In this document: positions 1 through 64,000 of the stretch, in pieces
How the letters are laid out: each line of letters opens with the position of its first letter
Position numbering within the stretch: the stretch's first letter is position 1
From: Rodentibacter genomosp. 1
GTDB taxonomy: Bacteria > Pseudomonadota > Gammaproteobacteria > Enterobacterales > Pasteurellaceae
Reading direction: 5' to 3'
Assembly (NCBI RefSeq): GCF_001999285.1
Contig: NZ_MLHN01000010.1
Coordinates: forward strand, 1-64,000
DNA: 64,000 nt
Notes under the pieces: generated by a model
The model's input: only the letters and a program-made list of their open reading frames with translations
Database searches by the model: none
What the model was told of the DNA's origin: nothing
Made by a program: the position numbers and the translations under genes

Positions 1-100
1 TCTTGATTTTGCTTTAGGTTATAAAATCGCAAAATATTTTGCATAAAATCTAATTTTATTTTGCACAAGCAATTTCTAACTTTTATGCAAAATAAATCCT
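1..100. other. Prophage right-end region with transposase-site-like motifs
   Basis: AT-rich non-coding DNA left of the last prophage gene. TTTTGC motifs begin near 7, 37 and 59 and an inverted TTATGCAAAA sits near 82. Similar TTTTGCAT/TTATGCAAA motifs occur at the other prophage end (36990-37155). Mu-type phages carry three transposase A sites at each end, so these are candidate R sites. No terminal TG plus 5-bp target duplication can be matched to the other end, so the exact boundary is at or before base 1. Confidence 0.45.
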
Positions 101-160
101 CATTTTAAGGAAACAAAAACGCCCTTTAAATCATCATTAAAGGGCGTTTAAATTTTAAAG
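101..160. repeat. Phased TTTAAA array 1 (prophage right end)
   Basis: TTTAAA/TTAAAG boxes are centred near 127.5, 138.5 and 149.5, i.e. exactly 11 bp apart, with flanking TTTTAA boxes near 106 and 156. The array overlaps the operon terminator, so part of the symmetry is shared with that hairpin. Member of the prophage-wide set described in the findings. Confidence 0.5.
118..148 (-). terminator. Terminator after the prophage modification operon
   Basis: Perfect 12-bp inverted repeat (AACGCCCTTTAA / TTAAAGGGCGTT) around a 7-nt loop, followed on the minus strand by a T-rich tract. It lies just downstream of the last minus-strand gene and overlaps a TTTAAA array. Confidence 0.85.
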
Positions 161-161
161 A

Positions 162-1007
162 CTAAAACTTATAAACCAAATTGTCCTCATATTTGCCGTT
201 GTGGCTCGTTCTTGTCTGTAACGTTATTCGTTCATAATCTTCAAATGCCTGCCAGTTTTGCCATTTATCCTCAATCATTGCATCAATAAATCGGGTAAAC
301 TCGCTTTTCGTTGAGCTAAAAAAGAGATACGGTGGGCGGGTCAGATGTATTAACCACAAGAAGTCAATCAAGTCAAAATAAGCCGCTTGCTTATAGCTTT
401 CTTGCTTTGTGCAAAGATACGGTGGATCTAACACAAACAGAGCTTTCGGATTATCTGAATACTTAGGAAGTAGTGTATGAAATGATTCTCTAATCACCTC
501 CACGCCGTCTAAATAACCGTCAGCCTTTGGATAATCACTTTGCCGAATGCTGTGCCAAAAGTCTTTACTAAATAGCTCATCCAGTGTGCTGACTTGATTG
601 CCGCTAAACAACAACCAACTTGATAGGCTATTTAAGTCTTTATAGCCCTCAAAATCTTGAATGATTTTGATGCATTCTGCTTTCACTTCCTTAGGCATTC
701 GCTTATTTTTAGGCGTAACATTATCAACTGTGTCGAAAAGTTGGGCGCGCAAGGCGTTGATGTCATCAATATGCGCTAATCTTTCTGCATAGCCATCAAA
801 GTCATTGTAAATCACCCTCGCTTTAGGTTTGAGGCATTTTGCGGTATGGCTAAGTAAACCACTGCCGCCGAACGTATCAATAATTGTCCAACCTTCTCCA
901 TCATCGGAGATATTTTCATTTAGGATTTGTTCAACATGTTTCAAAAACATCCGTTTTTGACCGACAAACGGGAGAGGGGCTTGTTTAAATAATTTCTTTT
1001 GTGTCAT
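162..1007 (-). CDS. Dam-like (D12 class) N6-adenine DNA methyltransferase
   Basis: A 281-aa protein with an N-terminal PFVGQKR motif (about 13-19), a glycine-rich FGGSG SAM-binding motif (46-50) and the catalytic DPPY (194-197). This order is typical of D12-class adenine methyltransferases. It probably methylates phage DNA to evade host restriction. It overlaps the end of the upstream methyltransferase gene by 23 nt, so the two are probably co-translated, and it is the last gene before the prophage right end, the position of mom in Mu. The target sequence cannot be read from the protein. Confidence 0.8.
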   Translation of the reverse strand: MTQKKLFKQAPLPFVGQKRMFLKHVEQILNENISDDGEGWTIIDTFGGSGLLSHTAKCLKPKARVIYNDFDGYAERLAHIDDINALRAQLFDTVDNVTPKNKRMPKEVKAECIKIIQDFEGYKDLNSLSSWLLFSGNQVSTLDELFSKDFWHSIRQSDYPKADGYLDGVEVIRESFHTLLPKYSDNPKALFVLDPPYLCTKQESYKQAAYFDLIDFLWLIHLTRPPYLFFSSTKSEFTRFIDAMIEDKWQNWQAFEDYERITLQTRTSHNGKYEDNLVYKF

Positions 1008-1746
1008 TTGTACTGTCCTGTAAATATTGAATAATCTGTGGATAGATTTCTTTTAATAGGGCAAGAGGGATGTTAGAACGCTCGTTATAATCCCCTCTAA
1101 ACATTTCCCATGTCACTTTAGAAGGAAATCCCTGACGGCTTAATCGCAATGAAATGTTGCTTTTAAACTTGGTTGGCTTTTTCACAATGTAGCCATAGTC
1201 GCTGTAATAAGTCAGGTTATCAAAGGGGATACCAAAGCCTAGAATATGCTCAATGTAATCCCATATTCGACCGAAAGCGGGATTTTCGATAATATAAATC
1301 TTGGGTTGATAACGCTTGATAATTTCAATGGTGTTATAAATACACAGTTCACCATTTATCCGATTTAAAAAAGAGCGGTCGTAATTAAATCGGGCTTTGG
1401 TGTAATCGGCACGCTTTCTGATGCGAAAATGACTTGGTGTAGGTTTTATCTGTCGCCAACAGGCATTACCGTTTTTCATTCCGCTGGCAAGTGACCAACT
1501 CTCACAAGGCGGACTAGCTAGAATGACATCCGGTTTTGGTAGCCGGTCTAATGTTTTAAATAAGGTATGATTGCCGAATAAACGGGAATAATCACCTAAG
1601 TTAAGCGAGATAAAATGCTGATTTTTTCGCTTAATATCAATGCCAATGGGATAAATTTGCATTTGAGGGAAGGCTTTAGCCGCTTGGGTATAACACCCGT
1701 TACCACTATCAAACAAAGCCCAAACAATTATTTTTTTCTTTGCCAT
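985..1746 (-). CDS. C5-cytosine-methyltransferase-like protein (mom position)
   Basis: 253 aa. An N-terminal LFDSGNG resembles C5-methyltransferase motif I; a PC-containing SPPC (78-81) matches the catalytic-cysteine motif IV; ENP (154-156) matches motif VI (normally ENV). It is shorter than classical C5 enzymes and a separate target-recognition domain is not evident, so specificity is unknown. The ATG at 1746 follows GGAGAAAACT, and both SD and start lie in a perfect hairpin (1741-1763) directly downstream of a com homologue. This suggests Com-dependent translation as for mom in Mu. Confidence 0.65.
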   Translation of the reverse strand: MAKKKIIVWALFDSGNGCYTQAAKAFPQMQIYPIGIDIKRKNQHFISLNLGDYSRLFGNHTLFKTLDRLPKPDVILASPPCESWSLASGMKNGNACWRQIKPTPSHFRIRKRADYTKARFNYDRSFLNRINGELCIYNTIEIIKRYQPKIYIIENPAFGRIWDYIEHILGFGIPFDNLTYYSDYGYIVKKPTKFKSNISLRLSRQGFPSKVTWEMFRGDYNERSNIPLALLKEIYPQIIQYLQDSTNDTKEII

Positions 1747-1763
1747 AGTTTTCTCCTATGGCA
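1741..1763 (-). promoter_or_regulatory. Translation-inhibitory hairpin over the methyltransferase start
   Basis: Perfect 8-bp arms TGCCATAG / CTATGGCA with a 7-nt loop. On the mRNA the 3' arm holds the AUG, and the AGGAG SD spans the 5' arm and loop, so the folded form should hide the ribosome site. The position and logic match the mom translation-inhibitor stem-loop that Com opens in Mu. Regulation by Com is inferred. Confidence 0.7.
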
Positions 1764-1798
1764 TTCCGGCACTCAAGGTGCTCCGATACTCAAATTAG

Positions 1799-1915
1799 TT
1801 AAAATTGGTTTAATGTTTTACAACGAACACATTTAATTTCTAGGCGTTGTACATTTTCTGCTCGTGCTAGTAGTTTTTTACAGCACTTGCACCGGATTTC
1901 TTTTAATTTTTGCAT
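1799..1915 (-). CDS. com: Com-like zinc-finger translational regulator
   Basis: A 38-aa protein beginning MQKLKEIRC, with a CKCC cluster near residues 9-12 and CVRC at 29-32, i.e. the paired-cysteine zinc finger of Mu Com. Com binds mom mRNA and melts a hairpin that hides its start. Here com ends 52 nt before a methyltransferase gene whose start is in just such a hairpin. A GGGA element lies 9 nt before the ATG. Size, cysteine spacing and position at the prophage right end all agree. Confidence 0.85.
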   Translation of the reverse strand: MQKLKEIRCKCCKKLLARAENVQRLEIKCVRCKTLNQF

Positions 1916-2048
1916 ATCAGCATTTCCCACTTTTCATGGTTTTGTTAAAATCCGCACGCCTCGCGAGGCAGGCGGCAGATGGCTATATGCAAGCGTGGAT
2001 TGCGTAGCCGGCACAATGGGTGTTGCTGCACCCACTGTGTCGCCGTCT
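1916..2048. promoter_or_regulatory. Region upstream of com with an inverted repeat
   Basis: About 130 nt without a convincing gene. It contains an 11-bp inverted repeat with one mismatch (CACAATGGGTG at 2012-2022, CACCCACTGTG at 2029-2039) and a CCTCGCGAGG palindrome near 1961. By position it would hold the counterpart of Mu Pmom and/or the terminator of the preceding tail operon, but there is no T-run and no clear -10. Confidence 0.35.
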
Positions 2049-2513
2049 TCACTTTTTGAAAATAATTGCTAAGTCATTTGGGCTAAACCTCCATCCATTG
2101 TTACTGTTTTTAATCGCATTAAAACACCATTCCGAGCAAAAATATTTTGAGCGTTTTTGTTTAATCCCAAACACAATCCCCAACACGCCCCACCAATCGT
2201 ATTTCGCCCCTAAAGTGCGGTTAAAATAGGCGTTGATTTGGGTTTCGGTGACATTTTCAAGCGGGATTAAATCCCACTTGGTGCTGTCGGCTACATTGAT
2301 TCGCTTGCAACGCACACCGCCGTCTCTTGGGCTTGAGGAATAGCAGTCATAAACAGGGCGATAGTCATATTGTCCCCATTGCTCTAATCGCTCAATCGCA
2401 ATTTCACAGTGGGAATATTGTCCTTTGGTAAAGAGGCAAATAATCTTATCTTGCAGGCGTTCAAAGCGGCTTTTAGCCTTGCCTTTGTAAAGTGCCAAAT
2501 AAAGCTTAGCCAT
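2049..2513 (-). CDS. Permuted papain-like (YiiX/NlpC-P60-type) hydrolase
   Basis: 154 aa. A histidine in YSHCE (H35) comes before a cysteine in FCSEW (C126), the His-before-Cys order of the permuted NlpC/P60 (YiiX-like) cysteine hydrolases; a GAKYD motif (102-106) lies between. Family members act on amide bonds in peptidoglycan or lipids. Its place just after the tail-fibre assembly gene (8-nt overlap) suggests a late accessory role, perhaps in cell-envelope entry or lysis. The substrate is unknown. Confidence 0.55.
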   Translation of the reverse strand: MAKLYLALYKGKAKSRFERLQDKIICLFTKGQYSHCEIAIERLEQWGQYDYRPVYDCYSSSPRDGGVRCKRINVADSTKWDLIPLENVTETQINAYFNRTLGAKYDWWGVLGIVFGIKQKRSKYFCSEWCFNAIKNSNNGWRFSPNDLAIIFKK

Positions 2514-3231
2514 TATTTACCTCCGCTAAATGTTGTTGATAGGTTGTCGACCAACCGATAGACCAGTCATAATCCTCGGGATTTTCGGCTTGATCTAACA
2601 AAATCTTGTGCATATAGGCATTTTCAAACATTTGTTCCTTGAGCGTTTTTACGGCATCCCAAACAGCTTTGAATTGTTCAAAATCAATGTGTTGAGCCGT
2701 ATTATCCGCACAAATCAGCGTGTAATGCCCGTCTTTGCCGTTTAAGTCAAAATCGGCTTTAATTTCAACCAATGTTGCGCGACCTTTTTCGTCACTATCT
2801 ACCCATTTGTCGATAAGGGCGACATAAGCCCCACCGTTTACACATTCATCCCGTTTAGCGTTGATTTTTTCACGTACTGCCGCCCGTTGTTCGGTTAAAA
2901 GTGCGGTCAGTTTTTCCTGCACTTCTGCCCCTGTCAGTTTTAGCCATTTTTTCTTGTCACTGTCCCATTTGTGGTTATCTGACGGACATCTGCCCGAATA
3001 ACATAATTGGCCGTTTTCTTCCCAGACTTCACCGCCACCGGTGATACTGGCTGAAATAGCGTTAATTTCTTCTTGGGTTTCGACTGCGAACCAACCCTCA
3101 CCCGATGTTATGTATTGTAACTTGCCAGCAGTCGCTGACGGCGGTGAAGATAAAATCGGTTCACCTTTGTCATCAACTAATAAAATCGGGTCATCAAAAG
3201 CACTTGTTTCTAAATGATATTGTTTTAGCAT
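2506..3231 (-). CDS. Tail-fibre assembly-like protein with DUF4376-type C-terminus
   Basis: 241 aa directly downstream of the tail-fibre gene. The N-terminal part has the short phrases of tail-fibre assembly/chaperone proteins (GEGWFAVETQEE near 45-56). From about residue 115 the sequence (INAKRDECVNGG onward) fits the DUF4376 domain found in fibre-associated proteins of Mu-like phages. It probably helps fold or attach the fibre. Its 3' end overlaps the next gene by 8 nt. Confidence 0.6.
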   Translation of the reverse strand: MLKQYHLETSAFDDPILLVDDKGEPILSSPPSATAGKLQYITSGEGWFAVETQEEINAISASITGGGEVWEENGQLCYSGRCPSDNHKWDSDKKKWLKLTGAEVQEKLTALLTEQRAAVREKINAKRDECVNGGAYVALIDKWVDSDEKGRATLVEIKADFDLNGKDGHYTLICADNTAQHIDFEQFKAVWDAVKTLKEQMFENAYMHKILLDQAENPEDYDWSIGWSTTYQQHLAEVNNG

Positions 3232-3240
3232 GATTGTTCC

Positions 3241-5409
3241 CTATACATTCTTAAACCCAATGACTAATACATTACAGTGTGTATCGCCTCTACCACCGAT
3301 ATTGATTCGGTTTCCGCCTAAAAATTGTCCTCTAGCAACACCAACACCACCGTTGCCCCTATCAACGGCAAAGACCACTCCAAAGCCGTCATAAGATTCC
3401 GGCAAAATAAGTTCACGGTTAGCAAAAGTGGTTTGCATAATCGTAATCATCAACCCCAAATGGCGGATTTTATACACTTCTGCCCCTGCGTAATGTTGAG
3501 GGTAGTAGGTGCGGATAAAATCGGTGCGTTTGATGAAAAACTCATGCAACAAGCCATAATAGTGGCTCCAAAGTGTTCCATCTTGATTGACTCTAAAACC
3601 CGTAATGCGACGGTCTTGATTTTTGTCGCCATCCGGTGTCACTAAAATACTTGCTGTTGCCCCACCATTTGCTGTTGCATTAATGTGGATTCCACCTTTG
3701 TTAATTTTATTGGCTTGGAAACAAGCATCATAATGCACTGCGGTACCAATACGGCTACCTTTATTAATCAGGGCAATGCCGGCATTGCCATGATGCCCAT
3801 CAGCCTCATCTTCAATGATGAGTTTCCCCGTCATCGTATCGCCACTTTTGTTGACGTTATCCAAGCCATCTACCCGTTGCCATGCTGTCCAACCGTTTTG
3901 TGTTTTGTTACGCACATATTTTCGGTGGCGGTTGTGCTGATACAGGGTATATTCTTGTTGCACCCCATAAGCAGATTTTGTGACCAACAAACTCCCCGCG
4001 ATAGGTTCCGGATAATGTCGTTCCGGGGTTGCATTGCTGTTACCATTTTGCCCGTATGCGCCCGGCGTGGTGATATTATTTAAATCTTCATGGGTCAATA
4101 ACTTATTCTCCCAATGGGATTTCACCCACTCTTTCGCCGCATTGACTGTATTACTTACAAAACGGCGTACCCAAAAGGTGTTGGGTACTTGGTCGTTGTT
4201 GGCATTGTCTGCCGGTGCAGTGGCTTTGATGGTGCCGCTGACTTGGAGCAAATCACGTGTGTTATCGGTTCCGCTACCGATGACAACATTATTGGTAGCC
4301 GTAAATCCTTTTAAAAAATACTTATATTGTTGTGCCGAATTCCAAGCGCCAATTTCAAAAGTGATATTTTTGTCTGCAAGTAATATCGTCTTGAGCATTG
4401 ACTTAGGTACACTGTCGCCCTCTCCCGCTCGGGAGATGATTTCTGCGATGCCTTTTTGTTGGACACTATCTGCCGCCATATCGACAGATTGATCTATCAT
4501 GTGCATATACGGCGTAAAGCGTGCCTCGTTACGACGGATAACGACACGATAATTACTTTCGAGACTACGGGCAAAGACGGTATCACGGGGGACTTTTCCC
4601 TCCGCATTCAATTTAACCTCTTCATACCACGACAGAGGGAAGGTGTCCCGATTCCAATCGGCCCTTGCTGTAAAGGTGCGGTTGAGATAAATATAATGAC
4701 AGTGGATAAGGGAATAAGCCCCCATGACAGCAATGTCTAATTGCACAGGGCTTTTGTCATTAAGCGGTAAATTTGTGATTGTACTTATTGCATTGTTATG
4801 AAGACCCAACTGATAATACCCCGTCCCCTTGTAAACACTGCCTATCTCCGCAATCCAGTGTGCTTTTATTGATAAATCAAAGGTCACCGCTACACCACCG
4901 GCTTTTACATTGACTTTGTAAAAATTCAGTGGCGTGACTTTATCATTGACGGCTTTTACCGCAGCGGAAGTCGCCACCGTATCGCTACTTGCACTGTCCA
5001 CCGCATTGGATTTTTTGCTGTTGGGGATGTAGTTCGCAAGGTTTCGGGTGAGGCTGTCAATCAAGGCTTTTAAAGCTTTCCCGGCTTTTTGAGTCAACCC
5101 CAAGACTTCACTCTCACCATTGTAATTATTGGTCAGCTGCACTTCACCTTTTTGGCTAATACCGGCAGAAAGGCGATTATCCTCAATAATCTTCAAAATC
5201 GCTTGATATAACTGTGTTTGTGTTTCAGCTTTTGGCTTAAATCCGGCTCGTTGCAGCACATAATGGGCTTCCGCTTGTACGTCACGCACTCTGTCTTGCA
5301 CATCATTCAGCCATGTATCTGTAACACGAGTGCCCTGTTCGCCGGTTGCCGGATTGCCATTATGAAAACGCTTGTCGGCAGAATTAATTTCAGGTAATAA
5401 AGTTTTCAT
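3241..5409 (-). CDS. Tail fibre protein (Mu gpS-like)
   Basis: 722 aa from the ATG at 5409. I chose this over an upstream start because GAGAT precedes it and the previous gene ends only a base or two away. The N-terminus (MKTLLPEINSADKRFHNGNP) is the conserved baseplate-attachment part of phage fibres; the long middle is low-complexity fibre sequence with SGDTMTGKL, a common fibre repeat; the glycine-rich C-terminus should contain the receptor tip. No Gin invertase or inverted repeats were seen, so the Mu-type fibre switch seems absent. Confidence 0.8.
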   Translation of the reverse strand: MKTLLPEINSADKRFHNGNPATGEQGTRVTDTWLNDVQDRVRDVQAEAHYVLQRAGFKPKAETQTQLYQAILKIIEDNRLSAGISQKGEVQLTNNYNGESEVLGLTQKAGKALKALIDSLTRNLANYIPNSKKSNAVDSASSDTVATSAAVKAVNDKVTPLNFYKVNVKAGGVAVTFDLSIKAHWIAEIGSVYKGTGYYQLGLHNNAISTITNLPLNDKSPVQLDIAVMGAYSLIHCHYIYLNRTFTARADWNRDTFPLSWYEEVKLNAEGKVPRDTVFARSLESNYRVVIRRNEARFTPYMHMIDQSVDMAADSVQQKGIAEIISRAGEGDSVPKSMLKTILLADKNITFEIGAWNSAQQYKYFLKGFTATNNVVIGSGTDNTRDLLQVSGTIKATAPADNANNDQVPNTFWVRRFVSNTVNAAKEWVKSHWENKLLTHEDLNNITTPGAYGQNGNSNATPERHYPEPIAGSLLVTKSAYGVQQEYTLYQHNRHRKYVRNKTQNGWTAWQRVDGLDNVNKSGDTMTGKLIIEDEADGHHGNAGIALINKGSRIGTAVHYDACFQANKINKGGIHINATANGGATASILVTPDGDKNQDRRITGFRVNQDGTLWSHYYGLLHEFFIKRTDFIRTYYPQHYAGAEVYKIRHLGLMITIMQTTFANRELILPESYDGFGVVFAVDRGNGGVGVARGQFLGGNRINIGGRGDTHCNVLVIGFKNV

Positions 5410-5410
5410 T

Positions 5411-6001
5411 TTAATTATCTCTATAAGCAAAATAGCAATAAGTGTGAGCCGGTTTTAAATCCTTGAAAAATTCCTCAATAATCGGATCACCAAACTCCAC
5501 TAAATGATTACCGGCAAAGGACTGACCGGCACGAAAATACACGATATTGTCATCACCGTTTAACACATCCACCCGCCACATAAAAATAAGATTTTCATTC
5601 GGCTCATTGCGGAACTGAACAATATCACCGGGGTTAGGTAAATCATTTTTTAACGGAGAAAACTCCTTAATTTCAATCCGATAACCAATACTTTCCGCAA
5701 TACGTGTAAAATAAGGGATAGACAAACCGCCCACGGCGTTAAGCTGAATGATGACCCGTTTAACCCGCTCTTGATAGCTTTTAGAAAAATCCGTTTTAAT
5801 GCCGCATAACCGTTCCCAATCTGCAAGCATTGAATTTGATGTTGCAGGCTCAATCACGCCCAACATTTCAACCGCACTTTGTTGCAGACGGTCAAATGCG
5901 TTTCCATCCACTTCACATTGTGCTAAAAAACGTTCACCATTGACGTTATAAGAAACCGGCGGATAGAGCTGTGAAAGCACGTTTTTATGCTCAATTTGCA
6001 T
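5411..6001 (-). CDS. Tail protein, Mu gp48-like (DUF2313)
   Basis: 196 aa from the ATG in TAATG, overlapping the stop of the baseplate J gene by one base. It begins MQIEHKNVLSQLYPP. The length, composition and place between the baseplate J-like gene and the tail fibre fit the DUF2313/YmfQ family (gp48 of Mu), which links the baseplate to fibre attachment. Confidence 0.75.
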   Translation of the reverse strand: MQIEHKNVLSQLYPPVSYNVNGERFLAQCEVDGNAFDRLQQSAVEMLGVIEPATSNSMLADWERLCGIKTDFSKSYQERVKRVIIQLNAVGGLSIPYFTRIAESIGYRIEIKEFSPLKNDLPNPGDIVQFRNEPNENLIFMWRVDVLNGDDNIVYFRAGQSFAGNHLVEFGDPIIEEFFKDLKPAHTYCYFAYRDN

Positions 6002-7065
6002 TATTCCATCTCCGTTACTGTCACCGTCCCTAACCGAAACCACTCAATTTTATTGATAACATCTGCCTTACGGTTCGTTGTCGGGGCGGTAAATTTACGG
6101 TCAACCACACCGATAAGATTGTTTACCACGGCTTCGCATTGCGACACGATTAAATCGTCACCGGGGATAAGCGTGTTAAAGTAATCGGAAAGCGCAGTCT
6201 GAATAGCCGTCCGAATTTCGGTAAGCGTCACCCCACTGATTTTCACTTTTATCGTAAAATTGACCTTCGTGACATCGGGTTTCACTACTTTGCTTTCTCT
6301 TGCCGTGACCGGGCGAACATCATCAATATAGGCTTGGCAACGGCGTACCGTTTCATCACTAGGTACGTTATTATTAGACGTAATGGCAATATCTACCGTG
6401 CCTAAGCCTCGGCGCAAGGGATAAACATAAGCGGCATCCACGCCATCAACAGACAATGCCCAAGTTCGGTAATCATAACGATTTCCACCGGCAGGCGGTC
6501 GGCGAATAATCTCAAGCAAACGTTCAAGCAAAGATGAATCGCTTTCGGCATCTGTTGCCCCAATCACCTCATTTAACGTCAAATCCGTTTGAACTCCCAC
6601 GGGAGCGGCCATAAAACTAGCCGGCGTTGTGCGGTTAATATTTTGAGTTGCTCCCGTGGCAAGGCTACGCACCGATACCACAACCGAACCTGTGGCAGAA
6701 ATCACCGCACTTTCGGTGGTTTCATAAAAGCGGTTATCTTCCGTTTTGATTTGTAACCCGGCTTTAATCACCGCATCAGGCTGACCGATGATGGTTGCCG
6801 CACGTCCGCTTGCGTAAGTCGCATTTCTGCGGCGAATCCCACGTAGACCTGCGTGTTTTTCAAGAAATGCCGTGTCTGCGGTATCTGGAAAGAATTGTTT
6901 GATTATCCATTTTTGATGCGCATAAAGACCTTCAGCGACAGCCGAAAGACTACTTGCACGGGCATAATAATCGCTATCTACGCTAATATCGGCTTGCGGC
7001 TCAAGGGATTGCACATCACGCAAAATGGCTTGGCGGATGTCTTCTAAACTCGGCACAATAAACAT
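6001..7065 (-). CDS. Baseplate J-like protein (Mu gp47)
   Basis: 354 aa. The N-terminal LEDIRQAILRDVQ and the central RPPAGGNRYDYRTWALSVDG segment (about 189-208) are hallmarks of the baseplate J family, wedge proteins of contractile tails. Coupled to the next gene by TAATG. Confidence 0.88.
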   Translation of the reverse strand: MFIVPSLEDIRQAILRDVQSLEPQADISVDSDYYARASSLSAVAEGLYAHQKWIIKQFFPDTADTAFLEKHAGLRGIRRRNATYASGRAATIIGQPDAVIKAGLQIKTEDNRFYETTESAVISATGSVVVSVRSLATGATQNINRTTPASFMAAPVGVQTDLTLNEVIGATDAESDSSLLERLLEIIRRPPAGGNRYDYRTWALSVDGVDAAYVYPLRRGLGTVDIAITSNNNVPSDETVRRCQAYIDDVRPVTARESKVVKPDVTKVNFTIKVKISGVTLTEIRTAIQTALSDYFNTLIPGDDLIVSQCEAVVNNLIGVVDRKFTAPTTNRKADVINKIEWFRLGTVTVTEME

Positions 7066-7067
7066 TA

Positions 7068-7106
7068 TTTAAACCCCATTTAAATCAAGTTTACGGGGTG
7101 TTTAAA
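7068..7106. repeat. Phased TTTAAA array 2
   Basis: Four boxes centred at 7070.5, 7081.5, 7092.5 and 7103.5, exactly 11 bp apart (TTTAAA, TTTAAA, GTTTAC, TTTAAA). The array spans the boundary between the gp46-like and gp47-like genes. Confidence 0.6.
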
Positions 7107-7430
7107 ATGATAAATATCGCCCCGATTATCACGAATAGATATATCAAGAATCACTTTGCCATTATGAGGCTGGGTATGGTTGACAGTAATTTCTTCTGCA
7201 CGTCCATCATCAATGAGCGGTTGCAAGGCTTCTTCAGCGTATTGCTGGGCAATCAATCCCACCCGTGACAAATCTTTTTCTTTTGGAATGAGATGGAGCA
7301 GAGAGCCTACACGCCCATCTGCCCACCAAGAGCCTAAAGGTGTGGTTAATCTGATATACGCGGCATTGGTAAGCGTACTGATTGGTTTATTGGTATAGTC
7401 CCCGGTAAGCGGGCTGATCTCTCTGTCCAT
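7080..7430 (-). CDS. Baseplate protein, Mu gp46-like
   Basis: 116 aa. MDREISPLTGDY followed by a region with TPLGSWWAD matches the GP46/lysozyme-like baseplate family, with a C-terminal beta-rich segment. It is the first gene after a transcriptional break: about 70 bp without coding sequence containing a hairpin and the TGCTGAAG motif. Confidence 0.75.
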   Translation of the reverse strand: MDREISPLTGDYTNKPISTLTNAAYIRLTTPLGSWWADGRVGSLLHLIPKEKDLSRVGLIAQQYAEEALQPLIDDGRAEEITVNHTQPHNGKVILDISIRDNRGDIYHFKHPVNLI

Positions 7431-7462
7431 AGTGACAGAATAAAGAAAAGAGAAGGAAGAAA

Positions 7463-7487
7463 GGAGATGCAGGGCTTCAGCATCTCC
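7463..7487 (-). terminator. Late-operon boundary hairpin with TGCTGAAG motif
   Basis: GGAGATGC / GCATCTCC arms followed on the minus strand by a pyrimidine-rich TTTCTTCC tract, just after the gp45-like gene. The core TGCTGAAG (minus strand, 7475-7482) recurs upstream of the I gene and of the lysozyme gene. It may be a terminator, part of an activator-dependent late promoter, or both. Confidence 0.65.
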
Positions 7488-7499
7488 TATTAGATAAAA

Positions 7500-8135
7500 T
7501 TATTCAGGTTTGCCGGTTTTACCGCCGCTATCACCGCGGTGAGTATGATTAACAAGGGATTTACCACTAGCTGTCACATCACCGTCTGTTGTAAAGTCAC
7601 CACCACTTTGATTGACATTACCGGCAAAACTTGCACCATTGCCGCCTTGCACTGCCATACCACCGTTGCCGTTGATTTGCCCTTGTGCGGTGAATACTTG
7701 ATCGGTTTCGACTAGAGGGCTTGAAATCGCCACTTTTGTTGCGGCTTTAATCTTTAACACGTCACAATCAATTTCAATCAACCGCCCCTTTTTTAACACA
7801 ATACTGGAGCCGCTTTCATCATAAACCGCCACTTCACCGCCTTGTAGATTTTTCACCCTAAAAGAGCCATTTTCGGTCGCAATGACAATACCATGACTGG
7901 TTTGCCCGCCAATCGGTAAAATCACGGCTTGCGTATCGGCAGGTGGTACAGACGTGAAACCAAAGTGCTGCATTAACTCCACGTCCTGAAGTGTTTCGTC
8001 CGCAAGCCCTGATGCCTGCACTTTCTGAATATTGTCCGCACTTTTCACCAAGTGCAGCACTCCGCGAAATGCTTGGCGGATTTCTTCCACTGCGACTTGC
8101 GCTTTTTGTTGAATAGCTTGGCTTAATCGTCTCAT
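7500..8135 (-). CDS. Baseplate assembly/spike protein (Mu gp45, gpV-like)
   Basis: 211 aa from the ATG that overlaps the upstream stop as ATGA. Beta-rich middle and a glycine-rich C-terminus (GQINGNGGMAVQGG, SGGDFTTDGDV, then HTHRGDSGG with a metal-site-like HTH) are typical of the membrane-piercing spike of Mu-type tails. Confidence 0.85.
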   Translation of the reverse strand: MRRLSQAIQQKAQVAVEEIRQAFRGVLHLVKSADNIQKVQASGLADETLQDVELMQHFGFTSVPPADTQAVILPIGGQTSHGIVIATENGSFRVKNLQGGEVAVYDESGSSIVLKKGRLIEIDCDVLKIKAATKVAISSPLVETDQVFTAQGQINGNGGMAVQGGNGASFAGNVNQSGGDFTTDGDVTASGKSLVNHTHRGDSGGKTGKPE

Positions 8136-9271
8136 TTTGTCCAACCGCCTATACCGTTTGTTGCCATTAAATCGCCTTGTTTTTTCTTGCGCTTTTTGCC
8201 TTTACGTTTCCGCGCTTTTTCCGCTTTCGCAGTGTAAGCGTCCGGCGTCCACACACCGTCTTGCTTAAAGCGAAGTTCCGTTTGCGTGCCGCTATTGCGA
8301 CTTAGTGTAAAACGTCGCCCCATCAAAAAGAAAATGGCATCAATATCATATTCTTCGCAGATAATATGCACCCGTTGCCCCGGTTGCCACAATGTCCCGT
8401 CTTGGGTTTTATGGTCAGGCACGATAATAGTCAGTGTAAAGCCCTCTAACTGACTGTCCGAAATGTATTTCTTCGCCCATTTTTGTAATGCCTCCAAATT
8501 ATCCACATCTGACACGACAACAGTCTTTGGCTTGTAGGCAGTCATTTCAGGATCGTTGTAAACCCATTTCAAATCGTTTTTGTTATCTTGCCCTTGCTTG
8601 CCGTGACTTTGAGCCAAAAACGTTACCTCACTAAAACGATTCGACACATCAAAGGTCAACTCCGCCTGTTCAAAATTATTGTGCTTGCCGTCTTTCATAC
8701 AACACAAGGTTGCCACAGGCGGTGTGCTATAATCCGCCCCGCCCACAATCAACACGCCACTTGGTTCAAACCACAAGTGCAACCCGGCTGAATTGGCACA
8801 ACGCATTGCCGCATTCCACGCCGTTTCGCCCACATCGATATCCACTTTGTCTAAAGTAGGATTATTTTCAGCCCGTAATGCCACCTGTTTAATGCCTAAC
8901 GGTTCAACAATTTTTTTCACTGCGTCCAGTACAGTTAAACCTTTTACGTTAGTGATAGGCGCAGAGCAATCCACCAAAATAGACGCACGGTCGCGCCCAT
9001 TTAAGCGATAAGTGCGGTTATTTTTACTAATGGAATGTTGCGTGGTATCCACAATGCCCGTCATCACCAACTCACCATTAATTCGCACTTTCACTTCGCT
9101 CCCCGAAAAATCCGGCAATACCGTGCTATTTGACGGCATGCCCAAATCAAACCGAAAGGCATCCGCAGGGATCAAAAAGTCGCTATCAATATCATAGCTT
9201 TTCCAACTGTTATGGACTTTGCCATCTACTTCAACGACCACTTCATTTTTATAAGGGTAATTATTTGACAT
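8132..9271 (-). CDS. Baseplate hub protein (Mu gpP/gp44-like, gpD family)
   Basis: 379 aa. The N-terminal half is the beta-rich hub fold (VDGKVHNSWKSYDIDSD early, then LNGRDRASILVDC). The C-terminus ends in a strongly basic lysine-rich stretch (about 353-367). It forms the hub that carries the spike and docks to the tube; the next gene starts inside its stop codon. Confidence 0.85.
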   Translation of the reverse strand: MSNNYPYKNEVVVEVDGKVHNSWKSYDIDSDFLIPADAFRFDLGMPSNSTVLPDFSGSEVKVRINGELVMTGIVDTTQHSISKNNRTYRLNGRDRASILVDCSAPITNVKGLTVLDAVKKIVEPLGIKQVALRAENNPTLDKVDIDVGETAWNAAMRCANSAGLHLWFEPSGVLIVGGADYSTPPVATLCCMKDGKHNNFEQAELTFDVSNRFSEVTFLAQSHGKQGQDNKNDLKWVYNDPEMTAYKPKTVVVSDVDNLEALQKWAKKYISDSQLEGFTLTIIVPDHKTQDGTLWQPGQRVHIICEEYDIDAIFFLMGRRFTLSRNSGTQTELRFKQDGVWTPDAYTAKAEKARKRKGKKRKKKQGDLMATNGIGGWTK

Positions 9272-10598
9272 AACTATTCAGCCACTCCCCACGGGAAATA
9301 TAATTCGGATAACGGATCTGCGGATTAAGCCGAAGCAATTCTCCGGCACGTTTATAGTCACCATAAAAGGCGTGTGCAATCTGTTGCACCGTGCCGCTAA
9401 ACGGCACTTCGCGTACCATTAAAGGCGGTTTGCGATTAATTGCGGCAAGCGCAAGCCGGGTAAATTTATGCGCTTTATTGCGTAATTGTTCAGCCGTCTT
9501 ATGCGCAGCCGCATAAAAGCCGGTGTTGGGCGTAGTTAATACTGTAATATTTGCTCCACTGTGTTCTTTATCGGTTTGCTCGCGTAACAACTGTAAATTA
9601 TCGACAATTTGCGACCGCACTTTGGTAGTGATGTAATCTATATCCTGTGGCAGTAACGCCTCATCTTCCACCAGTTCTGTGGCAATGCGTAATAACGCCA
9701 CACTGGCAGCGAGTTGCATCATCAAATGCACCGATTCAGTATCCTCCTTACTAAAAGACGTGGTTAACGATTTCAAGGTGGCTTGCTCTTTGGCGGATTT
9801 AATATTTTTGCCACTCACTAAATCTGCCGGCATAGTTTTAATCCGAATAATGGTGCGCAACACCTCATCGAATTTTGCACGAGTAGTTAAATCTTTCCGT
9901 GCAGCAATTTGACGCAAGCCTGAATCAATCATGGTCACCAAATCACGCACCGCCCGTCTGGATTTAGTTTTAAAGTTATCTTGTGTCACCGCCGGTGAGA
10001 CGCCGTACTGCGTTTTGTCAAAATCAAATAAACTGCGTACTTGCTCAAAACAGCCAAATAGCGCACCATATACACTGAGTAAGCGTGATTTAACATTGGC
10101 GGCAAAGGCAACAATCTCCATAAACTCGCCATACAACGCCATCACATCATCAATAAAATCTTCCAGTTCGGACAGTAAAGCATCAATTTTTGCCAACAGG
10201 GAATAATTAAACACAAAAATCGGTTTGGCGGGTGTGGATTCAATAAAGGTTAAATCCAACGCCACATAATCAATCATATCCGCTTCGTGGTGAAAACTTG
10301 CACCGGAGCAAATCATATTTTGCAACCGCCCGCGAATTGGATGCACTAAAGTCGCTGCCCCTGATTTTTGCAGCACGCTTAAAAACTTTTTAAAGTCCGT
10401 GTAATAGCCTGCACCATAAAACACCGCTTGCATACGCACCGTTAAAGGATTTAACCCCAAATCTTCCACGTCTGCGCCATTTACAAAAGGGTAGGCGTGC
10501 TCAATAGTGGCGCGATATAAATCATCATCTACCGAAAGCACATCAAAACGCGCACCACGAAAACTCGCATGCTGCACCGGCATAGTCCAACCTGCCAT
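9261..10598 (-). CDS. DNA circulation protein N (Mu gp43)
   Basis: 445 aa. The start MAGWTMPVQHASFRGARFDV and the following segment match the N-terminal domain of DNA circularisation protein N. A C-terminal motif (GTVQQIAHAFYGDY then LNPQIRYPNYI) resembles a LysM-like end found in these proteins. In Mu this protein is a tail/baseplate component. Confidence 0.85.
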   Translation of the reverse strand: MAGWTMPVQHASFRGARFDVLSVDDDLYRATIEHAYPFVNGADVEDLGLNPLTVRMQAVFYGAGYYTDFKKFLSVLQKSGAATLVHPIRGRLQNMICSGASFHHEADMIDYVALDLTFIESTPAKPIFVFNYSLLAKIDALLSELEDFIDDVMALYGEFMEIVAFAANVKSRLLSVYGALFGCFEQVRSLFDFDKTQYGVSPAVTQDNFKTKSRRAVRDLVTMIDSGLRQIAARKDLTTRAKFDEVLRTIIRIKTMPADLVSGKNIKSAKEQATLKSLTTSFSKEDTESVHLMMQLAASVALLRIATELVEDEALLPQDIDYITTKVRSQIVDNLQLLREQTDKEHSGANITVLTTPNTGFYAAAHKTAEQLRNKAHKFTRLALAAINRKPPLMVREVPFSGTVQQIAHAFYGDYKRAGELLRLNPQIRYPNYISRGEWLNSYVK

Positions 10599-10601
10599 TA
10601 G

Positions 10602-12980
10602 TTACCCCCTTTTCAAGTCTTGATATTGATATTGCGACGTTTGCTCCGCCACAATGCGCCCATCCAAATCCACTTTAATTTCATTTTGAATAATGAAGTT
10701 TTGGCTCTCAATGGCAGTTTTAAGCCCATCACTAATAGTTTTTCCAAAATGTTGAAAATCTGCCTGATAGTTTGCCAAGCCCGAAAGATTGCCGAGCGTG
10801 CGCGAAAGCGCAGAATCGGTATCATCAGCAGCTACGCGCAAACCGGAATAACCTTGCCCTTGATTGCGAATTTCCGCAATTTTGACTGCACTTTGGCGGG
10901 TTCGCTCGTTGTATTCTGCTTGCGTTAAAGTACCACGCTCAACACGCAATGCGGCAATTTCCTCTTTGCGTGCAAGTTCCGCCACTTCACCGGCACGTGA
11001 TGCCGTTCCCCATACAGAGCTTTTGTTATAATCCGTGGTAGGCGGATTGTATTGAGAGGTTGGTTTTTTATCACCGCCATAGGCTTTGGCGTAAAATTGA
11101 TTTTCTAAGGCTTTTTCTTGTGCGGTTTTCTTTTCGGCTTTTTCTTCAGCTTTTGCTTCTTCTGTGGTTCGTTGTTCTGCCGCAATCATCAAACCGGTTG
11201 CAACGGTGGCACCGGTTGAAATAAAATTTTTGGCGAGGTTTCCTAAAGCAGGTTTACCTCTTAAACCGCTCGTACCTTTCCGACTAATGCCTTTGCTTTT
11301 CCCGCCTTTACTCAAATCACCGGCAATATCCGCTACATCACCAAGCCCAAATCCACCACGTTTCATCCCTAATAATGCCAATGCGCCGCTCGCTGCAATC
11401 GCCGCCGTACTTAATGCGGTGATCACAGTTCCGGCAGTGGTCAAGGTTGCCGTTAAATCCGGGTAGGTTTTGGCATACTCGGCGATTTTAGTCGCCGCCT
11501 CTCCCAACGCATTGTTAAAGCCTTTCATGCTTTCCATTTGTGCAAACTCTAAGGCGTTTTTCGCGTTTTCTACTTTTGCGCTATTAGTATCTTGTACAAC
11601 CGCATGGGATTTATCTACTGCGCCTTGTGCATTGCCAACTTCTTCCTTCACCTCTTTGCCAAGTTGTACGTTGTTGCGAATCCCAAGCAACGCCATTAGA
11701 GCTTGCCGGTCGGAAATAATTTGCCCAATCGCCGTACCTTCCACCAAGTTTGTCATTTGCTCCAATAAGGCTTGCTGTTCGTCTTTTTTTGCGGTTTTGA
11801 GCTTGGCTTTTAATTCTTTGTAACGATCATCTTCACCTACTACCATATCCATAATTGAACTAAAGGCTTCAATGGAGTTTTTGCCCTGTTTTTTCTCATT
11901 CTCCATGGATTTAATAAAATCAATGCCGTGGGTTTTACCGTCCTTACCTTTAATTTCTAGCTTTGCGAACCGTTCATTCGTTTCTTTTGAAGTAATTTTT
12001 GCAAGTAAATTAACGAGATTATTTCCCGCCTCGTCACTCGTTCCGGCAGTCACACGTGCTTGTTGGTTGGCAACCAGTAATGCCTCAAAACCCTCCATCC
12101 CCGAAAGTCCGGCAGATTTAGCCGCAGCCATTTGTTGTGGCAACCAACGCGCCATATCAGATAACTCAAAGTTACCGGCTTGTCCTGCCGCCACCGCTTT
12201 ATCTAATACAGAACCAATTTGATCTTCGCTGATTCCGAACTGTTGCATAGAGGATATTGCGATTTTTGCCAAATCATTGGTATCTGCTCCGGTCGCTACG
12301 GCAGCTTTTTGCAACGTAGGCAAAAGTTTCATAGCGGTATCAGCTTTCACAGTACCGGAGGCAAGCATAGTATCTAATGCGCCAAGTGCTTCTTCTTTTG
12401 TACCGCCACCAGTTTCAACCGCACTTTTCACCGCTTCGTTCAGTTGTTTTTTGCCTGCGATACGTCCTGCAACATCACGATCCGAAAAGGCGGTATTGGA
12501 TACCATTGCCAATCGGCGGTCGTAATCCATTTCCTTTTTCATCGGTTGTGCCATCACCATCGCACCAGCCATAGCACCCGCTCCGATACTTGCTATGCTG
12601 CGTCCAATATTGCCTAAGCGTTGTCCCGTAGTGGTTTTGCCCATCTCTGCATTTAATGACGCAATTTTGCGTTTGGTCGCTTCCGCTTCACGGGCAAGGG
12701 CTTGCGCTGAAAGCACACCACTGGCTTTAAGTTTGTGATAACTGGCAATGGTTTGTGCAATTTCCGCTTGAATCGCATTCTCGCTACGGATTCCTAATCG
12801 TTCGCGCATGCGCATGGCGTCTTGCACACTTTGATAACTTTTTTGAGTAACTTGCGCAGTGCGTTGGGCATGACGTTGTTGTTCATCTGCCACTTTACTC
12901 ACGTTGCCGCGCATTTGATTAATTACACGGCTGGCATAATCCTGTGCCTTTAATGCCAACGCCAATGTCATTTGAGCCAT
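10602..12980 (-). CDS. Tail tape measure protein (Mu gp42)
   Basis: 792 aa, the longest tail gene. Helical N-terminus, then a TP901-type tape-measure core (about 130-330), a hydrophobic Ala/Gly-rich segment near 525-555 and charged helical regions rich in KAEEKAEKK. It sets tail length and probably helps DNA entry. It starts after a strong terminator and a TTTAAA array, which may lower its expression relative to the sheath and tube genes. Confidence 0.88.
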   Translation of the reverse strand: MAQMTLALALKAQDYASRVINQMRGNVSKVADEQQRHAQRTAQVTQKSYQSVQDAMRMRERLGIRSENAIQAEIAQTIASYHKLKASGVLSAQALAREAEATKRKIASLNAEMGKTTTGQRLGNIGRSIASIGAGAMAGAMVMAQPMKKEMDYDRRLAMVSNTAFSDRDVAGRIAGKKQLNEAVKSAVETGGGTKEEALGALDTMLASGTVKADTAMKLLPTLQKAAVATGADTNDLAKIAISSMQQFGISEDQIGSVLDKAVAAGQAGNFELSDMARWLPQQMAAAKSAGLSGMEGFEALLVANQQARVTAGTSDEAGNNLVNLLAKITSKETNERFAKLEIKGKDGKTHGIDFIKSMENEKKQGKNSIEAFSSIMDMVVGEDDRYKELKAKLKTAKKDEQQALLEQMTNLVEGTAIGQIISDRQALMALLGIRNNVQLGKEVKEEVGNAQGAVDKSHAVVQDTNSAKVENAKNALEFAQMESMKGFNNALGEAATKIAEYAKTYPDLTATLTTAGTVITALSTAAIAASGALALLGMKRGGFGLGDVADIAGDLSKGGKSKGISRKGTSGLRGKPALGNLAKNFISTGATVATGLMIAAEQRTTEEAKAEEKAEKKTAQEKALENQFYAKAYGGDKKPTSQYNPPTTDYNKSSVWGTASRAGEVAELARKEEIAALRVERGTLTQAEYNERTRQSAVKIAEIRNQGQGYSGLRVAADDTDSALSRTLGNLSGLANYQADFQHFGKTISDGLKTAIESQNFIIQNEIKVDLDGRIVAEQTSQYQYQDLKRG

Positions 12981-12981
12981 G

Positions 12982-13010
12982 TTTAAACCCTTTTTAAACT
13001 TGTTTTAAAT
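12982..13010. repeat. Phased TTTAAA array 3
   Basis: Three boxes (GTTTAAAC, TTTTTAAAC, GTTTTAAAT) centred at 12984.5, 12995.5 and 13006.5, exactly 11 bp apart, filling the gap between the gp41' terminator and the tape-measure start. Confidence 0.6.
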
Positions 13011-13020
13011 CCACAAAAAA

Positions 13021-13036
13021 GGGGGCTTATGCCCCC
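13021..13036 (-). terminator. Strong terminator between gp41' and tape measure genes
   Basis: GGGGGC TTAT GCCCCC hairpin followed on the minus strand by six Ts. The gp41' stop codon lies in the loop. It sits in the middle of the tail operon. Confidence 0.85.
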
Positions 13037-13589
13037 TTAGTTTTACGACGCATAAGGTTGTAATGCACCGTGTCGCCTTGTTCCGCTTGCGCTTTAATTC
13101 CTTGCGACTTCTGCCAACTAGCTACCCATGCGGCAACTTCCGCATGACACATAGCCCTAACATCGTGGGCGGTAAAACCCAATTTAGCCAACAAAACTAC
13201 CGCACTTCGGTAATTACGCTCCGCTTCAAACACGCCATAGCGTTTTTTTATTCGGTTTCCGGATTGTGCAGGCTTTCCCCAGCGTCGATATGCTTTTTTC
13301 GTAACTCCGCAATGGCTTCGTTAATTAAGGTATAATCGTCCGTGGCAAGGTTATCAAGCAAAAATTCAGGTGTAATCTTGGCTTTGGCAATGCCTTTCAC
13401 CTCAATTTGCTCGCACAAATATGCCAAATCAACCAACATACGCTCGGCGGTGTTTAAGGTCTCTTTCTCCGCCAAACCCAGCTCCGCAACAGTATCAAGG
13501 GCGGCACATTCACCGCCCAAGGTGAGCAAACGCACCTCCACATCAAAATAACGGTTGCCTAGGTAAGGGATACCTAACAATAAACGCAT
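13027..13589 (-). CDS. Frameshift-extended tail assembly chaperone (gp41-gp41' fusion)
   Basis: The gp41 frame contains the slippery heptamer A_AAA_AAG at 13299-13293 in the right phase for -1 slippage. The -1 frame is then open to 13027, adding 88 aa (AYRRWGKPAQ onward) to the first 99. Extended chaperones made by frameshifting just before the tape measure gene are conserved in long-tailed phages (lambda G/GT). The downstream part has no good start of its own: only a GTG at 13233 without an SD. Predicted product 187 aa. Confidence 0.75.
13248..13589 (-). CDS. Tail assembly chaperone gp41 (unshifted product)
   Basis: 113 aa beginning MRLLLGIPYLG; acidic and mostly helical. It lies between the tail tube and the tape measure genes, the invariant position of the G-type tail chaperone. 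It is coupled to the tube gene by TAATG. A -1 frameshift near codon 99 makes the longer form. Confidence 0.78.
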   Translation of the reverse strand: MRLLLGIPYLGNRYFDVEVRLLTLGGECAALDTVAELGLAEKETLNTAERMLVDLAYLCEQIEVKGIAKAKITPEFLLDNLATDDYTLINEAIAELRKKHIDAGESLHNPETE

Positions 13590-13963
13590 TATTCTTTCAC
13601 CTCTTTAAGTGCATTCATCTGGATATCAATCACCGCTTCATTATCCACCGTGTATTCTTCGCCCGTTTCCACGGTAAAACACTCAAGGTAAGAGGTGCGC
13701 TTATCATCCTGATTAAGCGGATAAATGGTGATTTTGGCGTCATTAATCTCAGCCCAATCAATTTCCGAGCCGTCTATCGGCATTGCCGCAGTAAGCGAAA
13801 TTTCCCACGTCGCAATACCTTTGGCAAAACCACGCGCACGCCCTTCGGAGTTCATAGTTTTCACCAATTTGCGCCCGGTAAGCTTTTTCACGCTTATTTT
13901 GGTAATTTCGACTTCTACGCCGTCCACTTCCAACACGGCAGAGCCTGCATATTTTTCAGCCAT
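13589..13963 (-). CDS. Tail tube protein (Mu gpM/gp40-like)
   Basis: 124 aa, small and beta-rich, starting MAEKYAGSAVLEVDG with the central FAKGIATWEISLT segment typical of Mu-type tail tube proteins. It is placed directly after the sheath, as in Mu. Confidence 0.82.
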   Translation of the reverse strand: MAEKYAGSAVLEVDGVEVEITKISVKKLTGRKLVKTMNSEGRARGFAKGIATWEISLTAAMPIDGSEIDWAEINDAKITIYPLNQDDKRTSYLECFTVETGEEYTVDNEAVIDIQMNALKEVKE

Positions 13964-13972
13964 CTAAGCCCC

Positions 13973-15388
13973 CTATAAAATTAAATCAATACGGTTTGCC
14001 ACTACGTGCAAGCCATTTACTACATCAGCCGGAATCGCCGTATCTAAACGATTCGGGTCTTGATCATCACGCACCACTATCAATTTGTCTTTATTCGCGT
14101 CCACGTTTTCTAAAATCTCTTGGCTTTCTAAGCGATAAAGCACATCTAGAATTTCTGACCGCACTCTTGGTGGGGTACGCTTTGATAACTTCGCACGAGG
14201 GAAACGCAATGCAATGCGCTGCTCAATCGCTTTGCGCGTAAAATCAAGTGTTCGGATAGTGGTTAAGTCCAACCAAGCCGGATCATCCACATTCGCAGGA
14301 GATTTTGTGTAAGTGGTAATCGCCCGTACAATTTGCACCCGGTTATTAACAACCATAATCGGCGTTAAACCGTGAAACAATGCCTGATTTACCTCGGTTT
14401 TTAATGGTGTTTCGGTCGCATCCACCGGGGTTAAACCCTTAACTTCAAGGGTATTGAGCGGTTTTGCCGGGTCTTCTTCGCCTGCAATAATCGCACCGTA
14501 ACCGGCGGCAATTAACGCATTAGACTCTACCGCGCCCTTATACCAACCTACCGTCACACGTTCGTGGTTAATTTTTCCGGTATAAGTTGTCCCGCTTGCC
14601 ATTGACCCACGCCAACCTAATACGCCCACCCCCGGCTTTTTCTCCATTGGGCTTGCCACCGATTCCAAATGCTCGCGCAAGGCTTTGGCATTTTTGTCAT
14701 CGGCAAACGGCGAAATAATCACGTGATAATGTTCCCCTGCAACGCTTGCAAGGGCGGCGGATAAATCCGCATTTTTTGCCCCATTAGCAAGGGTCGTCAC
14801 ATTCACATTCATATCAGAGGCGGTTATTTCTGCACTGACCTCAATTTCATTACCGATTTCCCCTTTGCATTTTGCCGTCAGATTGACTGTTCCTATGTTC
14901 ACCACAGCCGTTACCGGGCAATATTCCCCGGCATTTATCACCGCATTCAAACGCGTTGCAATATTGGCTGCCGTTTCTGCTTTCGCAATCGCTACGGAAT
15001 AATCCACACCACTAATCATCACTTTTAGCACACCGGCAGAGGTTGCCGTACCGCTTAATGAGATAGAACCGGTTGCAGCAACCCCGGCTGCATTATCCTT
15101 CAAACCGATTGCCGTCAAACGAATCATCGCATTGTTTTGAATAGCGACACGTGCCATTAAATGCACCCAAGACCCGGCACCAAAGGCATTTTTTGCGTCT
15201 AAATCCGAATAAATAGGGACGGGTTGACTAAAGGCGATATTTCCTCCTTGCATCGGTGCAACAATCAACACATTTTGCTCGTTAGTAGGTAATGTGCTCA
15301 CGGCATTGCGCGAGTTATATTCCGTATAAACACCCGGCTGACGAATACTAGACGGGATATTGTCAAATTCAATATTAGTTTCAGCCAT
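13973..15388 (-). CDS. Tail sheath protein (Mu gpL)
   Basis: 471 aa from the ATG preceded by GGAGAG. The N-terminal SIRQPGVYTEYNSRNA and the C-terminal RVRSEILDVLYRLESQEILENV region are characteristic of contractile sheath proteins of the Mu L family. Its start overlaps the 3' end of the gp38-like gene by 8 nt. Confidence 0.9.
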   Translation of the reverse strand: MAETNIEFDNIPSSIRQPGVYTEYNSRNAVSTLPTNEQNVLIVAPMQGGNIAFSQPVPIYSDLDAKNAFGAGSWVHLMARVAIQNNAMIRLTAIGLKDNAAGVAATGSISLSGTATSAGVLKVMISGVDYSVAIAKAETAANIATRLNAVINAGEYCPVTAVVNIGTVNLTAKCKGEIGNEIEVSAEITASDMNVNVTTLANGAKNADLSAALASVAGEHYHVIISPFADDKNAKALREHLESVASPMEKKPGVGVLGWRGSMASGTTYTGKINHERVTVGWYKGAVESNALIAAGYGAIIAGEEDPAKPLNTLEVKGLTPVDATETPLKTEVNQALFHGLTPIMVVNNRVQIVRAITTYTKSPANVDDPAWLDLTTIRTLDFTRKAIEQRIALRFPRAKLSKRTPPRVRSEILDVLYRLESQEILENVDANKDKLIVVRDDQDPNRLDTAIPADVVNGLHVVANRIDLIL

Positions 15389-15560
15389 TGTTTCTCTCCT
15401 GTTTACGTGGGCGAGATTCACTCACCACAATTAAATCACCATCCTGAATGCGACGTTGGTAATACACCGTCGGCTCAACTTCAACGACCGCCTGTTCAAT
15501 ATAGACATAGGGTTGATTTTCCATCGGCACTTTAATGCCGGTTTTTGCTTTAACTTTCAT
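15381..15560 (-). CDS. Mu gp38-like protein (DUF2635)
   Basis: 59 aa, starting MKVKAKTGIKVPMENQPYVY and ending in a basic tail. Size, the VPMEN-type N-terminus and position immediately before the sheath match DUF2635 (gp38 of Mu), whose role is unknown. Stop and sheath start overlap. Confidence 0.78.
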   Translation of the reverse strand: MKVKAKTGIKVPMENQPYVYIEQAVVEVEPTVYYQRRIQDGDLIVVSESRPRKQERNNG

Positions 15561-15562
15561 TT

Positions 15563-15991
15563 TTACTCCTTGCTCACATCAAGGGCTAACCAAGTATTGT
15601 CATAAAAGGGGAGCAACGTGATGCGATGTACTTTGTTGTACCCCTGTGCCTTGGCAAATTCTTCCGGGCTTACCGATACATCTTTGTAGCGCGGAAACCA
15701 ACCATCATTGAGTACTCTCTTTTGACAGAGTCCGCCTTTTACCCATACACAACGGATAATCACGTGTCCGCTACCTGCCTCAACAGTTAATCCTCCTTGT
15801 TGTGCAATCTGCGTCACTACTTGCGCTTGCTGTTCAGTGTGTTTTCTTGTTTCAGCCTGCTTCCGAGCATTGTTATTGGCTGCTATTCCGGCGGTTGTAG
15901 CGGCAGTGGTTGCTGCAATAGGGACAACCGCCGTATTTGCAGAGATTGCAACAGCAGCACATAAAATTGCAGTTAAATAATGTTTTTTCAT
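15563..15991 (-). CDS. Secreted or envelope protein of unknown function inserted in the tail operon
   Basis: 142 aa, not a standard Mu gene. The first 30 residues are a basic start plus a long Ala/Thr/Val-rich hydrophobic segment like a signal peptide or anchor. Then comes a charged Gln-rich stretch (about 42-64) and a small domain with two cysteines (near 81 and 89) that may form a disulphide. It overlaps the gp37-like gene by 4 nt (ATGA), so it is co-transcribed with structural genes. Looks like a lysogenic-conversion or envelope-modifying accessory gene. Confidence 0.5.
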   Translation of the reverse strand: MKKHYLTAILCAAVAISANTAVVPIAATTAATTAGIAANNNARKQAETRKHTEQQAQVVTQIAQQGGLTVEAGSGHVIIRCVWVKGGLCQKRVLNDGWFPRYKDVSVSPEEFAKAQGYNKVHRITLLPFYDNTWLALDVSKE

Positions 15992-16626
15992 TCTTTTGTC
16001 TCCACTTCAAACGACACACTTGCGCCATTTGTCGGATCATAAATATTGCCACCAATGCGTTCTAACATCAGGGCGGGTTCTGAATGTTCCCCTTGATAAC
16101 GGGTAAATACATAATCAGGATTTTCAACATCACGGGTTTCTTCCGGAAATAAGCCGTCTTCAAGTGGGGCTAAATCGTCATACACCGCATCATATTCAAT
16201 GGCATAAGCCGTAATCGCGCCCCCTTTAAAGGTGGCATTGTTGAAAATCGTCCGCACCTTGGTTGGCTTTAACGGCTTCACTAATCGCCCTAAAGTTTGC
16301 GAATCCAGCAAACGGCGCACTGCGGTAATTAACTGATTAACGCCCACCTCACGCTTATCCACGCCCCCTTGACGGGCGGCGAGGTTACTTCGCAAGGAAT
16401 TGACGGCAACGATAATCACAAAATTCGCCGTAGATTGATGTCGCTTAGCATTCGTCCCCATTCGTTCAATATGTGACCCGCCAAAGGTGACTAAACAAAT
16501 GGGTAAACGCGAGGTGCTAAGACTTTCATCGTCCAGTTCACCCCCGTAGCTTTTTACCGTATTGACTAAGCGTCCCAATCCCCGCTGTAAACGCTCAACC
16601 AAGGCTTGCTCAATTTGTGTTATCAC
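15988..16626 (-). CDS. Mu gp37-like protein (DUF1834)
   Basis: 212 aa starting MITQIEQALVERLQRGLGRL, the typical N-terminus of the DUF1834 head-tail connector family (Mu gp37). Its start overlaps the gp36-like gene by 17 nt. Confidence 0.82.
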   Translation of the reverse strand: MITQIEQALVERLQRGLGRLVNTVKSYGGELDDESLSTSRLPICLVTFGGSHIERMGTNAKRHQSTANFVIIVAVNSLRSNLAARQGGVDKREVGVNQLITAVRRLLDSQTLGRLVKPLKPTKVRTIFNNATFKGGAITAYAIEYDAVYDDLAPLEDGLFPEETRDVENPDYVFTRYQGEHSEPALMLERIGGNIYDPTNGASVSFEVETKE

Positions 16627-17038
16627 GGCTAAAAATCCTGTTTTTCGGATTCGTAAAAATCACGCCATTGTCTTGACTGTCCGCCCCTTCGTCTGCCAAT
16701 GGCAAACCGAGAGAAACTTTGCCTGCACTAATATCCTGCAGCTCTTTCAGACTTAATTTATAGCGTTCAATAATCTCATCGGTAATGGCCACACCGGACA
16801 TGCTGGCTAAACGATAACGCGCTAAATCACAACAAAGTCGCACAAGATTTTGTGGCACACTTGCAAGGGGCAAGGTATAACGCGCTGCAAGATAACCATC
16901 AATTTGACTGGCACTATCGGACAACGCAATATTCAACACGCTTTCATTCACTGTGCCTTCTAAATCACGGTCAGTCAATTCAATGGTTTGTACCTCACCG
17001 ACTCGTAACACAAAGTCTGTCACACTGGCGTAATTCAC
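16610..17038 (-). CDS. Mu gp36-like protein (DUF1320)
   Basis: 142 aa. It has the DUF1320 pattern: short N-terminal helix, then SQIDGYLAARYTLPL (about 45-59) and LCCDLARYRL. In Mu gp36 is a head-tail joining component. Confidence 0.85.
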   Translation of the reverse strand: MNYASVTDFVLRVGEVQTIELTDRDLEGTVNESVLNIALSDSASQIDGYLAARYTLPLASVPQNLVRLCCDLARYRLASMSGVAITDEIIERYKLSLKELQDISAGKVSLGLPLADEGADSQDNGVIFTNPKNRIFSRDNTN

Positions 17039-17041
17039 GTT

Positions 17042-17425
17042 TTATTCCTCACAAATCGGCACGAGTTCCAGCCAAGGATCCTCTGCCAATAAAATCACGT
17101 CATCAGGTTCAATTTCCGTCACCTGAATTACGGTTTCTTCTGTCTTCGTAAAACGGAAACCGGCACGTCCGTAACTGGCTTGAGGATGAATCGCACGCAA
17201 TTTCACCGCATAGGCGACAGGCTCAATAACATGCCCTTCAGGTTTTGGCGGTGCAGTATCGTTTTCTTCAGCCGGTTCTGCCACTTCATCCGATTCTGCC
17301 TCTTTGTGAGAGGTTTCATCCGTTAAAGTGCGGTCGGATTCTTCCTTATTTTGCAACGTCTCATCCTTTACCGAATCGACGGCTTTCACCTCACCTGTTT
17401 TATTTTTTTGGTTTTGTCTAGCCAT
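17042..17425 (-). CDS. Mu gp35/FluMu-like protein
   Basis: 127 aa: a charged low-complexity N-terminal half (Glu/Lys/Asp rich, to about residue 65) followed by a compact C-terminal domain with SYGRAGFRFTKTE. Lies between the major head protein and gp36 genes, where FluMu-type phages carry a gene of this form. Probably a small head accessory protein. A USS lies in the coding sequence. Confidence 0.6.
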   Translation of the reverse strand: MARQNQKNKTGEVKAVDSVKDETLQNKEESDRTLTDETSHKEAESDEVAEPAEENDTAPPKPEGHVIEPVAYAVKLRAIHPQASYGRAGFRFTKTEETVIQVTEIEPDDVILLAEDPWLELVPICEE

Positions 17426-17438
17426 ATTTACTCCTAAA

Positions 17439-17454
17439 GGGCGGAATCCCGCCC
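17439..17454 (-). terminator. Hairpin after the major head protein gene
   Basis: GGGCGG / CCGCCC with a 4-nt loop and a short TTT tail on the minus strand. Either a weak terminator or an mRNA-stabilising 3' structure for the abundant head-protein mRNA. The next gene's SD (AGGAGT) follows at once. Confidence 0.6.
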
Positions 17455-17467
17455 GATGTCGTTATGT

Positions 17468-18385
17468 TTAAATGATTTGTGGTGAAACCAACACTTTCAA
17501 ACGACCTTTTAAGATATTGGTCGTACCGTCAATCATCTCACCCTCACAAATCTGACGGGCTTTAAACTCAAGAGCAGGCGGCACTAAAATCACATTCGGA
17601 CGAATGTTTAGTAATTTACCGCCATCACCTTTTAAGGATTGCATTTGAGCAATTACCGCCATAATGTTCTCCGCAGTTAGTTCGGTTTGCTCGACACAGT
17701 GAGCCAACTGCCAAAAACCAAAACCTGCCGCACCACGGGCACGCACACCCCATTCATAAATATCTTCATTGAAGACCGTATCGGATTTTGACGGATCAAA
17801 TTTGGTCTCAATTTCCGGGGCGGTACGTTCTTGCCAAATTAATGGCTTAACCGCATTCGTGGTGTCAAAAATATAAAAGGTTGGCGCATCGGCTTTAGAG
17901 CCGGTGGTAATATTGCTTTGTTGTTTACTATTGCCCGTGCCGTCCACATTTTCATAGACAGGATGGTCGGTGTCAAAGTAGTTTTGCCCATCATAACAAA
18001 GGGTTGTTTTCCCTTCTTTTAACAAACCAAATACCAAATCATCCGGCAATTCTGCCGCACTTTGTGCCGCTTGTTGCACCATCGGGCGGAATAAGCCCAC
18101 TTGGTCATCTTCAATATCCACACGAGGCACGCCCACCGTGCTTTCAAACAATTTATTTTCAATGCTGGTACCTTGAGCTTGCATTGCTTTACGCTGACGT
18201 TTTCCCACCCATTCCTGCATTTTCGGGAATTGCCCTAAAAAGCCGTAGGTATTGACTTTAGTGTTAGATGAAATTTTCATCGCCACCATATCCCATTGTG
18301 GTTTAATTAACGCCAAACCCGCCACAAATTCTTTTTTAAACTGGCTTTCAATCGCCCTTAAAACCTCGGATTTTTTAAAGCTCAT
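17468..18385 (-). CDS. Major head subunit (Mu gpT)
   Basis: 305 aa starting MSFKKSEVLRAIESQFKKEF. The central NTYGFLGQFPKMQEWVGKR and TLCYDGQNYFDTDHPVYEN segments are typical of the Mu-like major head protein. Overlaps the protease/scaffold gene by one base. Confidence 0.9.
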   Translation of the reverse strand: MSFKKSEVLRAIESQFKKEFVAGLALIKPQWDMVAMKISSNTKVNTYGFLGQFPKMQEWVGKRQRKAMQAQGTSIENKLFESTVGVPRVDIEDDQVGLFRPMVQQAAQSAAELPDDLVFGLLKEGKTTLCYDGQNYFDTDHPVYENVDGTGNSKQQSNITTGSKADAPTFYIFDTTNAVKPLIWQERTAPEIETKFDPSKSDTVFNEDIYEWGVRARGAAGFGFWQLAHCVEQTELTAENIMAVIAQMQSLKGDGGKLLNIRPNVILVPPALEFKARQICEGEMIDGTTNILKGRLKVLVSPQII

Positions 18386-19428
18386 TATTTTTGCTCCTTA
18401 TGCTCTTTCATAAATTCCGCTTCGGTCATACCGAGCGCACGTGCCGCCGCTTGCTCTGCTGCACTTAACGCCACCACTTTCTGATTCGGATCTTCTTTCG
18501 CTTGACTTTCACCGCCTAAAGCCTGATTAGGTGTCGCAATGGTGAGATAATCGGATAATGCCGTCACATCCGCTTTACCTAACTTTTCTGCCCAATCTTT
18601 TTGTGACGGCAATAAACGTCCGTCCGAAAGTGCGGTTTGAATTAAATCTTCCACCTTGTCGTGTTGTACTTGTGCAGTTAATGCAGCTAATTTGTCTTGC
18701 ACGTCTTTCATCATAGACAATGGCACATATTTAGTCGGGTCAGGTTCTGCCCCCACTTTTGCACTTAATGCTACGACTTCGTTGTCTTTTTCTTTTAACT
18801 TTTCATACACATCACTTAATGCCACCAGGCTATCGCCTTTTGCTGCAGAAAGTGCGGTCAGTTTTTGTTTCATTTCGTCTTCGGTTGCTTGTGGCGTACC
18901 GAATAATTGACGTAATAACTCCAACATAGAATTATCCTTTTTTTGCTGTTGATGAAATTGGGATGAAAAGGCAATCGCTTCTGCCAAATCGTGACAAGCC
19001 GGACGATTGGTGAGGGCGGCATTTAGCACCTTTGTGACTTTGCCGTCTTTAGCACTAAAGAACATCGGTGAAATGTAACGATATTCCCCGTCTTGAATTT
19101 GTTGATGGGCTTTTTTTGTCCAATCGACATCGACAAAAATCCCTTCGCCGGAAATATATTCCGCCTTTTCCATCCACCCTGCGGCAGGATTGGGTTTGCC
19201 GTTTGTTTCGATAAAGAGTGTTTGATGTTCGTAGTCAATCATCAGCTTAATCTTTAACTGATTAATTTGTTCAGCCAAAGCATAGCCGTTACTGTCATCT
19301 ACATACCAACCTCCTGCACCTTCGGTGCGTCCATCTTGCGAATAAAAACGACCAAAGGGGAACAACTGAATACGCCCATTTGTTTTTTTATCTAGCTCGA
19401 AACTTAATGCAATCGGCTTAATATTCAT
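18385..19428 (-). CDS. Head maturation protease/scaffold (Mu gpI, with Z-like C-terminus)
   Basis: 347 aa. The N-terminal half (IQLFPFGRFYSQDGR, DYEHQTLF, AAGWMEKAEY, YRYISPMF, LTNRPACHDL) is the I-protein protease; the C-terminal half from about 160 is helical and charged, as in the scaffold part. In Mu the scaffold is also made separately from an internal start. First gene after a 278-bp non-coding gap with a TGCTGAAG element 73 nt upstream, so a late promoter is likely there. Confidence 0.88.
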   Translation of the reverse strand: MNIKPIALSFELDKKTNGRIQLFPFGRFYSQDGRTEGAGGWYVDDSNGYALAEQINQLKIKLMIDYEHQTLFIETNGKPNPAAGWMEKAEYISGEGIFVDVDWTKKAHQQIQDGEYRYISPMFFSAKDGKVTKVLNAALTNRPACHDLAEAIAFSSQFHQQQKKDNSMLELLRQLFGTPQATEDEMKQKLTALSAAKGDSLVALSDVYEKLKEKDNEVVALSAKVGAEPDPTKYVPLSMMKDVQDKLAALTAQVQHDKVEDLIQTALSDGRLLPSQKDWAEKLGKADVTALSDYLTIATPNQALGGESQAKEDPNQKVVALSAAEQAAARALGMTEAEFMKEHKEQK

Positions 19429-19494
19429 CGTTTGTTATCCTCGTTCTTTGATAGCGGATAACAGAATAACGGAAAGGATAAAATGAAAAGAGAG

Positions 19495-19515
19495 GAGGGA
19501 CTTCAGCACACCCTC
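19495..19515 (-). promoter_or_regulatory. TGCTGAAG boundary element upstream of the I operon
   Basis: GAGGG / CCCTC arms enclose the minus-strand core TGCTGAAG (19501-19508), followed by a pyrimidine-rich tract and TTATTCTGT. The same core sits 73 nt before the lysozyme start and 45 nt before the gp46-like start. Candidate activator-dependent late promoter and/or terminator. Confidence 0.5.
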
Positions 19516-19586
19516 ACAATTTCAAAATGTTTGAGAGGTAGGTTTAAGCCCCATTGAGATTTTAAACAAGCTATTATAAAAAATAA

Positions 19587-19643
19587 CTTAAACCCATTTT
19601 AAAACGTTTTAAAACCGCTTTAAATTGTTTTAAAAATTTAAAC
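19587..19643. repeat. Phased TTTAAA array 4
   Basis: Boxes centred near 19589.5, 19600.5, 19610.5, 19621.5 and 19631.5 (10-11 bp apart), with a further box near 19639.5. Looser TTTAAA boxes continue upstream at 19545 and 19563. Confidence 0.6.
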
Positions 19644-19668
19644 CCGAAAAATGATACCCATAAAAAAG

Positions 19669-19701
19669 AAAATCGCCCTGTGTGCGATTGAGGGCGATTT
19701 T
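19669..19701 (-). terminator. Terminator after the G gene
   Basis: Perfect 11-bp arms AAAATCGCCCT / AGGGCGATTTT with a T/A-rich tail, directly after the G-like gene on the minus strand. Confidence 0.85.
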
Positions 19702-19706
19702 TCAAT

Positions 19707-20192
19707 TTATTTCATCAGGCTTTGAAAATAGCGTTGTACATCATCTAAAATATCTTCCTCATCTTGTGGGGTTAAAACAAGGAACGGACGAGCCTGAATT
19801 TGACTTCCGGGGTGATTCACCGACTTACGCACAATACCGCCAAATGCCAAGGCTTTTTTGGTGACCGGTTTGATTTTGTGTGGTTTGGTTTTACCGCCAA
19901 AATGATGAATAGTGGCATAGACTAAATTTGTGCCAACTTGTGCTTCATCATTATCCCAACTCGCATGAATACTATTACGCAATGCACCGCTATCAATCAA
20001 CGGCGAACCACCGGGACGGCTTTTCACCCCCAACCATTTCGGGCGACCGCCTGCCTCAAAATTCTGCTCGACCGCACTTTGCATGGTACCGGCAATCGTG
20101 CGCATTAGCGGCACATTATAACGAATGCCTTCTGCCACCCGTTCTAACAGTTCTACCACTTCTTTTTCATTGTTGATTTTTATTTCAATCAT
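19707..20192 (-). CDS. Virion morphogenesis protein (Mu gpG)
   Basis: 161 aa from the ATG at 20192, which has AAGGGA 10 nt upstream; a GTG 21 nt earlier is an alternative. The segments RPKWLGVKSRPGGSPLIDSG and YATIHHFGG are typical of the phage virion morphogenesis (Mu G / tail completion) family. The SD abuts a 97-nt structured element between F and G. Confidence 0.8.
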   Translation of the reverse strand: MIEIKINNEKEVVELLERVAEGIRYNVPLMRTIAGTMQSAVEQNFEAGGRPKWLGVKSRPGGSPLIDSGALRNSIHASWDNDEAQVGTNLVYATIHHFGGKTKPHKIKPVTKKALAFGGIVRKSVNHPGSQIQARPFLVLTPQDEEDILDDVQRYFQSLMK

Positions 20193-20207
20193 CGTTATAT
20201 TGTCCCT

Positions 20208-20304
20208 TGCCACTAGAAAAGCGATGAATCTCGAGGATCGCGGACGATAGGTTGAAAGAGTACCTTGGATTGTGTGTAGGTGTTTCGAGCCCTACCTAGT
20301 GGCA
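20208..20304. other. Cloverleaf-like structured element between F and G
   Basis: Perfect 9-bp outer stem TGCCACTAG / CTAGTGGCA begins one base after the F stop and ends at the G SD. Inside are three small hairpins: GCGAT/ATCGC (20221-20241), AGGT/ACCT (20249-20265) and GTAGG/CCTAC (20276-20295). The four-way fold resembles a tRNA, but loops of 9-11 nt and the lack of a canonical T-loop argue against a functional tRNA on either strand. May be an mRNA element controlling G translation or processing. Confidence 0.55.
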
Positions 20305-21573
20305 TTATTTAAATGCTTTTTTCCATTGTTTTTCACTTACAAAACGAACTGATTGCATAAATATTTCGTTTTCTTTTCTAAGCACTTTCAATACCGCAAC
20401 TATTTTTTTACCCTCAATTTGTTTATAAAACTGATACCCAAATTCATCCGGTATGACTTTGTCAGGTTTATTAATAACATCAGGCAATAGCGCATATTCT
20501 TCAAAACCAAATCCCTGTCCATCACGGCTATTAAATTGTTTAATAAGCGTATCATCCGACAGCCACACCGTTGCCGTTTCACTCATTAATGTCGTTTTAT
20601 CCGCCGCATTTAACACACCAGCTGTAAACTTATATTCACGACGTAGTTGATTGCGCACCGTCGTTAAATCATCAGAAGTGAGTTTTGCATTTAAATTGAG
20701 CCGCTGTTTAGCTTGTTTAAATTCATCTTCAAGCTGTTTAAAATCAAATTTAAACCCCTCGCCCCCCATTTCACGTTTGGCAAATTGATGTGCCAAGCTT
20801 TCCGGATAATGATCCAAATTCGGCTTATACGTGGTGCGCCCCACGTTATAATCAAACCCTCGGTCGGTCACCACCCATTTGTCATCAGAAACCTTAAATG
20901 CGGTGGTTTTTTCTGTTTGGGTCGCATTGATTTTACGGTTGTATTCAATCAAGCGTTCTTGACTTTCCCCCACAACCAAGTTCCGTCGTTCAATATCCCG
21001 TTCAGCCAAAGCAATCACCGAGCAACGACAATTAAAGCCATTGGGCGGATAAAACACGTTCCAAAAAGGATCATCATAGCGATAAACCAACCCATTCATG
21101 GCGGAATGACTTGGGCGTGTCCGATCATCATTGACTGCCGAATATTGCCAATAAGGACGACTGTCCGCATTATCCCGCATTTGTTGATAACGCTCGCTTG
21201 AATAAGCCGCCTGCATATTGGTGCGATAAATGGTCTTTAACCGTCGTGGCGTACCAAAATATTCACCGGTTTTTGGATCAGCCAATAAATAGCCTTTATC
21301 GTAACCGGCAATCCAGCCTTTCTTTTTAAAATGCTCAAAAATCCCTTTTTTCCACTCGCCGAAAGATTGTCCCTGTTGCTGTGCCTCAATGAGCGACTGA
21401 TAAATATCTTTTGTCATCTCAAGGCTGGAAAGGTTAGCAATACGTGCCGCTTTCGCCCTTGCGCTGTCCATCAACCCTTTTTCGTCAATATGATCTAAAA
21501 AGGCTTTTTTACTTTTTAAAAATTCAATGGCTTTTTTCGGTGGCAAGCCTAACGCAAAACTAAGGTTTGGCAT
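20305..21573 (-). CDS. Minor head/morphogenesis protein F with C-terminal PBECR-like nuclease domain
   Basis: 422 aa. The N-terminal 250 residues are the Mu F/SPP1 gp7 head morphogenesis domain (RTNMQAAYSSERYQQM, then WQYSAVNDDRTRPSHSAMNG and NGFNCRCSVIAL). From about 320 to the end there is an added domain (ETATVWLSDDTL, then FMQSVRFVSEKQWKKAF) like the phage barnase-EndoU-ColicinE5/D-RelE (PBECR) nuclease folds that are fused to F proteins. It overlaps the portal gene by 14 nt. The nuclease assignment is by pattern only. Confidence 0.8.
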   Translation of the reverse strand: MPNLSFALGLPPKKAIEFLKSKKAFLDHIDEKGLMDSARAKAARIANLSSLEMTKDIYQSLIEAQQQGQSFGEWKKGIFEHFKKKGWIAGYDKGYLLADPKTGEYFGTPRRLKTIYRTNMQAAYSSERYQQMRDNADSRPYWQYSAVNDDRTRPSHSAMNGLVYRYDDPFWNVFYPPNGFNCRCSVIALAERDIERRNLVVGESQERLIEYNRKINATQTEKTTAFKVSDDKWVVTDRGFDYNVGRTTYKPNLDHYPESLAHQFAKREMGGEGFKFDFKQLEDEFKQAKQRLNLNAKLTSDDLTTVRNQLRREYKFTAGVLNAADKTTLMSETATVWLSDDTLIKQFNSRDGQGFGFEEYALLPDVINKPDKVIPDEFGYQFYKQIEGKKIVAVLKVLRKENEIFMQSVRFVSEKQWKKAFK

Positions 21574-23203
21574 GGCTTGCTCCTAGAAGTTCTGACAAAA
21601 ACATCGCACGGGTTAAATACTCATGGTGGGCTTTTGTCGTCAGTTCCGGATAAAGCGTGGCGAGTTTTTCTTGCGCCTCTTCATAAGAATGGCAAGATAA
21701 CATCACCTGCACCGCTTTCTGCACCATGGGACCAAGTTGTTGATTAAAATCCACCTGTTCTAATGCCTCATCTAAGGTTTCATCTAACAACGCCTGCTCA
21801 TCTTTTTTCTCTGATGTTTTTGACAATGCCACAACCTTTCCCAAGCACCCATCACACTGACACCCTATGACATGGGCAGAAAGTGCGGTTGTTTTTTTCG
21901 CGGTTTTATCCTCGTTTAAATCCGTTTTAAATTCGCTTTGAAGGGGTTTTAACAACTCGTCATCTTCTTGGGCTTCCGGAATCCCTAACTTATCTCTTGC
22001 CCATGATTCCGGCACTTTCACCCCAATTTCGACCAGTTTCGGCAGTGCCTCGGCAAAAATGGATAAATCTTCGTATTCCTTGGTGTCAAATTCAAAATAC
22101 GGCACACGATGGGGCGCAATATTCGGATCAACATTAATTTGTAAATACGGCAAAATAATTTGCTTGGTGATAGTTTGTGCAATCTGCTTGGCATCACTTA
22201 TCATCAAATCACGACGCACTTCATTATGCACATTACCGAGTGCATTGGTGGAACTTTTCCCATCTGCACCACTGGTTAAAGTTTGCCCTAAAATCAAACG
22301 GGCGATAGATTTCTCACACCAATCGACCATCTTAAGAAAAGGGTTGCTGCCCGATGCAGCACCGGCATTGGCGACATTATGCAGTTCAATTTGCATCGAT
22401 TCCGGCATAATCCCTGCCGCATTATGACCGATTTCGGCAAGGGCACGAAGTAAGGTGCGTTTTTCCATAGGTGTTGCCCCCGCACCATATTTCCCGATGC
22501 GAATCGGCATCCCGTAAAGCTCTAAAAACTCCGCAAAATCCCGCACGGAGTAGTGCTTATACATATAAAGCCACGCCAACGTGCGGTATAAACCATCACG
22601 TGCTAATTGGGTCGAGCGGGATTTATGACGATGTACCACCCAACCGAATGGGCGCAAGGGTTCACCCATCGGATTATCCGGTGTGCGGAGTAAAAGATTA
22701 TCGTGCTTATCAAGGTTAAACCAAGATTGCGGGCAAGGTTTAAACCCTTTCGGCACCCACTTGCCGTCCACTTGCGCCCATTGAATTTCAAGGGCAGCAA
22801 AGCCATGTCCTACGGCATCCATTAAATCCACAAACAAATCTTCAAGGTTTGGATATTGATAAAATAACTCATCAATTTCCGCCTGCAGTTTTTCTTCTGC
22901 CGGTGTCGCATTACGCGGTTCAACAATACGCCAATCAAGCGTAAGAACAGACCGCTTACGGGTCATCATATTGGCGGCAATACTTGAATCTTGCTCCTCA
23001 ATATCCATAAAGAGTTGATGTTGCGCCTGAATATCCCCGTTTTCCGCCTCTTCTAAAATACTTTTCAGTTTACCCGGTGTAATCTTGGCGGAAGGATGAT
23101 CATCAAGTACCCGTCCTGTTGCCGTCACATTCGCTTCATCGGTTTGCGTATCCTCGGTATTGTCTATTTTAAACAACCCTTTCACTTTATCTAAAAATCC
23201 CAT
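21560..23203 (-). CDS. Portal protein (Mu gp29, DUF935)
   Basis: 547 aa. Typical DUF935 phrases: EQDSSIAANMMTRKRSVLTL (about 69-88), FGWVVHRHKSRS, GMPIRIGKYG, RLILGQTLTSG. It forms the dodecameric DNA gate of the head. TTTAAA array 5 lies inside its coding sequence. Confidence 0.9.
   Translation of the reverse strand: MGFLDKVKGLFKIDNTEDTQTDEANVTATGRVLDDHPSAKITPGKLKSILEEAENGDIQAQHQLFMDIEEQDSSIAANMMTRKRSVLTLDWRIVEPRNATPAEEKLQAEIDELFYQYPNLEDLFVDLMDAVGHGFAALEIQWAQVDGKWVPKGFKPCPQSWFNLDKHDNLLLRTPDNPMGEPLRPFGWVVHRHKSRSTQLARDGLYRTLAWLYMYKHYSVRDFAEFLELYGMPIRIGKYGAGATPMEKRTLLRALAEIGHNAAGIMPESMQIELHNVANAGAASGSNPFLKMVDWCEKSIARLILGQTLTSGADGKSSTNALGNVHNEVRRDLMISDAKQIAQTITKQIILPYLQINVDPNIAPHRVPYFEFDTKEYEDLSIFAEALPKLVEIGVKVPESWARDKLGIPEAQEDDELLKPLQSEFKTDLNEDKTAKKTTALSAHVIGCQCDGCLGKVVALSKTSEKKDEQALLDETLDEALEQVDFNQQLGPMVQKAVQVMLSCHSYEEAQEKLATLYPELTTKAHHEYLTRAMFLSELLGASHAKP
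21904..21953. repeat. Phased TTTAAA array 5 (inside the portal gene)
   Basis: Boxes centred at 21917.5, 21928.5, 21939.5 (TTTGAA) and 21950.5, exactly 11 bp apart, preceded by TTTTAT at 21907.5. It lies in the low-complexity linker of the portal protein, where codon constraints are weak. Confidence 0.5.
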
Positions 23204-23213
23204 TTATCCCACC

Positions 23214-24860
23214 TTAACTGCGCCAAATGTTATATAAATCCTCGTCTTCCCCATCCAACGCTTCATCATACTGATCTAACTCACTCAAACTCATCCATTC
23301 AATCGGTGCAGAGTTAGTCACCGCATTACGCCATAACATCTCCAAGGCATCCGGGCCATCATCATGGTCGGCTTTGGGAAAATGCCGTAACTGGGCAATG
23401 AGCGTGGCTTGCGAGGCGTGCAACAAAATCAACCCGTTTGCCATATGTGGTTGTAGGCTTTCAATGCGTAACATTTTGTCCGTGTTGGGTTTTGTTGCCG
23501 TAGCTGGCACAGGACAACCCCGTTGCGCAGAACGCTTAACTAATTCGTCTTTTAAAAATTCCTGAAACTGTACAGTTTCCACAAACCAACGCTGACAGCG
23601 ATATTGCCGTTGCAAACGGATCACATCTTCAATAATTAAATCCGGCAAACGCTTTTTCACCTGCGCTTCGACCACATATAATTTGCCCGTGGAGCGTTGA
23701 TACCCACCCACTAAAATCGCTGAAGGGTCACGACTTGCCCCGGCTTTTCCAAGTGATGGATCAAGTGCGCCAAAATAAATCAAGTCTTTCGGCAAGTCCG
23801 TCCAGTAAACAAGACTATTGGCAAACATTGCATCATCACTGCTTAACGGGTCGTTTTGATATTCGGAGTCAAAAGTGGCGTGTCCGTCACGCGCCCGAAT
23901 TTTCATCAAGGTTAAAATTGGACGAGCTGCCCAACTGACTACCGCGCCTTTATCCATCTCTGCTTGATGTTGCTGATAAAAGGCATCGGCAACCGCTTCA
24001 CCTTCGTTTAAGTAAAAATCTTCCCACTTATCCCAAAGGCTCATATCATCCGGCTGTTTAATTAAGGCTTTAAATTTCGCAGTTTTCCACGCCTTACTTG
24101 CTAAAGTGCGGTTTAATACGCTGTCGTAATGCAAGATTGTGCCGATATACACGACATCTAACTTATCACCTGCTGCCCCAAGTGGGAGCACGGTTTTCTT
24201 TAACCAGTTATGCAATTTATCCCGCTGTTCCGGACTTCTAACTTGTTCGTCATTTTCAATATCGTCCAACACCACAAGATCAGGACGATATGCGCCATGG
24301 CGTAATCCCCGTAATTTTTTACCGGAACCTGCCACTTGCACTTTCTGATTGGCTTTGGTGACAATGGTTGCCGCTTGCCACACCCGTCCTTGCCCGGCAA
24401 TTTCCGGAAAGTCAATTTTGAGCCGTTGATTAAATTCCAACTCTACTTTGATTGCTTCAAGCATTGGGTAGGCTTGGTCGATACTGTCCATCACAATTAA
24501 GGCATAGCGTTTTTGTTGGGTGACGAGGCAATAAAGGGTAAATAACTGCGATACTAAAGTGGATTTAGCCTCACCACGGGGCGCAGCTATCGCTAAATGC
24601 ACTGATGTGGGTTGCTGAAGAGTAAGGGGTAATTGCTCAAAAAGATAATTGTGCAACTGCGAACGACTACTTGAGCGCACATAATGCGGAAAATAATTCG
24701 ACACAAAAAAGTCATAGCCCGAAACCGGATCAAAGACTTTTTTGCGCCGCTCAACCACCGCTTCCGGTGTATCATTCCAACCGTCAAATTGCGCTTCGAC
24801 TTTTTGACGCAGGCTGTCCGCATAGGCTGCCAATTCTTTTAAAAAATCTTTGCTTTTCAT
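23214..24860 (-). CDS. Terminase large subunit (Mu gp28)
   Basis: 548 aa from the ATG at 24860. ATPase motifs: Walker A-like AAPRGEAKST (about 91-100) and Walker B LVVLDDIEND (about 193-202). The nuclease half includes YFGALDPSLGK and the acidic KADHDDGPDALEM near the end. It packages DNA by headful starting from the integrated prophage. Translation is probably coupled to the tiny upstream membrane gene, which ends one base earlier. Confidence 0.9.
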   Translation of the reverse strand: MKSKDFLKELAAYADSLRQKVEAQFDGWNDTPEAVVERRKKVFDPVSGYDFFVSNYFPHYVRSSSRSQLHNYLFEQLPLTLQQPTSVHLAIAAPRGEAKSTLVSQLFTLYCLVTQQKRYALIVMDSIDQAYPMLEAIKVELEFNQRLKIDFPEIAGQGRVWQAATIVTKANQKVQVAGSGKKLRGLRHGAYRPDLVVLDDIENDEQVRSPEQRDKLHNWLKKTVLPLGAAGDKLDVVYIGTILHYDSVLNRTLASKAWKTAKFKALIKQPDDMSLWDKWEDFYLNEGEAVADAFYQQHQAEMDKGAVVSWAARPILTLMKIRARDGHATFDSEYQNDPLSSDDAMFANSLVYWTDLPKDLIYFGALDPSLGKAGASRDPSAILVGGYQRSTGKLYVVEAQVKKRLPDLIIEDVIRLQRQYRCQRWFVETVQFQEFLKDELVKRSAQRGCPVPATATKPNTDKMLRIESLQPHMANGLILLHASQATLIAQLRHFPKADHDDGPDALEMLWRNAVTNSAPIEWMSLSELDQYDEALDGEDEDLYNIWRS

Positions 24861-24861
24861 T

Positions 24862-24966
24862 TTAGTCACTCGCTAACATTGCAAAAAATACCCACCAGCC
24901 CCAATCCCCACCATCACGGGCAGAAAGACAGGCAGCGATGATAAAAATAAAGGACACTAAATTCAT
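24862..24966 (-). CDS. Small hydrophobic protein between gp27 and terminase genes
   Basis: 34 aa, starting MNLVSFIFIIAACLSARDGG: one transmembrane or lipoprotein-like segment, a Gly/Trp-rich turn, then a second short hydrophobic stretch. The ATG overlaps the gp27-like stop as ATGA and its stop abuts the terminase start, so the reading frame is tightly embedded in the operon. Function unknown. Confidence 0.65.
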   Translation of the reverse strand: MNLVSFIFIIAACLSARDGGDWGWWVFFAMLASD

Positions 24967-25472
24967 ACTTTAAACGCCTTATCAAGGACAGAGGCAAACC
25001 CCTTTAACAAATCCGCAAACGTGGCTCGCACCTGTTTATCTTGAGTATGTGCTTCTAGATAATCACCAAATAATTTTATTGTCTTAATTGCCGTAGCAAG
25101 TTCTGATACTTCCGGCAATAACCGCTTACTGCTTGCAATCATTTTTGAATACGAATCACCAAGTCCCTGCATTAATTTGGCTTTTTCGCTCACGGGTAAA
25201 TCTTCCGTCTTGCGTAGCTCGTCTAGCGTATTTTCAAAATAAAGCACAAACGAGGTAAGCATACCGCGTGCCACATCTTCCACTTTACCGCTTGCCATGG
25301 TGTTTGCATCGCGCACTTTATCCCAGTTATCGCCACGTCCTTCCGCTTCACGCTTCCAACGGCGAGCCGTGTTATAAGAGACTTTGGCTTTCTCTGCGGC
25401 GGTTTCTAGGGTTAAGCAATCAAACACGTAATAACGGCGTACATCCGCTTTCGTTTTCTCATCGTGTGCCAT
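24963..25472 (-). CDS. Mu gp27-like protein (DUF1804), probable small terminase
   Basis: 169 aa from the ATG preceded by GGGGGC. The N-terminus (MAHDEKTKADVRRYYVFDCL then YNTARRWKREAEGRGDNW) is a helix-turn-helix of the DUF1804 family, which sits before the large terminase in Mu-like phages and probably recognises packaging DNA. Confidence 0.8.
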   Translation of the reverse strand: MAHDEKTKADVRRYYVFDCLTLETAAEKAKVSYNTARRWKREAEGRGDNWDKVRDANTMASGKVEDVARGMLTSFVLYFENTLDELRKTEDLPVSEKAKLMQGLGDSYSKMIASSKRLLPEVSELATAIKTIKLFGDYLEAHTQDKQVRATFADLLKGFASVLDKAFKV

Positions 25473-25473
25473 C

Positions 25474-25743
25474 TTAGCCCCCAAACTTGGCTTTAATTAA
25501 TTCAAACCCCACCGATACCACCAACCCGCCTAAACCGCCCATAATGGCAGCACGCACGCCAAGTTTCGCAAGGTTTTGTTCGACTTTTGCCAAACGGACA
25601 TCAATATCATCGACACGCCCGTCTAAACGGTCGATTTTATGGTTGACTTGCCGTGTAAGACTCAAGATTTCATCTAGCTTGGCATTGGTTTGTTCTTTTT
25701 CTGCTAATTGTTCCAAGCGTTTTCGTTCTCTTGCCAACATCAT
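25474..25743 (-). CDS. Mu gp26-like coiled-coil membrane protein
   Basis: 89 aa: heptad-rich coiled coil (about 5-60) and a C-terminal glycine-rich transmembrane segment (AAIMGGLGGLVVSVGF). The start overlaps the previous stop (ATGA). It sits in the gp25-gp26 slot of Mu; the function is not established. Confidence 0.55.
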   Translation of the reverse strand: MMLARERKRLEQLAEKEQTNAKLDEILSLTRQVNHKIDRLDGRVDDIDVRLAKVEQNLAKLGVRAAIMGGLGGLVVSVGFELIKAKFGG

Positions 25744-25997
25744 TTATCCGCCTTTCTATCTAGCTTGTGATTAATTTCTTTTAACTGGTCACGGACTTCC
25801 TTCAAAATGCTTTCCATGTGTTTATCTTTTACTTCCGCCATCTCTTTGCGCTGATAATCACGTTCAACGGATTTTTCCAACTCACGAATTGCTTTTTCAT
25901 TATTTGCGACCTTGTCATTGACCGATTTCCACACCCAACCCACAAGGCTGATAATTAGGGTCGTGCCAATCCCAATAAACACTTTATCGTCAATCAT
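25740..25997 (-). CDS. Mu gp25-like membrane-anchored coiled-coil protein (DUF2730-like)
   Basis: 85 aa: an N-terminal transmembrane segment (VFIGIGTTLIISLVGWVW) followed by a highly charged coiled coil to the end. It is mirror-like in layout to the next protein (anchor at the N- rather than C-terminus), so the two may pair. Coupled on both sides by ATGA overlaps. Confidence 0.55.
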   Translation of the reverse strand: MIDDKVFIGIGTTLIISLVGWVWKSVNDKVANNEKAIRELEKSVERDYQRKEMAEVKDKHMESILKEVRDQLKEINHKLDRKADK

Positions 25998-26197
25998 TCT
26001 GCCCCCTTGTTATCAGTACAAATTGCCCGATAGGTGTCGTTATGCACTTTAATCTGGCGTAGAGTTTCGGTGGTATCTTGCCGGCTTGCCGAAATGGTTG
26101 AAAAGCCGGCACAACTTGGATTAATCACGGAGGTCACCGGACTTGTGCAAGCTGTCAATAAGAGAAGTGCGGTCAGCATGGCGACTGTTTTCTTCAT
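25994..26197 (-). CDS. Rz1-like outer-membrane spanin lipoprotein
   Basis: 67 aa from the ATG at 26197, which has AAGGA 6 nt upstream. Signal sequence MKKTVAMLTALLLLTAC with lipobox LTAC, then a short soluble part. It begins inside the Rz gene in another frame and runs past its end, the classic overlapping Rz/Rz1 layout. Rz1 joins Rz to fuse the inner and outer membranes in lysis. A USS lies in the overlap. Confidence 0.8.
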   Translation of the reverse strand: MKKTVAMLTALLLLTACTSPVTSVINPSCAGFSTISASRQDTTETLRQIKVHNDTYRAICTDNKGAE

Positions 26198-26378
26198 GAT
26201 TTTTCCTTGTTTCATAATGTTTGACTTTCGTCTCGGAGACGGCTTTTTCTTGTTCAAGTGTTGCATTGGTTTTTAATAAGCGGTCAATTTCACGGCTTGC
26301 CCGGTGAAATTTATGCCAAATATAGCCAACTACCATCAGTCCCCCGATAATGGCTAATAACATCATCTGTAAATTCAT
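26121..26378 (-). CDS. Rz-like inner-membrane spanin
   Basis: 85 aa: one N-terminal transmembrane helix (MLLAIIGGLMVVGYIW) and a long charged coiled coil, as in i-spanins. The first ATG overlaps the holin-candidate stop (TGATG). The embedded lipoprotein gene supports the assignment. Confidence 0.75.
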   Translation of the reverse strand: MNLQMMLLAIIGGLMVVGYIWHKFHRASREIDRLLKTNATLEQEKAVSETKVKHYETRKNHEENSRHADRTSLIDSLHKSGDLRD

Positions 26379-26656
26379 CAAATCCCCCTTGGCTTCTCTT
26401 CAAATTCGGCTTGAGGTGTCGTGTCTGCCTTTGCCCGTTCACGTGCCTGATAAGCCGTCACTGCGCCTTTCGTTGCGGCAGAACCGCCACAAAAACAGGC
26501 AAAATAAAAATACAAATCCGTGGTGATGGCTCGATCTAAATACACCGAATAAACCAACACGCCCGCCATCACTAAAAAACCAAAGAACTGGATAAAACCC
26601 GTGGTACTGGCTCGCCCGTCGTTATTGGTGAATAGCTCAACAAACTTGTTGGTCAT
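26378..26656 (-). CDS. Holin candidate (DUF2644)
   Basis: 92 aa from the ATG at 26656, which has GGAG 9 nt upstream. There are two hydrophobic helices (FIQFFGFLVMAGVLVYSVYL and LYFYFACFCGGSAATKGAV) and a hydrophilic C-terminal tail. The family is common in Mu-like prophages of Haemophilus, next to the lysis genes. A holin role is inferred from topology and position between lysozyme and spanins. Confidence 0.65.
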   Translation of the reverse strand: MTNKFVELFTNNDGRASTTGFIQFFGFLVMAGVLVYSVYLDRAITTDLYFYFACFCGGSAATKGAVTAYQARERAKADTTPQAEFEEKPRGI

Positions 26657-26826
26657 TGGCTCAATCTCCACATAATCACTTCCGCCGGCGTAGGTTTACC
26701 TCGGCGGACATAGCTCCACGCATTTTTGCTGAAAAAGTGCGGTCGATAAGCCAAAGTTTTTTGATGACGACGTTGAAAAAATCGGTTAAAAACCCGTTTA
26801 AATATACCCAGAAATCTAAACTTCAT
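26653..26826 (-). CDS. Small basic protein of unknown function in the lysis cassette
   Basis: 57 aa from an ATG with GGAG 9 nt upstream, overlapping the lysozyme stop by 11 nt. Very basic, Arg/Phe-rich N-terminal half and a C-terminal GKPTPAEVIMWRLSQ. Both ends overlap neighbours, which supports translation. Function unknown. Confidence 0.5.
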   Translation of the reverse strand: MKFRFLGIFKRVFNRFFQRRHQKTLAYRPHFFSKNAWSYVRRGKPTPAEVIMWRLSQ

Positions 26827-27319
26827 TGTCCATTGCTCCATATTTCAAATTGCCTGCTACACGACGTACCCAACCTTTTCCAAAGGTTGCAAAAGTAGAT
26901 AATTTGCAATAAAACTCCAAACGCTCCGCATTCAAACGCATAATCACATCAGAGACTGCCATTTTCTTAATGGCTGCAAGGGTGAAAGCGCCAATCACAC
27001 CGTCATCCGCCACATTGACCGCCCGTTGCAACATCCGGCTTGCATTGCCTAAACCGTGATTGACGGCCGCATCGAAAAATTGATACGCCACCGCAGACGG
27101 CATTTTTTCGCACTGATAGCGCACCCAAAATGCAGAATGATAAATTTTAAAGGCTTGTTCACGGGTCATTGCACGCATAGCACCTACATAGCCATTTTCC
27201 CGTGCTGTGTGTTTTGTGATCCCCCAGTTCGTTTCACCACCGGGGTCGCGTGGATCATTGACATAACCGCCCTCGTGTCCGATAAGGCGGTCAAAAATTT
27301 GCTGAAAAGTTAAAGACAT
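26816..27319 (-). CDS. Phage lysozyme, glycoside hydrolase family 108
   Basis: 167 aa from the ATG at 27319. N-terminal IGHEGGYVNDPRDPGGETNWG with the catalytic Glu (E16) is diagnostic of the GH108 muramidase family (ZliS-like). The C-terminal half fits the peptidoglycan-binding PG_binding_3 domain (AVNHGLGNASRMLQRAVN). No signal peptide, so it needs the holin. Its SD lies in the 3' arm of a hairpin (27324-27356). Confidence 0.85.
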   Translation of the reverse strand: MSLTFQQIFDRLIGHEGGYVNDPRDPGGETNWGITKHTARENGYVGAMRAMTREQAFKIYHSAFWVRYQCEKMPSAVAYQFFDAAVNHGLGNASRMLQRAVNVADDGVIGAFTLAAIKKMAVSDVIMRLNAERLEFYCKLSTFATFGKGWVRRVAGNLKYGAMDNEV

Positions 27320-27323
27320 AAAA

Positions 27324-27356
27324 AATACCCTCATTCATTGATAGATTGAGGGTATT
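27324..27356 (-). promoter_or_regulatory. Hairpin hiding the lysozyme SD, with terminator-like T-run
   Basis: Arms AATACCCTCA / TGAGGGTATT (10 bp, 13-nt loop) followed by six Ts and then the lysozyme ATG. The GAGGG SD is inside the 3' arm, so folding should limit translation, and the hairpin plus T-run could also terminate transcription just before the gene. Confidence 0.6.
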
Positions 27357-27381
27357 GTGTAAAAAAGAGAGCAAAGGGAAG

Positions 27382-27399
27382 AGTCAACCGACTTCAGCA
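27382..27399 (-). promoter_or_regulatory. TGCTGAAG boundary element upstream of the lysis operon
   Basis: The minus-strand core TGCTGAAG (27392-27399) begins right after the Mor/C gene stop, with a small AGTC/GACT hairpin and a pyrimidine-rich tract ahead. The distance to the lysozyme ATG is 73 nt, the same as for the I gene. It corresponds in place to the C-dependent Plys of Mu. Confidence 0.5.
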
Positions 27400-27828
27400 C
27401 TAAAACAAAGCCAGATTGCTTATTGCCTCGGGATGACGCACTTTTGCTAAAATCTCCCAACCTTTGCGATCAGAAATCTGATATTTCGGGCAGAGTTCCA
27501 ACATTGCCATACGCCCCGATGTTTTTTTCGTTTGTGTAAGATGGTCATAGTCTGCTTTAAAATGATAATTACGCAACACCCGAAGAGCCGTCTGACAACG
27601 GGGAATATAAAGCCATTCCCCACGAAATACTTCACGTAATTTCATTGCATTTTCTAGTCCAATCAGCTCTTTCAGTTTTGGAAAATAGTGTACGCCATCA
27701 GTAAACCGAAACGTTGCGCCACCAAAATGCGTAATAATTTTTTCAACCGTAGGAAATCCCACCAAATCAACCATTTGCTGTACTGATTCAGGTAACAATT
27801 CCGCCACATCTTCTAATTTCATTACCAT
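27400..27828 (-). CDS. Mor/C-family transcription activator
   Basis: 142 aa from the ATG preceded by a full GGAGG. The N-terminal helical half (ELLPESVQQMVDLVGFPTVE) is the Mor dimerisation region; the C-terminal half from about 95 holds a helix-turn-helix (YDHLTQTKKTSG then CPKYQISDRKGWEILA). Mu has two such proteins (Mor for middle, C for late genes); only this one is visible here, immediately before the late operons as C is in Mu. Confidence 0.85.
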   Translation of the reverse strand: MVMKLEDVAELLPESVQQMVDLVGFPTVEKIITHFGGATFRFTDGVHYFPKLKELIGLENAMKLREVFRGEWLYIPRCQTALRVLRNYHFKADYDHLTQTKKTSGRMAMLELCPKYQISDRKGWEILAKVRHPEAISNLALF

Positions 27829-27910
27829 CACGACCTCCGCATTATTTTTATATATTTTCACACGGGATTTTTAAAAATTAGGAATTTTGGGAAGAAAAAA
27901 TGAAAAAAAA

Positions 27911-27927
27911 TCCCGCACGAGGCGGGA
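27911..27927 (-). terminator. Terminator after the secreted moron gene
   Basis: TCCCGC / GCGGGA hairpin with eight Ts following on the minus strand, just downstream of the gene at 27940-28377. Confidence 0.88.
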
Positions 27928-27939
27928 CTTAGTGACTTT

Positions 27940-28377
27940 CTATTCTTTATCTACTGCGCTTTTTAAAATCTTATAAAGAGAATTTATGGATGCCAATGCT
28001 TCCGCTGGTGTTGGCGTTTGGTTCATTGTGCTTGCATAATGGGTTAAAATATAGTCACAATCTACACCGTCTGGTGCTTGTCTCTTTAATGTTCCCAAAG
28101 CTTCAACAATTTCAACCGGCGTAACATAATAACCGTTTTTAACAAGAGCTTCGTGTATTGCAACAGATTTATCTACAACCTTGTTCAAATTGTCCGAGCA
28201 TAATCCATTTACATTATCTAACGCTCTTGCTGCTCTTTTTTCTTCAACAGATCCTATTTTATAAAAATCAGTATTAGGAAAACTTAAAATAGCTAAGGCT
28301 TGAGAGGGAGTTGGCTTTTCTTCAGCAAACACAGAGGCGGATAACAACGCAACTACTAGAATGGCAAGTTTTTTCAT
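27940..28377 (-). CDS. Secreted protein of unknown function (probable moron)
   Basis: 145 aa with a clear signal peptide (MKKLAILVVALLSASVFA then EE). The mature part starts with PTPSQALAIL and ends with a similar PTPAEALASI, which may mark a degenerate internal repeat; two cysteines (near 60 and 101) could bond in the periplasm. It is bounded by its own terminator and by the gp16 terminator, and is more AT-rich than the phage genes around it. These are signs of a moron expressed in the lysogen. Confidence 0.6.
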   Translation of the reverse strand: MKKLAILVVALLSASVFAEEKPTPSQALAILSFPNTDFYKIGSVEEKRAARALDNVNGLCSDNLNKVVDKSVAIHEALVKNGYYVTPVEIVEALGTLKRQAPDGVDCDYILTHYASTMNQTPTPAEALASINSLYKILKSAVDKE

Positions 28378-28392
28378 ATATGCTCCAATAAA

Positions 28393-28412
28393 AAAGGCTC
28401 CAAAGAGCCTTT
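28393..28412 (-). terminator. Terminator after the gp16-like gene
   Basis: AAAGGCTC / GAGCCTTT hairpin with a T-run on the minus strand. Confidence 0.85.
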
Positions 28413-28435
28413 AATTTACACCGACTAACCATTTC

Positions 28436-28840
28436 TTACAACGCCTTTTTATTCCGATCATACACCGCCAACATCTGTACCACTTTTTTCAACTGCCACG
28501 GTGTAAGCCAATGCACAACATCCACTTTAAAAGAGCGTTTCGCGATACCGTCTGCATATTCCTTCGGGAGGTTGTGTTTGGCTAAAAGTGCGGTAATTTT
28601 TGCCAGATAAATTTTCTTATCATCTCTCGGGGCGGCACGGTTGCCCCAAAATGCCGACCGCACGTTAAAGCCTTTTTTCACCATCTCACCCAATACCTTG
28701 TGCAATTCCTCTTCCGTCATTGCCGCACAACTGGTTTTGCCGGTGAGATTGGCAAGGAATTGACGATAGGTTTCCTCATCCAGCCCCAACTGTTTTTTAC
28801 CGATATGGATTTTAGTGATTAATCTTTTCCGATTATCCAT
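28436..28840 (-). CDS. Mu gp16-like protein (DUF1018)
   Basis: 134 aa. Starts MDNRKRLITKIHIGKKQLGL with the conserved DEETYRQFLANLTGKTS and C-terminal VHWLTPWQLKKVVQML, hallmarks of DUF1018 (gp16 of Mu). An early gene of unknown biochemical role. Ends an operon at a terminator. Confidence 0.85.
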   Translation of the reverse strand: MDNRKRLITKIHIGKKQLGLDEETYRQFLANLTGKTSCAAMTEEELHKVLGEMVKKGFNVRSAFWGNRAAPRDDKKIYLAKITALLAKHNLPKEYADGIAKRSFKVDVVHWLTPWQLKKVVQMLAVYDRNKKAL

Positions 28841-29207
28841 TGATTTTGACCCCCGTTAAGATTTCTCGTAATTTTTGACACATTTCACCGGTACGTTTGC
28901 GCTCTTCTTCAGTAATTTTTCGCTCAATCATTAATGTTTCAGGGTAATCTCTCGGTAAGCGGTCAATCAACATTTTCGGGTTGGGGAATCTGTCACACTC
29001 CGCATAAAGTCGCATAAAGGCTTTCTCAATGCGAGGTTTATCCCGCTCTTTTTCCCATTTAGTGCCTAGTCCCTTGGTGAGAGCCAATACCCACACTTGA
29101 GCCGTTTTTACAATGATTTCTTCCGGTGGCGTATTGGGTAATCTTAATGTCACAAGCCCCATTAACCCTTTTGCAATGACGGCATTCAACCAATCATCTT
29201 TTTCCAT
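28833..29207 (-). CDS. Early protein of unknown function
   Basis: 124 aa from the ATG at 29207, with GGAG upstream. Helical; contains RFPNPKMLIDRLPRDYP (about 74-90), a pattern like the xPxPxxxxxxLP phrase in some phage replication-accessory proteins. It overlaps the genes on both sides, so it is part of a tightly coupled early operon. No reliable family assignment. Confidence 0.6.
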   Translation of the reverse strand: MEKDDWLNAVIAKGLMGLVTLRLPNTPPEEIIVKTAQVWVLALTKGLGTKWEKERDKPRIEKAFMRLYAECDRFPNPKMLIDRLPRDYPETLMIERKITEEERKRTGEMCQKLREILTGVKING

Positions 29208-29679
29208 TTGCAAACTCCGCTAAATTTGCCAATGCTTGACCGGTTTTACTGTTTAATGGCGGGTACTGATGAGTTTTTACCGTCATGTTTGTTGCCGGCT
29301 CAAGGGATTGCCCTTGCCATTTACTCATCACTTCCAACAAATAACCATGCCCGACTAATGGGCGTTTAATATTATGGCGACCATTGAGCACTGTGTTAAA
29401 CCCATAAATCCACGCCTCTAGAGGTGCAGCATAAATCTGTCCATTACGGGAAAATTCGCCCTGTTGGACTAAAGTCATTAATTCCCCCAATAACTTTGCG
29501 ACACGATTCATCGCAAGGGCTGACGTTCCCGGACGAAATAGTGCCAAATACTGCACAGCTAACCGCCCAAACTCCCCATTAAATTGCATTGCCGTCATCA
29601 CTGCCTGTGTTGCTTGTTCATGCTGTAGCAACACATCAAGCGATAGCACCGCACCACAAGCAGGGCATTTACACTTCAT
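29194..29679 (-). CDS. Early protein with N-terminal zinc-binding cysteines
   Basis: 161 aa. The N-terminal CKCPACG motif (3-9) suggests half of a zinc ribbon or a zinc knuckle; the rest is helical. Such CxxC-headed proteins are regular residents of the early region of Haemophilus Mu-like phages; the function is not known. Preceded by TTTAAA array 6. Confidence 0.6.
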   Translation of the reverse strand: MKCKCPACGAVLSLDVLLQHEQATQAVMTAMQFNGEFGRLAVQYLALFRPGTSALAMNRVAKLLGELMTLVQQGEFSRNGQIYAAPLEAWIYGFNTVLNGRHNIKRPLVGHGYLLEVMSKWQGQSLEPATNMTVKTHQYPPLNSKTGQALANLAEFANGKR

Positions 29680-29710
29680 TTTTAAACCTCGTTTAAATCG
29701 TATTTAAAAC
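29679..29710. repeat. Phased TTTAAA array 6
   Basis: Three boxes (TTTTTAAAC, GTTTAAAT, ATTTAAAAC) centred at 29683.5, 29694.5 and 29705.5, exactly 11 bp apart, in the gap upstream of the CxxC gene. Confidence 0.6.
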
Positions 29711-29711
29711 A

Positions 29712-29759
29712 CATTATCCAGCCCACTTTACGTGGAAAATGGGCTGTAAATGGGTTTTA
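29712..29759 (-). repeat. Duplicated 3' element, copy 1
   Basis: About 48 bp nearly identical to 30249-30297. Both begin (minus strand) with the TAA stop of the preceding gene and contain a CAGCCCA/TGGGCTG stem around CACTTTACGTG. Probably a hairpin 3' end, possibly a terminator. Confidence 0.75.
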
Positions 29760-30227
29760 CATATAACTCGGGTACTCTTTTCTCAAAATTTGATAAAAAC
29801 CCTGCGAAAGAGCAAATAAATCCAATCCCTCCGCCGGTATTGTTTTACAACTCTTAATATAACCTTCACCTTCATATCCAAAAGGTAAGCCTGCTTCTTG
29901 CCATAATTTAACAGCCTTCAACACAGCTGGTGCTAAGTGAATAGAGTTAATAACAAAACTACGCCCGTCATAACCCAACCTTGGTAATAAATCACCTTGA
30001 GAAATCAGTTTTTTTATGCGGGTTCTAAATCGACTTTGGCTTAAGGGTGCCCCTGCATAAAGATTAATTCGGTGTAAAACTGCAAATCCGCTAGGTTCAC
30101 TCGTCGCAACGTCCAAAGAGTAAGTGCCTAATTCGTTCCCAATATAACGGACGAACGTGTTTCTTACTATGGCAGAGAGTGTTTCATCCCAAATATAATC
30201 CAGTAGTTGTTGATCGGTAATTTTCAT
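29757..30227 (-). CDS. Early-region protein of unknown function, flanked by duplicated elements
   Basis: 156 aa from the ATG with AGGAGAAAAA upstream. MKITDQQLLDYIWDET then a basic region SQSRFRTRIKKLISQGDLLPRL (a possible winged-helix-like segment) and a Tyr-rich C-terminus. Not recognised. Bracketed by two copies of a 48-bp element, as if inserted as a cassette. Confidence 0.6.
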   Translation of the reverse strand: MKITDQQLLDYIWDETLSAIVRNTFVRYIGNELGTYSLDVATSEPSGFAVLHRINLYAGAPLSQSRFRTRIKKLISQGDLLPRLGYDGRSFVINSIHLAPAVLKAVKLWQEAGLPFGYEGEGYIKSCKTIPAEGLDLFALSQGFYQILRKEYPSYM

Positions 30228-30248
30228 TTTTTCTCCTGTCGTAAAACT

Positions 30249-30297
30249 CATTATTCAGCCCACTTTACGTGACAAAATGAGCTGTAAATAGGTTTTA
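30249..30297 (-). repeat. Duplicated 3' element, copy 2
   Basis: About 49 bp, roughly 90% identical by eye to 29712-29759, with the stem CAGCCCA/TGAGCTG slightly imperfect. It begins at the stop codon of the upstream gene. Confidence 0.75.
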
Positions 30298-30543
30298 ATC
30301 TTTCTTTGATTTTTGCAGATCGATTGTGATAATTCCCACCCCAACCGCATTGTCGTCTTTCCAACGAATGAAATCTGCAAGCGTTATATGAATCCCGCTC
30401 TTTTTCAGCTCCTCTACCTCTGCTCTGGCTTGTTTTTGGAATTTAAACCATTCTTTAAAATCTTCTAAAAATCGGTCAAATTGTTCATCATTAAGAACTA
30501 AAATATCCGTTACTTGCTTAAATTCATAAACTTGGTCAGCCAT
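30295..30543 (-). CDS. Small acidic early protein, unknown
   Basis: 82 aa starting MADQVYEFKQVTDILVLNDE; an amphipathic, aromatic-rich helix (FLEDFKEWFKFQKQ) around 25-38. Overlaps the gene upstream by 8 nt. Not recognised. Confidence 0.6.
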   Translation of the reverse strand: MADQVYEFKQVTDILVLNDEQFDRFLEDFKEWFKFQKQARAEVEELKKSGIHITLADFIRWKDDNAVGVGIITIDLQKSKKD

Positions 30544-30841
30544 TTTCTCGCCCTTCTTGTCTAGCCCATCTCCATCTACTTTTCGGCATTAATTCCGTGA
30601 CATCTTCTTTCGCCCATTTCAAAAATTTTTGTGCAGTGATTTTGGGATAATTCCTTCCGTTTCTTACTGATGGGCTGTCATACCGCACAAAGATGGTTAA
30701 TTCTCCCTTTTCATCATAACCTGTGCCAATCCATTTAATTTGTCTATCGCCTAATAATGGTGGAAAACCATATTCTTTAGGTCGTTTTGCCGAATAAACC
30801 CGTCCGACTTCTAAATCATCAATGGTAAGTTCTGTTTTCAT
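30536..30841 (-). CDS. Small early protein, unknown
   Basis: 101 aa from the ATG with GGGGGA 6 nt upstream. Starts MKTELTIDDLEVGRVYSAKR (a beta-rich, SH3-like opening) and includes WIGTGYDEKGELTIFVRYDS. The start lies just beyond the stop of the next upstream small gene. Not recognised. Confidence 0.6.
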   Translation of the reverse strand: MKTELTIDDLEVGRVYSAKRPKEYGFPPLLGDRQIKWIGTGYDEKGELTIFVRYDSPSVRNGRNYPKITAQKFLKWAKEDVTELMPKSRWRWARQEGRENG

Positions 30842-30843
30842 AT

Positions 30844-31014
30844 TCATTCCCCCAACACCGGCACTATTCGCCACGCCACTGTTTTCATCTCCCGACTTGC
30901 CTGATGCAATAATTTCAACGCATCATCATTTTTCTCTTCCAACACATTATCTTTGGCGATTTCCAATAAAGTCTGAATATCGACAATTTGCTGGGCGACA
31001 TCTGTTTTTGTCAT
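30844..31014 (-). CDS. Small helical early protein, unknown
   Basis: 56 aa, starting MTKTDVAQQIVDIQTLLEIA, all helical and acidic, with a strong GGAGGAAGT ribosome site and an ATGA overlap with the upstream gene. Those signals and its exact fit between neighbours support a real gene. Confidence 0.65.
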   Translation of the reverse strand: MTKTDVAQQIVDIQTLLEIAKDNVLEEKNDDALKLLHQASREMKTVAWRIVPVLGE

Positions 31015-31175
31015 ACTTCCTCCACCTCAACCACATCATCAATTTCAACAATCTTGTGTGGTAAATTGTTTATATCAAAAGTGTTCAAATCACATTTTTC
31101 TAACACTTGTTCATTGCTTTCAGCCTCGACCACAGCCTCAACTAAGCAATAAAAACGGGCTATATATTTCGCCAT
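31011..31175 (-). CDS. Small acidic early protein, unknown
   Basis: 54 aa, starting MAKYIARFYCLVEAVVEAES; a beta-alpha pattern with a very acidic tail. A full AGGAGGAAATA SD precedes the ATG. The layout (strand, then EAES) resembles the 61-aa protein encoded at 31409-31594, so the two may be distant paralogues. Confidence 0.65.
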   Translation of the reverse strand: MAKYIARFYCLVEAVVEAESNEQVLEKCDLNTFDINNLPHKIVEIDDVVEVEEV

Positions 31176-31184
31176 TATTTCCTC

Positions 31185-31412
31185 CTAATTCGGCACATCA
31201 TTGTTATTACAGGTGTAGGGATAAAAATCCGCATTCACTTTTGGCGTAATTCCCCCTTTGCTATAATCTTTGTAAACCAAATATACAACGCCACTAATAC
31301 AAGTTTCGTGTATGCTTGCTTCAATCGAAGCTTGTGTGATTTGTTGTTGTGTTGGTCTATCACAGGCAGTTAATGCACAAAGTGCGGTTAAAATAAAGAG
31401 TGCTTTTTTCAT
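31185..31412 (-). CDS. Small lipoprotein
   Basis: 75 aa: MKKALFILTALCALTAC is a signal peptide with lipobox LTAC, followed by a short domain with two further cysteines (near 38 and 68). A USS lies in the signal-peptide coding region. Lipoproteins in prophage early regions often act in superinfection exclusion, but nothing here proves that. Confidence 0.65.
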   Translation of the reverse strand: MKKALFILTALCALTACDRPTQQQITQASIEASIHETCISGVVYLVYKDYSKGGITPKVNADFYPYTCNNNDVPN

Positions 31413-31594
31413 TCTTCACTCCCGAAATCATCTTCATTTTCTATTACGTAATTAATTCTAAATTTAAAATCAACGCCGTATTGTTCTGCCATTTCGTTTA
31501 ATATTTCGATGGCGTAGGCTTTGGCGTCTTCTTCACTTTCTGCCTCTGTATCAAAGTCACAAATGGCATTAATATTCACGTTGTAGATCATCAT
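31409..31594 (-). CDS. Small acidic early protein, unknown
   Basis: 61 aa, MMIYNVNINAICDFDTEAES then a helix DAKAYAIEILNEMAEQYG; acidic C-terminus. Overlaps the lipoprotein gene by 4 nt. Not recognised. Confidence 0.6.
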   Translation of the reverse strand: MMIYNVNINAICDFDTEAESEEDAKAYAIEILNEMAEQYGVDFKFRINYVIENEDDFGSEE

Positions 31595-31606
31595 TTTCTC
31601 CTATGG

Positions 31607-31674
31607 GTTAAAACACTTTATAAACGCCCCTTAAAACGGGTTTAAAGAGCGTTGAAAAGGGTTTTAATGTTTAA
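31607..31674. repeat. Phased TTTAAA array 7
   Basis: Six TTAAA/TTTAAA-type boxes centred near 31609.5, 31620.5, 31632.5, 31643.5, 31653.5 and 31665.5 (10-12 bp apart), in the gap after the next small gene's stop. Confidence 0.5.
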
Positions 31675-31741
31675 TTAAGGTCACGATGACCCACGCTAAA
31701 CACACATAAAATACGCAAAGCGGAATTATTGCCCAATCCAT
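31664..31741 (-). CDS. Tiny membrane peptide
   Basis: 25 aa, MDWAIIPLCVFYVCLAWVIV then TLIKH: one transmembrane helix. It begins just after the stop of the DUF3164 gene, with GGGGGT/AGGG upstream. Small single-helix proteins are common in phage early regions; translation is unproven. Confidence 0.45.
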   Translation of the reverse strand: MDWAIIPLCVFYVCLAWVIVTLIKH

Positions 31742-31743
31742 CC

Positions 31744-32364
31744 CTATACCCCCGCCACATCTAACGCAATCGGCACATACTGTTCGCTTTCACCCACGCG
31801 TTCATAAAGTCGCACATAGGCTTTGGAACTTACCACTTGCACACTCTCGCTAATCGCCTGCATAGCGTTTTGCCAGCGTTCGTCTTGAATATCCACCCGT
31901 CGTAAGCCTAAAATGCGGGAGGTATTCAAATTGCCTTCTTTATCCACATTAAACGCCCGTTCAATTAAGGCTTTTAATTCAGGGCGAGAGCCTTCCGACC
32001 ATTCACTCAAACATTCATCAATCAGCACTTTTGCCGCTTGAATACGCTCATCAAATTGCAGATGGTCGTTAATGGCACGTTGAATTTTGTATTTGCCGTC
32101 ATAACTAAATAACGTGATATTGCCTTTTTTGCCGCCCACTTTGGCTTGATATTTTTCCGCAGAGAGTTCAATAAACGCCTGAATATCATCAAAAACCCCG
32201 CCTTTAAACTCGCCAATGGCTTGACTGACTTTTTTGCCTTTTTCAATCCATTCCTGTACCAAGGCATCACGCTCTTTATCAATCTCTTTTACTAATTCAT
32301 CCGGGGTTAAATTGCCCTTGGCATCACGCCAATAGGTTTTGCCCTCAATCACGACTTTTGCCAT
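31744..32364 (-). CDS. DUF3164 family protein
   Basis: 206 aa starting MAKVVIEGKTYWRDAKGNLT (residues 12-13 are the conserved WRD start of DUF3164) with LFSYDGKYKIQRAINDHLQF in the middle and LRRVDIQDERWQNAM near the C-terminus. It is a regular neighbour of MuB in Mu-like phages, often miscalled sulfate transporter. Role unknown. No Gam homologue was found in this region. Confidence 0.82.
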   Translation of the reverse strand: MAKVVIEGKTYWRDAKGNLTPDELVKEIDKERDALVQEWIEKGKKVSQAIGEFKGGVFDDIQAFIELSAEKYQAKVGGKKGNITLFSYDGKYKIQRAINDHLQFDERIQAAKVLIDECLSEWSEGSRPELKALIERAFNVDKEGNLNTSRILGLRRVDIQDERWQNAMQAISESVQVVSSKAYVRLYERVGESEQYVPIALDVAGV

Positions 32365-32366
32365 TT

Positions 32367-32558
32367 TTACACCTCTTCTTTACCTAATTTGATTACAATT
32401 AATCGTTTATTTGATTTCTCTCGCCACGCACCTTTTTGTGCGCTCATGCTTTGTATCGTTTTTGGGCATTTGCCCAGTTTTTTTGCTAATTCATCTGCCG
32501 TGCCGTCGCCCAAGTTCTCTTCCCCTCGATAGACGGCATAGATTTGACGACGTGCCAT
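32367..32558 (-). CDS. Small basic protein with possible HTH
   Basis: 63 aa. DGTADELAKKLGKCPKTIQS (18-37) has the spacing of a short helix-turn-helix, flanked by basic residues. Possibly a DNA-binding regulator of early genes. Coupled to the DUF3164 gene (2-nt gap). Confidence 0.55.
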   Translation of the reverse strand: MARRQIYAVYRGEENLGDGTADELAKKLGKCPKTIQSMSAQKGAWREKSNKRLIVIKLGKEEV

Positions 32559-32569
32559 TGTTCCCCTCC

Positions 32570-32866
32570 TTATTGCAGATACTTACGCCAAATAACACGG
32601 ATACCTTCCACGCTAAATTGCGCTTCTTGGTATCGCCCGTTATCCCGTCCAACGTGGTAAACATAGGCTTTTTGTTCGCGTTCAAGACGGTCGGTAATCG
32701 AATTCGTCATCACACGCACGGTGGGCTTAATCTTTTCAAAATGCACATTAATCACCGTCAACCCCATTTCGTTTAAGCGTTTCACCGCTTTTTCTACTTG
32801 TTCAAGATAACGCAACATCAAATAGTTATTTTTGTTAAGCGGTTTGGCTTGGTTTGTTTGTGTCAT
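32570..32866 (-). CDS. Early protein of unknown function
   Basis: 98 aa directly after the B gene. Helical N-terminus (NNYLMLRYLEQVEKAVKRLN) followed by a beta-rich half. Similar-sized genes follow B in Mu-like Haemophilus prophages. Not assigned. Confidence 0.6.
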   Translation of the reverse strand: MTQTNQAKPLNKNNYLMLRYLEQVEKAVKRLNEMGLTVINVHFEKIKPTVRVMTNSITDRLEREQKAYVYHVGRDNGRYQEAQFSVEGIRVIWRKYLQ

Positions 32867-32876
32867 TGTTACCTCC

Positions 32877-33758
32877 CTAACTAATCAACATTTTGCTGTA
32901 TTGTTCAATCATTGCTGCGCTGATTTGGGTGTCGTTTATTTCTGCCGACCGCACCACTCCGCGCATTAATTTGCTTAATCGGCGTGCATTGCCCTTACAG
33001 GCTTTAATCAGAGGTTCATTAAACTCACTGGTGTTTAATGCACTTTCCGCTAACATCGCTAAATCTTCATCGGGTAGGGCGTTACCTAAATCACAGGCAA
33101 ATCCCACTCGGCTATAAAGTTGTGCCAGTTCGTTGTTTTTCCCTTTTAAATTCACTAAGAGGCGTGGCATTCCGGCTAAAATCACGCCACATTGGGTCAA
33201 GTCGTGAATGCGACGGATAAACTCCAAAGCTCGGGTAGAAAGCAATTCTGCTTCATCAATCATTAGCAAACGCTCTGAGCCTTTCAGTTTTTCCACAATG
33301 CTGGAGAGTACATCATTATTAATTCCCCGACTGTTTGCCCCCACTGCTTCGGCAATCTTGCGGAGCAATACTTTCGGATTGCAACTTGGATCGGTTTCAA
33401 TCAATACTGCAGAGCTGTGTTCTTTGGCATATTGTTTCAACATCTGCGTTTTGCCTAAGCCTGCCGCACCATAAATCACGTTAATTTCACCTTCTGCTTG
33501 AGCAAACTGCATGATTTCCATTCCTTGTTTTGCCGTCATCGTTGGGACAAAAGCGTTGTTGTATTTCGCTTCTACCACTTTTGCTTTTTGGCGGGCTAAA
33601 AGCTCATCAACTTTTTCATCCAGCCACTTTGTATCAGTTGGATATTTGTCGTTCAGGTATTGGCTTATCGTGGTACCTGATGTATCAAACAAGGTTGCCA
33701 CCTGTTTTTGGGTCATTTTGTTTGCCTTCATAAAGGCGTGTAATTCTTGGTTTTTCAT
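32877..33758 (-). CDS. Transposition target-capture ATPase MuB-like
   Basis: 293 aa from the ATG at 33758. N-terminal HTH (KQVATLFDTSGTTISQYLN), Walker A GAAGLGKTQ and Walker B LLMIDEAEL. MuB-type AAA+ ATPases bind target DNA, stimulate the transposase and give target immunity. Co-transcribed right after the transposase gene. Confidence 0.9.
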   Translation of the reverse strand: MKNQELHAFMKANKMTQKQVATLFDTSGTTISQYLNDKYPTDTKWLDEKVDELLARQKAKVVEAKYNNAFVPTMTAKQGMEIMQFAQAEGEINVIYGAAGLGKTQMLKQYAKEHSSAVLIETDPSCNPKVLLRKIAEAVGANSRGINNDVLSSIVEKLKGSERLLMIDEAELLSTRALEFIRRIHDLTQCGVILAGMPRLLVNLKGKNNELAQLYSRVGFACDLGNALPDEDLAMLAESALNTSEFNEPLIKACKGNARRLSKLMRGVVRSAEINDTQISAAMIEQYSKMLIS

Positions 33759-33768
33759 TGTCTCCCCC

Positions 33769-35709
33769 TTACTCATTCACTAACTTTTTTCTTGCTTCCC
33801 ACGCCTCTTTTTGTACTCGGGTTAAGAAAATCGGCGTAGGCTCTTCTTTCGGTTTGGCTTTGGTGCGTAGCAACTCAAAGCTAGGTTGATGTTCAATGGT
33901 GATAACAGGGTTCAATTCTGCCTCTGCCAGAGCGATTTTGTTTGCCGCCCGTTTTTTCATTCCCTCGGCACGTTGCTGTTGTTTTTGTTCAACAAACGGA
34001 ATCGGGAACGCATTGCGTTTATGGGCTTCAAATTCGGCATTACAGATAAAACTGCCTTCTTTCGTGCGCACCTGTACCCAATTAGGGTTATGAATATCGA
34101 CACAAACCATCACTTCTTGTCCTTGGTAATTCAACAAATCAAGATGGAAATATTTGTGCTTATTCCATTCAATTAAGCCTCGTTGTGTGGTACGAATAAA
34201 GGCTGGGCGTTGAATGTCCCGAAGTTCGTTTTCACTTAAATAAATCATCAAATCAGGATTGCACACCCGTTGATATTTTTCTGCCGGCGTACAGCCGATT
34301 TTGCGGTGAATATGTTCGTGGTTATACCAATGGATCACTTCTGCAATCACCGCTTTTAGCTCCTCCCAAGTGGGTAATTCCCGTCGGGCTTTTTGCTGTT
34401 TCGCGGTAAGCTGTGTACCTTTCCCGTTGCTGTATGCCAATTGGCGGGCAAGCATTTTACGGGTTGCTTCAGGATCGGCATTTTTGCCATAATAGGTTTC
34501 AAATTGTTCCGCAATGCGTAATCCCACGGTTTTATTAAGTCTTTCAATAATGCCTCGTCCTTGTGGATTTCCGGCAATCCCCGTGGCGTGATGAATCGAA
34601 AAGCGGGGCAAAATACCCGTGATTTCAGCATCTAATAGCTTGTTCTTTTCCCCACCACCGTTATCAGAGTAATAAATGGCGGGTACGCCGTGTGTCTGAA
34701 TGCTGTGTCGTAAGGCATCAAGGACAGCAAAACCATTTTCCGCTAAGGCAAGCGACCAACCGACTATCTTACGACTCGCCCCATCCACAATCATGGTAAG
34801 CTCCGGTGTAAACGGTCTCCCATGTATCGGATGTGCCACTTTCATTTTCAGACTATGCCCGTCACCAATCCAAATATCATTGGCAGCAAAAGGTGACCAA
34901 TCACGCTCAACATAAGGCAATAACTGCTTATATTTTGAGCCGCTCAAACGTCCTTTTTGTAAAATATGCTTAGGCAATTTATTCAATGCATGCCGCACTT
35001 GGTCTAAACTGGGTAAGGCATCCAACATATCGGGCTGCTCGTGATAGCGTTCCTGCCACTCTGCACAAAAATAACGGTAGCTTTCAGCCACACTTAAGGC
35101 ATTTTTCTGCCTAAAAATCCCCAAGAACCAAGACAGATACCACACATCTTCTGCCTTTTTCGCCATCCTTTTCATCGGGGCAAGGGCTTTCAAACGTGCT
35201 TCCGGCGTATCCGCTTTCTCATAATCCAACACCCACTGATTTAAAGTGCGGTCGGAAAGCGTTCTGTTTTTCCCTTTCTTGTTATTGGCAAGCTCCACCA
35301 ACCTCATCAATTCTGCGGAAACCTCACCATGCTTAATTTGTTCACATAAAAACTTAACGGCTTTGTAACGGGGCTGTGCTTGTTCAAGTTCTAACACTTT
35401 CACCACCAACGCCATCCTTGCGTCTGCGGCATCACGCTGTTTTGCCGTCAAGGTTTTTAGATCAACTTGGCGGAGAGCGAGTGGGGCTTTGGGTTTGGAT
35501 TTCACAACTGTCACTGCAAATTTGCGGTAAATTTCATCTTGTACCGCCTGTGGCAGGGACGATAGAGCATATTCAACACCACCGCCTTTAACCCCCTTTA
35601 ATGGTTGAGATTGCCATTTTTCTTTTCTAGCTTGTCTATTTACATTGCTTGGATGTTTAGATAATCCTCCAATGCCAACTAATTCTTTTGCACTAAACCA
35701 TAATTTCAT
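33769..35709 (-). CDS. Mu-type DDE transposase A
   Basis: 646 aa. The N-terminal winged helix (WFSAKELVGIGGLSKHPSNV) binds the enhancer; a central DNA-binding part follows. The catalytic DDE core is D283 (GDGHSLK), D349 (YSDNGGGE) and E389 (GIIERLN), with a basic C-terminal region for B and ClpX contact. It carries out integration and replicative transposition. The N-terminal domain is clearly related to that of the repressor at 36157-36870, as in Mu, where both bind the operator/enhancer. Confidence 0.93.
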   Translation of the reverse strand: MKLWFSAKELVGIGGLSKHPSNVNRQARKEKWQSQPLKGVKGGGVEYALSSLPQAVQDEIYRKFAVTVVKSKPKAPLALRQVDLKTLTAKQRDAADARMALVVKVLELEQAQPRYKAVKFLCEQIKHGEVSAELMRLVELANNKKGKNRTLSDRTLNQWVLDYEKADTPEARLKALAPMKRMAKKAEDVWYLSWFLGIFRQKNALSVAESYRYFCAEWQERYHEQPDMLDALPSLDQVRHALNKLPKHILQKGRLSGSKYKQLLPYVERDWSPFAANDIWIGDGHSLKMKVAHPIHGRPFTPELTMIVDGASRKIVGWSLALAENGFAVLDALRHSIQTHGVPAIYYSDNGGGEKNKLLDAEITGILPRFSIHHATGIAGNPQGRGIIERLNKTVGLRIAEQFETYYGKNADPEATRKMLARQLAYSNGKGTQLTAKQQKARRELPTWEELKAVIAEVIHWYNHEHIHRKIGCTPAEKYQRVCNPDLMIYLSENELRDIQRPAFIRTTQRGLIEWNKHKYFHLDLLNYQGQEVMVCVDIHNPNWVQVRTKEGSFICNAEFEAHKRNAFPIPFVEQKQQQRAEGMKKRAANKIALAEAELNPVITIEHQPSFELLRTKAKPKEEPTPIFLTRVQKEAWEARKKLVNE

Positions 35710-35725
35710 AACAGCTCATCCTTAT

Positions 35726-35947
35726 TTAATCTAGATATCTGCTAGGCCATATATCTTTTGGTTCTTTTCCTAGTGCATCAGCAATAATTTTCTCGCCTTT
35801 TGGATAACGTTTATCAAAAGCATTTCTCAATGTTGTTTTTGCTAATCCATGCTTAATCCCTAATTGAGCTAATGAAATCCCTTTTTTAATCAATTCAGCT
35901 CTAATGTCTGCTCTATGCATATCATTAGATCTTCCTTTTTCTTTCAT
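35726..35947 (-). CDS. ner: Ner-like DNA-binding regulator
   Basis: 73 aa; HTH in GISLAQLGIKHGLAKTTLRN, C-terminal EPKDIWPSRY typical of Ner/SfsB/Nlp. In Mu, Ner turns down early transcription and repressor transcription. First gene of the early operon, with AAGGA upstream of the ATG. Confidence 0.88.
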   Translation of the reverse strand: MKEKGRSNDMHRADIRAELIKKGISLAQLGIKHGLAKTTLRNAFDKRYPKGEKIIADALGKEPKDIWPSRYLD

Positions 35948-36156
35948 TTTGTGCGATCCTTAAAAACTAGTCGTTTAACTACTTGATTAAGTACTTAATC
36001 ACCTACGATTTGAAATATATATCAAATCATTTTCTTAATCAATAGGTGATTTAATAAATTTTTTCAAAATCTTTTTAGTGATTATTTAAATCATTGATTT
36101 TGCTTAACTTAATCATTTGAATATTTTAATCCCATTTTGATTAAGAAAGGTGCTTT
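35948..36156. promoter_or_regulatory. Repressor/early promoter control region with repeated operators
   Basis: About 209 bp between divergent ner and repressor genes with at least five copies of TTAATCA/TGATTAA: a perfect 18-bp palindrome at 35984-36001 (TGATTAAG TA CTTAATCA), CTTAATCA at 36034, TGATTTAA at 36046, TGATTATTTAAATCA at 36079-36093, and single copies near 36108 and 36138. A second palindrome GATTTGA/TCAAATC lies at 36007-36028. These are probable binding sites for the repressor, Ner and the transposase N-terminus. Confidence 0.75.
36014..36042 (-). promoter_or_regulatory. Candidate early promoter Pe
   Basis: On the minus strand TTGATT (-35, 36037-36042), a 17-bp spacer and TATATT (-10, 36014-36019). 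The -35 overlaps a CTTAATCA operator copy and the -10 lies in the GATTTGA palindrome, so a bound repressor would block it. Confidence 0.6.
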
Positions 36157-36870
36157 ATGAAATCATCTGATAAAGTCTGGTTTACTGCCAAAGAATTAGA
36201 GGGGCTAAATGGTCTTCCTTCTCATGCGACAAACATTACAAGGAAAGCTAAAAATGAAAATTGGATAACTAGGGAGGCTAAAGGTGTAAAAGGGGGAGGG
36301 TTTGAATATCATATATCAAGTCTACCAAAGCTGACCCAAATGTCTTTAGGATTTAGAGATGGAATACAAGCGATAATAAGTAATTTACATGATTCAGCCG
36401 AAAAACATGCAATAAAAGAAAATGGCTTTGCTGATTTCAATCAAGTTAATCCCGATTATTATGAACCTATTGATGACTTTAGAGACGTTAGAGTTTCTGC
36501 TGGGTTGGGTTCTGAAAACGAAGAACAATATGAACCCGCTTACATAATGGTTGAAAGCTCTTGGTTTCAAAGAACTGGGATTAAATCTAAAGACTGTGCA
36601 ATGTTTACAGTCAAGGGTGAAAGCATGGAACCAACTTTAAGGGATGGCGAAGAGATTATTGTAGACCGCTCAAAACGCCAATTACAAGAGGGTAAAATTT
36701 TTGTCCTAAATCACGGTGGTGCAATGTTAGTGAAAAAAGTGCAATTTACCTATGAGGGGATTGAGTTGTTAAGTGATAACACCGCATACCGCCCCATAAA
36801 AATTACCAATGAAGAAGCCGACAGATTACGTGTTATCGGACAACTTGTGAGAGGATATCGTAATTTTTAG
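36157..36870 (+). CDS. LexA-like (S24) prophage repressor with Mu-type DNA-binding domain
   Basis: 237 aa. Residues 7-57 (WFTAKELEGLNGLPSHATN onward) are the same winged helix as in the transposase N-terminus. The C-terminal half is a peptidase S24 domain: catalytic Ser in GESME (S156), Lys in LVKKVQ (K193/K194) and an Ala-Gly cleavage site in VSAGLG (A115-G116). Self-cleavage on RecA activation, i.e. SOS induction, is expected. Mu's own repressor lacks S24. The only rightward gene of the prophage. Confidence 0.88.
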   Translation: MKSSDKVWFTAKELEGLNGLPSHATNITRKAKNENWITREAKGVKGGGFEYHISSLPKLTQMSLGFRDGIQAIISNLHDSAEKHAIKENGFADFNQVNPDYYEPIDDFRDVRVSAGLGSENEEQYEPAYIMVESSWFQRTGIKSKDCAMFTVKGESMEPTLRDGEEIIVDRSKRQLQEGKIFVLNHGGAMLVKKVQFTYEGIELLSDNTAYRPIKITNEEADRLRVIGQLVRGYRNF

Positions 36871-36899
36871 CTATTACAGCAATTTAAAACCAATAAAAA

Positions 36900-36918
36900 A
36901 GGCTGGATAACCCAGCCT
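36900..36918 (-). terminator. Terminator facing transcription entering from recQ
   Basis: AGGCTGG / CCAGCCT hairpin with six Ts on the minus strand only. It lies downstream of the + strand repressor but is oriented to stop leftward transcripts coming from the host side. Confidence 0.65.
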
Positions 36919-36920
36919 GC

Positions 36921-36979
36921 CATTCATAATTTAAAGCCCCTTAAAACGCATTTTAAAAACTGTTTAAAAACCACCTAAA
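36921..36979. repeat. Phased TTTAAA array 8 (prophage left end)
   Basis: Boxes centred near 36932.5, 36942.5, 36954.5, 36965.5 and 36976.5 (10-12 bp apart) between the repressor terminator and the transposase-site region. Confidence 0.5.
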
Positions 36980-36984
36980 CACCG

Positions 36985-37162
36985 CCAATTTTTATGCAAA
37001 TAAAAACCCAATTTTCGCCCATTTTCAACCAATTCCCACCATTTTTATTTTTTGCATAAAATTCCCCACCAAAACCGCCCAAGCCCCACCACACAAGCCT
37101 CAAGCCAATTTTTTCGACCCAAATTTTTTCTTTTTCTCTATGCAAATATTGTCACTACCCCA
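36985..37162. other. Prophage left-end region with transposase-site-like motifs
   Basis: Three TTATGCAAA/TTTTGCATAA-type motifs near 36991, 37050 and 37139, spaced about 60 and 90 bp, like L3, L2 and L1 of Mu, in cytosine-rich DNA. The end should read CA; candidates are CA at 37153-37154 (GTCA) or 37161-37162 (CCCA). No 5-bp duplicate can be checked because the other end is cut off. Confidence 0.5.
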
Positions 37163-37165
37163 TAA

Positions 37166-37258
37166 GGTGTTCTTGTTTATTTATGGACAAGCAACGCAAC
37201 TGAGGAAATTGGTAAACTTATGGGAATAGCCAGAAACCTTGCCTGCCATTACAAGTAA
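37166..37258 (+). pseudogene. Possible 3' remnant of a host gene split by the prophage
   Basis: Right after the probable prophage end an open frame of 30 codons (GVLVYLWTSNATEEIGKLMG and 10 more residues) runs to a TAA. It has no start and looks like a protein C-terminus. The rest would be on the other side of the prophage, outside the window. The parent gene is not recognised. Confidence 0.3.
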
Positions 37259-37569
37259 TTGATTGAATTTTATAGCTTTTTTAGCATTAGTTTATTAATG
37301 CCAATAACTAGTAAATATCTTTTTCAGTTTTGGTGATCCGATTATAAAAGAAACTTGATCTATTAAAACAAGTACACCGAATTCTCTTCCCTATAAGGCT
37401 TTAACCCTATTTTGATCAACTATCTCTACTACACCAGATTTTTTTATCCTTCTAACAATATAGGAAATATTCTACAAGATGAGCTCATCTTGTCTGTGTA
37501 AAAATTTCTTCTTTGTGAGACTAGAATAAATTTAATAAATCCTAAAGGCTCGCAGAATAAATTGAACTT
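37259..37569. other. Non-coding AT-rich stretch downstream of recQ
   Basis: No gene seen. It contains a perfect 20-bp palindrome with no loop (ACAAGATGAG/CTCATCTTGT, 37474-37493). No T-run follows, so it is not a clear terminator; it may be a protein-binding site or a remnant of mobile DNA. Confidence 0.5.
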
Positions 37570-39426
37570 TTAGTCTATTTCAGTCTTTGTCAGGGCTTTC
37601 TGGTGTGTTTTAATCAAATTTATAAAAGGTTGGGCAAATCGTTCTAATTTTATTGTGCCCACGCCGTTAATTTGCAGCATTTCAATATTAGAGGTCGGCA
37701 TATATTGTGCCATTTCTTGTAGTGTTGCATCATTGAACACGATATAAGGGGGGATATTTTCCTTGTCGGCAATTTGTTTACGTAAAAAACGCAGGCGGGA
37801 AAAGAGATCTTTGTCGTAATTAACTATCGTGCTTCGTTGTGGGCTGTGAGCAATTTTACTGATTGCGGAAATACGTGGCATGGCAAGCTCCAGAGGTACT
37901 TCTCCTTTTAGCACAGGTTTGGCATTTTCTGTGAGTTGTAGGGTGGTATTAAACTCTCCGATCACCTGCTGTATAAAGCCTAAGTGAATCAATTGGCGAA
38001 TCACCGATTGCCAATGTTCCTTACTTTTATCTTTCCCAATACCATAAACGCTCAGTTTATCGTGTTGACGTTCGAGGAGTTTTTGATTTTGCATTCCTCG
38101 TAATACGCCAATCACATATTGTGCCCCGAAACATTGCCCTACTCGGTAAATAGTGGACATCACTTTTTGCGCATCCACTAAACCGTCATATTTTTTCGGT
38201 GGATCTAAACAAATATCGCAGTTATTGCAGGGTGTTTGGCGATGTTCACCGAAATAATTAAGTAACACCAAACGACGGCAAGTTTGGCTTTCGGCAAATT
38301 CGCCGATGGCTTCTAGTTTGTGCTGTTCGATTTTCCGTTGAGATGTTTCCGGTTTCTCCAGTAAGATCTTTTGTAACCAAGCATAATCTGCCGGTTCATA
38401 AAATAATACAGCTTCGGCAGGTAAGTCATCCCGTCCCGCACGACCGGTTTCTTGATAGTAAGATTCAATGCTGCGCGGTAAATCAAAATGTGCCACGAAA
38501 CGGACATTGGATTTATTGATTCCCATACCAAAAGCAATGGTTGCGACTACCACTTGCACATTATCGCGTTGAAAATCCTGCTGTACACGTTCACGTTGTG
38601 CCGCTTCCATGCCTGCATGGTAAGCCGCAGCGGATATACCTTTATTACGTAAACTTTCCGCTATCCGTTCGACCTTATTACGGCTGTTACAATAAACAAT
38701 GCCACTTTTGCCTTTTTGAGCCAACACGAAACGGGCAAGTTGCTCCATGGGTTTAAATTTTTCTTCCAGTGTATAGCGAATATTCGGGCGATCGAAGCTA
38801 CCCACATATTTATACGGATTTTGCAGTTTAAGGTGGGTAAGAATATCTTGCTGTGTTGTGTAATCTGCCGTTGCTGTGAGCGCCATAATAGGAGCATTCG
38901 GAAAGCTGGATTTTAACCCGCCGAGTTGGGTATATTCGGGGCGAAAATCATGTCCCCATTGGGAAATGCAATGTGCCTCATCAATGGCGATAAAACTGAC
39001 TTGGCAATAGGAAATCAGCTGGAAAAAGCTGTTCGTCATCACCTTTTCCGGTGAGATATAAAGGAGTTTAAGCGTCCCAGAAATCAGCTTATTCTGTACT
39101 TGTTGCTGCTGTTCTAATGTTTGGCTGGAATTGAGAAAATCGGCCTCAATACCATTGGCCTGTAACTGATCTACCTGATCTTTCATTAAGGATATGAGAG
39201 GGGAGATCACCAGCGTAATCCCATTAAAACAGAGTGCCGGAATTTGATAACAGAGCGATTTACCATTCCCCGTTGCCATCACTACCAGTGAATCTTGTCC
39301 ATTCAATGCAGCATTGATCACTTCTTCCTGCCCTTTGCGGAAAGATTGATAACCAAATACCGAATTTAGCACGGAAAGTGCGGTCGGTTTTTCCTGTGTT
39401 TTTGGGGAAGGGCGCGCGTGGGACAT
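37570..39426 (-). CDS. recQ: ATP-dependent DNA helicase RecQ
   Basis: 618 aa from the ATG just after the cyaY stop (TAATATG). Superfamily 2 helicase motifs: FRKGQEEVI (motif 0), MATGNGKSLCYQ (I), DEAHCISQWGHDFRP (II), LTATAD (III), then YYQETGRAGRD (VI). A zinc-binding CRR-CDICLDPP segment, RQC and a C-terminal HRDC domain follow. Acts in RecF-pathway repair and fork restart 3'-5'. Co-transcribed with cyaY. Confidence 0.93.
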   Translation of the reverse strand: MSHARPSPKTQEKPTALSVLNSVFGYQSFRKGQEEVINAALNGQDSLVVMATGNGKSLCYQIPALCFNGITLVISPLISLMKDQVDQLQANGIEADFLNSSQTLEQQQQVQNKLISGTLKLLYISPEKVMTNSFFQLISYCQVSFIAIDEAHCISQWGHDFRPEYTQLGGLKSSFPNAPIMALTATADYTTQQDILTHLKLQNPYKYVGSFDRPNIRYTLEEKFKPMEQLARFVLAQKGKSGIVYCNSRNKVERIAESLRNKGISAAAYHAGMEAAQRERVQQDFQRDNVQVVVATIAFGMGINKSNVRFVAHFDLPRSIESYYQETGRAGRDDLPAEAVLFYEPADYAWLQKILLEKPETSQRKIEQHKLEAIGEFAESQTCRRLVLLNYFGEHRQTPCNNCDICLDPPKKYDGLVDAQKVMSTIYRVGQCFGAQYVIGVLRGMQNQKLLERQHDKLSVYGIGKDKSKEHWQSVIRQLIHLGFIQQVIGEFNTTLQLTENAKPVLKGEVPLELAMPRISAISKIAHSPQRSTIVNYDKDLFSRLRFLRKQIADKENIPPYIVFNDATLQEMAQYMPTSNIEMLQINGVGTIKLERFAQPFINLIKTHQKALTKTEID

Positions 39427-39427
39427 A

Positions 39428-39733
39428 TTAGAATTGGATAGCTTCACCGTGTGCAGCACAAGCTTCCGTTAAACTCACCCAAAAATTTTTACCGTCATTG
39501 GAGATCCATTCACCATTTTTGCAGGCAAAATGAAAACCACCTAGTTTGCTGGCAAGCCAAAGTTCAAACAAAGGCTCTTGTTTGTTGATAACAATTTGTG
39601 TGCGATTACCAAAGGTCATAGTAAACACAGCACCTTGAGTTTCACAATCCACATCGGCACCTTGCTCTTCTAATTCTTCTTCAATTTTTTGCCAAATTTG
39701 TTCAATGTTTTGATGAAATTCTGCAACATTCAT
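39428..39733 (-). CDS. cyaY: Frataxin homologue CyaY
   Basis: 101 aa starting MNVAEFHQNIEQIWQKIEEE, with an acidic first helix (iron binding) and the conserved QEPLFELWLASKLGGFHF sheet. Modulates IscS in iron-sulphur cluster assembly. Divergently placed from lptM/lysA and upstream of recQ, a usual cyaY-lysA arrangement in gammaproteobacteria. Confidence 0.93.
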   Translation of the reverse strand: MNVAEFHQNIEQIWQKIEEELEEQGADVDCETQGAVFTMTFGNRTQIVINKQEPLFELWLASKLGGFHFACKNGEWISNDGKNFWVSLTEACAAHGEAIQF

Positions 39734-39829
39734 AAAGTTTTTCCTTTCAAATCTGATAGAATGCGGCAGATTATAAAGCCTTTTGCCCCCTTGTGAAAGG
39801 CGGATTTAACGATGAGTGGGAGAGAAAAA

Positions 39830-39946
39830 ATGAAACAATTATTGTCAATTTTAGTATTAAGTGCAGTTTGTACCTTAGCGACAGGTTGTGGTGTAAAAGG
39901 CCCATTGTATTTTCCGGAAAAAGAGCAAACCCAACAAAATCCATAA
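39830..39946 (+). CDS. lptM: LPS-assembly lipoprotein LptM (YifL)
   Basis: 38 aa: MKQLLSILVLSAVCTLATGC signal with a lipobox ending at the cysteine, then GVKGPLYFPE, the YifL/LptM hallmark. LptM helps oxidative maturation of LptD. It has GGGAGAG upstream and lies 15 nt before lysA, the classic position. Confidence 0.9.
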   Translation: MKQLLSILVLSAVCTLATGCGVKGPLYFPEKEQTQQNP

Positions 39947-39961
39947 TTGGTGAGACATAAT

Positions 39962-41209
39962 ATGAATTTTTTTCAATATCAAAATAATCAACTCTATGCC
40001 GAGCAACTGCCGGTACAACAACTTGCCGAACAGTTCGGTACGCCCCTTTATATCTATTCCCGTGCGACCCTGGAACGTCATTGGCATGCGTTTAATGAGG
40101 CGTTAGGCTCACATCCCCATTTAATTTGTTTTGCCGTGAAATCTTGCTCTAACATTGGGGTATTAAGTGTTATGGCAAAATTAGGTTCAGGTTTTGATAT
40201 TGTTTCGCAAGGTGAATTGGAACGCGTATTGGTGGCTGGGGGGGATGCTTCGAAGGTCGTTTTTTCCGGTGTCGCAAAATCCCGAGAAGAGATTATGCGT
40301 GCTTTAGAAGTGGGGATTCGTTGTTTCAATGTGGAATCAGTGTCTGAACTTCACCACATCAACCTCATTGCCGGCGAAATGGGAAAAATTGCACCGATTT
40401 CTTTGCGTGTAAACCCTGATGTAGATGCGCACACGCACCCCTATATTTCCACAGGTTTAAAAGAAAATAAATTTGGTGTCAGCGTGGACGAAGCCCGTGA
40501 AGTCTATAAGCTGGCAGCAAGCCTACCGAATGTGAAGATCACGGGGATGGATTGTCATATCGGATCGCAACTCACAGAATTACAACCCTTTTTAGATGCG
40601 ACAGATCGTCTAATTGTGTTAATGGAACAACTCAAACAAGATGGCATTGCCTTGAAACATTTAGACTTAGGCGGCGGTTTAGGGGTGACTTATACCAATG
40701 AAACCCCACCTCATCCCAGCGAGTATGCCAAAGCCTTGTTGGAAAAATTAAAAGATTATCCGGATCTTGAAATTATTCTTGAACCGGGACGGGCAATCAC
40801 CGCCAATGCAGGCATTTTGGTGGCAAAAGTCCAATATTTGAAAAGTAACGAAAGCCGAAATTTTGCCATCACAGATACCGGTATGAACGATATGATTCGC
40901 CCTGCATTGTATGAGGCTTATATGGATATTGTGGAAATTGACCGCACTTTAGTACGTGAAAAAGCAGTTTACGATGTGGTCGGGCCGGTGTGCGAAACCT
41001 CGGATTTTTTAGGCAAACAGCGTGAACTTGCCATTGCCGAGGGGGATTATATCGCACTATGTTCTGCTGGCGCTTATGGGGCGAGTATGTCCTCCAACTA
41101 CAATTCCCGTCCACGTACAGCCGAAGTGTTAGTGGATGGAGACAAAGCGCATTTAATCCGCCGCCGTGAAAGTTTGCAAGAACTTTGGGCGTTGGAATCC
41201 ATCATTTAA
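39962..41209 (+). CDS. lysA: Diaminopimelate decarboxylase
   Basis: 415 aa from the ATG at 39962 (an upstream GTG is less likely). PLP lysine in CFAVKSCSN (K60), HIGSQ (PLP phosphate), GGGLG, EPGRAI and the CETSD active-site motif of the partner subunit. Last step of lysine synthesis (meso-DAP to lysine). Ends before a USS-pair terminator shared with convergent hslR. Confidence 0.94.
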   Translation: MNFFQYQNNQLYAEQLPVQQLAEQFGTPLYIYSRATLERHWHAFNEALGSHPHLICFAVKSCSNIGVLSVMAKLGSGFDIVSQGELERVLVAGGDASKVVFSGVAKSREEIMRALEVGIRCFNVESVSELHHINLIAGEMGKIAPISLRVNPDVDAHTHPYISTGLKENKFGVSVDEAREVYKLAASLPNVKITGMDCHIGSQLTELQPFLDATDRLIVLMEQLKQDGIALKHLDLGGGLGVTYTNETPPHPSEYAKALLEKLKDYPDLEIILEPGRAITANAGILVAKVQYLKSNESRNFAITDTGMNDMIRPALYEAYMDIVEIDRTLVREKAVYDVVGPVCETSDFLGKQRELAIAEGDYIALCSAGAYGASMSSNYNSRPRTAEVLVDGDKAHLIRRRESLQELWALESII

Positions 41210-41225
41210 TATTCTCTTAAAAAAG

Positions 41226-41266
41226 AAAGTACGGTTGAAAAATAACTAGATTTTCAACCGCACTTT
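41226..41266. terminator. Bidirectional terminator built from a USS pair
   Basis: AAAGTACGGTTGAAAA / TTTTCAACCGCACTTT, one mismatch, between convergent lysA and hslR; one arm is a full uptake sequence. Confidence 0.85.
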
Positions 41267-41267
41267 T

Positions 41268-41654
41268 TTATACCTGATGCTTAAACTTCAACAAATCCCG
41301 ACGCTCTTTTTTATTCGGGCGGCGGTCGGGGTGGGGCATTGAAAGGGCGTTATTTTTTCTTGCCCATGTCATTTCTTCCCGTTTTTTCAAACTTTGATCC
41401 GTTTCACGATAAAGCCGCTGTGCTTCGGGCGCGCCACGGCGTTGGTCGCTTAATGCCAGTATCTCTACTTCTTTCTCTTCATTGCCTTGGCGTAATTTTA
41501 AGATTGCCCCGATTTCCACAATTTTGCTCACTTTTGCGCGTTGTCCGTTGTAATGTACCTTGCCTCCCTCAATCATTGCTTTGGCAATACTGCGGGTTTT
41601 ATAGAAACGGGCTGCCCATAACCATTTATCGAGGCGAACGTCTTTTTCTTCCAT
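41268..41654 (-). CDS. hslR: Heat shock protein 15 (S4-domain RNA-binding)
   Basis: 128 aa: S4 domain RLDKWLWAARFYKTRSIAKA (7-26), GGKVHYNG and a lysine/arginine-rich tail. Hsp15 recycles 50S subunits carrying stalled nascent chains. Convergent with lysA and divergent from nudE. Confidence 0.9.
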   Translation of the reverse strand: MEEKDVRLDKWLWAARFYKTRSIAKAMIEGGKVHYNGQRAKVSKIVEIGAILKLRQGNEEKEVEILALSDQRRGAPEAQRLYRETDQSLKKREEMTWARKNNALSMPHPDRRPNKKERRDLLKFKHQV

Positions 41655-41723
41655 TTACGATCTCTCTTTGCTTAATTTGTGATACAGTTTGCGCCCATGG
41701 TATCACAAAATAAAGGAAAACCT

Positions 41724-42287
41724 ATGATGTCGGATGATCAAACATCGTTGCCGAAAATTTTATCTGCGCATACAGTGGCGAAATCCCGTTTATTTGAAAT
41801 TCAGGCGGTTGATTTAGAATTTAGTAACGGTGAAAAGCGAACCTACGAACGTTTTAAACCCGGGTCACATCAGGCTGTGATGATTGTGCCGATTGATGGA
41901 AATGATCTTTTACTGATTAGAGAATACGCCGTAGGGACGGAACGTTACGAGCTTGGTTTTCCCAAAGGTGGCGTAGATATGGGGGAAATCCCGCAAGAGG
42001 CGGCAAATCGTGAGCTAAAAGAAGAAATTGGCTTGGGTGCAAAACAATTTCATTTTTTGCGTACAGTCATAACCAGTCCGAGTTATATGCGTAATCCAAT
42101 GCATATTTTTGTCGCGCAGGATTTTTACCCCTGTAAACTTGAAGGGGATGAGCCCGAACCGTTGGAATTGGTTCGTTTTCCGCTCTCTAACTTAGATGAA
42201 TTGATTCGCGATCCTAATTTTAATGAAGCCCGAAATTTGACCGCACTTTATACTTTAAGAGATTATTTGAACTGCCGAGGAGAATAA
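41724..42287 (+). CDS. nudE: ADP compounds hydrolase NudE
   Basis: 187 aa from the ATG-ATG preceded by AAGGA. Nudix box GGVDMGEIPQEAANRELKEE then IGLG (about 83-106). Hydrolyses ADP-ribose, NADH and similar. Start chosen on SD spacing rather than the longer frame. Confidence 0.9.
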   Translation: MMSDDQTSLPKILSAHTVAKSRLFEIQAVDLEFSNGEKRTYERFKPGSHQAVMIVPIDGNDLLLIREYAVGTERYELGFPKGGVDMGEIPQEAANRELKEEIGLGAKQFHFLRTVITSPSYMRNPMHIFVAQDFYPCKLEGDEPEPLELVRFPLSNLDELIRDPNFNEARNLTALYTLRDYLNCRGE

Positions 42288-42425
42288 ATATTAATAATTT
42301 TTCTGATAAAGATATAATTTATTAAATATTTTCTACTTTAATTGAGGAAATATTAAAATAATTCTTGAGTTTTTTAGCATTTCTTGGGAAAGTGAACGCC
42401 TTGTTATTTAACCCAAGGAAACATT

Positions 42426-44426
42426 ATGCCTCATTCAAATTTAAAAGAACTCACGTTTCGTGGGATGATTCTCGGGGCGTTAATTACGGTGATTTTCACT
42501 GCATCTAACGTCTATTTAGGATTAAAAGTCGGGATGACTTTTGCTTCTTCCATTCCTGCCGCAGTTATTTCTATGGCGGTGTTAAAATTCTTTAAAGATT
42601 CCAGTATTTTAGAAAATAACATGGTTCAAACTCAGGCTTCCGCAGCCGGTACTTTATCTTCCGTTATTTTCGTTTTGCCGGGTTTATTAATGATGGGATA
42701 CTGGAACGATTTTCCATTTTGGCAAACCATGTTGATTTGTGCTTCCGGCGGAACATTAGGAGTATTGTTTACTATTCCATTACGCCGTGCGATGGTGGTG
42801 AATAGTGATTTACCTTATCCGGAAGGGGTTGCCGCCGCTGAGATTTTAAAGGCGGGAAATCATGATAAAGGTGATACAGGGGTAAAAGACATTGCGTATG
42901 GCGGTGTATTAGCCGGTGTAGTGGCATTTTTAACAAATGGCTTACGTGTGATGGCGGATGGTGCGAGTGCATGGATTCAAACCGGTAAAGCCGCTTTCCA
43001 ATTACCAATGGGCTTCTCTCTTGCGTTGTTAGGTGCCGGTTATTTAATTGGTATCGTCGGCGGGATTGCCATGTTAGTCGGGTTGGTGCTGACTTGGGGC
43101 GTTGCTGTTCCATTCTTTACCATGTCCGGTGATATGCCGACAGATATGAGCTTAATCGATTTTGCCATGAGTACATGGAAAACCAAAGTTCGCTTTATTG
43201 GTGTGGGCACGATCGGGATTGCCGCAATCTGGACATTATTAGTTTTAATGAAACCTATGGTAGAAGGCATGGCGCATTCATTCCGTATGCTGAAAAATGG
43301 TCAATCGGAATCGGCTCATCGCATTGATATTGATCTCTCACCAAGAACCATGATTTATATCCTTATTGCAACCGTTGCGTTGATCGTGATTTCACTCCAT
43401 CACTTTATTGCAGCTGCGCCTATTTCACCGGAACTTTCTATTTTATTAGTGGTAGTTTGTACCTTCTTAGCGGTATTTATCGGCTTTTTTGTGGCAGCGG
43501 CTTCCGGTTATATGGCGGGATTAGTGGGTTCATCATCTAGTCCGATTTCCGGCATCGGGATTATTTCGGTGATTGTGATTTCTCTCGTATTGGTTTCTAT
43601 CGGTAATGCTACGGGGCTATTTGAAACGACAGATGGTCAGAAATTTTTAACCGCACTTACGTTGTTTACTGCGTCCATTGTATTAACCACCGCAACGATT
43701 TCTAACGATAACTTACAAGATTTAAAAACAGGTCTATTGGTTGAAGCCACACCGTGGCGTCAGCAAGTGGCTTTGATTATCGGTTGTTTTGTCGGCGCAC
43801 TGGTGATTGCACCGGTATTGGAAATTTTATATCACGCTTATGGTTTCAGCGGTGCGTTGCCACGTCCGGATATGGATCCAACTCAAGCACTTTCCGCACC
43901 GCAAGCCACGATTATGACGACCATCTCGCAAGGTATCTTTACTAACCAATTAGAATGGACATACATTTTAACCGGCGTAGGTTTAGGTGCGGTATTAATT
44001 ATTATTGATGCCTTCTTGAAAAAGGTGAGTAATAAAACCTTTGCATTACCGGTATTAGCGGTGGGGATTGGTATTTATTTACCGCCGTCTATTAATACAC
44101 CGGTTGTGGTGGGCGCTTTCTTAGCTTGGTTGATTAACCGCCATATTACAAATTATGCGGCACGTACCGGCAATAAACAAATCTCAGCTAAAGCGGAACG
44201 TTTTGGTACGCTTTTCTCTGCAGGATTAATTGTGGGGGAAAGTTTAATGGGGGTGATTCTTGCCTTTATTATTGCGGCTTCCGTTACATCCGGCGGTTCT
44301 GAAGCTCCACTGGCACTGAACCTTGAAAATTGGGGAAGTATCGGTGAATTGTTAGGCTTAACCGTATTTATTGCCGGAATCATCATTTTTGCTTCTCGTG
44401 TATTACGTGCGAAAAAATCTGATTAA
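42426..44426 (+). CDS. Oligopeptide transporter, OPT family
   Basis: 666 aa with about 14-16 transmembrane segments; starts ELTFRGMILGALITVIFTAS, the OPT N-terminus, and includes LPYPEGVAAAEILKAG (the conserved PxPEG-type motif) and SSSPISGIGI. Takes up oligopeptides with protons. Corresponds to the HI0561-type gene of H. influenzae. Confidence 0.9.
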   Translation: MPHSNLKELTFRGMILGALITVIFTASNVYLGLKVGMTFASSIPAAVISMAVLKFFKDSSILENNMVQTQASAAGTLSSVIFVLPGLLMMGYWNDFPFWQTMLICASGGTLGVLFTIPLRRAMVVNSDLPYPEGVAAAEILKAGNHDKGDTGVKDIAYGGVLAGVVAFLTNGLRVMADGASAWIQTGKAAFQLPMGFSLALLGAGYLIGIVGGIAMLVGLVLTWGVAVPFFTMSGDMPTDMSLIDFAMSTWKTKVRFIGVGTIGIAAIWTLLVLMKPMVEGMAHSFRMLKNGQSESAHRIDIDLSPRTMIYILIATVALIVISLHHFIAAAPISPELSILLVVVCTFLAVFIGFFVAAASGYMAGLVGSSSSPISGIGIISVIVISLVLVSIGNATGLFETTDGQKFLTALTLFTASIVLTTATISNDNLQDLKTGLLVEATPWRQQVALIIGCFVGALVIAPVLEILYHAYGFSGALPRPDMDPTQALSAPQATIMTTISQGIFTNQLEWTYILTGVGLGAVLIIIDAFLKKVSNKTFALPVLAVGIGIYLPPSINTPVVVGAFLAWLINRHITNYAARTGNKQISAKAERFGTLFSAGLIVGESLMGVILAFIIAASVTSGGSEAPLALNLENWGSIGELLGLTVFIAGIIIFASRVLRAKKSD

Positions 44427-44442
44427 TCCCTAAAATTCCTTT

Positions 44443-44474
44443 AAAATAGGCTATCTCTTCCGATAGCCTATTTT
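44443..44474 (+). terminator. Terminator after the OPT transporter gene
   Basis: AAAATAGGCTATC / GATAGCCTATTTT, 13 bp perfect, followed by Ts. The ATG of the next gene is only 3 nt further on, so that gene is read only by read-through or from a promoter within this region. Confidence 0.85.
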
Positions 44475-44477
44475 TTT

Positions 44478-44858
44478 ATGAAACCTTATCTTAAAGCATT
44501 AATTTTATTTCCTCTTATCTTGCAAGGGTTAGCGACCGCTCTTGTAGAGTTTTTGAATGCGAATGCGGATCCATATTACCAAACGCCTTTTATCCAAAAT
44601 TTTCTTGTCGTTTTTATTCTCGTGGCGATTCCCGCTTTTTTGATTAGCCTGATCACCACTAAATTCCGTTATATGCGCTATAACATTGCCGCTATTGTAC
44701 TATGCTCAGCATTAGTGAGTTTTTTTTATTATCTCACCATCATCTCTCTTATTGAGTTTACTATTTCATTCTGGGGAGCTTTATTGGGTATGTGCTTTAT
44801 GACATTTTGCACTTTATTTATACTGCCTTGGCTTTTGCCAAAAACAAAATCGTTGTAA
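44478..44858 (+). CDS. Small four-helix membrane protein (tandem paralogue A)
   Basis: 126 aa, four hydrophobic segments, ending FILPWLLPKTKSL. Shares its N-terminus (MKPYLKALILFPLILQGL) and C-terminus with the following gene. Unknown function; located where H. influenzae has HI0560 next to cysQ. Confidence 0.7.
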   Translation: MKPYLKALILFPLILQGLATALVEFLNANADPYYQTPFIQNFLVVFILVAIPAFLISLITTKFRYMRYNIAAIVLCSALVSFFYYLTIISLIEFTISFWGALLGMCFMTFCTLFILPWLLPKTKSL

Positions 44859-44887
44859 CGGGATTTATTCAAAATGTTGGAGATTTT

Positions 44888-45301
44888 ATGAAACCTTATC
44901 GCAAAGCATTAATTTTGTTTCCTCTCATTTCACAAGGATTGGTGACTGCGCTGTTTTGGTTGTTAGGTACGGATTTAGAGCCGACACCATTTAGTCGATA
45001 TTTTACGGTTGCGTTTTTCCTTGCGACTATTCCAGCTTTTCTGATTGCCCTAGTTGCCGCAAGGTTTCGCTATATTCGTCATAATATTGCAGCTATCGTG
45101 TTATGTTCATCATTGATTAGCTTTTTTTATTGTAATATCGCCTCCTATTTCTATTCATTGTTTATGAGCGAGCAGGTCGTTTCATTTTGGCAATGGATTA
45201 CTGACGGTGGTTTAACATTAGGGATATTAAGTGCTTGCGGTATGGTATTTTATGCCTTATTTGTATTGCCATGGCTATTGCCTAAAACAAAATCATCATG
45301 A
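44888..45301 (+). CDS. Small four-helix membrane protein (tandem paralogue B)
   Basis: 137 aa from the ATG with GGAG 6 nt upstream. MKPYRKALILFPLISQGLVT to FVLPWLLPKTKSS mirrors the preceding gene over its full length with an added loop near 95-110, so the pair is a tandem duplication. Confidence 0.75.
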   Translation: MKPYRKALILFPLISQGLVTALFWLLGTDLEPTPFSRYFTVAFFLATIPAFLIALVAARFRYIRHNIAAIVLCSSLISFFYCNIASYFYSLFMSEQVVSFWQWITDGGLTLGILSACGMVFYALFVLPWLLPKTKSS

Positions 45302-45331
45302 TGATAACCAAAAACTTTGTAGGGGGATTTT

Positions 45332-46156
45332 ATGTTGCCACTCAACGAACATTTACTGAATCAAGTTCTACTGATTGCTTATCAAGCAGGGAATCATCTG
45401 CAAGGTTTTTATCAACAGCATATTGATGTAAAAATTAAGGAAGATAATACGCCGGTCACCGAAGCGGATCTTTTCGTCAGTCAATTTTTAACTGAAAAAT
45501 TGACCGCACTTTTTCCTCAAACGCCGGTACTTTCTGAAGAAAATTGCCATGTTCCTCTTGAAGAACGACAAGCATGGAAAGAATATTGGCTCATCGATCC
45601 CCTTGATGGTACGCAACAATTTATTAATCACACTGATCAATTTTCCGTTCTAATCACCCTCGTACGTAAAAATAAACCGGTGTTAAGCGTTATCCATGCA
45701 CCGATTTTATCTCTCACTTATTATGCGATGGAGGATTTTGGTGCGTTTAAAAAACAGGGTGAACAAGTCAAAAAATTGGCTAAAAACACCACAGATTTTA
45801 ACCGCACTTCTTGTTCCCCAATATTACGCATTGCAGTGGGAGCAACGACCTCGCAGGAAAAAGTGCGGTCAATTTTACCGAAAGATTTGCCTTGTGAATT
45901 TGTTGTGATGGGGTCGAGCAGTTTAAAAAGTGGTTTAGTGGCAGAGGGCATTGTAGATTGCTATATCCGTTTGGGGCAAACCGGCGAATGGGATACGGCA
46001 GGGGCGGAAGTGTTATTGGGGGAAACGAACGGGCAAATTTTTGATCCGCAATTTGCACCGTTGACATACAACCAACGTGAAACCTTAATTAATCCCGCTT
46101 TTGTGATGGTGGCGGATAAATCTATAGATTGGACATCTATCTTTCGATTTAATTGA
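45332..46156 (+). CDS. cysQ: 3'(2'),5'-bisphosphate nucleotidase CysQ
   Basis: 274 aa inositol-monophosphatase fold: DNTPVTEADLFVSQF, the metal-site SEEN and DPLDGTQQFIN (about 90-100), and EWDTAGAEVLL near the C-terminus. Removes PAP from sulfur metabolism. Two USS copies lie in the coding region. Confidence 0.92.
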   Translation: MLPLNEHLLNQVLLIAYQAGNHLQGFYQQHIDVKIKEDNTPVTEADLFVSQFLTEKLTALFPQTPVLSEENCHVPLEERQAWKEYWLIDPLDGTQQFINHTDQFSVLITLVRKNKPVLSVIHAPILSLTYYAMEDFGAFKKQGEQVKKLAKNTTDFNRTSCSPILRIAVGATTSQEKVRSILPKDLPCEFVVMGSSSLKSGLVAEGIVDCYIRLGQTGEWDTAGAEVLLGETNGQIFDPQFAPLTYNQRETLINPAFVMVADKSIDWTSIFRFN

Positions 46157-46223
46157 TTGGTTAGAGGAGGAATTTTCGTTAGAATAGCCCGTCATTTCAC
46201 TCGGTATTTTTATAAGGATAATT

Positions 46224-47708
46224 ATGCAAACTGAGAACAGCTGTATCGTCATTTTTGGCGCATCCGGTGATTTAACCCACCGAAAACTCATTCCGGCTCT
46301 TTATAATCTTTTCAAAATCGGAAGATTGGGTGAGAACTTTTCTGTGCTTGGGGTGGCGCGTTCGGAACTTAATGATGAAACTTTCCGTACAAAAATGCGT
46401 GAAGCTTTAATCAAGAATGAAGATACCACACCTGAAACCCTTGATGAATTTTGCCATCATCTTTATTACCAAGCCGTCAATACGGCAGATGCCGATGATT
46501 ATGGCAAATTAGTCCCTCGTTTGGACGAATTACACGATAAATATCAAACCTGTGGCAACACTCTCTATTATATGTCCACGCCGCCAAGTCTTTATGGTGT
46601 GATTCCCGAATGTTTGGCGGCACATGGCTTAAATACAGAAGAATATGGCTGGAAACGTATTATCGTAGAAAAGCCTTTTGGTTACGATGAAAAAACCGCA
46701 CAAGTGTTAGATGTGCAAATTCACCGTTTCTTTGAAGAACATCAAATCTATCGTATTGATCACTATCTTGGTAAAGAAACCGTGCAAAACTTGCTCGTGT
46801 TGCGTTTTTCTAACGGTTGGTTTGAACCCCTTTGGAATCGTAATTTTATTGATTACGTGGAAATCACGGGTGCCGAATCCATTGGTGTTGAAGAGCGTGG
46901 TGGCTATTATGATGGTTCCGGTGCAATGCGGGATATGTTCCAAAATCACTTATTGCAAGTGCTTGCGATGGTGGCAATGGAACCGCCGGCAATCATTAAT
47001 GCGGACTCAATGCGTGATGAAGTGGCAAAGGTAATGCACTGTTTACGCCCACTCACACAAGAAGATGTGGAGCATAATTTAGTGCTTGGGCAATATTCTG
47101 CCGGTGAAGTGAATGGCAACATAGTGAAAGGGTATTTAGAAGAAAAAGGTGTACCGGCAGATTCACACACGGAAACTTATATGGCACTGCGTTGTGAAAT
47201 CGAAAACTGGCGTTGGGCCGGTGTGCCTTTCTATGTGCGTACGGGTAAACGTTTACCTGCTCGTGTGACTGAAATTGTGATTCATTTTAAAACGACACCA
47301 CATCCGGTATTCAGTCAAAATGCACCGGAAAATAAACTCATTATCCGTATTCAACCGGATGAAGGCATTTCAATGCGTTTTGGTTTGAAAAAACCGGGTG
47401 CAGGCTTTGAAGCCAAAGAAGTGTCAATGGATTTCCGCTATGCGGATCTTGCCGGCGCACAAGTCTTGACTGCCTATGAGCGTTTATTGCTAGATGCGAT
47501 GAAAGGTGATGCAACCCTATTCGCCCGTACGGATGCCGTTCATGCCGCATGGAAATTCGTTCAACCAATTTTGGATTACAAAGCCAACGGTGGACGGATT
47601 CATGAATACGAAGCCGGTACTTGGGGTCCGGTGGCGGCGGATAAACTCATTGCGAGACAAGGCAAAGTATGGCGTAAACCGAGCGGATTAATGAAGAAGA
47701 AAATTTAA
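46224..47708 (+). CDS. zwf: Glucose-6-phosphate 1-dehydrogenase
   Basis: 494 aa. NADP-binding [19 protein letters not shown] at the N-terminus, active-site RIDHYLGKE (about 176-184), KPFGYD. First step of the oxidative pentose phosphate pathway; pgl and gnd follow in the same direction. Confidence 0.95.
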
Positions 47709-47719
47709 ATGATATTGGG

Positions 47720-47745
47720 GGACGTGAAATCCAAGTTTCACGTCC
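47720..47745 (+). terminator. Terminator after zwf
   Basis: GGACGTGAAA / TTTCACGTCC, 10 bp perfect, followed by a moderately T-rich tract. Confidence 0.75.
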
Positions 47746-47940
47746 TTTGCTGTTTTAATCTTATATTAATTTAAGATAACTTATACTTATTTATAATAAA
47801 AATCCTGCTTTTCTTTAGATGAATAACCTTTACCCTCCATCCTATATTTAAAATATATATCATATAAATAATTGATCTTATACAGTCCTATTTCTCTATA
47901 GTAATTTGAATATTAGTTAAATTACATAAGGAGAATAAAA

Positions 47941-48993
47941 ATGGCATTTTTTTCAGACACTTTTCTTCATTGGTTAGAAAATAACGCAAATGAATTAGAT
48001 CAAAAATCGTCAGCATTATCGGAAGGTTTACTAAAACGCATTGCGGATGATGGTGCATTCAAAATCGGTATCCCACAAGCATTCGGTGGCCTAGATGGTG
48101 AAGCTAAGGATGTTGTTGAAATATTGCAAGAGTTGGCATCGCATTCACTGACGGCCAGTTTTATTGCATGGGGACATTATACCTTTATTAAACAAATTTT
48201 AATTAGCTCAAATCCCTATTTTAGAGAACATTATTTAAATGACCTCATTAATGCCAATATTGCTGGGGCGACAGGGCTTTCCAACACGGTGAAATATTTG
48301 GCGAACTTGGAGGAATTAAACGTAAAAATTATACAAAAAGACGGTAAATATTATTTAAATGGCAAGTTACCTTGGGTAACCAATGTGAGAAAAGATCGGT
48401 TTCTTGCTGTATTTTGTGCGGGTTTAGAAAATCAGGCTCCTTGGGTTATTGCGATTCCATCAGATACTATAGGGTTAGTTCGTTCGGCTGATTTAGAGTT
48501 TATCGCATTACAAGGCGCAAACACTGCGAGTCTAACGTTTAATGAGGTGGAACTAAAGCCGGAATGGGTTTTATCTGATAATGCTCCCGATTTTTTAGCT
48601 CAAACTCGCCCTTATTTTTTAGGTTACCAATTTGGCTTGGCACTAGGATTATCAAAACGTTCATTGCAAGAAGTAGAACAACGTTTAACTTATCGTGAGT
48701 CATTAGTGGTAGATTGGCAACAAATAAGCGAGCATTTTGCTTCTCTCAAACAGCGTTTGTACCATGGATTGACGGAAGAACAATATTTTATTGAGCGTCC
48801 AAAAGAACTACTGGCACTACGTTTAGAGGTGGTTGATCTCGTGGCTAAAAGTTTATTGTTGGAGTTAGAAGCAAGTGGCGGTGCGGCTTATTTGAAAAAC
48901 TCATCATTGAGCTTTGTTCGGCGTTGGAATGAAGGGGCATTTTTGCCGGTTGTCTCGCCAAGTGCAGCACAATTAAAACAACTTTTGCGATAA
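47941..48993 (+). CDS. Acyl-CoA dehydrogenase-like flavoprotein
   Basis: 350 aa. The N-terminal helical domain (LLKRIADDGAFKIGIPQAFG) and middle beta domain (GATGLSNTVKYL, NGKLPWVTNV, VELKPEWVL) follow the acyl-CoA dehydrogenase fold; the C-terminal helical domain is short and a catalytic glutamate is not evident. Substrate unknown. Corresponds in place to the HI0557-type gene between zwf and pgl. The 195 bp upstream are very AT-rich and contain no gene. Confidence 0.75.
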   Translation: MAFFSDTFLHWLENNANELDQKSSALSEGLLKRIADDGAFKIGIPQAFGGLDGEAKDVVEILQELASHSLTASFIAWGHYTFIKQILISSNPYFREHYLNDLINANIAGATGLSNTVKYLANLEELNVKIIQKDGKYYLNGKLPWVTNVRKDRFLAVFCAGLENQAPWVIAIPSDTIGLVRSADLEFIALQGANTASLTFNEVELKPEWVLSDNAPDFLAQTRPYFLGYQFGLALGLSKRSLQEVEQRLTYRESLVVDWQQISEHFASLKQRLYHGLTEEQYFIERPKELLALRLEVVDLVAKSLLLELEASGGAAYLKNSSLSFVRRWNEGAFLPVVSPSAAQLKQLLR

Positions 48994-49146
48994 CGTTAAT
49001 TTAATTAATAATTTCTTATTTCAAATGGATAACTTAACCTCTTTGCTATGATAGAATACCTGCAATTTTATCATCGGTTTGGTTATCCGTTTTTCTTTTC
49101 CCTAAAAAAATACTGGAAAATCTGACCGCACTTTTATAGGAATAAA

Positions 49147-49845
49147 ATGAATACGATCACGTTCTCTACGGCACAGCAAGCGGTTGAAAAAATTGCACAA
49201 GAATTTGTGATTTATAGCCAATCAGCCCATCCCGTGCATATCTCCCTTTCCGGTGGCTCTACACCAAAATTATTATTTAAAACCTTATCACAGCTCCCAT
49301 ACCAAACCGCAATTAACTGGCAAAACCTCCATTTCTGGTGGGGCGATGAGCGAATGGTTGCGGCACAAGATCCGGAAAGTAATTATGGCGAAGTGCAAAA
49401 ATTGTTATTTGATCATATTCAAATTCCCGCAGAGAATATTCATCGAATTCGTGGCGAAAATGAACCGAAGGTTGAACTAAAACGTTTCCAAGAAGAACTA
49501 AGTGCGGTCATTTCTGATGGTGTTTTTGATTGGATTATTTTAGGAATGGGAACAGACGGGCATACCGCTTCGTTATTTCCTCACCAAACTAATTTTGATG
49601 ATGAAAATCTTGCGGTGATTGCAAAACACCCTGAAAGTGGGCAAATCCGCATTTCCAAAACGGCAAAATTGATCAAGCAAGCAAAACGCATCACCTATCT
49701 TGTGACAGGGGAAGGAAAAGCGGAGATTTTGAAAGAAATCCAAACCACATCGGCTGAAAATTTGCCTTATCCGGCAGCGAAAATTAAAGCACAAAATGGC
49801 ATAACGGAGTGGTACTTGGATAAAGCAGCGGCGAAGTTATTATAG
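49147..49845 (+). CDS. pgl: 6-phosphogluconolactonase
   Basis: 232 aa DevB/Pgl type: LSGGSTPKLLFKTL (35-48), WWGDERMV, and GMGTDGHTASLFP (about 138-150). Second step of the oxidative pentose phosphate pathway. A USS precedes the start by about 15 nt. Confidence 0.93.
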   Translation: MNTITFSTAQQAVEKIAQEFVIYSQSAHPVHISLSGGSTPKLLFKTLSQLPYQTAINWQNLHFWWGDERMVAAQDPESNYGEVQKLLFDHIQIPAENIHRIRGENEPKVELKRFQEELSAVISDGVFDWIILGMGTDGHTASLFPHQTNFDDENLAVIAKHPESGQIRISKTAKLIKQAKRITYLVTGEGKAEILKEIQTTSAENLPYPAAKIKAQNGITEWYLDKAAAKLL

Positions 49846-50207
49846 TGGAGATTTTAGCCCATATTTTGACCGCACTTGTGGCACTCGAACATTTCTATAT
49901 TCTTTATTTAGAAATGTTTGCCATTGAAGGAAAAACAGCCAAACGTATTTTTGGTTTAACGGATGAGTTTGTTGCCCAACAGAAAGTGAAAGTGATGTTT
50001 GCCAATCAAGGTTTATACAACGGCTTTCTGGCTGCCGGGATTATTTTTGGTTATGTCATTCAACAAATTTCAGTGATTTATTTCTTTTTAGTTTGTGTGG
50101 TAATTGCTGCAATTTTTGGCTCAATCACCGCTAATAAGGGTATTTTGGTAAAGCAAGGGTTGCCGGCGGTATTGGCAATGATTTTACAAGTTGTTCCACA
50201 GAATTGA
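49845..50207 (+). CDS. DUF1304 membrane protein
   Basis: 120 aa from a GTG overlapping the pgl stop by one base. Four hydrophobic segments; LVALEHFYILYLEMF and NQGLYNGFLAAG are typical of DUF1304. Function unknown; translationally coupled to pgl. Confidence 0.85.
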   Translation: MEILAHILTALVALEHFYILYLEMFAIEGKTAKRIFGLTDEFVAQQKVKVMFANQGLYNGFLAAGIIFGYVIQQISVIYFFLVCVVIAAIFGSITANKGILVKQGLPAVLAMILQVVPQN

Positions 50208-50299
50208 CCATTTGGGGGGAGTGTGTGTTTTAGGCACGCAAATACGCTATGTTCATGCTTGACCTACATGGTGGGGATCAGTGGGGAGGTAAAAGAATA

Positions 50300-50827
50300 A
50301 TGAGTACAACAAACAAAGATTATGAGTTCTTAAAAGAGATATTTACTGAATTTTTCAAACAAAAACATATTGTGAATAGATTGAATGAAATTGATGATCA
50401 TGAGATATATGGTTGGGAGATTTGGTTGCAAGTTGAACTTTTTTTATTTTTCCATAAATTTTCAGATAAGCTTGACATAGCAGAAGTATATAGAGAAGAA
50501 CCTTGTTTGATGGATCGTAGGAAGGGAGTTGCAATAAAATGTTCAATAGATTTCATTATAAGGCAAAAAAGAGCACATAGTTTTATTCCTATTGAAATTA
50601 AACAATCTGTCTATGCTCCACGTTGTATCAATCATATGATGAGAGATATTGATAAATATTCTAAAATCAGAATGCGTGATTTACCCACTGATCGTGTAGT
50701 TTGGTGCCTGGGAGTGCATCAAAAGCCAAGAAACCAGGGAGAATTTGATAAAAAATTGGAAGATTATTCACCAAAGATTTCTTGTCAACCAATTAAAAAT
50801 ACAAATTATATGTTTACATTATTTTAA
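50300..50827 (+). CDS. Putative PD-(D/E)XK-type nuclease, AT-rich
   Basis: 175 aa from the ATG with GGAGG upstream. It shows a SIDF aspartate (D84) and an IEIK pair (E99, K101) 14 residues later, plus an upstream helix glutamate (E46), the order of a PD-(D/E)XK nuclease core. Richer in A+T than its housekeeping neighbours, suggesting transfer. Could be a lone restriction-type or defence nuclease; the assignment rests on the motif only. Confidence 0.5.
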   Translation: MSTTNKDYEFLKEIFTEFFKQKHIVNRLNEIDDHEIYGWEIWLQVELFLFFHKFSDKLDIAEVYREEPCLMDRRKGVAIKCSIDFIIRQKRAHSFIPIEIKQSVYAPRCINHMMRDIDKYSKIRMRDLPTDRVVWCLGVHQKPRNQGEFDKKLEDYSPKISCQPIKNTNYMFTLF

Positions 50828-50870
50828 ATATGATGGGATTTGTCCCACTATTAAAATTAATTATGTCATC

Positions 50871-50888
50871 GGTGGGATAAATCCCACC
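50871..50888. repeat. Inverted repeat upstream of gnd
   Basis: GGTGGGAT / ATCCCACC with a 2-nt spacer; a related GGGATTTGTCCC lies 35 nt earlier. No T-run follows. It could mark the edge of the inserted AT-rich gene or affect gnd expression. Confidence 0.5.
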
Positions 50889-50907
50889 CCACGAACAGGA
50901 GAAAAAA

Positions 50908-52362
50908 ATGTCACAAAAAGGCGATATCGGCGTGATTGGACTCGCCGTGATGGGTCAAAATCTTATTTTAAATATGAACGACCACGGATTTAAAGTGGTG
51001 GCGTATAACCGTACCACTTCTAAAGTGGATGAGTTTTTACAAGGGGCGGCGAAAGGAACGAACATTATTGGGGCGTATTCCTTGGAAGATTTAGCCGCTA
51101 AATTGGAAAAACCGCGTAAAGTGATGTTAATGGTGCGTGCCGGTGAGGTGGTGGATCAATTTATTGACGCATTACTACCGCACTTAGAAGAAGGCGATAT
51201 TATTATTGATGGGGGTAACTCCAACTATCCGGATACCAATCGTCGTGTAGAAGCATTGCGTGAAAAAGGGATTCGTTTCCTTGGTACGGGGGTTTCCGGT
51301 GGTGAAGAAGGGGCAAGACACGGGCCTTCCATTATGCCGGGCGGTAACGAAGAAGCGTGGCAATTCGTGAAACCGATTTTACAAGGCATTGCAGCTAAAA
51401 CCGAACAAGGTGAGCCTTGCTGTGATTGGGTGGGCAAAGACGGTGCAGGCCATTTTGTCAAAATGGTGCATAACGGCATTGAATACGGCGATATGCAATT
51501 AATTTGTGAAGCCTACCAATTCTTAAAAGAGGGCGTGGGATTATCCGATGATGAATTGGAAGCCACTTTTAACGAATGGCGTAAGACTGAATTAGATAGT
51601 TACTTAATTGATATTACAGCGGATATTTTAGGCTATAAAGATACTGATGGCACACGTTTAGTGGATAAAATTTTGGATACCGCAGGGCAAAAAGGCACGG
51701 GAAAATGGACGGGGATTAATGCCCTTGATTTTGGTATTCCATTAACCTTAATTACCGAATCTGTTTTTGCCCGTTGCGTTTCTTCTTTCAAAGATCAACG
51801 TGTGGCGGCAAGTAAACTGTTCAGTAAAACCATCGGCAAAGTAGAAGGCGATAAAAAAGTCTGGATTGAAGCGGTGCGTAAAGCATTATTGGCGTCTAAA
51901 ATTATTTCTTACGCACAAGGTTTTATGTTAATTCGCGAAGCCTCAGAAAACTTTAATTGGAATATCAACTACGGCAATACCGCACTGTTATGGCGTGAAG
52001 GCTGTATTATCCGCAGCCGTTTCTTAGGCAACATTCGTGATGCGTATGAAACCAATCCGGATTTGATTTTCTTAGGCTCTGATGCGTATTTCAAAGGTAT
52101 TTTAGAAAATGCAATGGGCGATTGGCGCAAAGTGGTGGCAAAATCTATTGAGGTAGGGATTCCAATGCCGTGTATGGCGTCAGCGATTACCTTCCTAGAT
52201 GGTTACACTTCCGCCCGTTTACCGGCTAATTTATTACAAGCTCAGCGTGATTACTTTGGGGCACATACTTACGAACGTACAGATAAACCACGTGGTGAGT
52301 TTTTCCATACTAACTGGACAGGGCGTGGCGGTAACACGGCCTCCACCACCTATGATGTATAG
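50908..52362 (+). CDS. gnd: 6-phosphogluconate dehydrogenase
   Basis: 484 aa. Rossmann GVIGLAVMGQNL, IIDGGNSNYPDT, GVSGGEEGARHGPSIMPGG, catalytic KMVHNGIEYGDMQ (about 185-197), C-terminal RGEFFHTNWTGRGG. Decarboxylates 6-phosphogluconate to ribulose-5-phosphate. Confidence 0.96.
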   Translation: MSQKGDIGVIGLAVMGQNLILNMNDHGFKVVAYNRTTSKVDEFLQGAAKGTNIIGAYSLEDLAAKLEKPRKVMLMVRAGEVVDQFIDALLPHLEEGDIIIDGGNSNYPDTNRRVEALREKGIRFLGTGVSGGEEGARHGPSIMPGGNEEAWQFVKPILQGIAAKTEQGEPCCDWVGKDGAGHFVKMVHNGIEYGDMQLICEAYQFLKEGVGLSDDELEATFNEWRKTELDSYLIDITADILGYKDTDGTRLVDKILDTAGQKGTGKWTGINALDFGIPLTLITESVFARCVSSFKDQRVAASKLFSKTIGKVEGDKKVWIEAVRKALLASKIISYAQGFMLIREASENFNWNINYGNTALLWREGCIIRSRFLGNIRDAYETNPDLIFLGSDAYFKGILENAMGDWRKVVAKSIEVGIPMPCMASAITFLDGYTSARLPANLLQAQRDYFGAHTYERTDKPRGEFFHTNWTGRGGNTASTTYDV

Positions 52363-52382
52363 TTGATAGCAATTTTCCCGGT

Positions 52383-52421
52383 TCAGCCGTACTTTTAATC
52401 AAAAAGTGCGGTTGATTTTTT
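52383..52421 (+). terminator. USS-containing terminator after gnd
   Basis: TCAGCCGTACTTTT / AAAAGTGCGGTTGA with two G-U pairs, followed by six Ts. Confidence 0.8.
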
Positions 52422-52549
52422 AGGGGATTTTGTCACGTTATACCTCCCTTATAAGTGTGATTTTTGAGCGATTTTTACGGAGGGACGATATCGGTTTTTG
52501 CCCTCTCTTTCTCTTGTGTATTTGATATATCAAAATTTTGGAGGAAATG

Positions 52550-52873
52550 ATGTTACCCAAAGAGCGTTTAGCCCAAATAGCAGAAATGGAAAATCTTTTA
52601 GATGAATCAACCGACTTTCTGGCAGAAATCGGTGATTTTCTTGAGAAATGGCAGGCTTTTTTACCGAAAATTAAAAAATTAGAACAATATTATTTTGCGG
52701 GTGATTGGCGTGATGATTATGAGGCCTACGAGCAAGGTGAAATTCCAAAAGAGATGCCCTGTGGTGTCCTTTCTCAAGATCTTGTATTTAATGCGAGTGC
52801 AGAGCATCAAGACCTTGCCATTGAATATCTAAAAGTGATTACGATGATTTTAGATCGACAAAATTATTCATGA
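52550..52873 (+). CDS. DUF4298 family protein
   Basis: 107 aa from the second of two ATGs after GGAGG. ERLAQIAEMENLLDES early and YYFAGDWRDDYEAYEQGEIP (about 46-65) is the DUF4298 core. Helical, acidic and cytosolic; unknown role. Confidence 0.8.
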   Translation: MLPKERLAQIAEMENLLDESTDFLAEIGDFLEKWQAFLPKIKKLEQYYFAGDWRDDYEAYEQGEIPKEMPCGVLSQDLVFNASAEHQDLAIEYLKVITMILDRQNYS

Positions 52874-53015
52874 TATTCATTGGTTATTGCACCGTGTTTT
52901 TTATAAAAAATGTGCTAAGTGCGGTCATTTTTTCTCAAGTTTTTTGTAAATAATCAGGGCAATTTTTACGCTCACGTAGTAAACTAGGGCGACAATAATC
53001 TTTCAGGAGATCACA

Positions 53016-53690
53016 ATGAAACCTTACCTTATTGCCCCTTCTATTCTTTCTGCCGATCTTGCCCGCCTAGGTGATGATGTTCAAACTGTGCTTAATGCCG
53101 GTGCGGATCTGATTCATTTTGATGTGATGGATAATCACTATGTACCAAATTTAACTTTTGGTCCGGTAGTTTGCCAAGCTTTACGTGATTATGGGATTAC
53201 CGCACCGATTGATGTGCATTTGATGGTGAAACCGGTGGATCGGATTATTCCTGATTTCGCTAAGGCCGGTGCGAATTATATTACTTTCCATCCGGAAAGT
53301 TCCGAGCATATTGACCGCACTTTGCAGTTGATTCGTGACCATGGCTGTAAATCCGGTTTAGTGTTTAATCCTGCGACCCCATTGAGCTATCTCGATTATG
53401 TGTTGGATAAAATTGACATCATTTTGTTAATGTCGGTGAATCCGGGATTTGGTGGGCAATCTTTCCTGCCTTCGACTTTGAAAAAATTGCAGCAAGTTCG
53501 TCAAATCATTGATAACAGTGGTTTTGATATTCGTTTAGAAGTTGATGGCGGTGTAAAAGTGAATAATATTGCAGACATTGCGGCTGCCGGTGCGGATACA
53601 TTTGTGGCGGGCTCGGCAATTTTTGATCAACCTGATTATAAACAAGTGATTGATCAAATGAGACATCAGCTCGCAGGTATCCAAGGATAA
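53016..53690 (+). CDS. rpe: Ribulose-phosphate 3-epimerase
   Basis: 224 aa TIM barrel: [30 protein letters not shown] (catalytic Asp, metal His), [12 protein letters not shown] and EVDGGV. Interconverts ribulose-5-P and xylulose-5-P. In an operon with gph. Confidence 0.95.
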
Positions 53691-53726
53691 ATTGCTCATT
53701 ATTGTAGTATAAAGACGAGAACGTTA

Positions 53727-54401
53727 ATGAAGACACAATTTAAACTCATTGGTTTTGATTTAGATGGCACGTTAGTCAATAGCTTGCCGGATTTAGCTTT
53801 ATCGGTAAATTCAGCCTTAGCAGAATTTAATTTGCCACAAGCCCCGGAGGCACTTGTTTTAACTTGGATTGGTAATGGTGCACCGGTATTGATTGCACGC
53901 GCATTAGATTGGGTAAAAGATCAAACCGGCAAAACGTTAAGTGAAGCAGATGTAGAAAAAGTAAAAGTGCGTTTTAACCACTATTATGGCGAAAATCTTT
54001 GTAATGTGAGTCGGTTATATCCAAATGTAAAGGAAACCTTGGAAGCATTAAAACAGAAAGGTTATACATTAGCTGTTGTAACCAATAAACCGACCAAACA
54101 TGTTCAACCTGTGTTAGCGGCATTTGGCATCGATCATTTATTTAGCGAAATGCTAGGTGGGCAATCTTTGCCGGCAATCAAACCTCATCCTGCACCGCTT
54201 TATTATTTATGCGGTAAATTTGGGGTTGAGCCTCGACAAGTTTTATTTGTGGGGGATTCTAAAAATGATATTCTTGCCGCACATGCCGCCGGTTGTGCCG
54301 TGGTGGGTTTAACCTACGGTTATAACTATAACATTCCAATTAGCGAATCCAATCCGGACTGGGTATTTGATGATTTTGATCAATTATTAAAGATTCTTTA
54401 A
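53727..54401 (+). CDS. gph: Phosphoglycolate phosphatase
   Basis: 224 aa HAD phosphatase: FDLDGTLVNS (nucleophile Asp), VVTNKPTK, GDSKNDILAA. Removes phosphoglycolate made during DNA repair; follows rpe as in E. coli. Confidence 0.93.
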   Translation: MKTQFKLIGFDLDGTLVNSLPDLALSVNSALAEFNLPQAPEALVLTWIGNGAPVLIARALDWVKDQTGKTLSEADVEKVKVRFNHYYGENLCNVSRLYPNVKETLEALKQKGYTLAVVTNKPTKHVQPVLAAFGIDHLFSEMLGGQSLPAIKPHPAPLYYLCGKFGVEPRQVLFVGDSKNDILAAHAAGCAVVGLTYGYNYNIPISESNPDWVFDDFDQLLKIL

Positions 54402-54410
54402 TTTTTCTCA

Positions 54411-54438
54411 AAAGTGCGGTGAAAAACAACCGCACTTT
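54411..54438 (+). terminator. USS-pair hairpin after gph
   Basis: AAAGTGCGGT / ACCGCACTTT with an 8-nt loop; short T-run. Typical USS-pair terminator. Confidence 0.75.
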
Positions 54439-54525
54439 AATGTCTTAATTAAGCCGATTCCCTTGAATTCATCTAACCTACCCCCATATTACCCCAAATT
54501 ATCGAAATAGAATTAGAGAGAAGAT

Positions 54526-56940
54526 ATGAACGCCAAAAGAATACAACGTACGATGCCCGTACTACCGCTACGTGATGTCGTGGTTTTCCCTTATATGGTG
54601 ATGCCACTTTTTGTGGGGCGGGCAAAATCCATTAATGCCCTTGAAGAAGCAATGAATGAAAATAAACAGCTTCTTTTGGTTTCACAAAAACAAGCGGACT
54701 TAGAAGAACCGACTATTGACGATGTGTTTGATGTGGGCACCATTGCCAATATTATTCAACTACTAAAATTGCCTGACGGCACGGTGAAAGTCCTTGTAGA
54801 AGGACAACAACGTGCAAAAATCAATCATCTCGAAGAAGGGGAACAATTTTTCTCGGCAGAGGTCACCCCGATTGATACTGTCCGTGGTGATGAAAAAGAA
54901 TTAGATATTGTCAAAAATGCGGTATTGTCCGAATTTGAAAATTACCTGACCTTAAATAAAAAAGTGCCGGCAGATGTGTTAGGCGCTTTACAACGTATTG
55001 ATGACACAGATCGCCTTGCGGATACCATGGCTGCACATTTACCGGTGAGTGTTCGCCATAAACAAAGCGTATTGGAACTTGCCGATATTCAGGCTCGTTT
55101 AGAATATTTACTTGGTATGATGGAATCGGAAGCGGATATTCTGCAAGTGGAAAAACGCATTCGTAGCCGAGTGAAAAAACAAATGGAAAAGAGCCAGCGT
55201 AACTATTATTTGAGCGAGCAAATTAAAGCGATTCGCAAAGAAATGGACGATGGCGAAAACGAAGATACCATTGATGAAGTGGAGCAACTTCGTCAAAAAG
55301 TGGAAGCGGCAGGTATGCCGGCAGAAGTACGTGATAAAGTGGAAAGTGAACTGCAAAAGCTCAAAATGATGTCGGCAATGTCAGCAGAAGCGACGGTAGT
55401 TCGTAGCTATATTGAATGGATGATCCAAGTACCATGGCATAAACGCACGAAAGTGAAAAAAGATATCGCCAAAGCGCAACAAGTGTTAGATGCCGACCAC
55501 TATGGCTTGGAGCGTGTAAAAGAACGTATTTTAGAATATCTTGCGGTGCAGGCACGCCTCAATAAAATTAAAGGACCGATCCTTTGTTTGGTTGGACCAC
55601 CTGGGGTGGGTAAGACTTCTCTTGGTCAATCCATTGCTAATGCAACCGGGCGTAAATATGTGCGTATGGCGCTGGGTGGTGTGCGTGATGAAGCGGAAAT
55701 TAGAGGTCATCGCAAAACCTACATCGGTGCATTACCGGGTAAGCTCATTCAAAAAATGGCAAAAGTGGGGGTAAAAAACCCGTTATTCTTGCTTGATGAA
55801 ATCGATAAAATGGCATCGGATATGCGTGGTGATCCGGCTTCTGCCTTATTAGAAGTGCTTGATCCGGAACAAAACACCACCTTTAACGATCATTATTTAG
55901 AAGTGGATTATGATCTCTCCGATGTGATGTTTGTGGCAACCTCAAATTCTATGCATATTCCAGGGCCATTACTCGATCGTATGGAAGTGATTCGCCTTTC
56001 CGGTTATACGGAAGATGAAAAACTCAATATCGCGATGCGTCATTTGTTACAAAAACAAATTGAGCGTAATGGCTTGAAGAAAGGGGAATTAGTGGTGGAA
56101 GAAAGTGCCATTTTGGATATTATCCGCTATTACACCCGAGAAGCCGGTGTGCGCAATTTAGAACGGGAAATTTCCAAAATCTGCCGTAAAGTGGTGAAAA
56201 ATTTATTGGTGAATCCTAAGCTAAAATCGATCACGGTGAATAGTGAGAATCTTCACGATTATCTTGGTGTGAAACGTTTTGAGTTTGGTAAAGCGGATAC
56301 GCAAAATCGCATAGGTGAAGTGACCGGTTTGGCATGGACGGAAGTAGGCGGTGATTTGCTCACCATTGAAACTGCGTCTGTGGTGGGTAAAGGTAAATTA
56401 ACTTTTACCGGCTCCCTTGGTGATGTGATGAAAGAATCTATTCAAGCGGCTATGACGGTGGTGCGTTCACGTGCCGATAAACTTGGCATTAATCCTGAGT
56501 TCCACGAGAAACGTGATATTCATATTCACGTGCCGGACGGAGCCACACCAAAAGACGGCCCAAGTGCGGGTATCGCAATGTGTACGGCGCTTGTGTCTTG
56601 TTTAACGGGCAATCCGGTGCGTGCGGATGTGGCGATGACAGGGGAAATCAGTTTACGTGGTAAAGTATTGCCAATTGGCGGCTTAAAAGAAAAACTCTTA
56701 GCGGCACACCGTGGCGGTATTAAAACCGTATTGATTCCAAAAGAGAATGTAAAAGATTTGGAAGACATTCCGGATAATGTGAAACAAAGTCTTGCTATTC
56801 ATGCGGTAGAAACTATTGATGAGGTGCTTGGCTTCGCATTGGAAAATCCACCGGAAGGCATAGAGTTTGTTAAAGTGGAAGCCAAACCCAAAGCGCCGCG
56901 TCGTAAAGCTGCGACGAAAACAACAAGAGCGGTCAATTAG
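54526..56940 (+). CDS. lon: ATP-dependent protease Lon
   Basis: 804 aa. N-terminal substrate domain ([20 protein letters not shown]), Walker [10 protein letters not shown], Walker [12 protein letters not shown], and the Ser-Lys protease site DGPSAGIAM with the lysine in [13 protein letters not shown]. It degrades misfolded and regulatory proteins. A basic tail ends the protein. Confidence 0.96.
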
Positions 56941-56953
56941 TTGAATACTTTTT

Positions 56954-56979
56954 AGGGCTTGTGAAAACAAGCCCTTTTT
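56954..56979 (+). terminator. Terminator after lon
   Basis: AGGGCTTGT / ACAAGCCCT hairpin with a 4-nt loop and five Ts. Confidence 0.88.
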
Positions 56980-57023
56980 GTATGTATTAAAACTCAAAAT
57001 AAGTGACTGCACTTTTCTTCAAG

Positions 57024-58193
57024 TTAGGGTTTAGTTTTCACTCTTTTAAATTGATGAAAGAGCCATAAGCTAAAAATACTCATAAAAATGACCGCACTTA
57101 AATTCGCTATTTTCCAGCCGTAGGTAGTTGCCATTAATAATCCCACGGAAAAAGAGGCGGTCAGATTGGCAAGATAAGTGATAAGAGAACTTGTGCCTTG
57201 TAATTTATGCTTATATTGTGGCGATAGCTGATTAAGCAAAAACGTGCCACCGCTAAACATCAAGCCCCAACCTGCGCCAATGAACATCAATGAGGCTAAA
57301 TATGCCCAATGTTGTTGGGAAAACAAACTGCATAAACCGCCAACAATAAACAACAAGCAACCTAAACCAATAATGTATTGGTTCGCGACTTTTTTCAGCA
57401 CAAAAGGTAGCAACAACGCCGGACTATACATTGCTACAAAATGCCATTGCAGCACCGGACTGATTTGTTCAAGCTGAAAATGCTGATGATGCATTGCCAA
57501 AGGAGTGGCGTTCATCAATAGCACCATCGTCGCAAAACTTAAAGCACAGCACGCCGTACCGATTTTAAATTCTTTCTGTAAGAAAATATCTTTCGGTACA
57601 GGCTGATTTTGAGCGTATACGGTTTGTGTATTTTTGATTGAAAGGAAAAGTTGGCTGATAATTAAAAGTAAAAAGACAGCCAAACACAACCAGAAAATCC
57701 CCGCATATTTTACCGCTAATAAATTTGCGCCTTTCGCTGCTAAAAATGGACCTAATACTCCACCGGCAATGCCTGCACTGATAATCAACGAAGTTGCCCG
57801 TTTCTTGTTCACTTCATCATTGAACACTTCCGCCGCGGCGAAACGATAATATTGGTTGAACACCGTTGCTCCCCCCAAAATAAAAGTGGCAAGGCTAAAT
57901 AGATAAAATTGTGCGTTATAAATGGCGTAAATCGCCAATAATGCCCCGACAATACCGATGAATCCGCTCACAATAAATGCCGTTCTTCTGCCATATTTTG
58001 CCATTAAAAAAGACGCGAAATAGACGGTGATTGCCGAACCTAAAATAGTCATTGTAATCGGCAAAGACACTAAAAAATCTTGAGGTGACAAAGCGTTACC
58101 CACCATAGTGGAGCTGAGTGTGAGTAAAGAAATCACACTACCACTCAACGCTTGACCGAAAAAAAGTGAAAAGAGATTAAGAGAGGATTTCAT
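57024..58193 (-). CDS. Major facilitator superfamily transporter
   Basis: 389 aa with about 12 hydrophobic helices; the loop after helix 2 reads AKYGRRTAF, the MFS signature. Downstream of, and only 15 nt from, a broken PvcA/DIT1-family gene on the same strand, so it may once have exported the product of that enzyme. Substrate unknown. Has its own GGAGA ribosome site. Confidence 0.8.
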   Translation of the reverse strand: MKSSLNLFSLFFGQALSGSVISLLTLSSTMVGNALSPQDFLVSLPITMTILGSAITVYFASFLMAKYGRRTAFIVSGFIGIVGALLAIYAIYNAQFYLFSLATFILGGATVFNQYYRFAAAEVFNDEVNKKRATSLIISAGIAGGVLGPFLAAKGANLLAVKYAGIFWLCLAVFLLLIISQLFLSIKNTQTVYAQNQPVPKDIFLQKEFKIGTACCALSFATMVLLMNATPLAMHHQHFQLEQISPVLQWHFVAMYSPALLLPFVLKKVANQYIIGLGCLLFIVGGLCSLFSQQHWAYLASLMFIGAGWGLMFSGGTFLLNQLSPQYKHKLQGTSSLITYLANLTASFSVGLLMATTYGWKIANLSAVIFMSIFSLWLFHQFKRVKTKP

Positions 58194-58208
58194 TTTTGTC
58201 TCCTTGTC

Positions 58209-59609
58209 TTATTCAAAAAATTTATGCCTAAGAATGGTATCTATAGATTCCTTTATATCACAATCTGTATAAAAAATAGGTTGTATAGGAAATTGAAACC
58301 AAGGTAAATGTTTAGACGCCACATAAACACAATGAACTTTTTTATTTTTTAGAATAGAAAATCTCGAATTAAATCCCAAAGTCTTATTTTCAATAATACA
58401 AGATGTGTGTTGTGATAGTTTATTTCGCGCTTTATATCCTAATAGATAAATTGCCGGTATGGTATCCATATTATACTTTTTATGAACTGTTAGTTTTATG
58501 CTATCTGAAGGTATGATATCTTCTTTATTTTTTTGTAAACGCTGCTTTCCAGGCTTCCTCTCTCATTGCTTTTACAATATCTATAGATTTAGAATTGTAT
58601 TATCCTATCAATCTTCTTGAAAATAGGTATCTATACTTAATATCACTAAGATCTAAGTTTAAAGATGACAGATAAGAAATATAGAAATTTTGTAAATATT
58701 TTTCTTTGTAGATAGAGTCATAATTATTCGAAAATAAAGAGTTGTAATTGACAGAGGTAAGTATTGATGAAAATGTGTATGCTAGTTGATACCCTATCTC
58801 ATTAAGTAAGCAGCTTTTTAAATTATTGATATTATTGCTATTAAAATATTTATCAAATTGATAGGATAGAGTATGATAGATTTCTAGGAATTTGTTTTCT
58901 CTATCTATTACCCACTTTTCATTATTGTTATCTTTAAGCCATTGTTCATAGTCAATTAATGAAACATGATTAGATAAGCTAAGCAATGATATCCAATACT
59001 TTAATGTTTTTTGGTATCTCTCCACAATAAAGTTTGGTGTTTTACAAGCTCTATTATATTTGTACCCATCAGCTAGTAAAGAAAACAACATTGTTCACCA
59101 GATATCTTAGAAAGCATTTTAGCGAGATTAAAGCACTTTAGTAATGTATATATTTCACCTAAATCAGGGCAGTTACCTTTATTTTTTACCGGAGATAATG
59201 GTTTTCTAGATAAAATTGGCATTACTAAATAGATTACTCCTTGCTCTTTAATAGCTTTTTTAGAAATATTTTTTATTTCTTCTTTTGATATATATTTTTT
59301 TGTATTTTTAAAAAAGTAGTTGTCACATAGTGTTTCATATATATAATCTTCCTTGCTATGATTGTAATTGCCATACTTAATCCTTATGTTTTTAAGAATA
59401 ACATTTTGTCTTCTAGAACTATCCATTGACAGAGTTTCTATTAATCTACCTAAAATTTCATTGAAAAAGTACTCTTGACTAATAAAGTCAAAGTTATTTC
59501 CAAATACTGTTGATGTATCTAAACAGTGTCGTAAAGATGATGTCAGATTTATTAGACGATGAGAGCTAGATATTTGGGAATGTAATTGCTCAGAATTAAG
59601 TATTCTCAT
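58209..59609 (-). pseudogene. Isonitrile-synthase-like (DIT1/PvcA family) gene, disrupted
   Basis: Four stretches join into one protein of about 465 aa: 59609-59073 (MRILNSEQLHSQ to GEQCCFL), then the -1 frame from about 59091 (ADGYKYNRACKTPN, RYQKTLKYWI), an in-frame TAA at 58600-58602, continuing IDIVKAMREEAWKAAF, then a shift at a 7-A run (58528-58534) into DSIKLTVHKKYN and on to FFE at 58209. MPILSRKPLSPVKNKGNCPDLGE and the ADGYKY segment fit the DIT1/PvcA family, which makes isonitriles from aromatic amino acids. Very AT-rich, so probably acquired. Two frameshifts and a stop argue for a pseudogene; sequencing error is possible for the homopolymer. Confidence 0.6.
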
Positions 59610-59690
59610 GCTATTACCTCAGGTTGCTTTTTATACAATATTAATCTAACACCTGTGTTACAAAATAAAGACATTTATTTTGCAAATTTG

Positions 59691-59706
59691 TGTGATCTCA
59701 TTCACA
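59691..59706. promoter_or_regulatory. CRP-binding site
   Basis: TGTGATCTCATTCACA matches both CRP half-sites (TGTGA N6 TCACA) exactly. It lies 82 bp upstream of the DIT1/PvcA-like start, which has TATAAA near 59620, and about 140 bp before hemW. It overlaps an ATCTCAT/ATGAGAT inverted repeat. Most likely controls the leftward gene. Confidence 0.65.
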
Positions 59707-59847
59707 AAATGAGATTTTAGTGAGATTTTTATTGTTCTAGTGCTAGTTGTTTTATGGATATTTTGATACTTAGGCACAACGCCTCTTTTCCTATATCCCC
59801 TTTAATCGCGTAGAATAGCGAAAGTTTTTCCTAATGTGTTAATTATC

Positions 59848-60999
59848 ATGCTCAAACTTCCTCCACTTTCTCTTTATATCCATATTCCTTGGTGTGTGCA
59901 AAAATGTCCTTACTGCGATTTTAATTCTCACGCACAAAAAGGTGAGATTCCCGAAAAAGATTATATTCATCATTTGTTACAAGATTTGAAAGCGGATTTG
60001 GTGCGTTTTCAGGCAAGTATTCAAGATCGAAAACTACATTCAATTTTTATCGGTGGCGGCACGCCGAGTTTGTTTTCGGCGGAGAGTATTGCTTATTTGT
60101 TAAGTGAAATAAAAAAATCTATTCCTTTTCAAGACAATATCGAAATTACCTTGGAAGCCAATCCCGGTACGGTAGAAGCCGAGCGGTTTAAGGGGTATGT
60201 AGCGGCTGGCGTTACCCGTATTTCTATGGGGATTCAAAGTTTTAATGATGATAAACTTCAGCGTCTCGGGCGAATCCATAATGGGGCAGAGGCAAAAAGT
60301 GCGGTCAATTTAGCGAAAGTTTCCGGTCTCAAAAGTTTCAACTTGGATTTAATGCACGGCTTGCCGAATCAAACCCTTGCCGAAGCCTTGGATGATTTAC
60401 GGCAAGCCATTGAGCTCTCACCTCCTCATCTTTCTTGGTATCAACTCACGATTGAACCCAATACGATGTTTGCTTACCGCCCGCCACAATTACCGGATGA
60501 AGACAATCTGTGGGCGATTTTTGAGCAAGGCCATCAACTTCTTACTGCGGCAGGTTATCAACAGTATGAAACTTCCGCTTATGCTAAACCGGGATTTCAA
60601 TGCCGACACAATTTGAATTATTGGCGCTTTGGCGACTATTTGGCGATTGGCTGTGGGGCGCACGGAAAACTCACTTTTCCCGATGGGGAGATTCTGCGTT
60701 TTTCAAAAACCAAGCACCCGAAAGGCTACTTGAGAGGAGACTATCTTTATGAAGAAAAAAACGTCCCTGAAATTGACCGCCCTTTTGAATTTTTTATGAA
60801 TCGTTTTCGTTTATTGGAAGCGGTACCGAAAGAGGAATTTGAGGCTTATACAGGGTTGGCACAAAGTGGGGTCAGAAGTCAGATTGAAATTGCTTTGCAA
60901 AAGAATTATATCGTGGAAACCGAAACCACATGGCAAATCACCGAACAGGGAAAATTATTTCTTAATGAATTGTTAACCTTGTTTTTAGCCGGGGATTAA
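59848..60999 (+). CDS. hemW: Heme chaperone HemW (radical SAM)
   Basis: 383 aa from the ATG at 59848. Radical SAM cysteines C16, C20, C23 in IHIPWCVQKCPYCDFN, GGGTPSLF, and the HemW-type C-terminal domain. Delivers heme to respiratory enzymes; related to but not a coproporphyrinogen oxidase. Followed by rpiA and serA. Confidence 0.93.
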   Translation: MLKLPPLSLYIHIPWCVQKCPYCDFNSHAQKGEIPEKDYIHHLLQDLKADLVRFQASIQDRKLHSIFIGGGTPSLFSAESIAYLLSEIKKSIPFQDNIEITLEANPGTVEAERFKGYVAAGVTRISMGIQSFNDDKLQRLGRIHNGAEAKSAVNLAKVSGLKSFNLDLMHGLPNQTLAEALDDLRQAIELSPPHLSWYQLTIEPNTMFAYRPPQLPDEDNLWAIFEQGHQLLTAAGYQQYETSAYAKPGFQCRHNLNYWRFGDYLAIGCGAHGKLTFPDGEILRFSKTKHPKGYLRGDYLYEEKNVPEIDRPFEFFMNRFRLLEAVPKEEFEAYTGLAQSGVRSQIEIALQKNYIVETETTWQITEQGKLFLNELLTLFLAGD

Positions 61000-61104
61000 T
61001 TCATGCTATTTTTTCATGATAAGTCATCAAAATTTGCACTTGTTTATTTGATTTGTGCGTATTAAAGTAACGCAATCGTTTACTTCTTGAAAATAGGAAA
61101 AGAA

Positions 61105-61764
61105 ATGGATCAATTAGAAATGAAAAAATTGGCGGCTCAAGCGGCCTTGCAGTATGTGAAAGCGGATACCATTGTGGGCGTGGGCAGCGGTTCTACGGTG
61201 AACTGTTTTATTGAAGCCTTAGGGGTGGTGAAACATAAAATTAAAGGTGCGGTAGCGGCCTCGAAAGCTTCTGAAGAGCTATTGCGCAAACAAGGTATTG
61301 AGGTGTTCAGTGCAAATGAGGTGTCAGGTTTAGATATTTATGTGGATGGTGCAGATGAAATTAATCCGCAAAAAATGATGATTAAAGGTGGCGGTGCAGC
61401 CTTGACGAGAGAAAAAATCGTAGCGGCGTTGGCGAAAAAATTTATTTGTATTGTGGATGCCAGCAAACAAGTGGATGTGTTGGGTTCTACTTTCCCATTG
61501 CCGGTGGAGGTCATTCCCATGGCTCGCTCACAAGTGGGCAGAAAATTAGCCGCACTTGGTGGTGAGCCGGAATACCGTGAAGGCGTGGTGACGGATAACG
61601 GCAATGTGATTTTAGATGTGCATAATTTTGCTATTCTAAATCCGGTAGAAATGGAAAAAGAACTGAATAACGTTGCAGGTGTGGTAACAAATGGTATTTT
61701 TGCGTTACGTGGTGCGGATATCGTGATTGTTGGTACGCCTGAAGGTGCAAAAATTATTGAATAA
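61105..61764 (+). CDS. rpiA: Ribose-5-phosphate isomerase A
   Basis: 219 aa from the ATG after AGGAAAAGAA, the same length as E. coli Rpi[25 protein letters not shown] (active-site Asp) and [12 protein letters not shown]. Links the pentose phosphate genes found elsewhere in the window. 30 nt before serA. Confidence 0.95.
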
Positions 61765-61794
61765 TTTATAGAAATAAGTATAAGGAAGGCAAAC

Positions 61795-63027
61795 ATGACA
61801 AATAAAGTGTCACTCGACAAATCAAAAATCAAATTTGTATTGCTGGAAGGCGTGCACCAAAGTGCATTGGATACTCTGCATGCCGCAGGCTACACAAATA
61901 TTGATTATTACAAAAAAGCCCTTGATGGTGATGAGTTAAAAGCGGCGATTAAAGATGCGCATTTTATTGGTTTGCGTTCACGTACGCATTTAACCGAAGA
62001 AATGATTGATGCCGCACCAAAACTGATTGCGGTCGGTTGTTTTTGTATTGGTACTAATCAGGTTGATCTTAATGCGGCGAAAGCACGGGGAATTCCGGTA
62101 TTTAACGCGCCATTTTCAAATACCCGTTCGGTCGCAGAATTAGTGTTGGGTGAAATTTTGCTCTTGATGCGTAATGTGCCACAAGCTAATGCGGAAGTGC
62201 ACCGTGGGGTATGGAATAAATCCGCCACAGGTTCACATGAAGTACGTGGTAAAAAATTAGGTATTGTCGGTTATGGCCATATCGGTTCTCAATTAAGTAT
62301 TATTGCAGAGTCCTTGGGGATGGATGTGTATTTCTACGATATTGAAAATAAATTGCCGCTAGGTAATGCTAAACAAGTTCGTAGTTTAGAAGAATTGCTT
62401 GGATCTTGTGATGTCATTTCGTTACATGTGCCGGAATTAGCTTCAACCAAAAATTTAATGAGCGCCGAACGCATCGCACAACTTAAACAAGGATCTATTT
62501 TAATTAATGCGGCACGTGGTTCGGTAGTGGACATTGATGCCCTTGCTCAAGCGTTAAAAGAGGGAAAAATTCATGGTGCGGCGATTGATGTGTTCCCTGT
62601 TGAGCCAGCGTCAATTAATGAAGAATTTGTCTCGCCATTACGTGAATTTGATAATGTGATTTTAACGCCGCATATTGGCGGATCAACGGCAGAGGCACAG
62701 GAAAATATTGGTTTTGAAGTGGCGGGGAAATTTGTGAAATATTCCGATAATGGTTCAACATTATCCTCGGTGAATTTTCCGGAAGTCTCCTTACCGGAAC
62801 ACGCTGGCACTAAACGTTTATTGCATATTCACGAAAATCGTCCGGGCGTATTGAATAAGATTAACCAAATTTTTGTGGAAGCCAATATCAATATCGCTGC
62901 ACAATATTTACAAACCGATCCGAAAATTGGTTATGTGGTAGTGGATGTAGAAACAGAGGATACTGCGCCATTATTGACTAAATTGCGTGAAATTGATGGT
63001 ACAATCCGCGCAAGGGTTTTATATTAA
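61795..63027 (+). CDS. serA: D-3-phosphoglycerate dehydrogenase
   Basis: 410 aa. Substrate and NAD domains: FCIGTNQVDL, GIVGYGHIGSQLSIIAESLG, INAARGSVVD, TPHIGGSTAEAQENIG (catalytic His). The C-terminal ACT domain (HENRPGVLNKINQIF) gives serine feedback inhibition. Ends before a USS-pair terminator. Confidence 0.95.
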   Translation: MTNKVSLDKSKIKFVLLEGVHQSALDTLHAAGYTNIDYYKKALDGDELKAAIKDAHFIGLRSRTHLTEEMIDAAPKLIAVGCFCIGTNQVDLNAAKARGIPVFNAPFSNTRSVAELVLGEILLLMRNVPQANAEVHRGVWNKSATGSHEVRGKKLGIVGYGHIGSQLSIIAESLGMDVYFYDIENKLPLGNAKQVRSLEELLGSCDVISLHVPELASTKNLMSAERIAQLKQGSILINAARGSVVDIDALAQALKEGKIHGAAIDVFPVEPASINEEFVSPLREFDNVILTPHIGGSTAEAQENIGFEVAGKFVKYSDNGSTLSSVNFPEVSLPEHAGTKRLLHIHENRPGVLNKINQIFVEANINIAAQYLQTDPKIGYVVVDVETEDTAPLLTKLREIDGTIRARVLY

Positions 63028-63033
63028 GATGAA

Positions 63034-63063
63034 AAAAGTGCGGTTGAAATCAACCGCACTTTT
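63034..63063 (+). terminator. USS-pair terminator after serA
   Basis: AAAAGTGCGGTTGA / TCAACCGCACTTTT, 14 bp perfect with a 2-nt loop. Confidence 0.88.
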
Positions 63064-63173
63064 AGTTTGAACCTATTAAGAAATTTAGGGAGATATCGTA
63101 GAAACTTGTATATTTAGTAGGACACATTGCCAGTATCCGTTATAAAATCAAATTATTTCAATATGCTATAAGC

Positions 63174-63192
63174 GGACACACATAGTGTGTCC
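63174..63192. repeat. Inverted repeat downstream of purL
   Basis: GGACACAC / GTGTGTCC with a 3-nt loop, 22 nt after the purL stop on the minus strand. No T-run. A partial copy (AGGACACA) lies near 63118. May be a weak terminator or a repeat remnant. Confidence 0.5.
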
Positions 63193-63213
63193 TTACTTTC
63201 CGTTAAGATTCCT

Positions 63214-64000
63214 TTATTTAAACGCAACTCTCGCATTTCTGAAGAGCCTCATCCAAGCGCCATCCTCGCTCCAATCTTCCGGATACCATGAGTTACTTAC
63301 GGTACGGAATACTCGTTCAGGGTGCGGCATCATGGCTGCAATACGACCGTCCACGTTTGAAATAGCGGTGATACCTAACACTGATCCGTTTGGATTGGCC
63401 GGATAGGTTTCTGTCACATTCAAATTGTTATCAATATATTGTGCAACAATTAAATTTTGCGCTTGAAGTGCGGTTAAATTTTCCGGTGTTTTGAATTCCA
63501 CACGCCCTTCTCCATGGGAAACAGCAATCGGCATATGGGAACCCGCCATACCTTGGAACCATAAAGAGTGGGTATCGTTGATTTTCACTAAACCAACACG
63601 GGCTTCAAAACGTTCCGATTTATTTCGCACAAAGCGGGGCCAGTTTTCCGCACCCGGAATGATTTCCGCAAGATTAGAGATAAACTGACAACCGTTACAT
63701 ACGCCTAAAGAAAGGGTATTTTCATTGGCGAAGAATTGGCTGAATTGATCCCGTAATTGTGGGTTAAACAAAATCGATTTTGCCCAACCACCGCCGGCAC
63801 CGAGAACGTCACCGTAAGAGAAACCTCCACACGCGACCATCGCATTGAAATCATTTAAATGGTAACGACCTGCCATTAAGTCGCTCATATGAACATCAAT
63901 CGCAGCAAATCCGGCACGGTCAAATGCCGCCGCCATTTCCACATGGCTGTTTACGCCTTGTTCACGCAACACGGCTACTTTCGGTTTTGCACCTTTCGCA
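63214..64000 (-). CDS. purL: Phosphoribosylformylglycinamidine synthase, C-terminal part (cut by window)
   Basis: The last 262 codons of PurL, open to the window edge. This is the glutamine amidotransferase domain: [35 protein letters not shown], catalytic Cys in LGVCNGCQF, and the His/Glu pair in [10 protein letters not shown]. Fourth step of purine synthesis. The N-terminal part lies beyond base 64000. Confidence 0.95.

What the first reader, a model, noticed from the sequence alone, without database searches (positions are those of the whole stretch)
118..1915. Com retained but Mom replaced by two DNA methyltransferases under a start-codon hairpin
Seen: a 38-aa Com zinc finger, then a gene whose ATG and SD lie in a perfect 8-bp hairpin, then an overlapping Dam-like gene and a terminator. 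Known: in Mu, Com opens a hairpin to let mom be translated. Inference: the Com switch has been kept and its cargo exchanged, giving late-timed two-base methylation as an anti-restriction system.
Basis: partly seen in the sequence, partly recalled or inferred. Interest (0 to 1): 0.75.

Follow-up and report, generated by a model that had tools for sequence, protein, structure and literature searches.

The report
Phage RNA switch guarding two DNA methylases
A Mu-like virus in a Pasteurellaceae bacterium keeps the small RNA-binding protein and start-codon hairpin that phage Mu uses for its DNA-modifying gene, but here they sit in front of a pair of probable DNA methylases, which related viruses gate either this way or with slipping repeat tracts.

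Summary
Observation confirmed; interpretation largely supported, its core already partly known. On the minus strand: com (38 aa, PF10122), a 61-nt RNA element, a compact C5-methyltransferase-like gene whose ATG lies in an 8-bp hairpin, a Dam-like gene overlapping it by 23 nt, a terminator. One hairpin alone is weak evidence (105 of 2107 window ATGs do as well). Three further tests are strong. (1) The published SELEX consensus of a Pasteurellaceae Com occurs once in the 2.35-Mb host assembly, ending 22 nt before this ATG. (2) The element varies with compensatory changes: 37 distinct Com-boxes, 98.3% of cells paired, 59 double-change cells against 19.5 in shuffles (0/500). (3) Of 80 Dam-gene loci fetched without reference to com, 43 have com plus element; of 29 without com none has it, and 18 carry repeat tracts instead. 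Mom replaced by an adenine methyltransferase beside com is known (recalled), and Com before other cargo is in print. My searches of open papers found no report of the tandem C5+Dam cargo, the covarying element with an outer helix that competes with the hairpin, or the com-or-repeats alternation. Anti-restriction and late timing remain inference. A new variant of a known kind.

The parts
1799..1915 (-). com: 38-aa zinc-ribbon RNA-binding protein without the C-terminal tail of Mu Com
   Evidence: PF10122 1.7e-9; phrog_6417 translational regulator 7.5e-11; four Cys invariant in a 14-row alignment
1761..1789 (-). Com-box RNA: outer helix 1786-1789 with 1761-1764, inner helix 1778-1781 with 1769-1772, loop CUUGA
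   Evidence: SELEX consensus match 1768-1783, the only one in 2.35 Mb; covariation in 37 distinct relatives
1741..1763 (-). start-codon hairpin, 8 bp; ATG in the 3' arm, Shine-Dalgarno mostly in the loop; 5' arm shares 3 nt with the outer helix of the Com-box
   Evidence: sequence
1738..1798 (-). whole RNA element as scored by covariance model R1
   Evidence: 75.7 bits, E 1.6e-19; next best in the window E 1.8; no Rfam family there
985..1746 (-). compact C5-cytosine-methyltransferase-like gene (253 aa), first cargo
   Evidence: PF00145 4.9e-6, residues 38-89; phrog_2882 1.2e-108; model matches HaeIII MTase and HhaI MTase Z 15.0, 191 aligned; PPC81, ENP154-156
162..1007 (-). Dam-like N6-adenine-methyltransferase-like gene (281 aa), second cargo, overlaps the first by 23 nt
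   Evidence: phrog_56 DNA methyltransferase 2e-41; no Pfam family at E 0.1; model's top 8 Foldseek rows are E. coli Dam; DPPY
117..149 (-). intrinsic-terminator-like hairpin after the operon
   Evidence: 13-pair stem, 7-nt loop, U-rich tail

Best explanation
This is a Com-controlled translational switch at the end of a Mu-like prophage, carrying two DNA methyltransferases instead of Mom. Without Com, the mRNA forms the inner Com-box hairpin plus the full 8-bp hairpin that buries the ATG of the C5-MTase-like gene, so that gene is not translated. Com binds the CC(N)2-3GAG loop of the Com-box. I infer that binding stabilises the outer helix, whose 3' strand is also the base of the start-codon hairpin, so the hairpin is peeled open and ribosomes enter. 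The overlapping Dam-like gene is then translated by coupling. The result would be cytosine plus adenine methylation of phage DNA after induction, most simply as protection against restriction, while lysogens are spared. Shown by computation: site, covariation, association with com, folds of both enzymes. Inferred: Com binding here, the strand exchange, the coupling, the timing and the purpose.
For: SELEX site of H. sputorum Com (PMC6483171; a Pasteurellaceae species) found once in the genome, ending 22 nt before the ATG. Covariation of inner and outer helices and of the hairpin beyond the start codon. Free-RNA energies: inner helix + full hairpin -16.2; both box helices + shortened hairpin -10.2 kcal/mol. 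Element tied to com: 43 of 51 com-positive Dam loci against 0 of 29 com-negative. Element in front of whichever gene follows com, dam or dcm. Overlaps of 8-23 nt in 8 of 8 com-dcm-dam rows with a resolvable start, G062 and the decayed L144 apart. Com-less relatives put repeat tracts in front of or inside the same two enzymes. [quoted passage not shown]
Against: In the free RNA the outer helix has a probability of about 0.003; its role needs Com. None of 21 tail-bearing-Com loci examined, Mu among them, has the nested box, nor has L029 with a short Com. L125 has lost one pair of both the outer helix and the hairpin base. Three of 54 starts (L015 second copy, L016, L028) lack a clear hairpin. 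Shuffles reach the observed number of pairs with double changes in 25/500 (box), 24/500 (outer helix) and 422/500 (hairpin); only the cell counts and covariation scores are beyond all shuffles. Com-boxes without a start hairpin occur in a leader of some prophages, two of them in genomes without com, so the box is not used only this way. The dam gene has its own AGGAC-like site, so coupling is not certain. No expression, binding or methylation data exist for this locus.
Confidence: 0.77

Rival explanations
1. The switch is real but the methylation serves regulation (of the phage cycle, of the host, or exclusion of other phages) rather than protection from restriction.
For: Relatives without com gate the same enzymes by repeat tracts, a habit also of epigenetic regulators; no restriction data here.
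Against: Position at the right end of a Mu-like phage, like mom. Hin1523/Hia5-type enzymes, described as methylating A, AB or BA (PMC5399793, passage), would mark DNA almost everywhere; membership of the window gene in that group is recalled, not tested.
Confidence: 0.25
2. Com controls only the first gene; the Dam-like gene is translated independently from its own ribosome site.
For: An AGGAC-like site lies about 10 nt before the dam ATG.
Against: Overlaps of 8, 14 or 23 nt in 8 rows of com-dcm-dam operons; where the genes are far apart (G062) dam has a com and a box of its own, although that box has one mismatch, no clear hairpin, and the dam is frameshifted.
Confidence: 0.25
3. The hairpin is a Com-independent device (RNA thermometer or plain attenuator) and com is only a neighbour.
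For: A hairpin over an ATG can close without any protein.
Against: The element is absent from all 29 com-less Dam loci and present in 43 of 51 with com; Com's SELEX site is inside it.
Confidence: 0.06
4. A fossil: shared descent and gene loss explain the pattern without present function.
For: Decayed or broken copies exist: L144/L239 (Rodentibacter myodis), L024, L031.
Against: Compensatory changes on both sides of three helices, intact frames in the window, repeated exchange of the cargo.
Confidence: 0.05

Closest known systems
Phage Mu com-mom switch
   Same: Com homologue; a short stem-loop with a C...GA loop just upstream of a hairpin that holds the start codon in its 3' arm (Mu: GAAUGCCUGCGAGCAUCCC, then a stem with GUG; PMC6483171; L033).
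   Different: Cargo is two methyltransferases, not the Mom acyltransferase; Com has no C-terminal tail; com does not overlap the cargo; an extra outer helix shares bases with the hairpin.
Mu-like prophages with an adenine methyltransferase at the mom position (FluMu hin1523, hia5, nma1821; Drozdz 2012, recalled) and SuMu
   Same: Dam-like gene after com at the right end; SuMu gene 69% identical.
   Different: Here a C5-MTase-like gene lies between com and dam and takes the hairpin.
Com-linked bacteriocin and other genes of Pseudomonas (PMC6240691, passages)
   Same: Com placed before unrelated cargo.
   Different: Cargo is not a DNA modification gene; the RNA element was not examined there by me.
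C5-methyltransferases of Streptococcus, Enterococcus and Lactococcus phages (phrog_2882)
   Same: 51-59% identical homologues in the 60 of 119 matched phage records that were listed.
   Different: None of the 15 such loci L048-L062 from viral contigs shows com in the DNA held.

Membership tests
Com (PF10122) | Com zinc-ribbon profile over cut-off | tested here: met
   37.5 bits against 22.9
Com (PF10122) | four zinc-binding cysteines | tested here: met
   C9, C12, C29, C32 invariant among 14 Com
Com-mom type translational switch | Com recognition site (SELEX motif in a hairpin) upstream of the cargo | tested here: met
   one match in the genome; fold
Com-mom type translational switch | start codon sequestered in a hairpin | tested here: met
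   (predicted pairing probability 1.0 for AUG)
Com-mom type translational switch | Com binds and activates translation | not testable with these tools
   needs bench work
Mom acyltransferase | Mom homologue after com | tested here: not met
   both cargo genes are methyltransferase-like; no match to Mu Mom or JD024 Mom at E 1e-4 in L225 or L147, which hold this locus
C5-cytosine DNA methyltransferase | fold | tested here: met
   HaeIII MTase 1.6e-6; HhaI MTase Z 15.0, rmsd 3.6, 191 aligned; model pLDDT only 73
C5-cytosine DNA methyltransferase | catalytic PC motif and ENV motif (motif names recalled) | tested here: inconclusive
   PPC81 invariant; ENV replaced by ENP in all 12 rows, 9 of them distinct
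Dam-type N6-adenine methyltransferase | fold and DPPY motif | tested here: met
Hin1523/Hia5 non-specific m6A methyltransferases | sequence relationship to the named enzymes | not tested
   no sequence under these names was available to me; paper not held
Hin1523/Hia5 non-specific m6A methyltransferases | near non-specific adenine methylation | not testable with these tools
   needs enzyme assay

The most novel reading that the evidence does not exclude
Tail-less Com proteins of Pasteurellaceae Mu-like phages work by strand exchange: Com binding locks an outer helix whose strand is also the base of the start-codon hairpin, a protein-driven riboswitch that does with RNA what the missing Com tail is suggested to do in Mu. 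It is a portable gate for DNA-modifying enzymes that would harm a lysogen, interchangeable in evolution with phase-variation tracts.
Probability: 0.35. Interest if true: 0.72.

Novelty: new variant of a known kind. Interest (0 to 1): 0.58.

Why it matters
How Com opens the mom hairpin is still open: the 2019 study saw no melting with its truncated Com and suggests the C-terminal tail may be needed (PMC6483171). The tail-less-Com elements found here give dozens of natural variants with compensatory changes and a concrete, testable strand-exchange model. They also make Com a marker: what follows a Com-box is probably a gene that must stay silent in a lysogen. The alternation with repeat tracts for the same two enzymes suggests that strict gating is what evolution demands, and that two quite different switches can supply it. 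If both enzymes work, the phage would carry combined cytosine and adenine marking of its DNA.

Tried and rejected
Rfam on 1-6000 at E <= 5: nothing at the element, three chance-like hits. Sequence search of the PDB: no relative of either enzyme. Genome contigs with the C5-MTase gave a single named relative, Rodentibacter myodis L144.

I considered that Com acts in trans on other prophage genes, because model R1 also hit com-less boxes in a leader before AntA-type antirepressor genes (Pfam in two of them). A leader pattern gave 15 matches in 11 of 140 genomes (one, L310, does not look like a leader); 6 have the box: G066, G062, G537, G543, which have com, and G556, G557, in which PF10122 finds none. 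So I do not claim it. The remaining weak R1 hits (E 1e-4 to 6e-3: L281, L288, L289, L290, L292-L294) look like chance; L291 is a broken dam near a contig end, with part of an element and no com found.

Rows dropped before counts. Hairpin arm count: 12 element rows without CCATA (L015 second copy, L016, L028, L029 and eight with tail-bearing Com) and L129; the inner pairs there are selected for, so only the outer positions inform. Com-box parse: 10 of 72 elements did not parse (L006, L029, the same eight); the parse takes the best-pairing placement, which favours pairing. In the com counts, L134, L137 and L139 are partial or weak Com matches counted as com; L085 has no upstream sequence. The 21 tail-bearing loci are a selection, not all that I held.

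Papers seen: PMC6483171 parts 1-4 of 6; passages only of PMC6240691, PMC3447690, PMC4553209, PMC5399793, PMC12707154, PMC6776037, PMC9789962, PMC3309571, PMC2651432. Recalled, not read: Drozdz 2012, Morgan 2002. Searches behind 'not found in print': which cover open-licence PMC papers only.

Full report
WHAT IS THERE. The right end of a Mu-like prophage lies on the minus strand: baseplate gp48 (5411-6043), tail fibre (3241-5430), tail gene (2506-3231), an unknown gene (2049-2513), then com, a C5-MTase-like gene, a Dam-like gene and a terminator. com encodes MQKLKEIRCKCCKKLLARAENVQRLEIKCVRCKTLNQF, PF10122 at 1.7e-9. The dam gene starts 23 nt before the end of dcm. The viral collection holds the same prophage as a 36.7-kb contig that ends with dam.

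THE HAIRPIN. TGCCATAG-GAGAAAA-CTATGGCA puts the ATG in the 3' arm and the Shine-Dalgarno mostly in the loop. The region folds at z -4.12. In this AT-rich window 105 of 2107 ATGs have an equally long helix over them, so this alone would not convince. Among 62 distinct com-cargo starts, 46 have 7 or more pairs, 4 have 6, 1 has 4 and 11 have none. Eight of those 11 have a tail-bearing Com (L034, L035, L043, L136, L138, L141, L142, L143), so the tail-less count is 46, 4, 1 and 3 of 54. The far part of the stem changes on both sides (CCATAG/CTATGG, CCATAATTTA/TAAATTATGG, CCATAATAG/CTATTATGG, CCATAACA/TGTTATGG): 18 double-change cells against 8.0 in shuffles, 0/500; covariation score 0.220 against 0.106, 0/500. 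The number of pairs with such a change (3) is no more than shuffles give. With only the 7 shared pairs the signal is weaker (7 cells against 3.3, 4/500). One locus, L029, has a hairpin of unrelated sequence, 12 bp, whose 5' arm is the Com stem itself.

THE COM-BOX. Just upstream lies GA[GUAU]C-GGA-[GCAC]-CUUGA-[GUGC]-C-GGA-[AUGC]C. A published SELEX with the zinc finger of a Haemophilus sputorum prophage Com (Pasteurellaceae) gave NGAGNNCC(N)2-3GAGNNCCNN in a short hairpin, with CC(N)2-3GAG in the loop as the bound part (PMC6483171). I searched GAGNNCCN{2,3}GAGNNCC in the window's whole 2.35-Mb assembly: one match, at 1768-1783 minus; the reversed control gave none. This site was defined by others, in vitro, without this sequence.

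COVARIATION OF THE BOX. From 127 com-cargo places (72 distinct sequences) the box parsed in 46 distinct forms. The inner helix is fully paired in 43 and the outer in 44, with 18 different inner arm combinations. On the 37 distinct loop-trimmed boxes: 98.3% of cells paired (shuffles 85.6), 59 double-change cells (shuffles 19.5, 0/500), covariation score 0.628 against 0.357 (0/500); 7 of 8 pairs have changes on both sides, which 25/500 shuffles also reach; sliding the partner by 1 to 3 columns drops pairing to 11-69%. The outer helix alone: 98.6%, 11 double-change cells against 1.8, 0/500. Relatedness of the sequences is not removed by the shuffles.

TWO COMPETING STRUCTURES. The outer helix uses 1761-1764; the hairpin's 5' arm is 1756-1763. 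They share three bases. In free RNA the inner helix with the full hairpin has -16.2 kcal/mol, both box helices with a 5-bp hairpin -10.2, and the outer helix has a probability of about 0.003. Its covariation therefore points to a state that exists only with help, and Com is the obvious helper (inference). Six loci lose the first hairpin pair: five keep the outer helix whole (L010, L012, L013, L230, L240), one (L125) does not. With a tail-less Com (30-41 aa from match start) the nested box is found in 61 of 64 element rows; with a tail-bearing Com (61-86 aa) in 0 of 21 loci examined (Mu, Moraxella phages, B3, other Pseudomonas and B3-like loci), although all 21 have at least one four-pair stem with a C...GA loop and most have two side by side (chance level of that short stem not measured). 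L029 has a short Com and no outer helix, so the correlation is not perfect.

WHO CARRIES IT. PF10122 rings in 27 of 149 relatives and in 5 of 369 genomes drawn from the class. Model R1 has hits in 42 of 140 Pasteurellaceae genomes at E <= 0.01, the weakest being chance-like; in the window it has one real hit, 75.7 bits. The C5-MTase is in 15 of 140 Pasteurellaceae genomes.

CARGO EXCHANGE. The gene after com is dam alone in most loci; dcm then dam in the window, L047, L006, L018, L125 and L235; dcm with no dam in the DNA held in L017, L019 and L178; dam then dcm in L230 and L240; and in G062 (L015, L228) com-dcm-com-dam, each enzyme with its own com and box, though the second box has one mismatch, no clear hairpin and a frameshifted dam behind it. 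Where the element is present it stands before the first gene. Dcm-dam pairs with a resolvable start overlap by 8, 14 or 23 nt (8 rows; G062 and decayed L144 apart). Outside Pasteurellaceae the C5-MTase is mainly a phage gene of Firmicutes: 114 of 119 matched phage records by organism name are Streptococcus, Enterococcus or Lactococcus.

COM OR REPEATS. The Dam scan kept the best 80 of 125 confirmed loci, chosen without reference to com. With com and element: 43. With com, no element: 8 (five with tail-bearing Com, three with weak or partial com). Without com: 29, none with the element; 18 have (AAGC)n, (CAAA)n or poly-G tracts near the dam start, 3 have short tracts, 8 none (one of these lacks upstream sequence). 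No locus has both. Of the 18 tracts, a reading frame that starts upstream runs through the tract in frame into dam in 4 (L089, L101, L126, L127), out of frame in 13, unresolved in 1, as expected for phase variation; in 6 of the 18 a further ATG lies just after the tract, so what slipping does there is less clear. The same holds for the C5-MTase: of 15 genomes, 10 have com before the operon in a copy I fetched (G000, G044, G019, G062, G519, G562, G028, G018, G537, G009); 4 have no com in the 1.5 kb before it but repeats ((TCAA)15 L236, (TGCAA)7 L237, (AGCA)23 upstream L232, a degenerate one L238); 1 is undetermined (L231, contig end). Of those 4, three genomes have no com at all; G534 has it elsewhere. 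Loci are related, so these counts are not independent events. A tract upstream of one adenine methylase in H. influenzae F3031 is already in print (PMC2651432, passages), without mention of a Mu-like phage in the passages I saw.

THE ENZYMES. The Dam-like model (pLDDT 84) has E. coli Dam in its top 8 rows; DPPY is invariant in 12 relatives. The C5-like model (pLDDT 73) matches HaeIII MTase (1.6e-6) and HhaI MTase (Z 15.0, 191 residues); PPC81 is invariant, the usual ENV (recalled) reads ENP in all 12 rows, 9 distinct. It is small (253 aa) and its target is unknown. Catalysis is inferred.

MECHANISM AND PURPOSE. Steps with computed support: site, hairpin, covariation, association. Inferred: Com binding at this site, strand exchange, coupling of dam, expression after induction, protection from restriction. 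[quoted passage not shown] That the window's dam belongs with Hin1523/Hia5 is recalled and untested. I did not look for a C-type activator or a late promoter; [quoted passage not shown]

COMPARISON. What it works like: the Mu com-mom switch. What it is a member of: Com, yes by profile and cysteines; Mom, no. New here as far as my searches reach: the tandem C5+Dam cargo, the covarying two-helix box with bases shared with the hairpin, and the com-or-repeats alternation.

Searches were added; 'Pasteurellaceae' counts of starts became 'tail-less Com' counts, because hosts of viral contigs are not named; the G062 dam is reported as frameshifted; L125 and the shuffle measures that do not support the reading are now told; the leader beside the com-less boxes is no longer called mor-linked.

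Noticed in passing
L068, L084, L087, L089, L091, L092, L098, L099, L101, L103-L105, L107, L114, L122, L126-L128: Com-less relatives of the Dam-like gene carry repeat tracts (AAGC, CAAA, poly-G) in or just before the reading frame, in frame in 4 of 18.
   Followed up: yes
L232, L236, L237, L238: Com-less relatives of the C5-MTase also carry repeat tracts ((AGCA)23 upstream; (TCAA)15, (TGCAA)7 and a degenerate one inside the gene).
   Followed up: yes
L276, L277, L278, L280, L287, L305, L306: Com-box-like double helices without com or start hairpin, roughly 180-240 nt before an antirepressor-type gene (AntA by Pfam in L277 and L280); function unknown, present also in two genomes without com.
   Followed up: partly
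L038 (Pseudomonas phage Komp_PAO1_1), after com at 3001: Com followed by an ABC-type ATP-binding protein (PF00005 6.1e-6) with a weak acetyltransferase match in its C-terminal part and by a formyltransferase (PF00551 3.2e-17): a possible new DNA-modification cargo.
   Followed up: partly
L034, L035, L136, L138, L141, L143: Moraxella phages (L034, L035) and similar contigs have a tail-bearing com, unannotated in L034 and L035, before a Dam-like gene, with Com stem-loops but no start hairpin found by my test.
   Followed up: partly
G000:C49:44118-44289 (L011): The same host assembly holds a second com-box-dam module in another place.
   Followed up: partly
L144, L239 (L144 is Rodentibacter myodis): A decayed com-dcm-dam operon broken into several frames.
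   Followed up: no
L230, L240 (G562): Reversed cargo order com-dam-dcm, with a run of 6-7 G between the genes; a possible further slip switch.
   Followed up: no
window 2049-2513: Gene of a family labelled 'enoyl-CoA hydratase/carnithine racemase-like' (phrog_1128) just before com; the label is doubtful for a 154-aa phage protein without a Pfam match.
   Followed up: no
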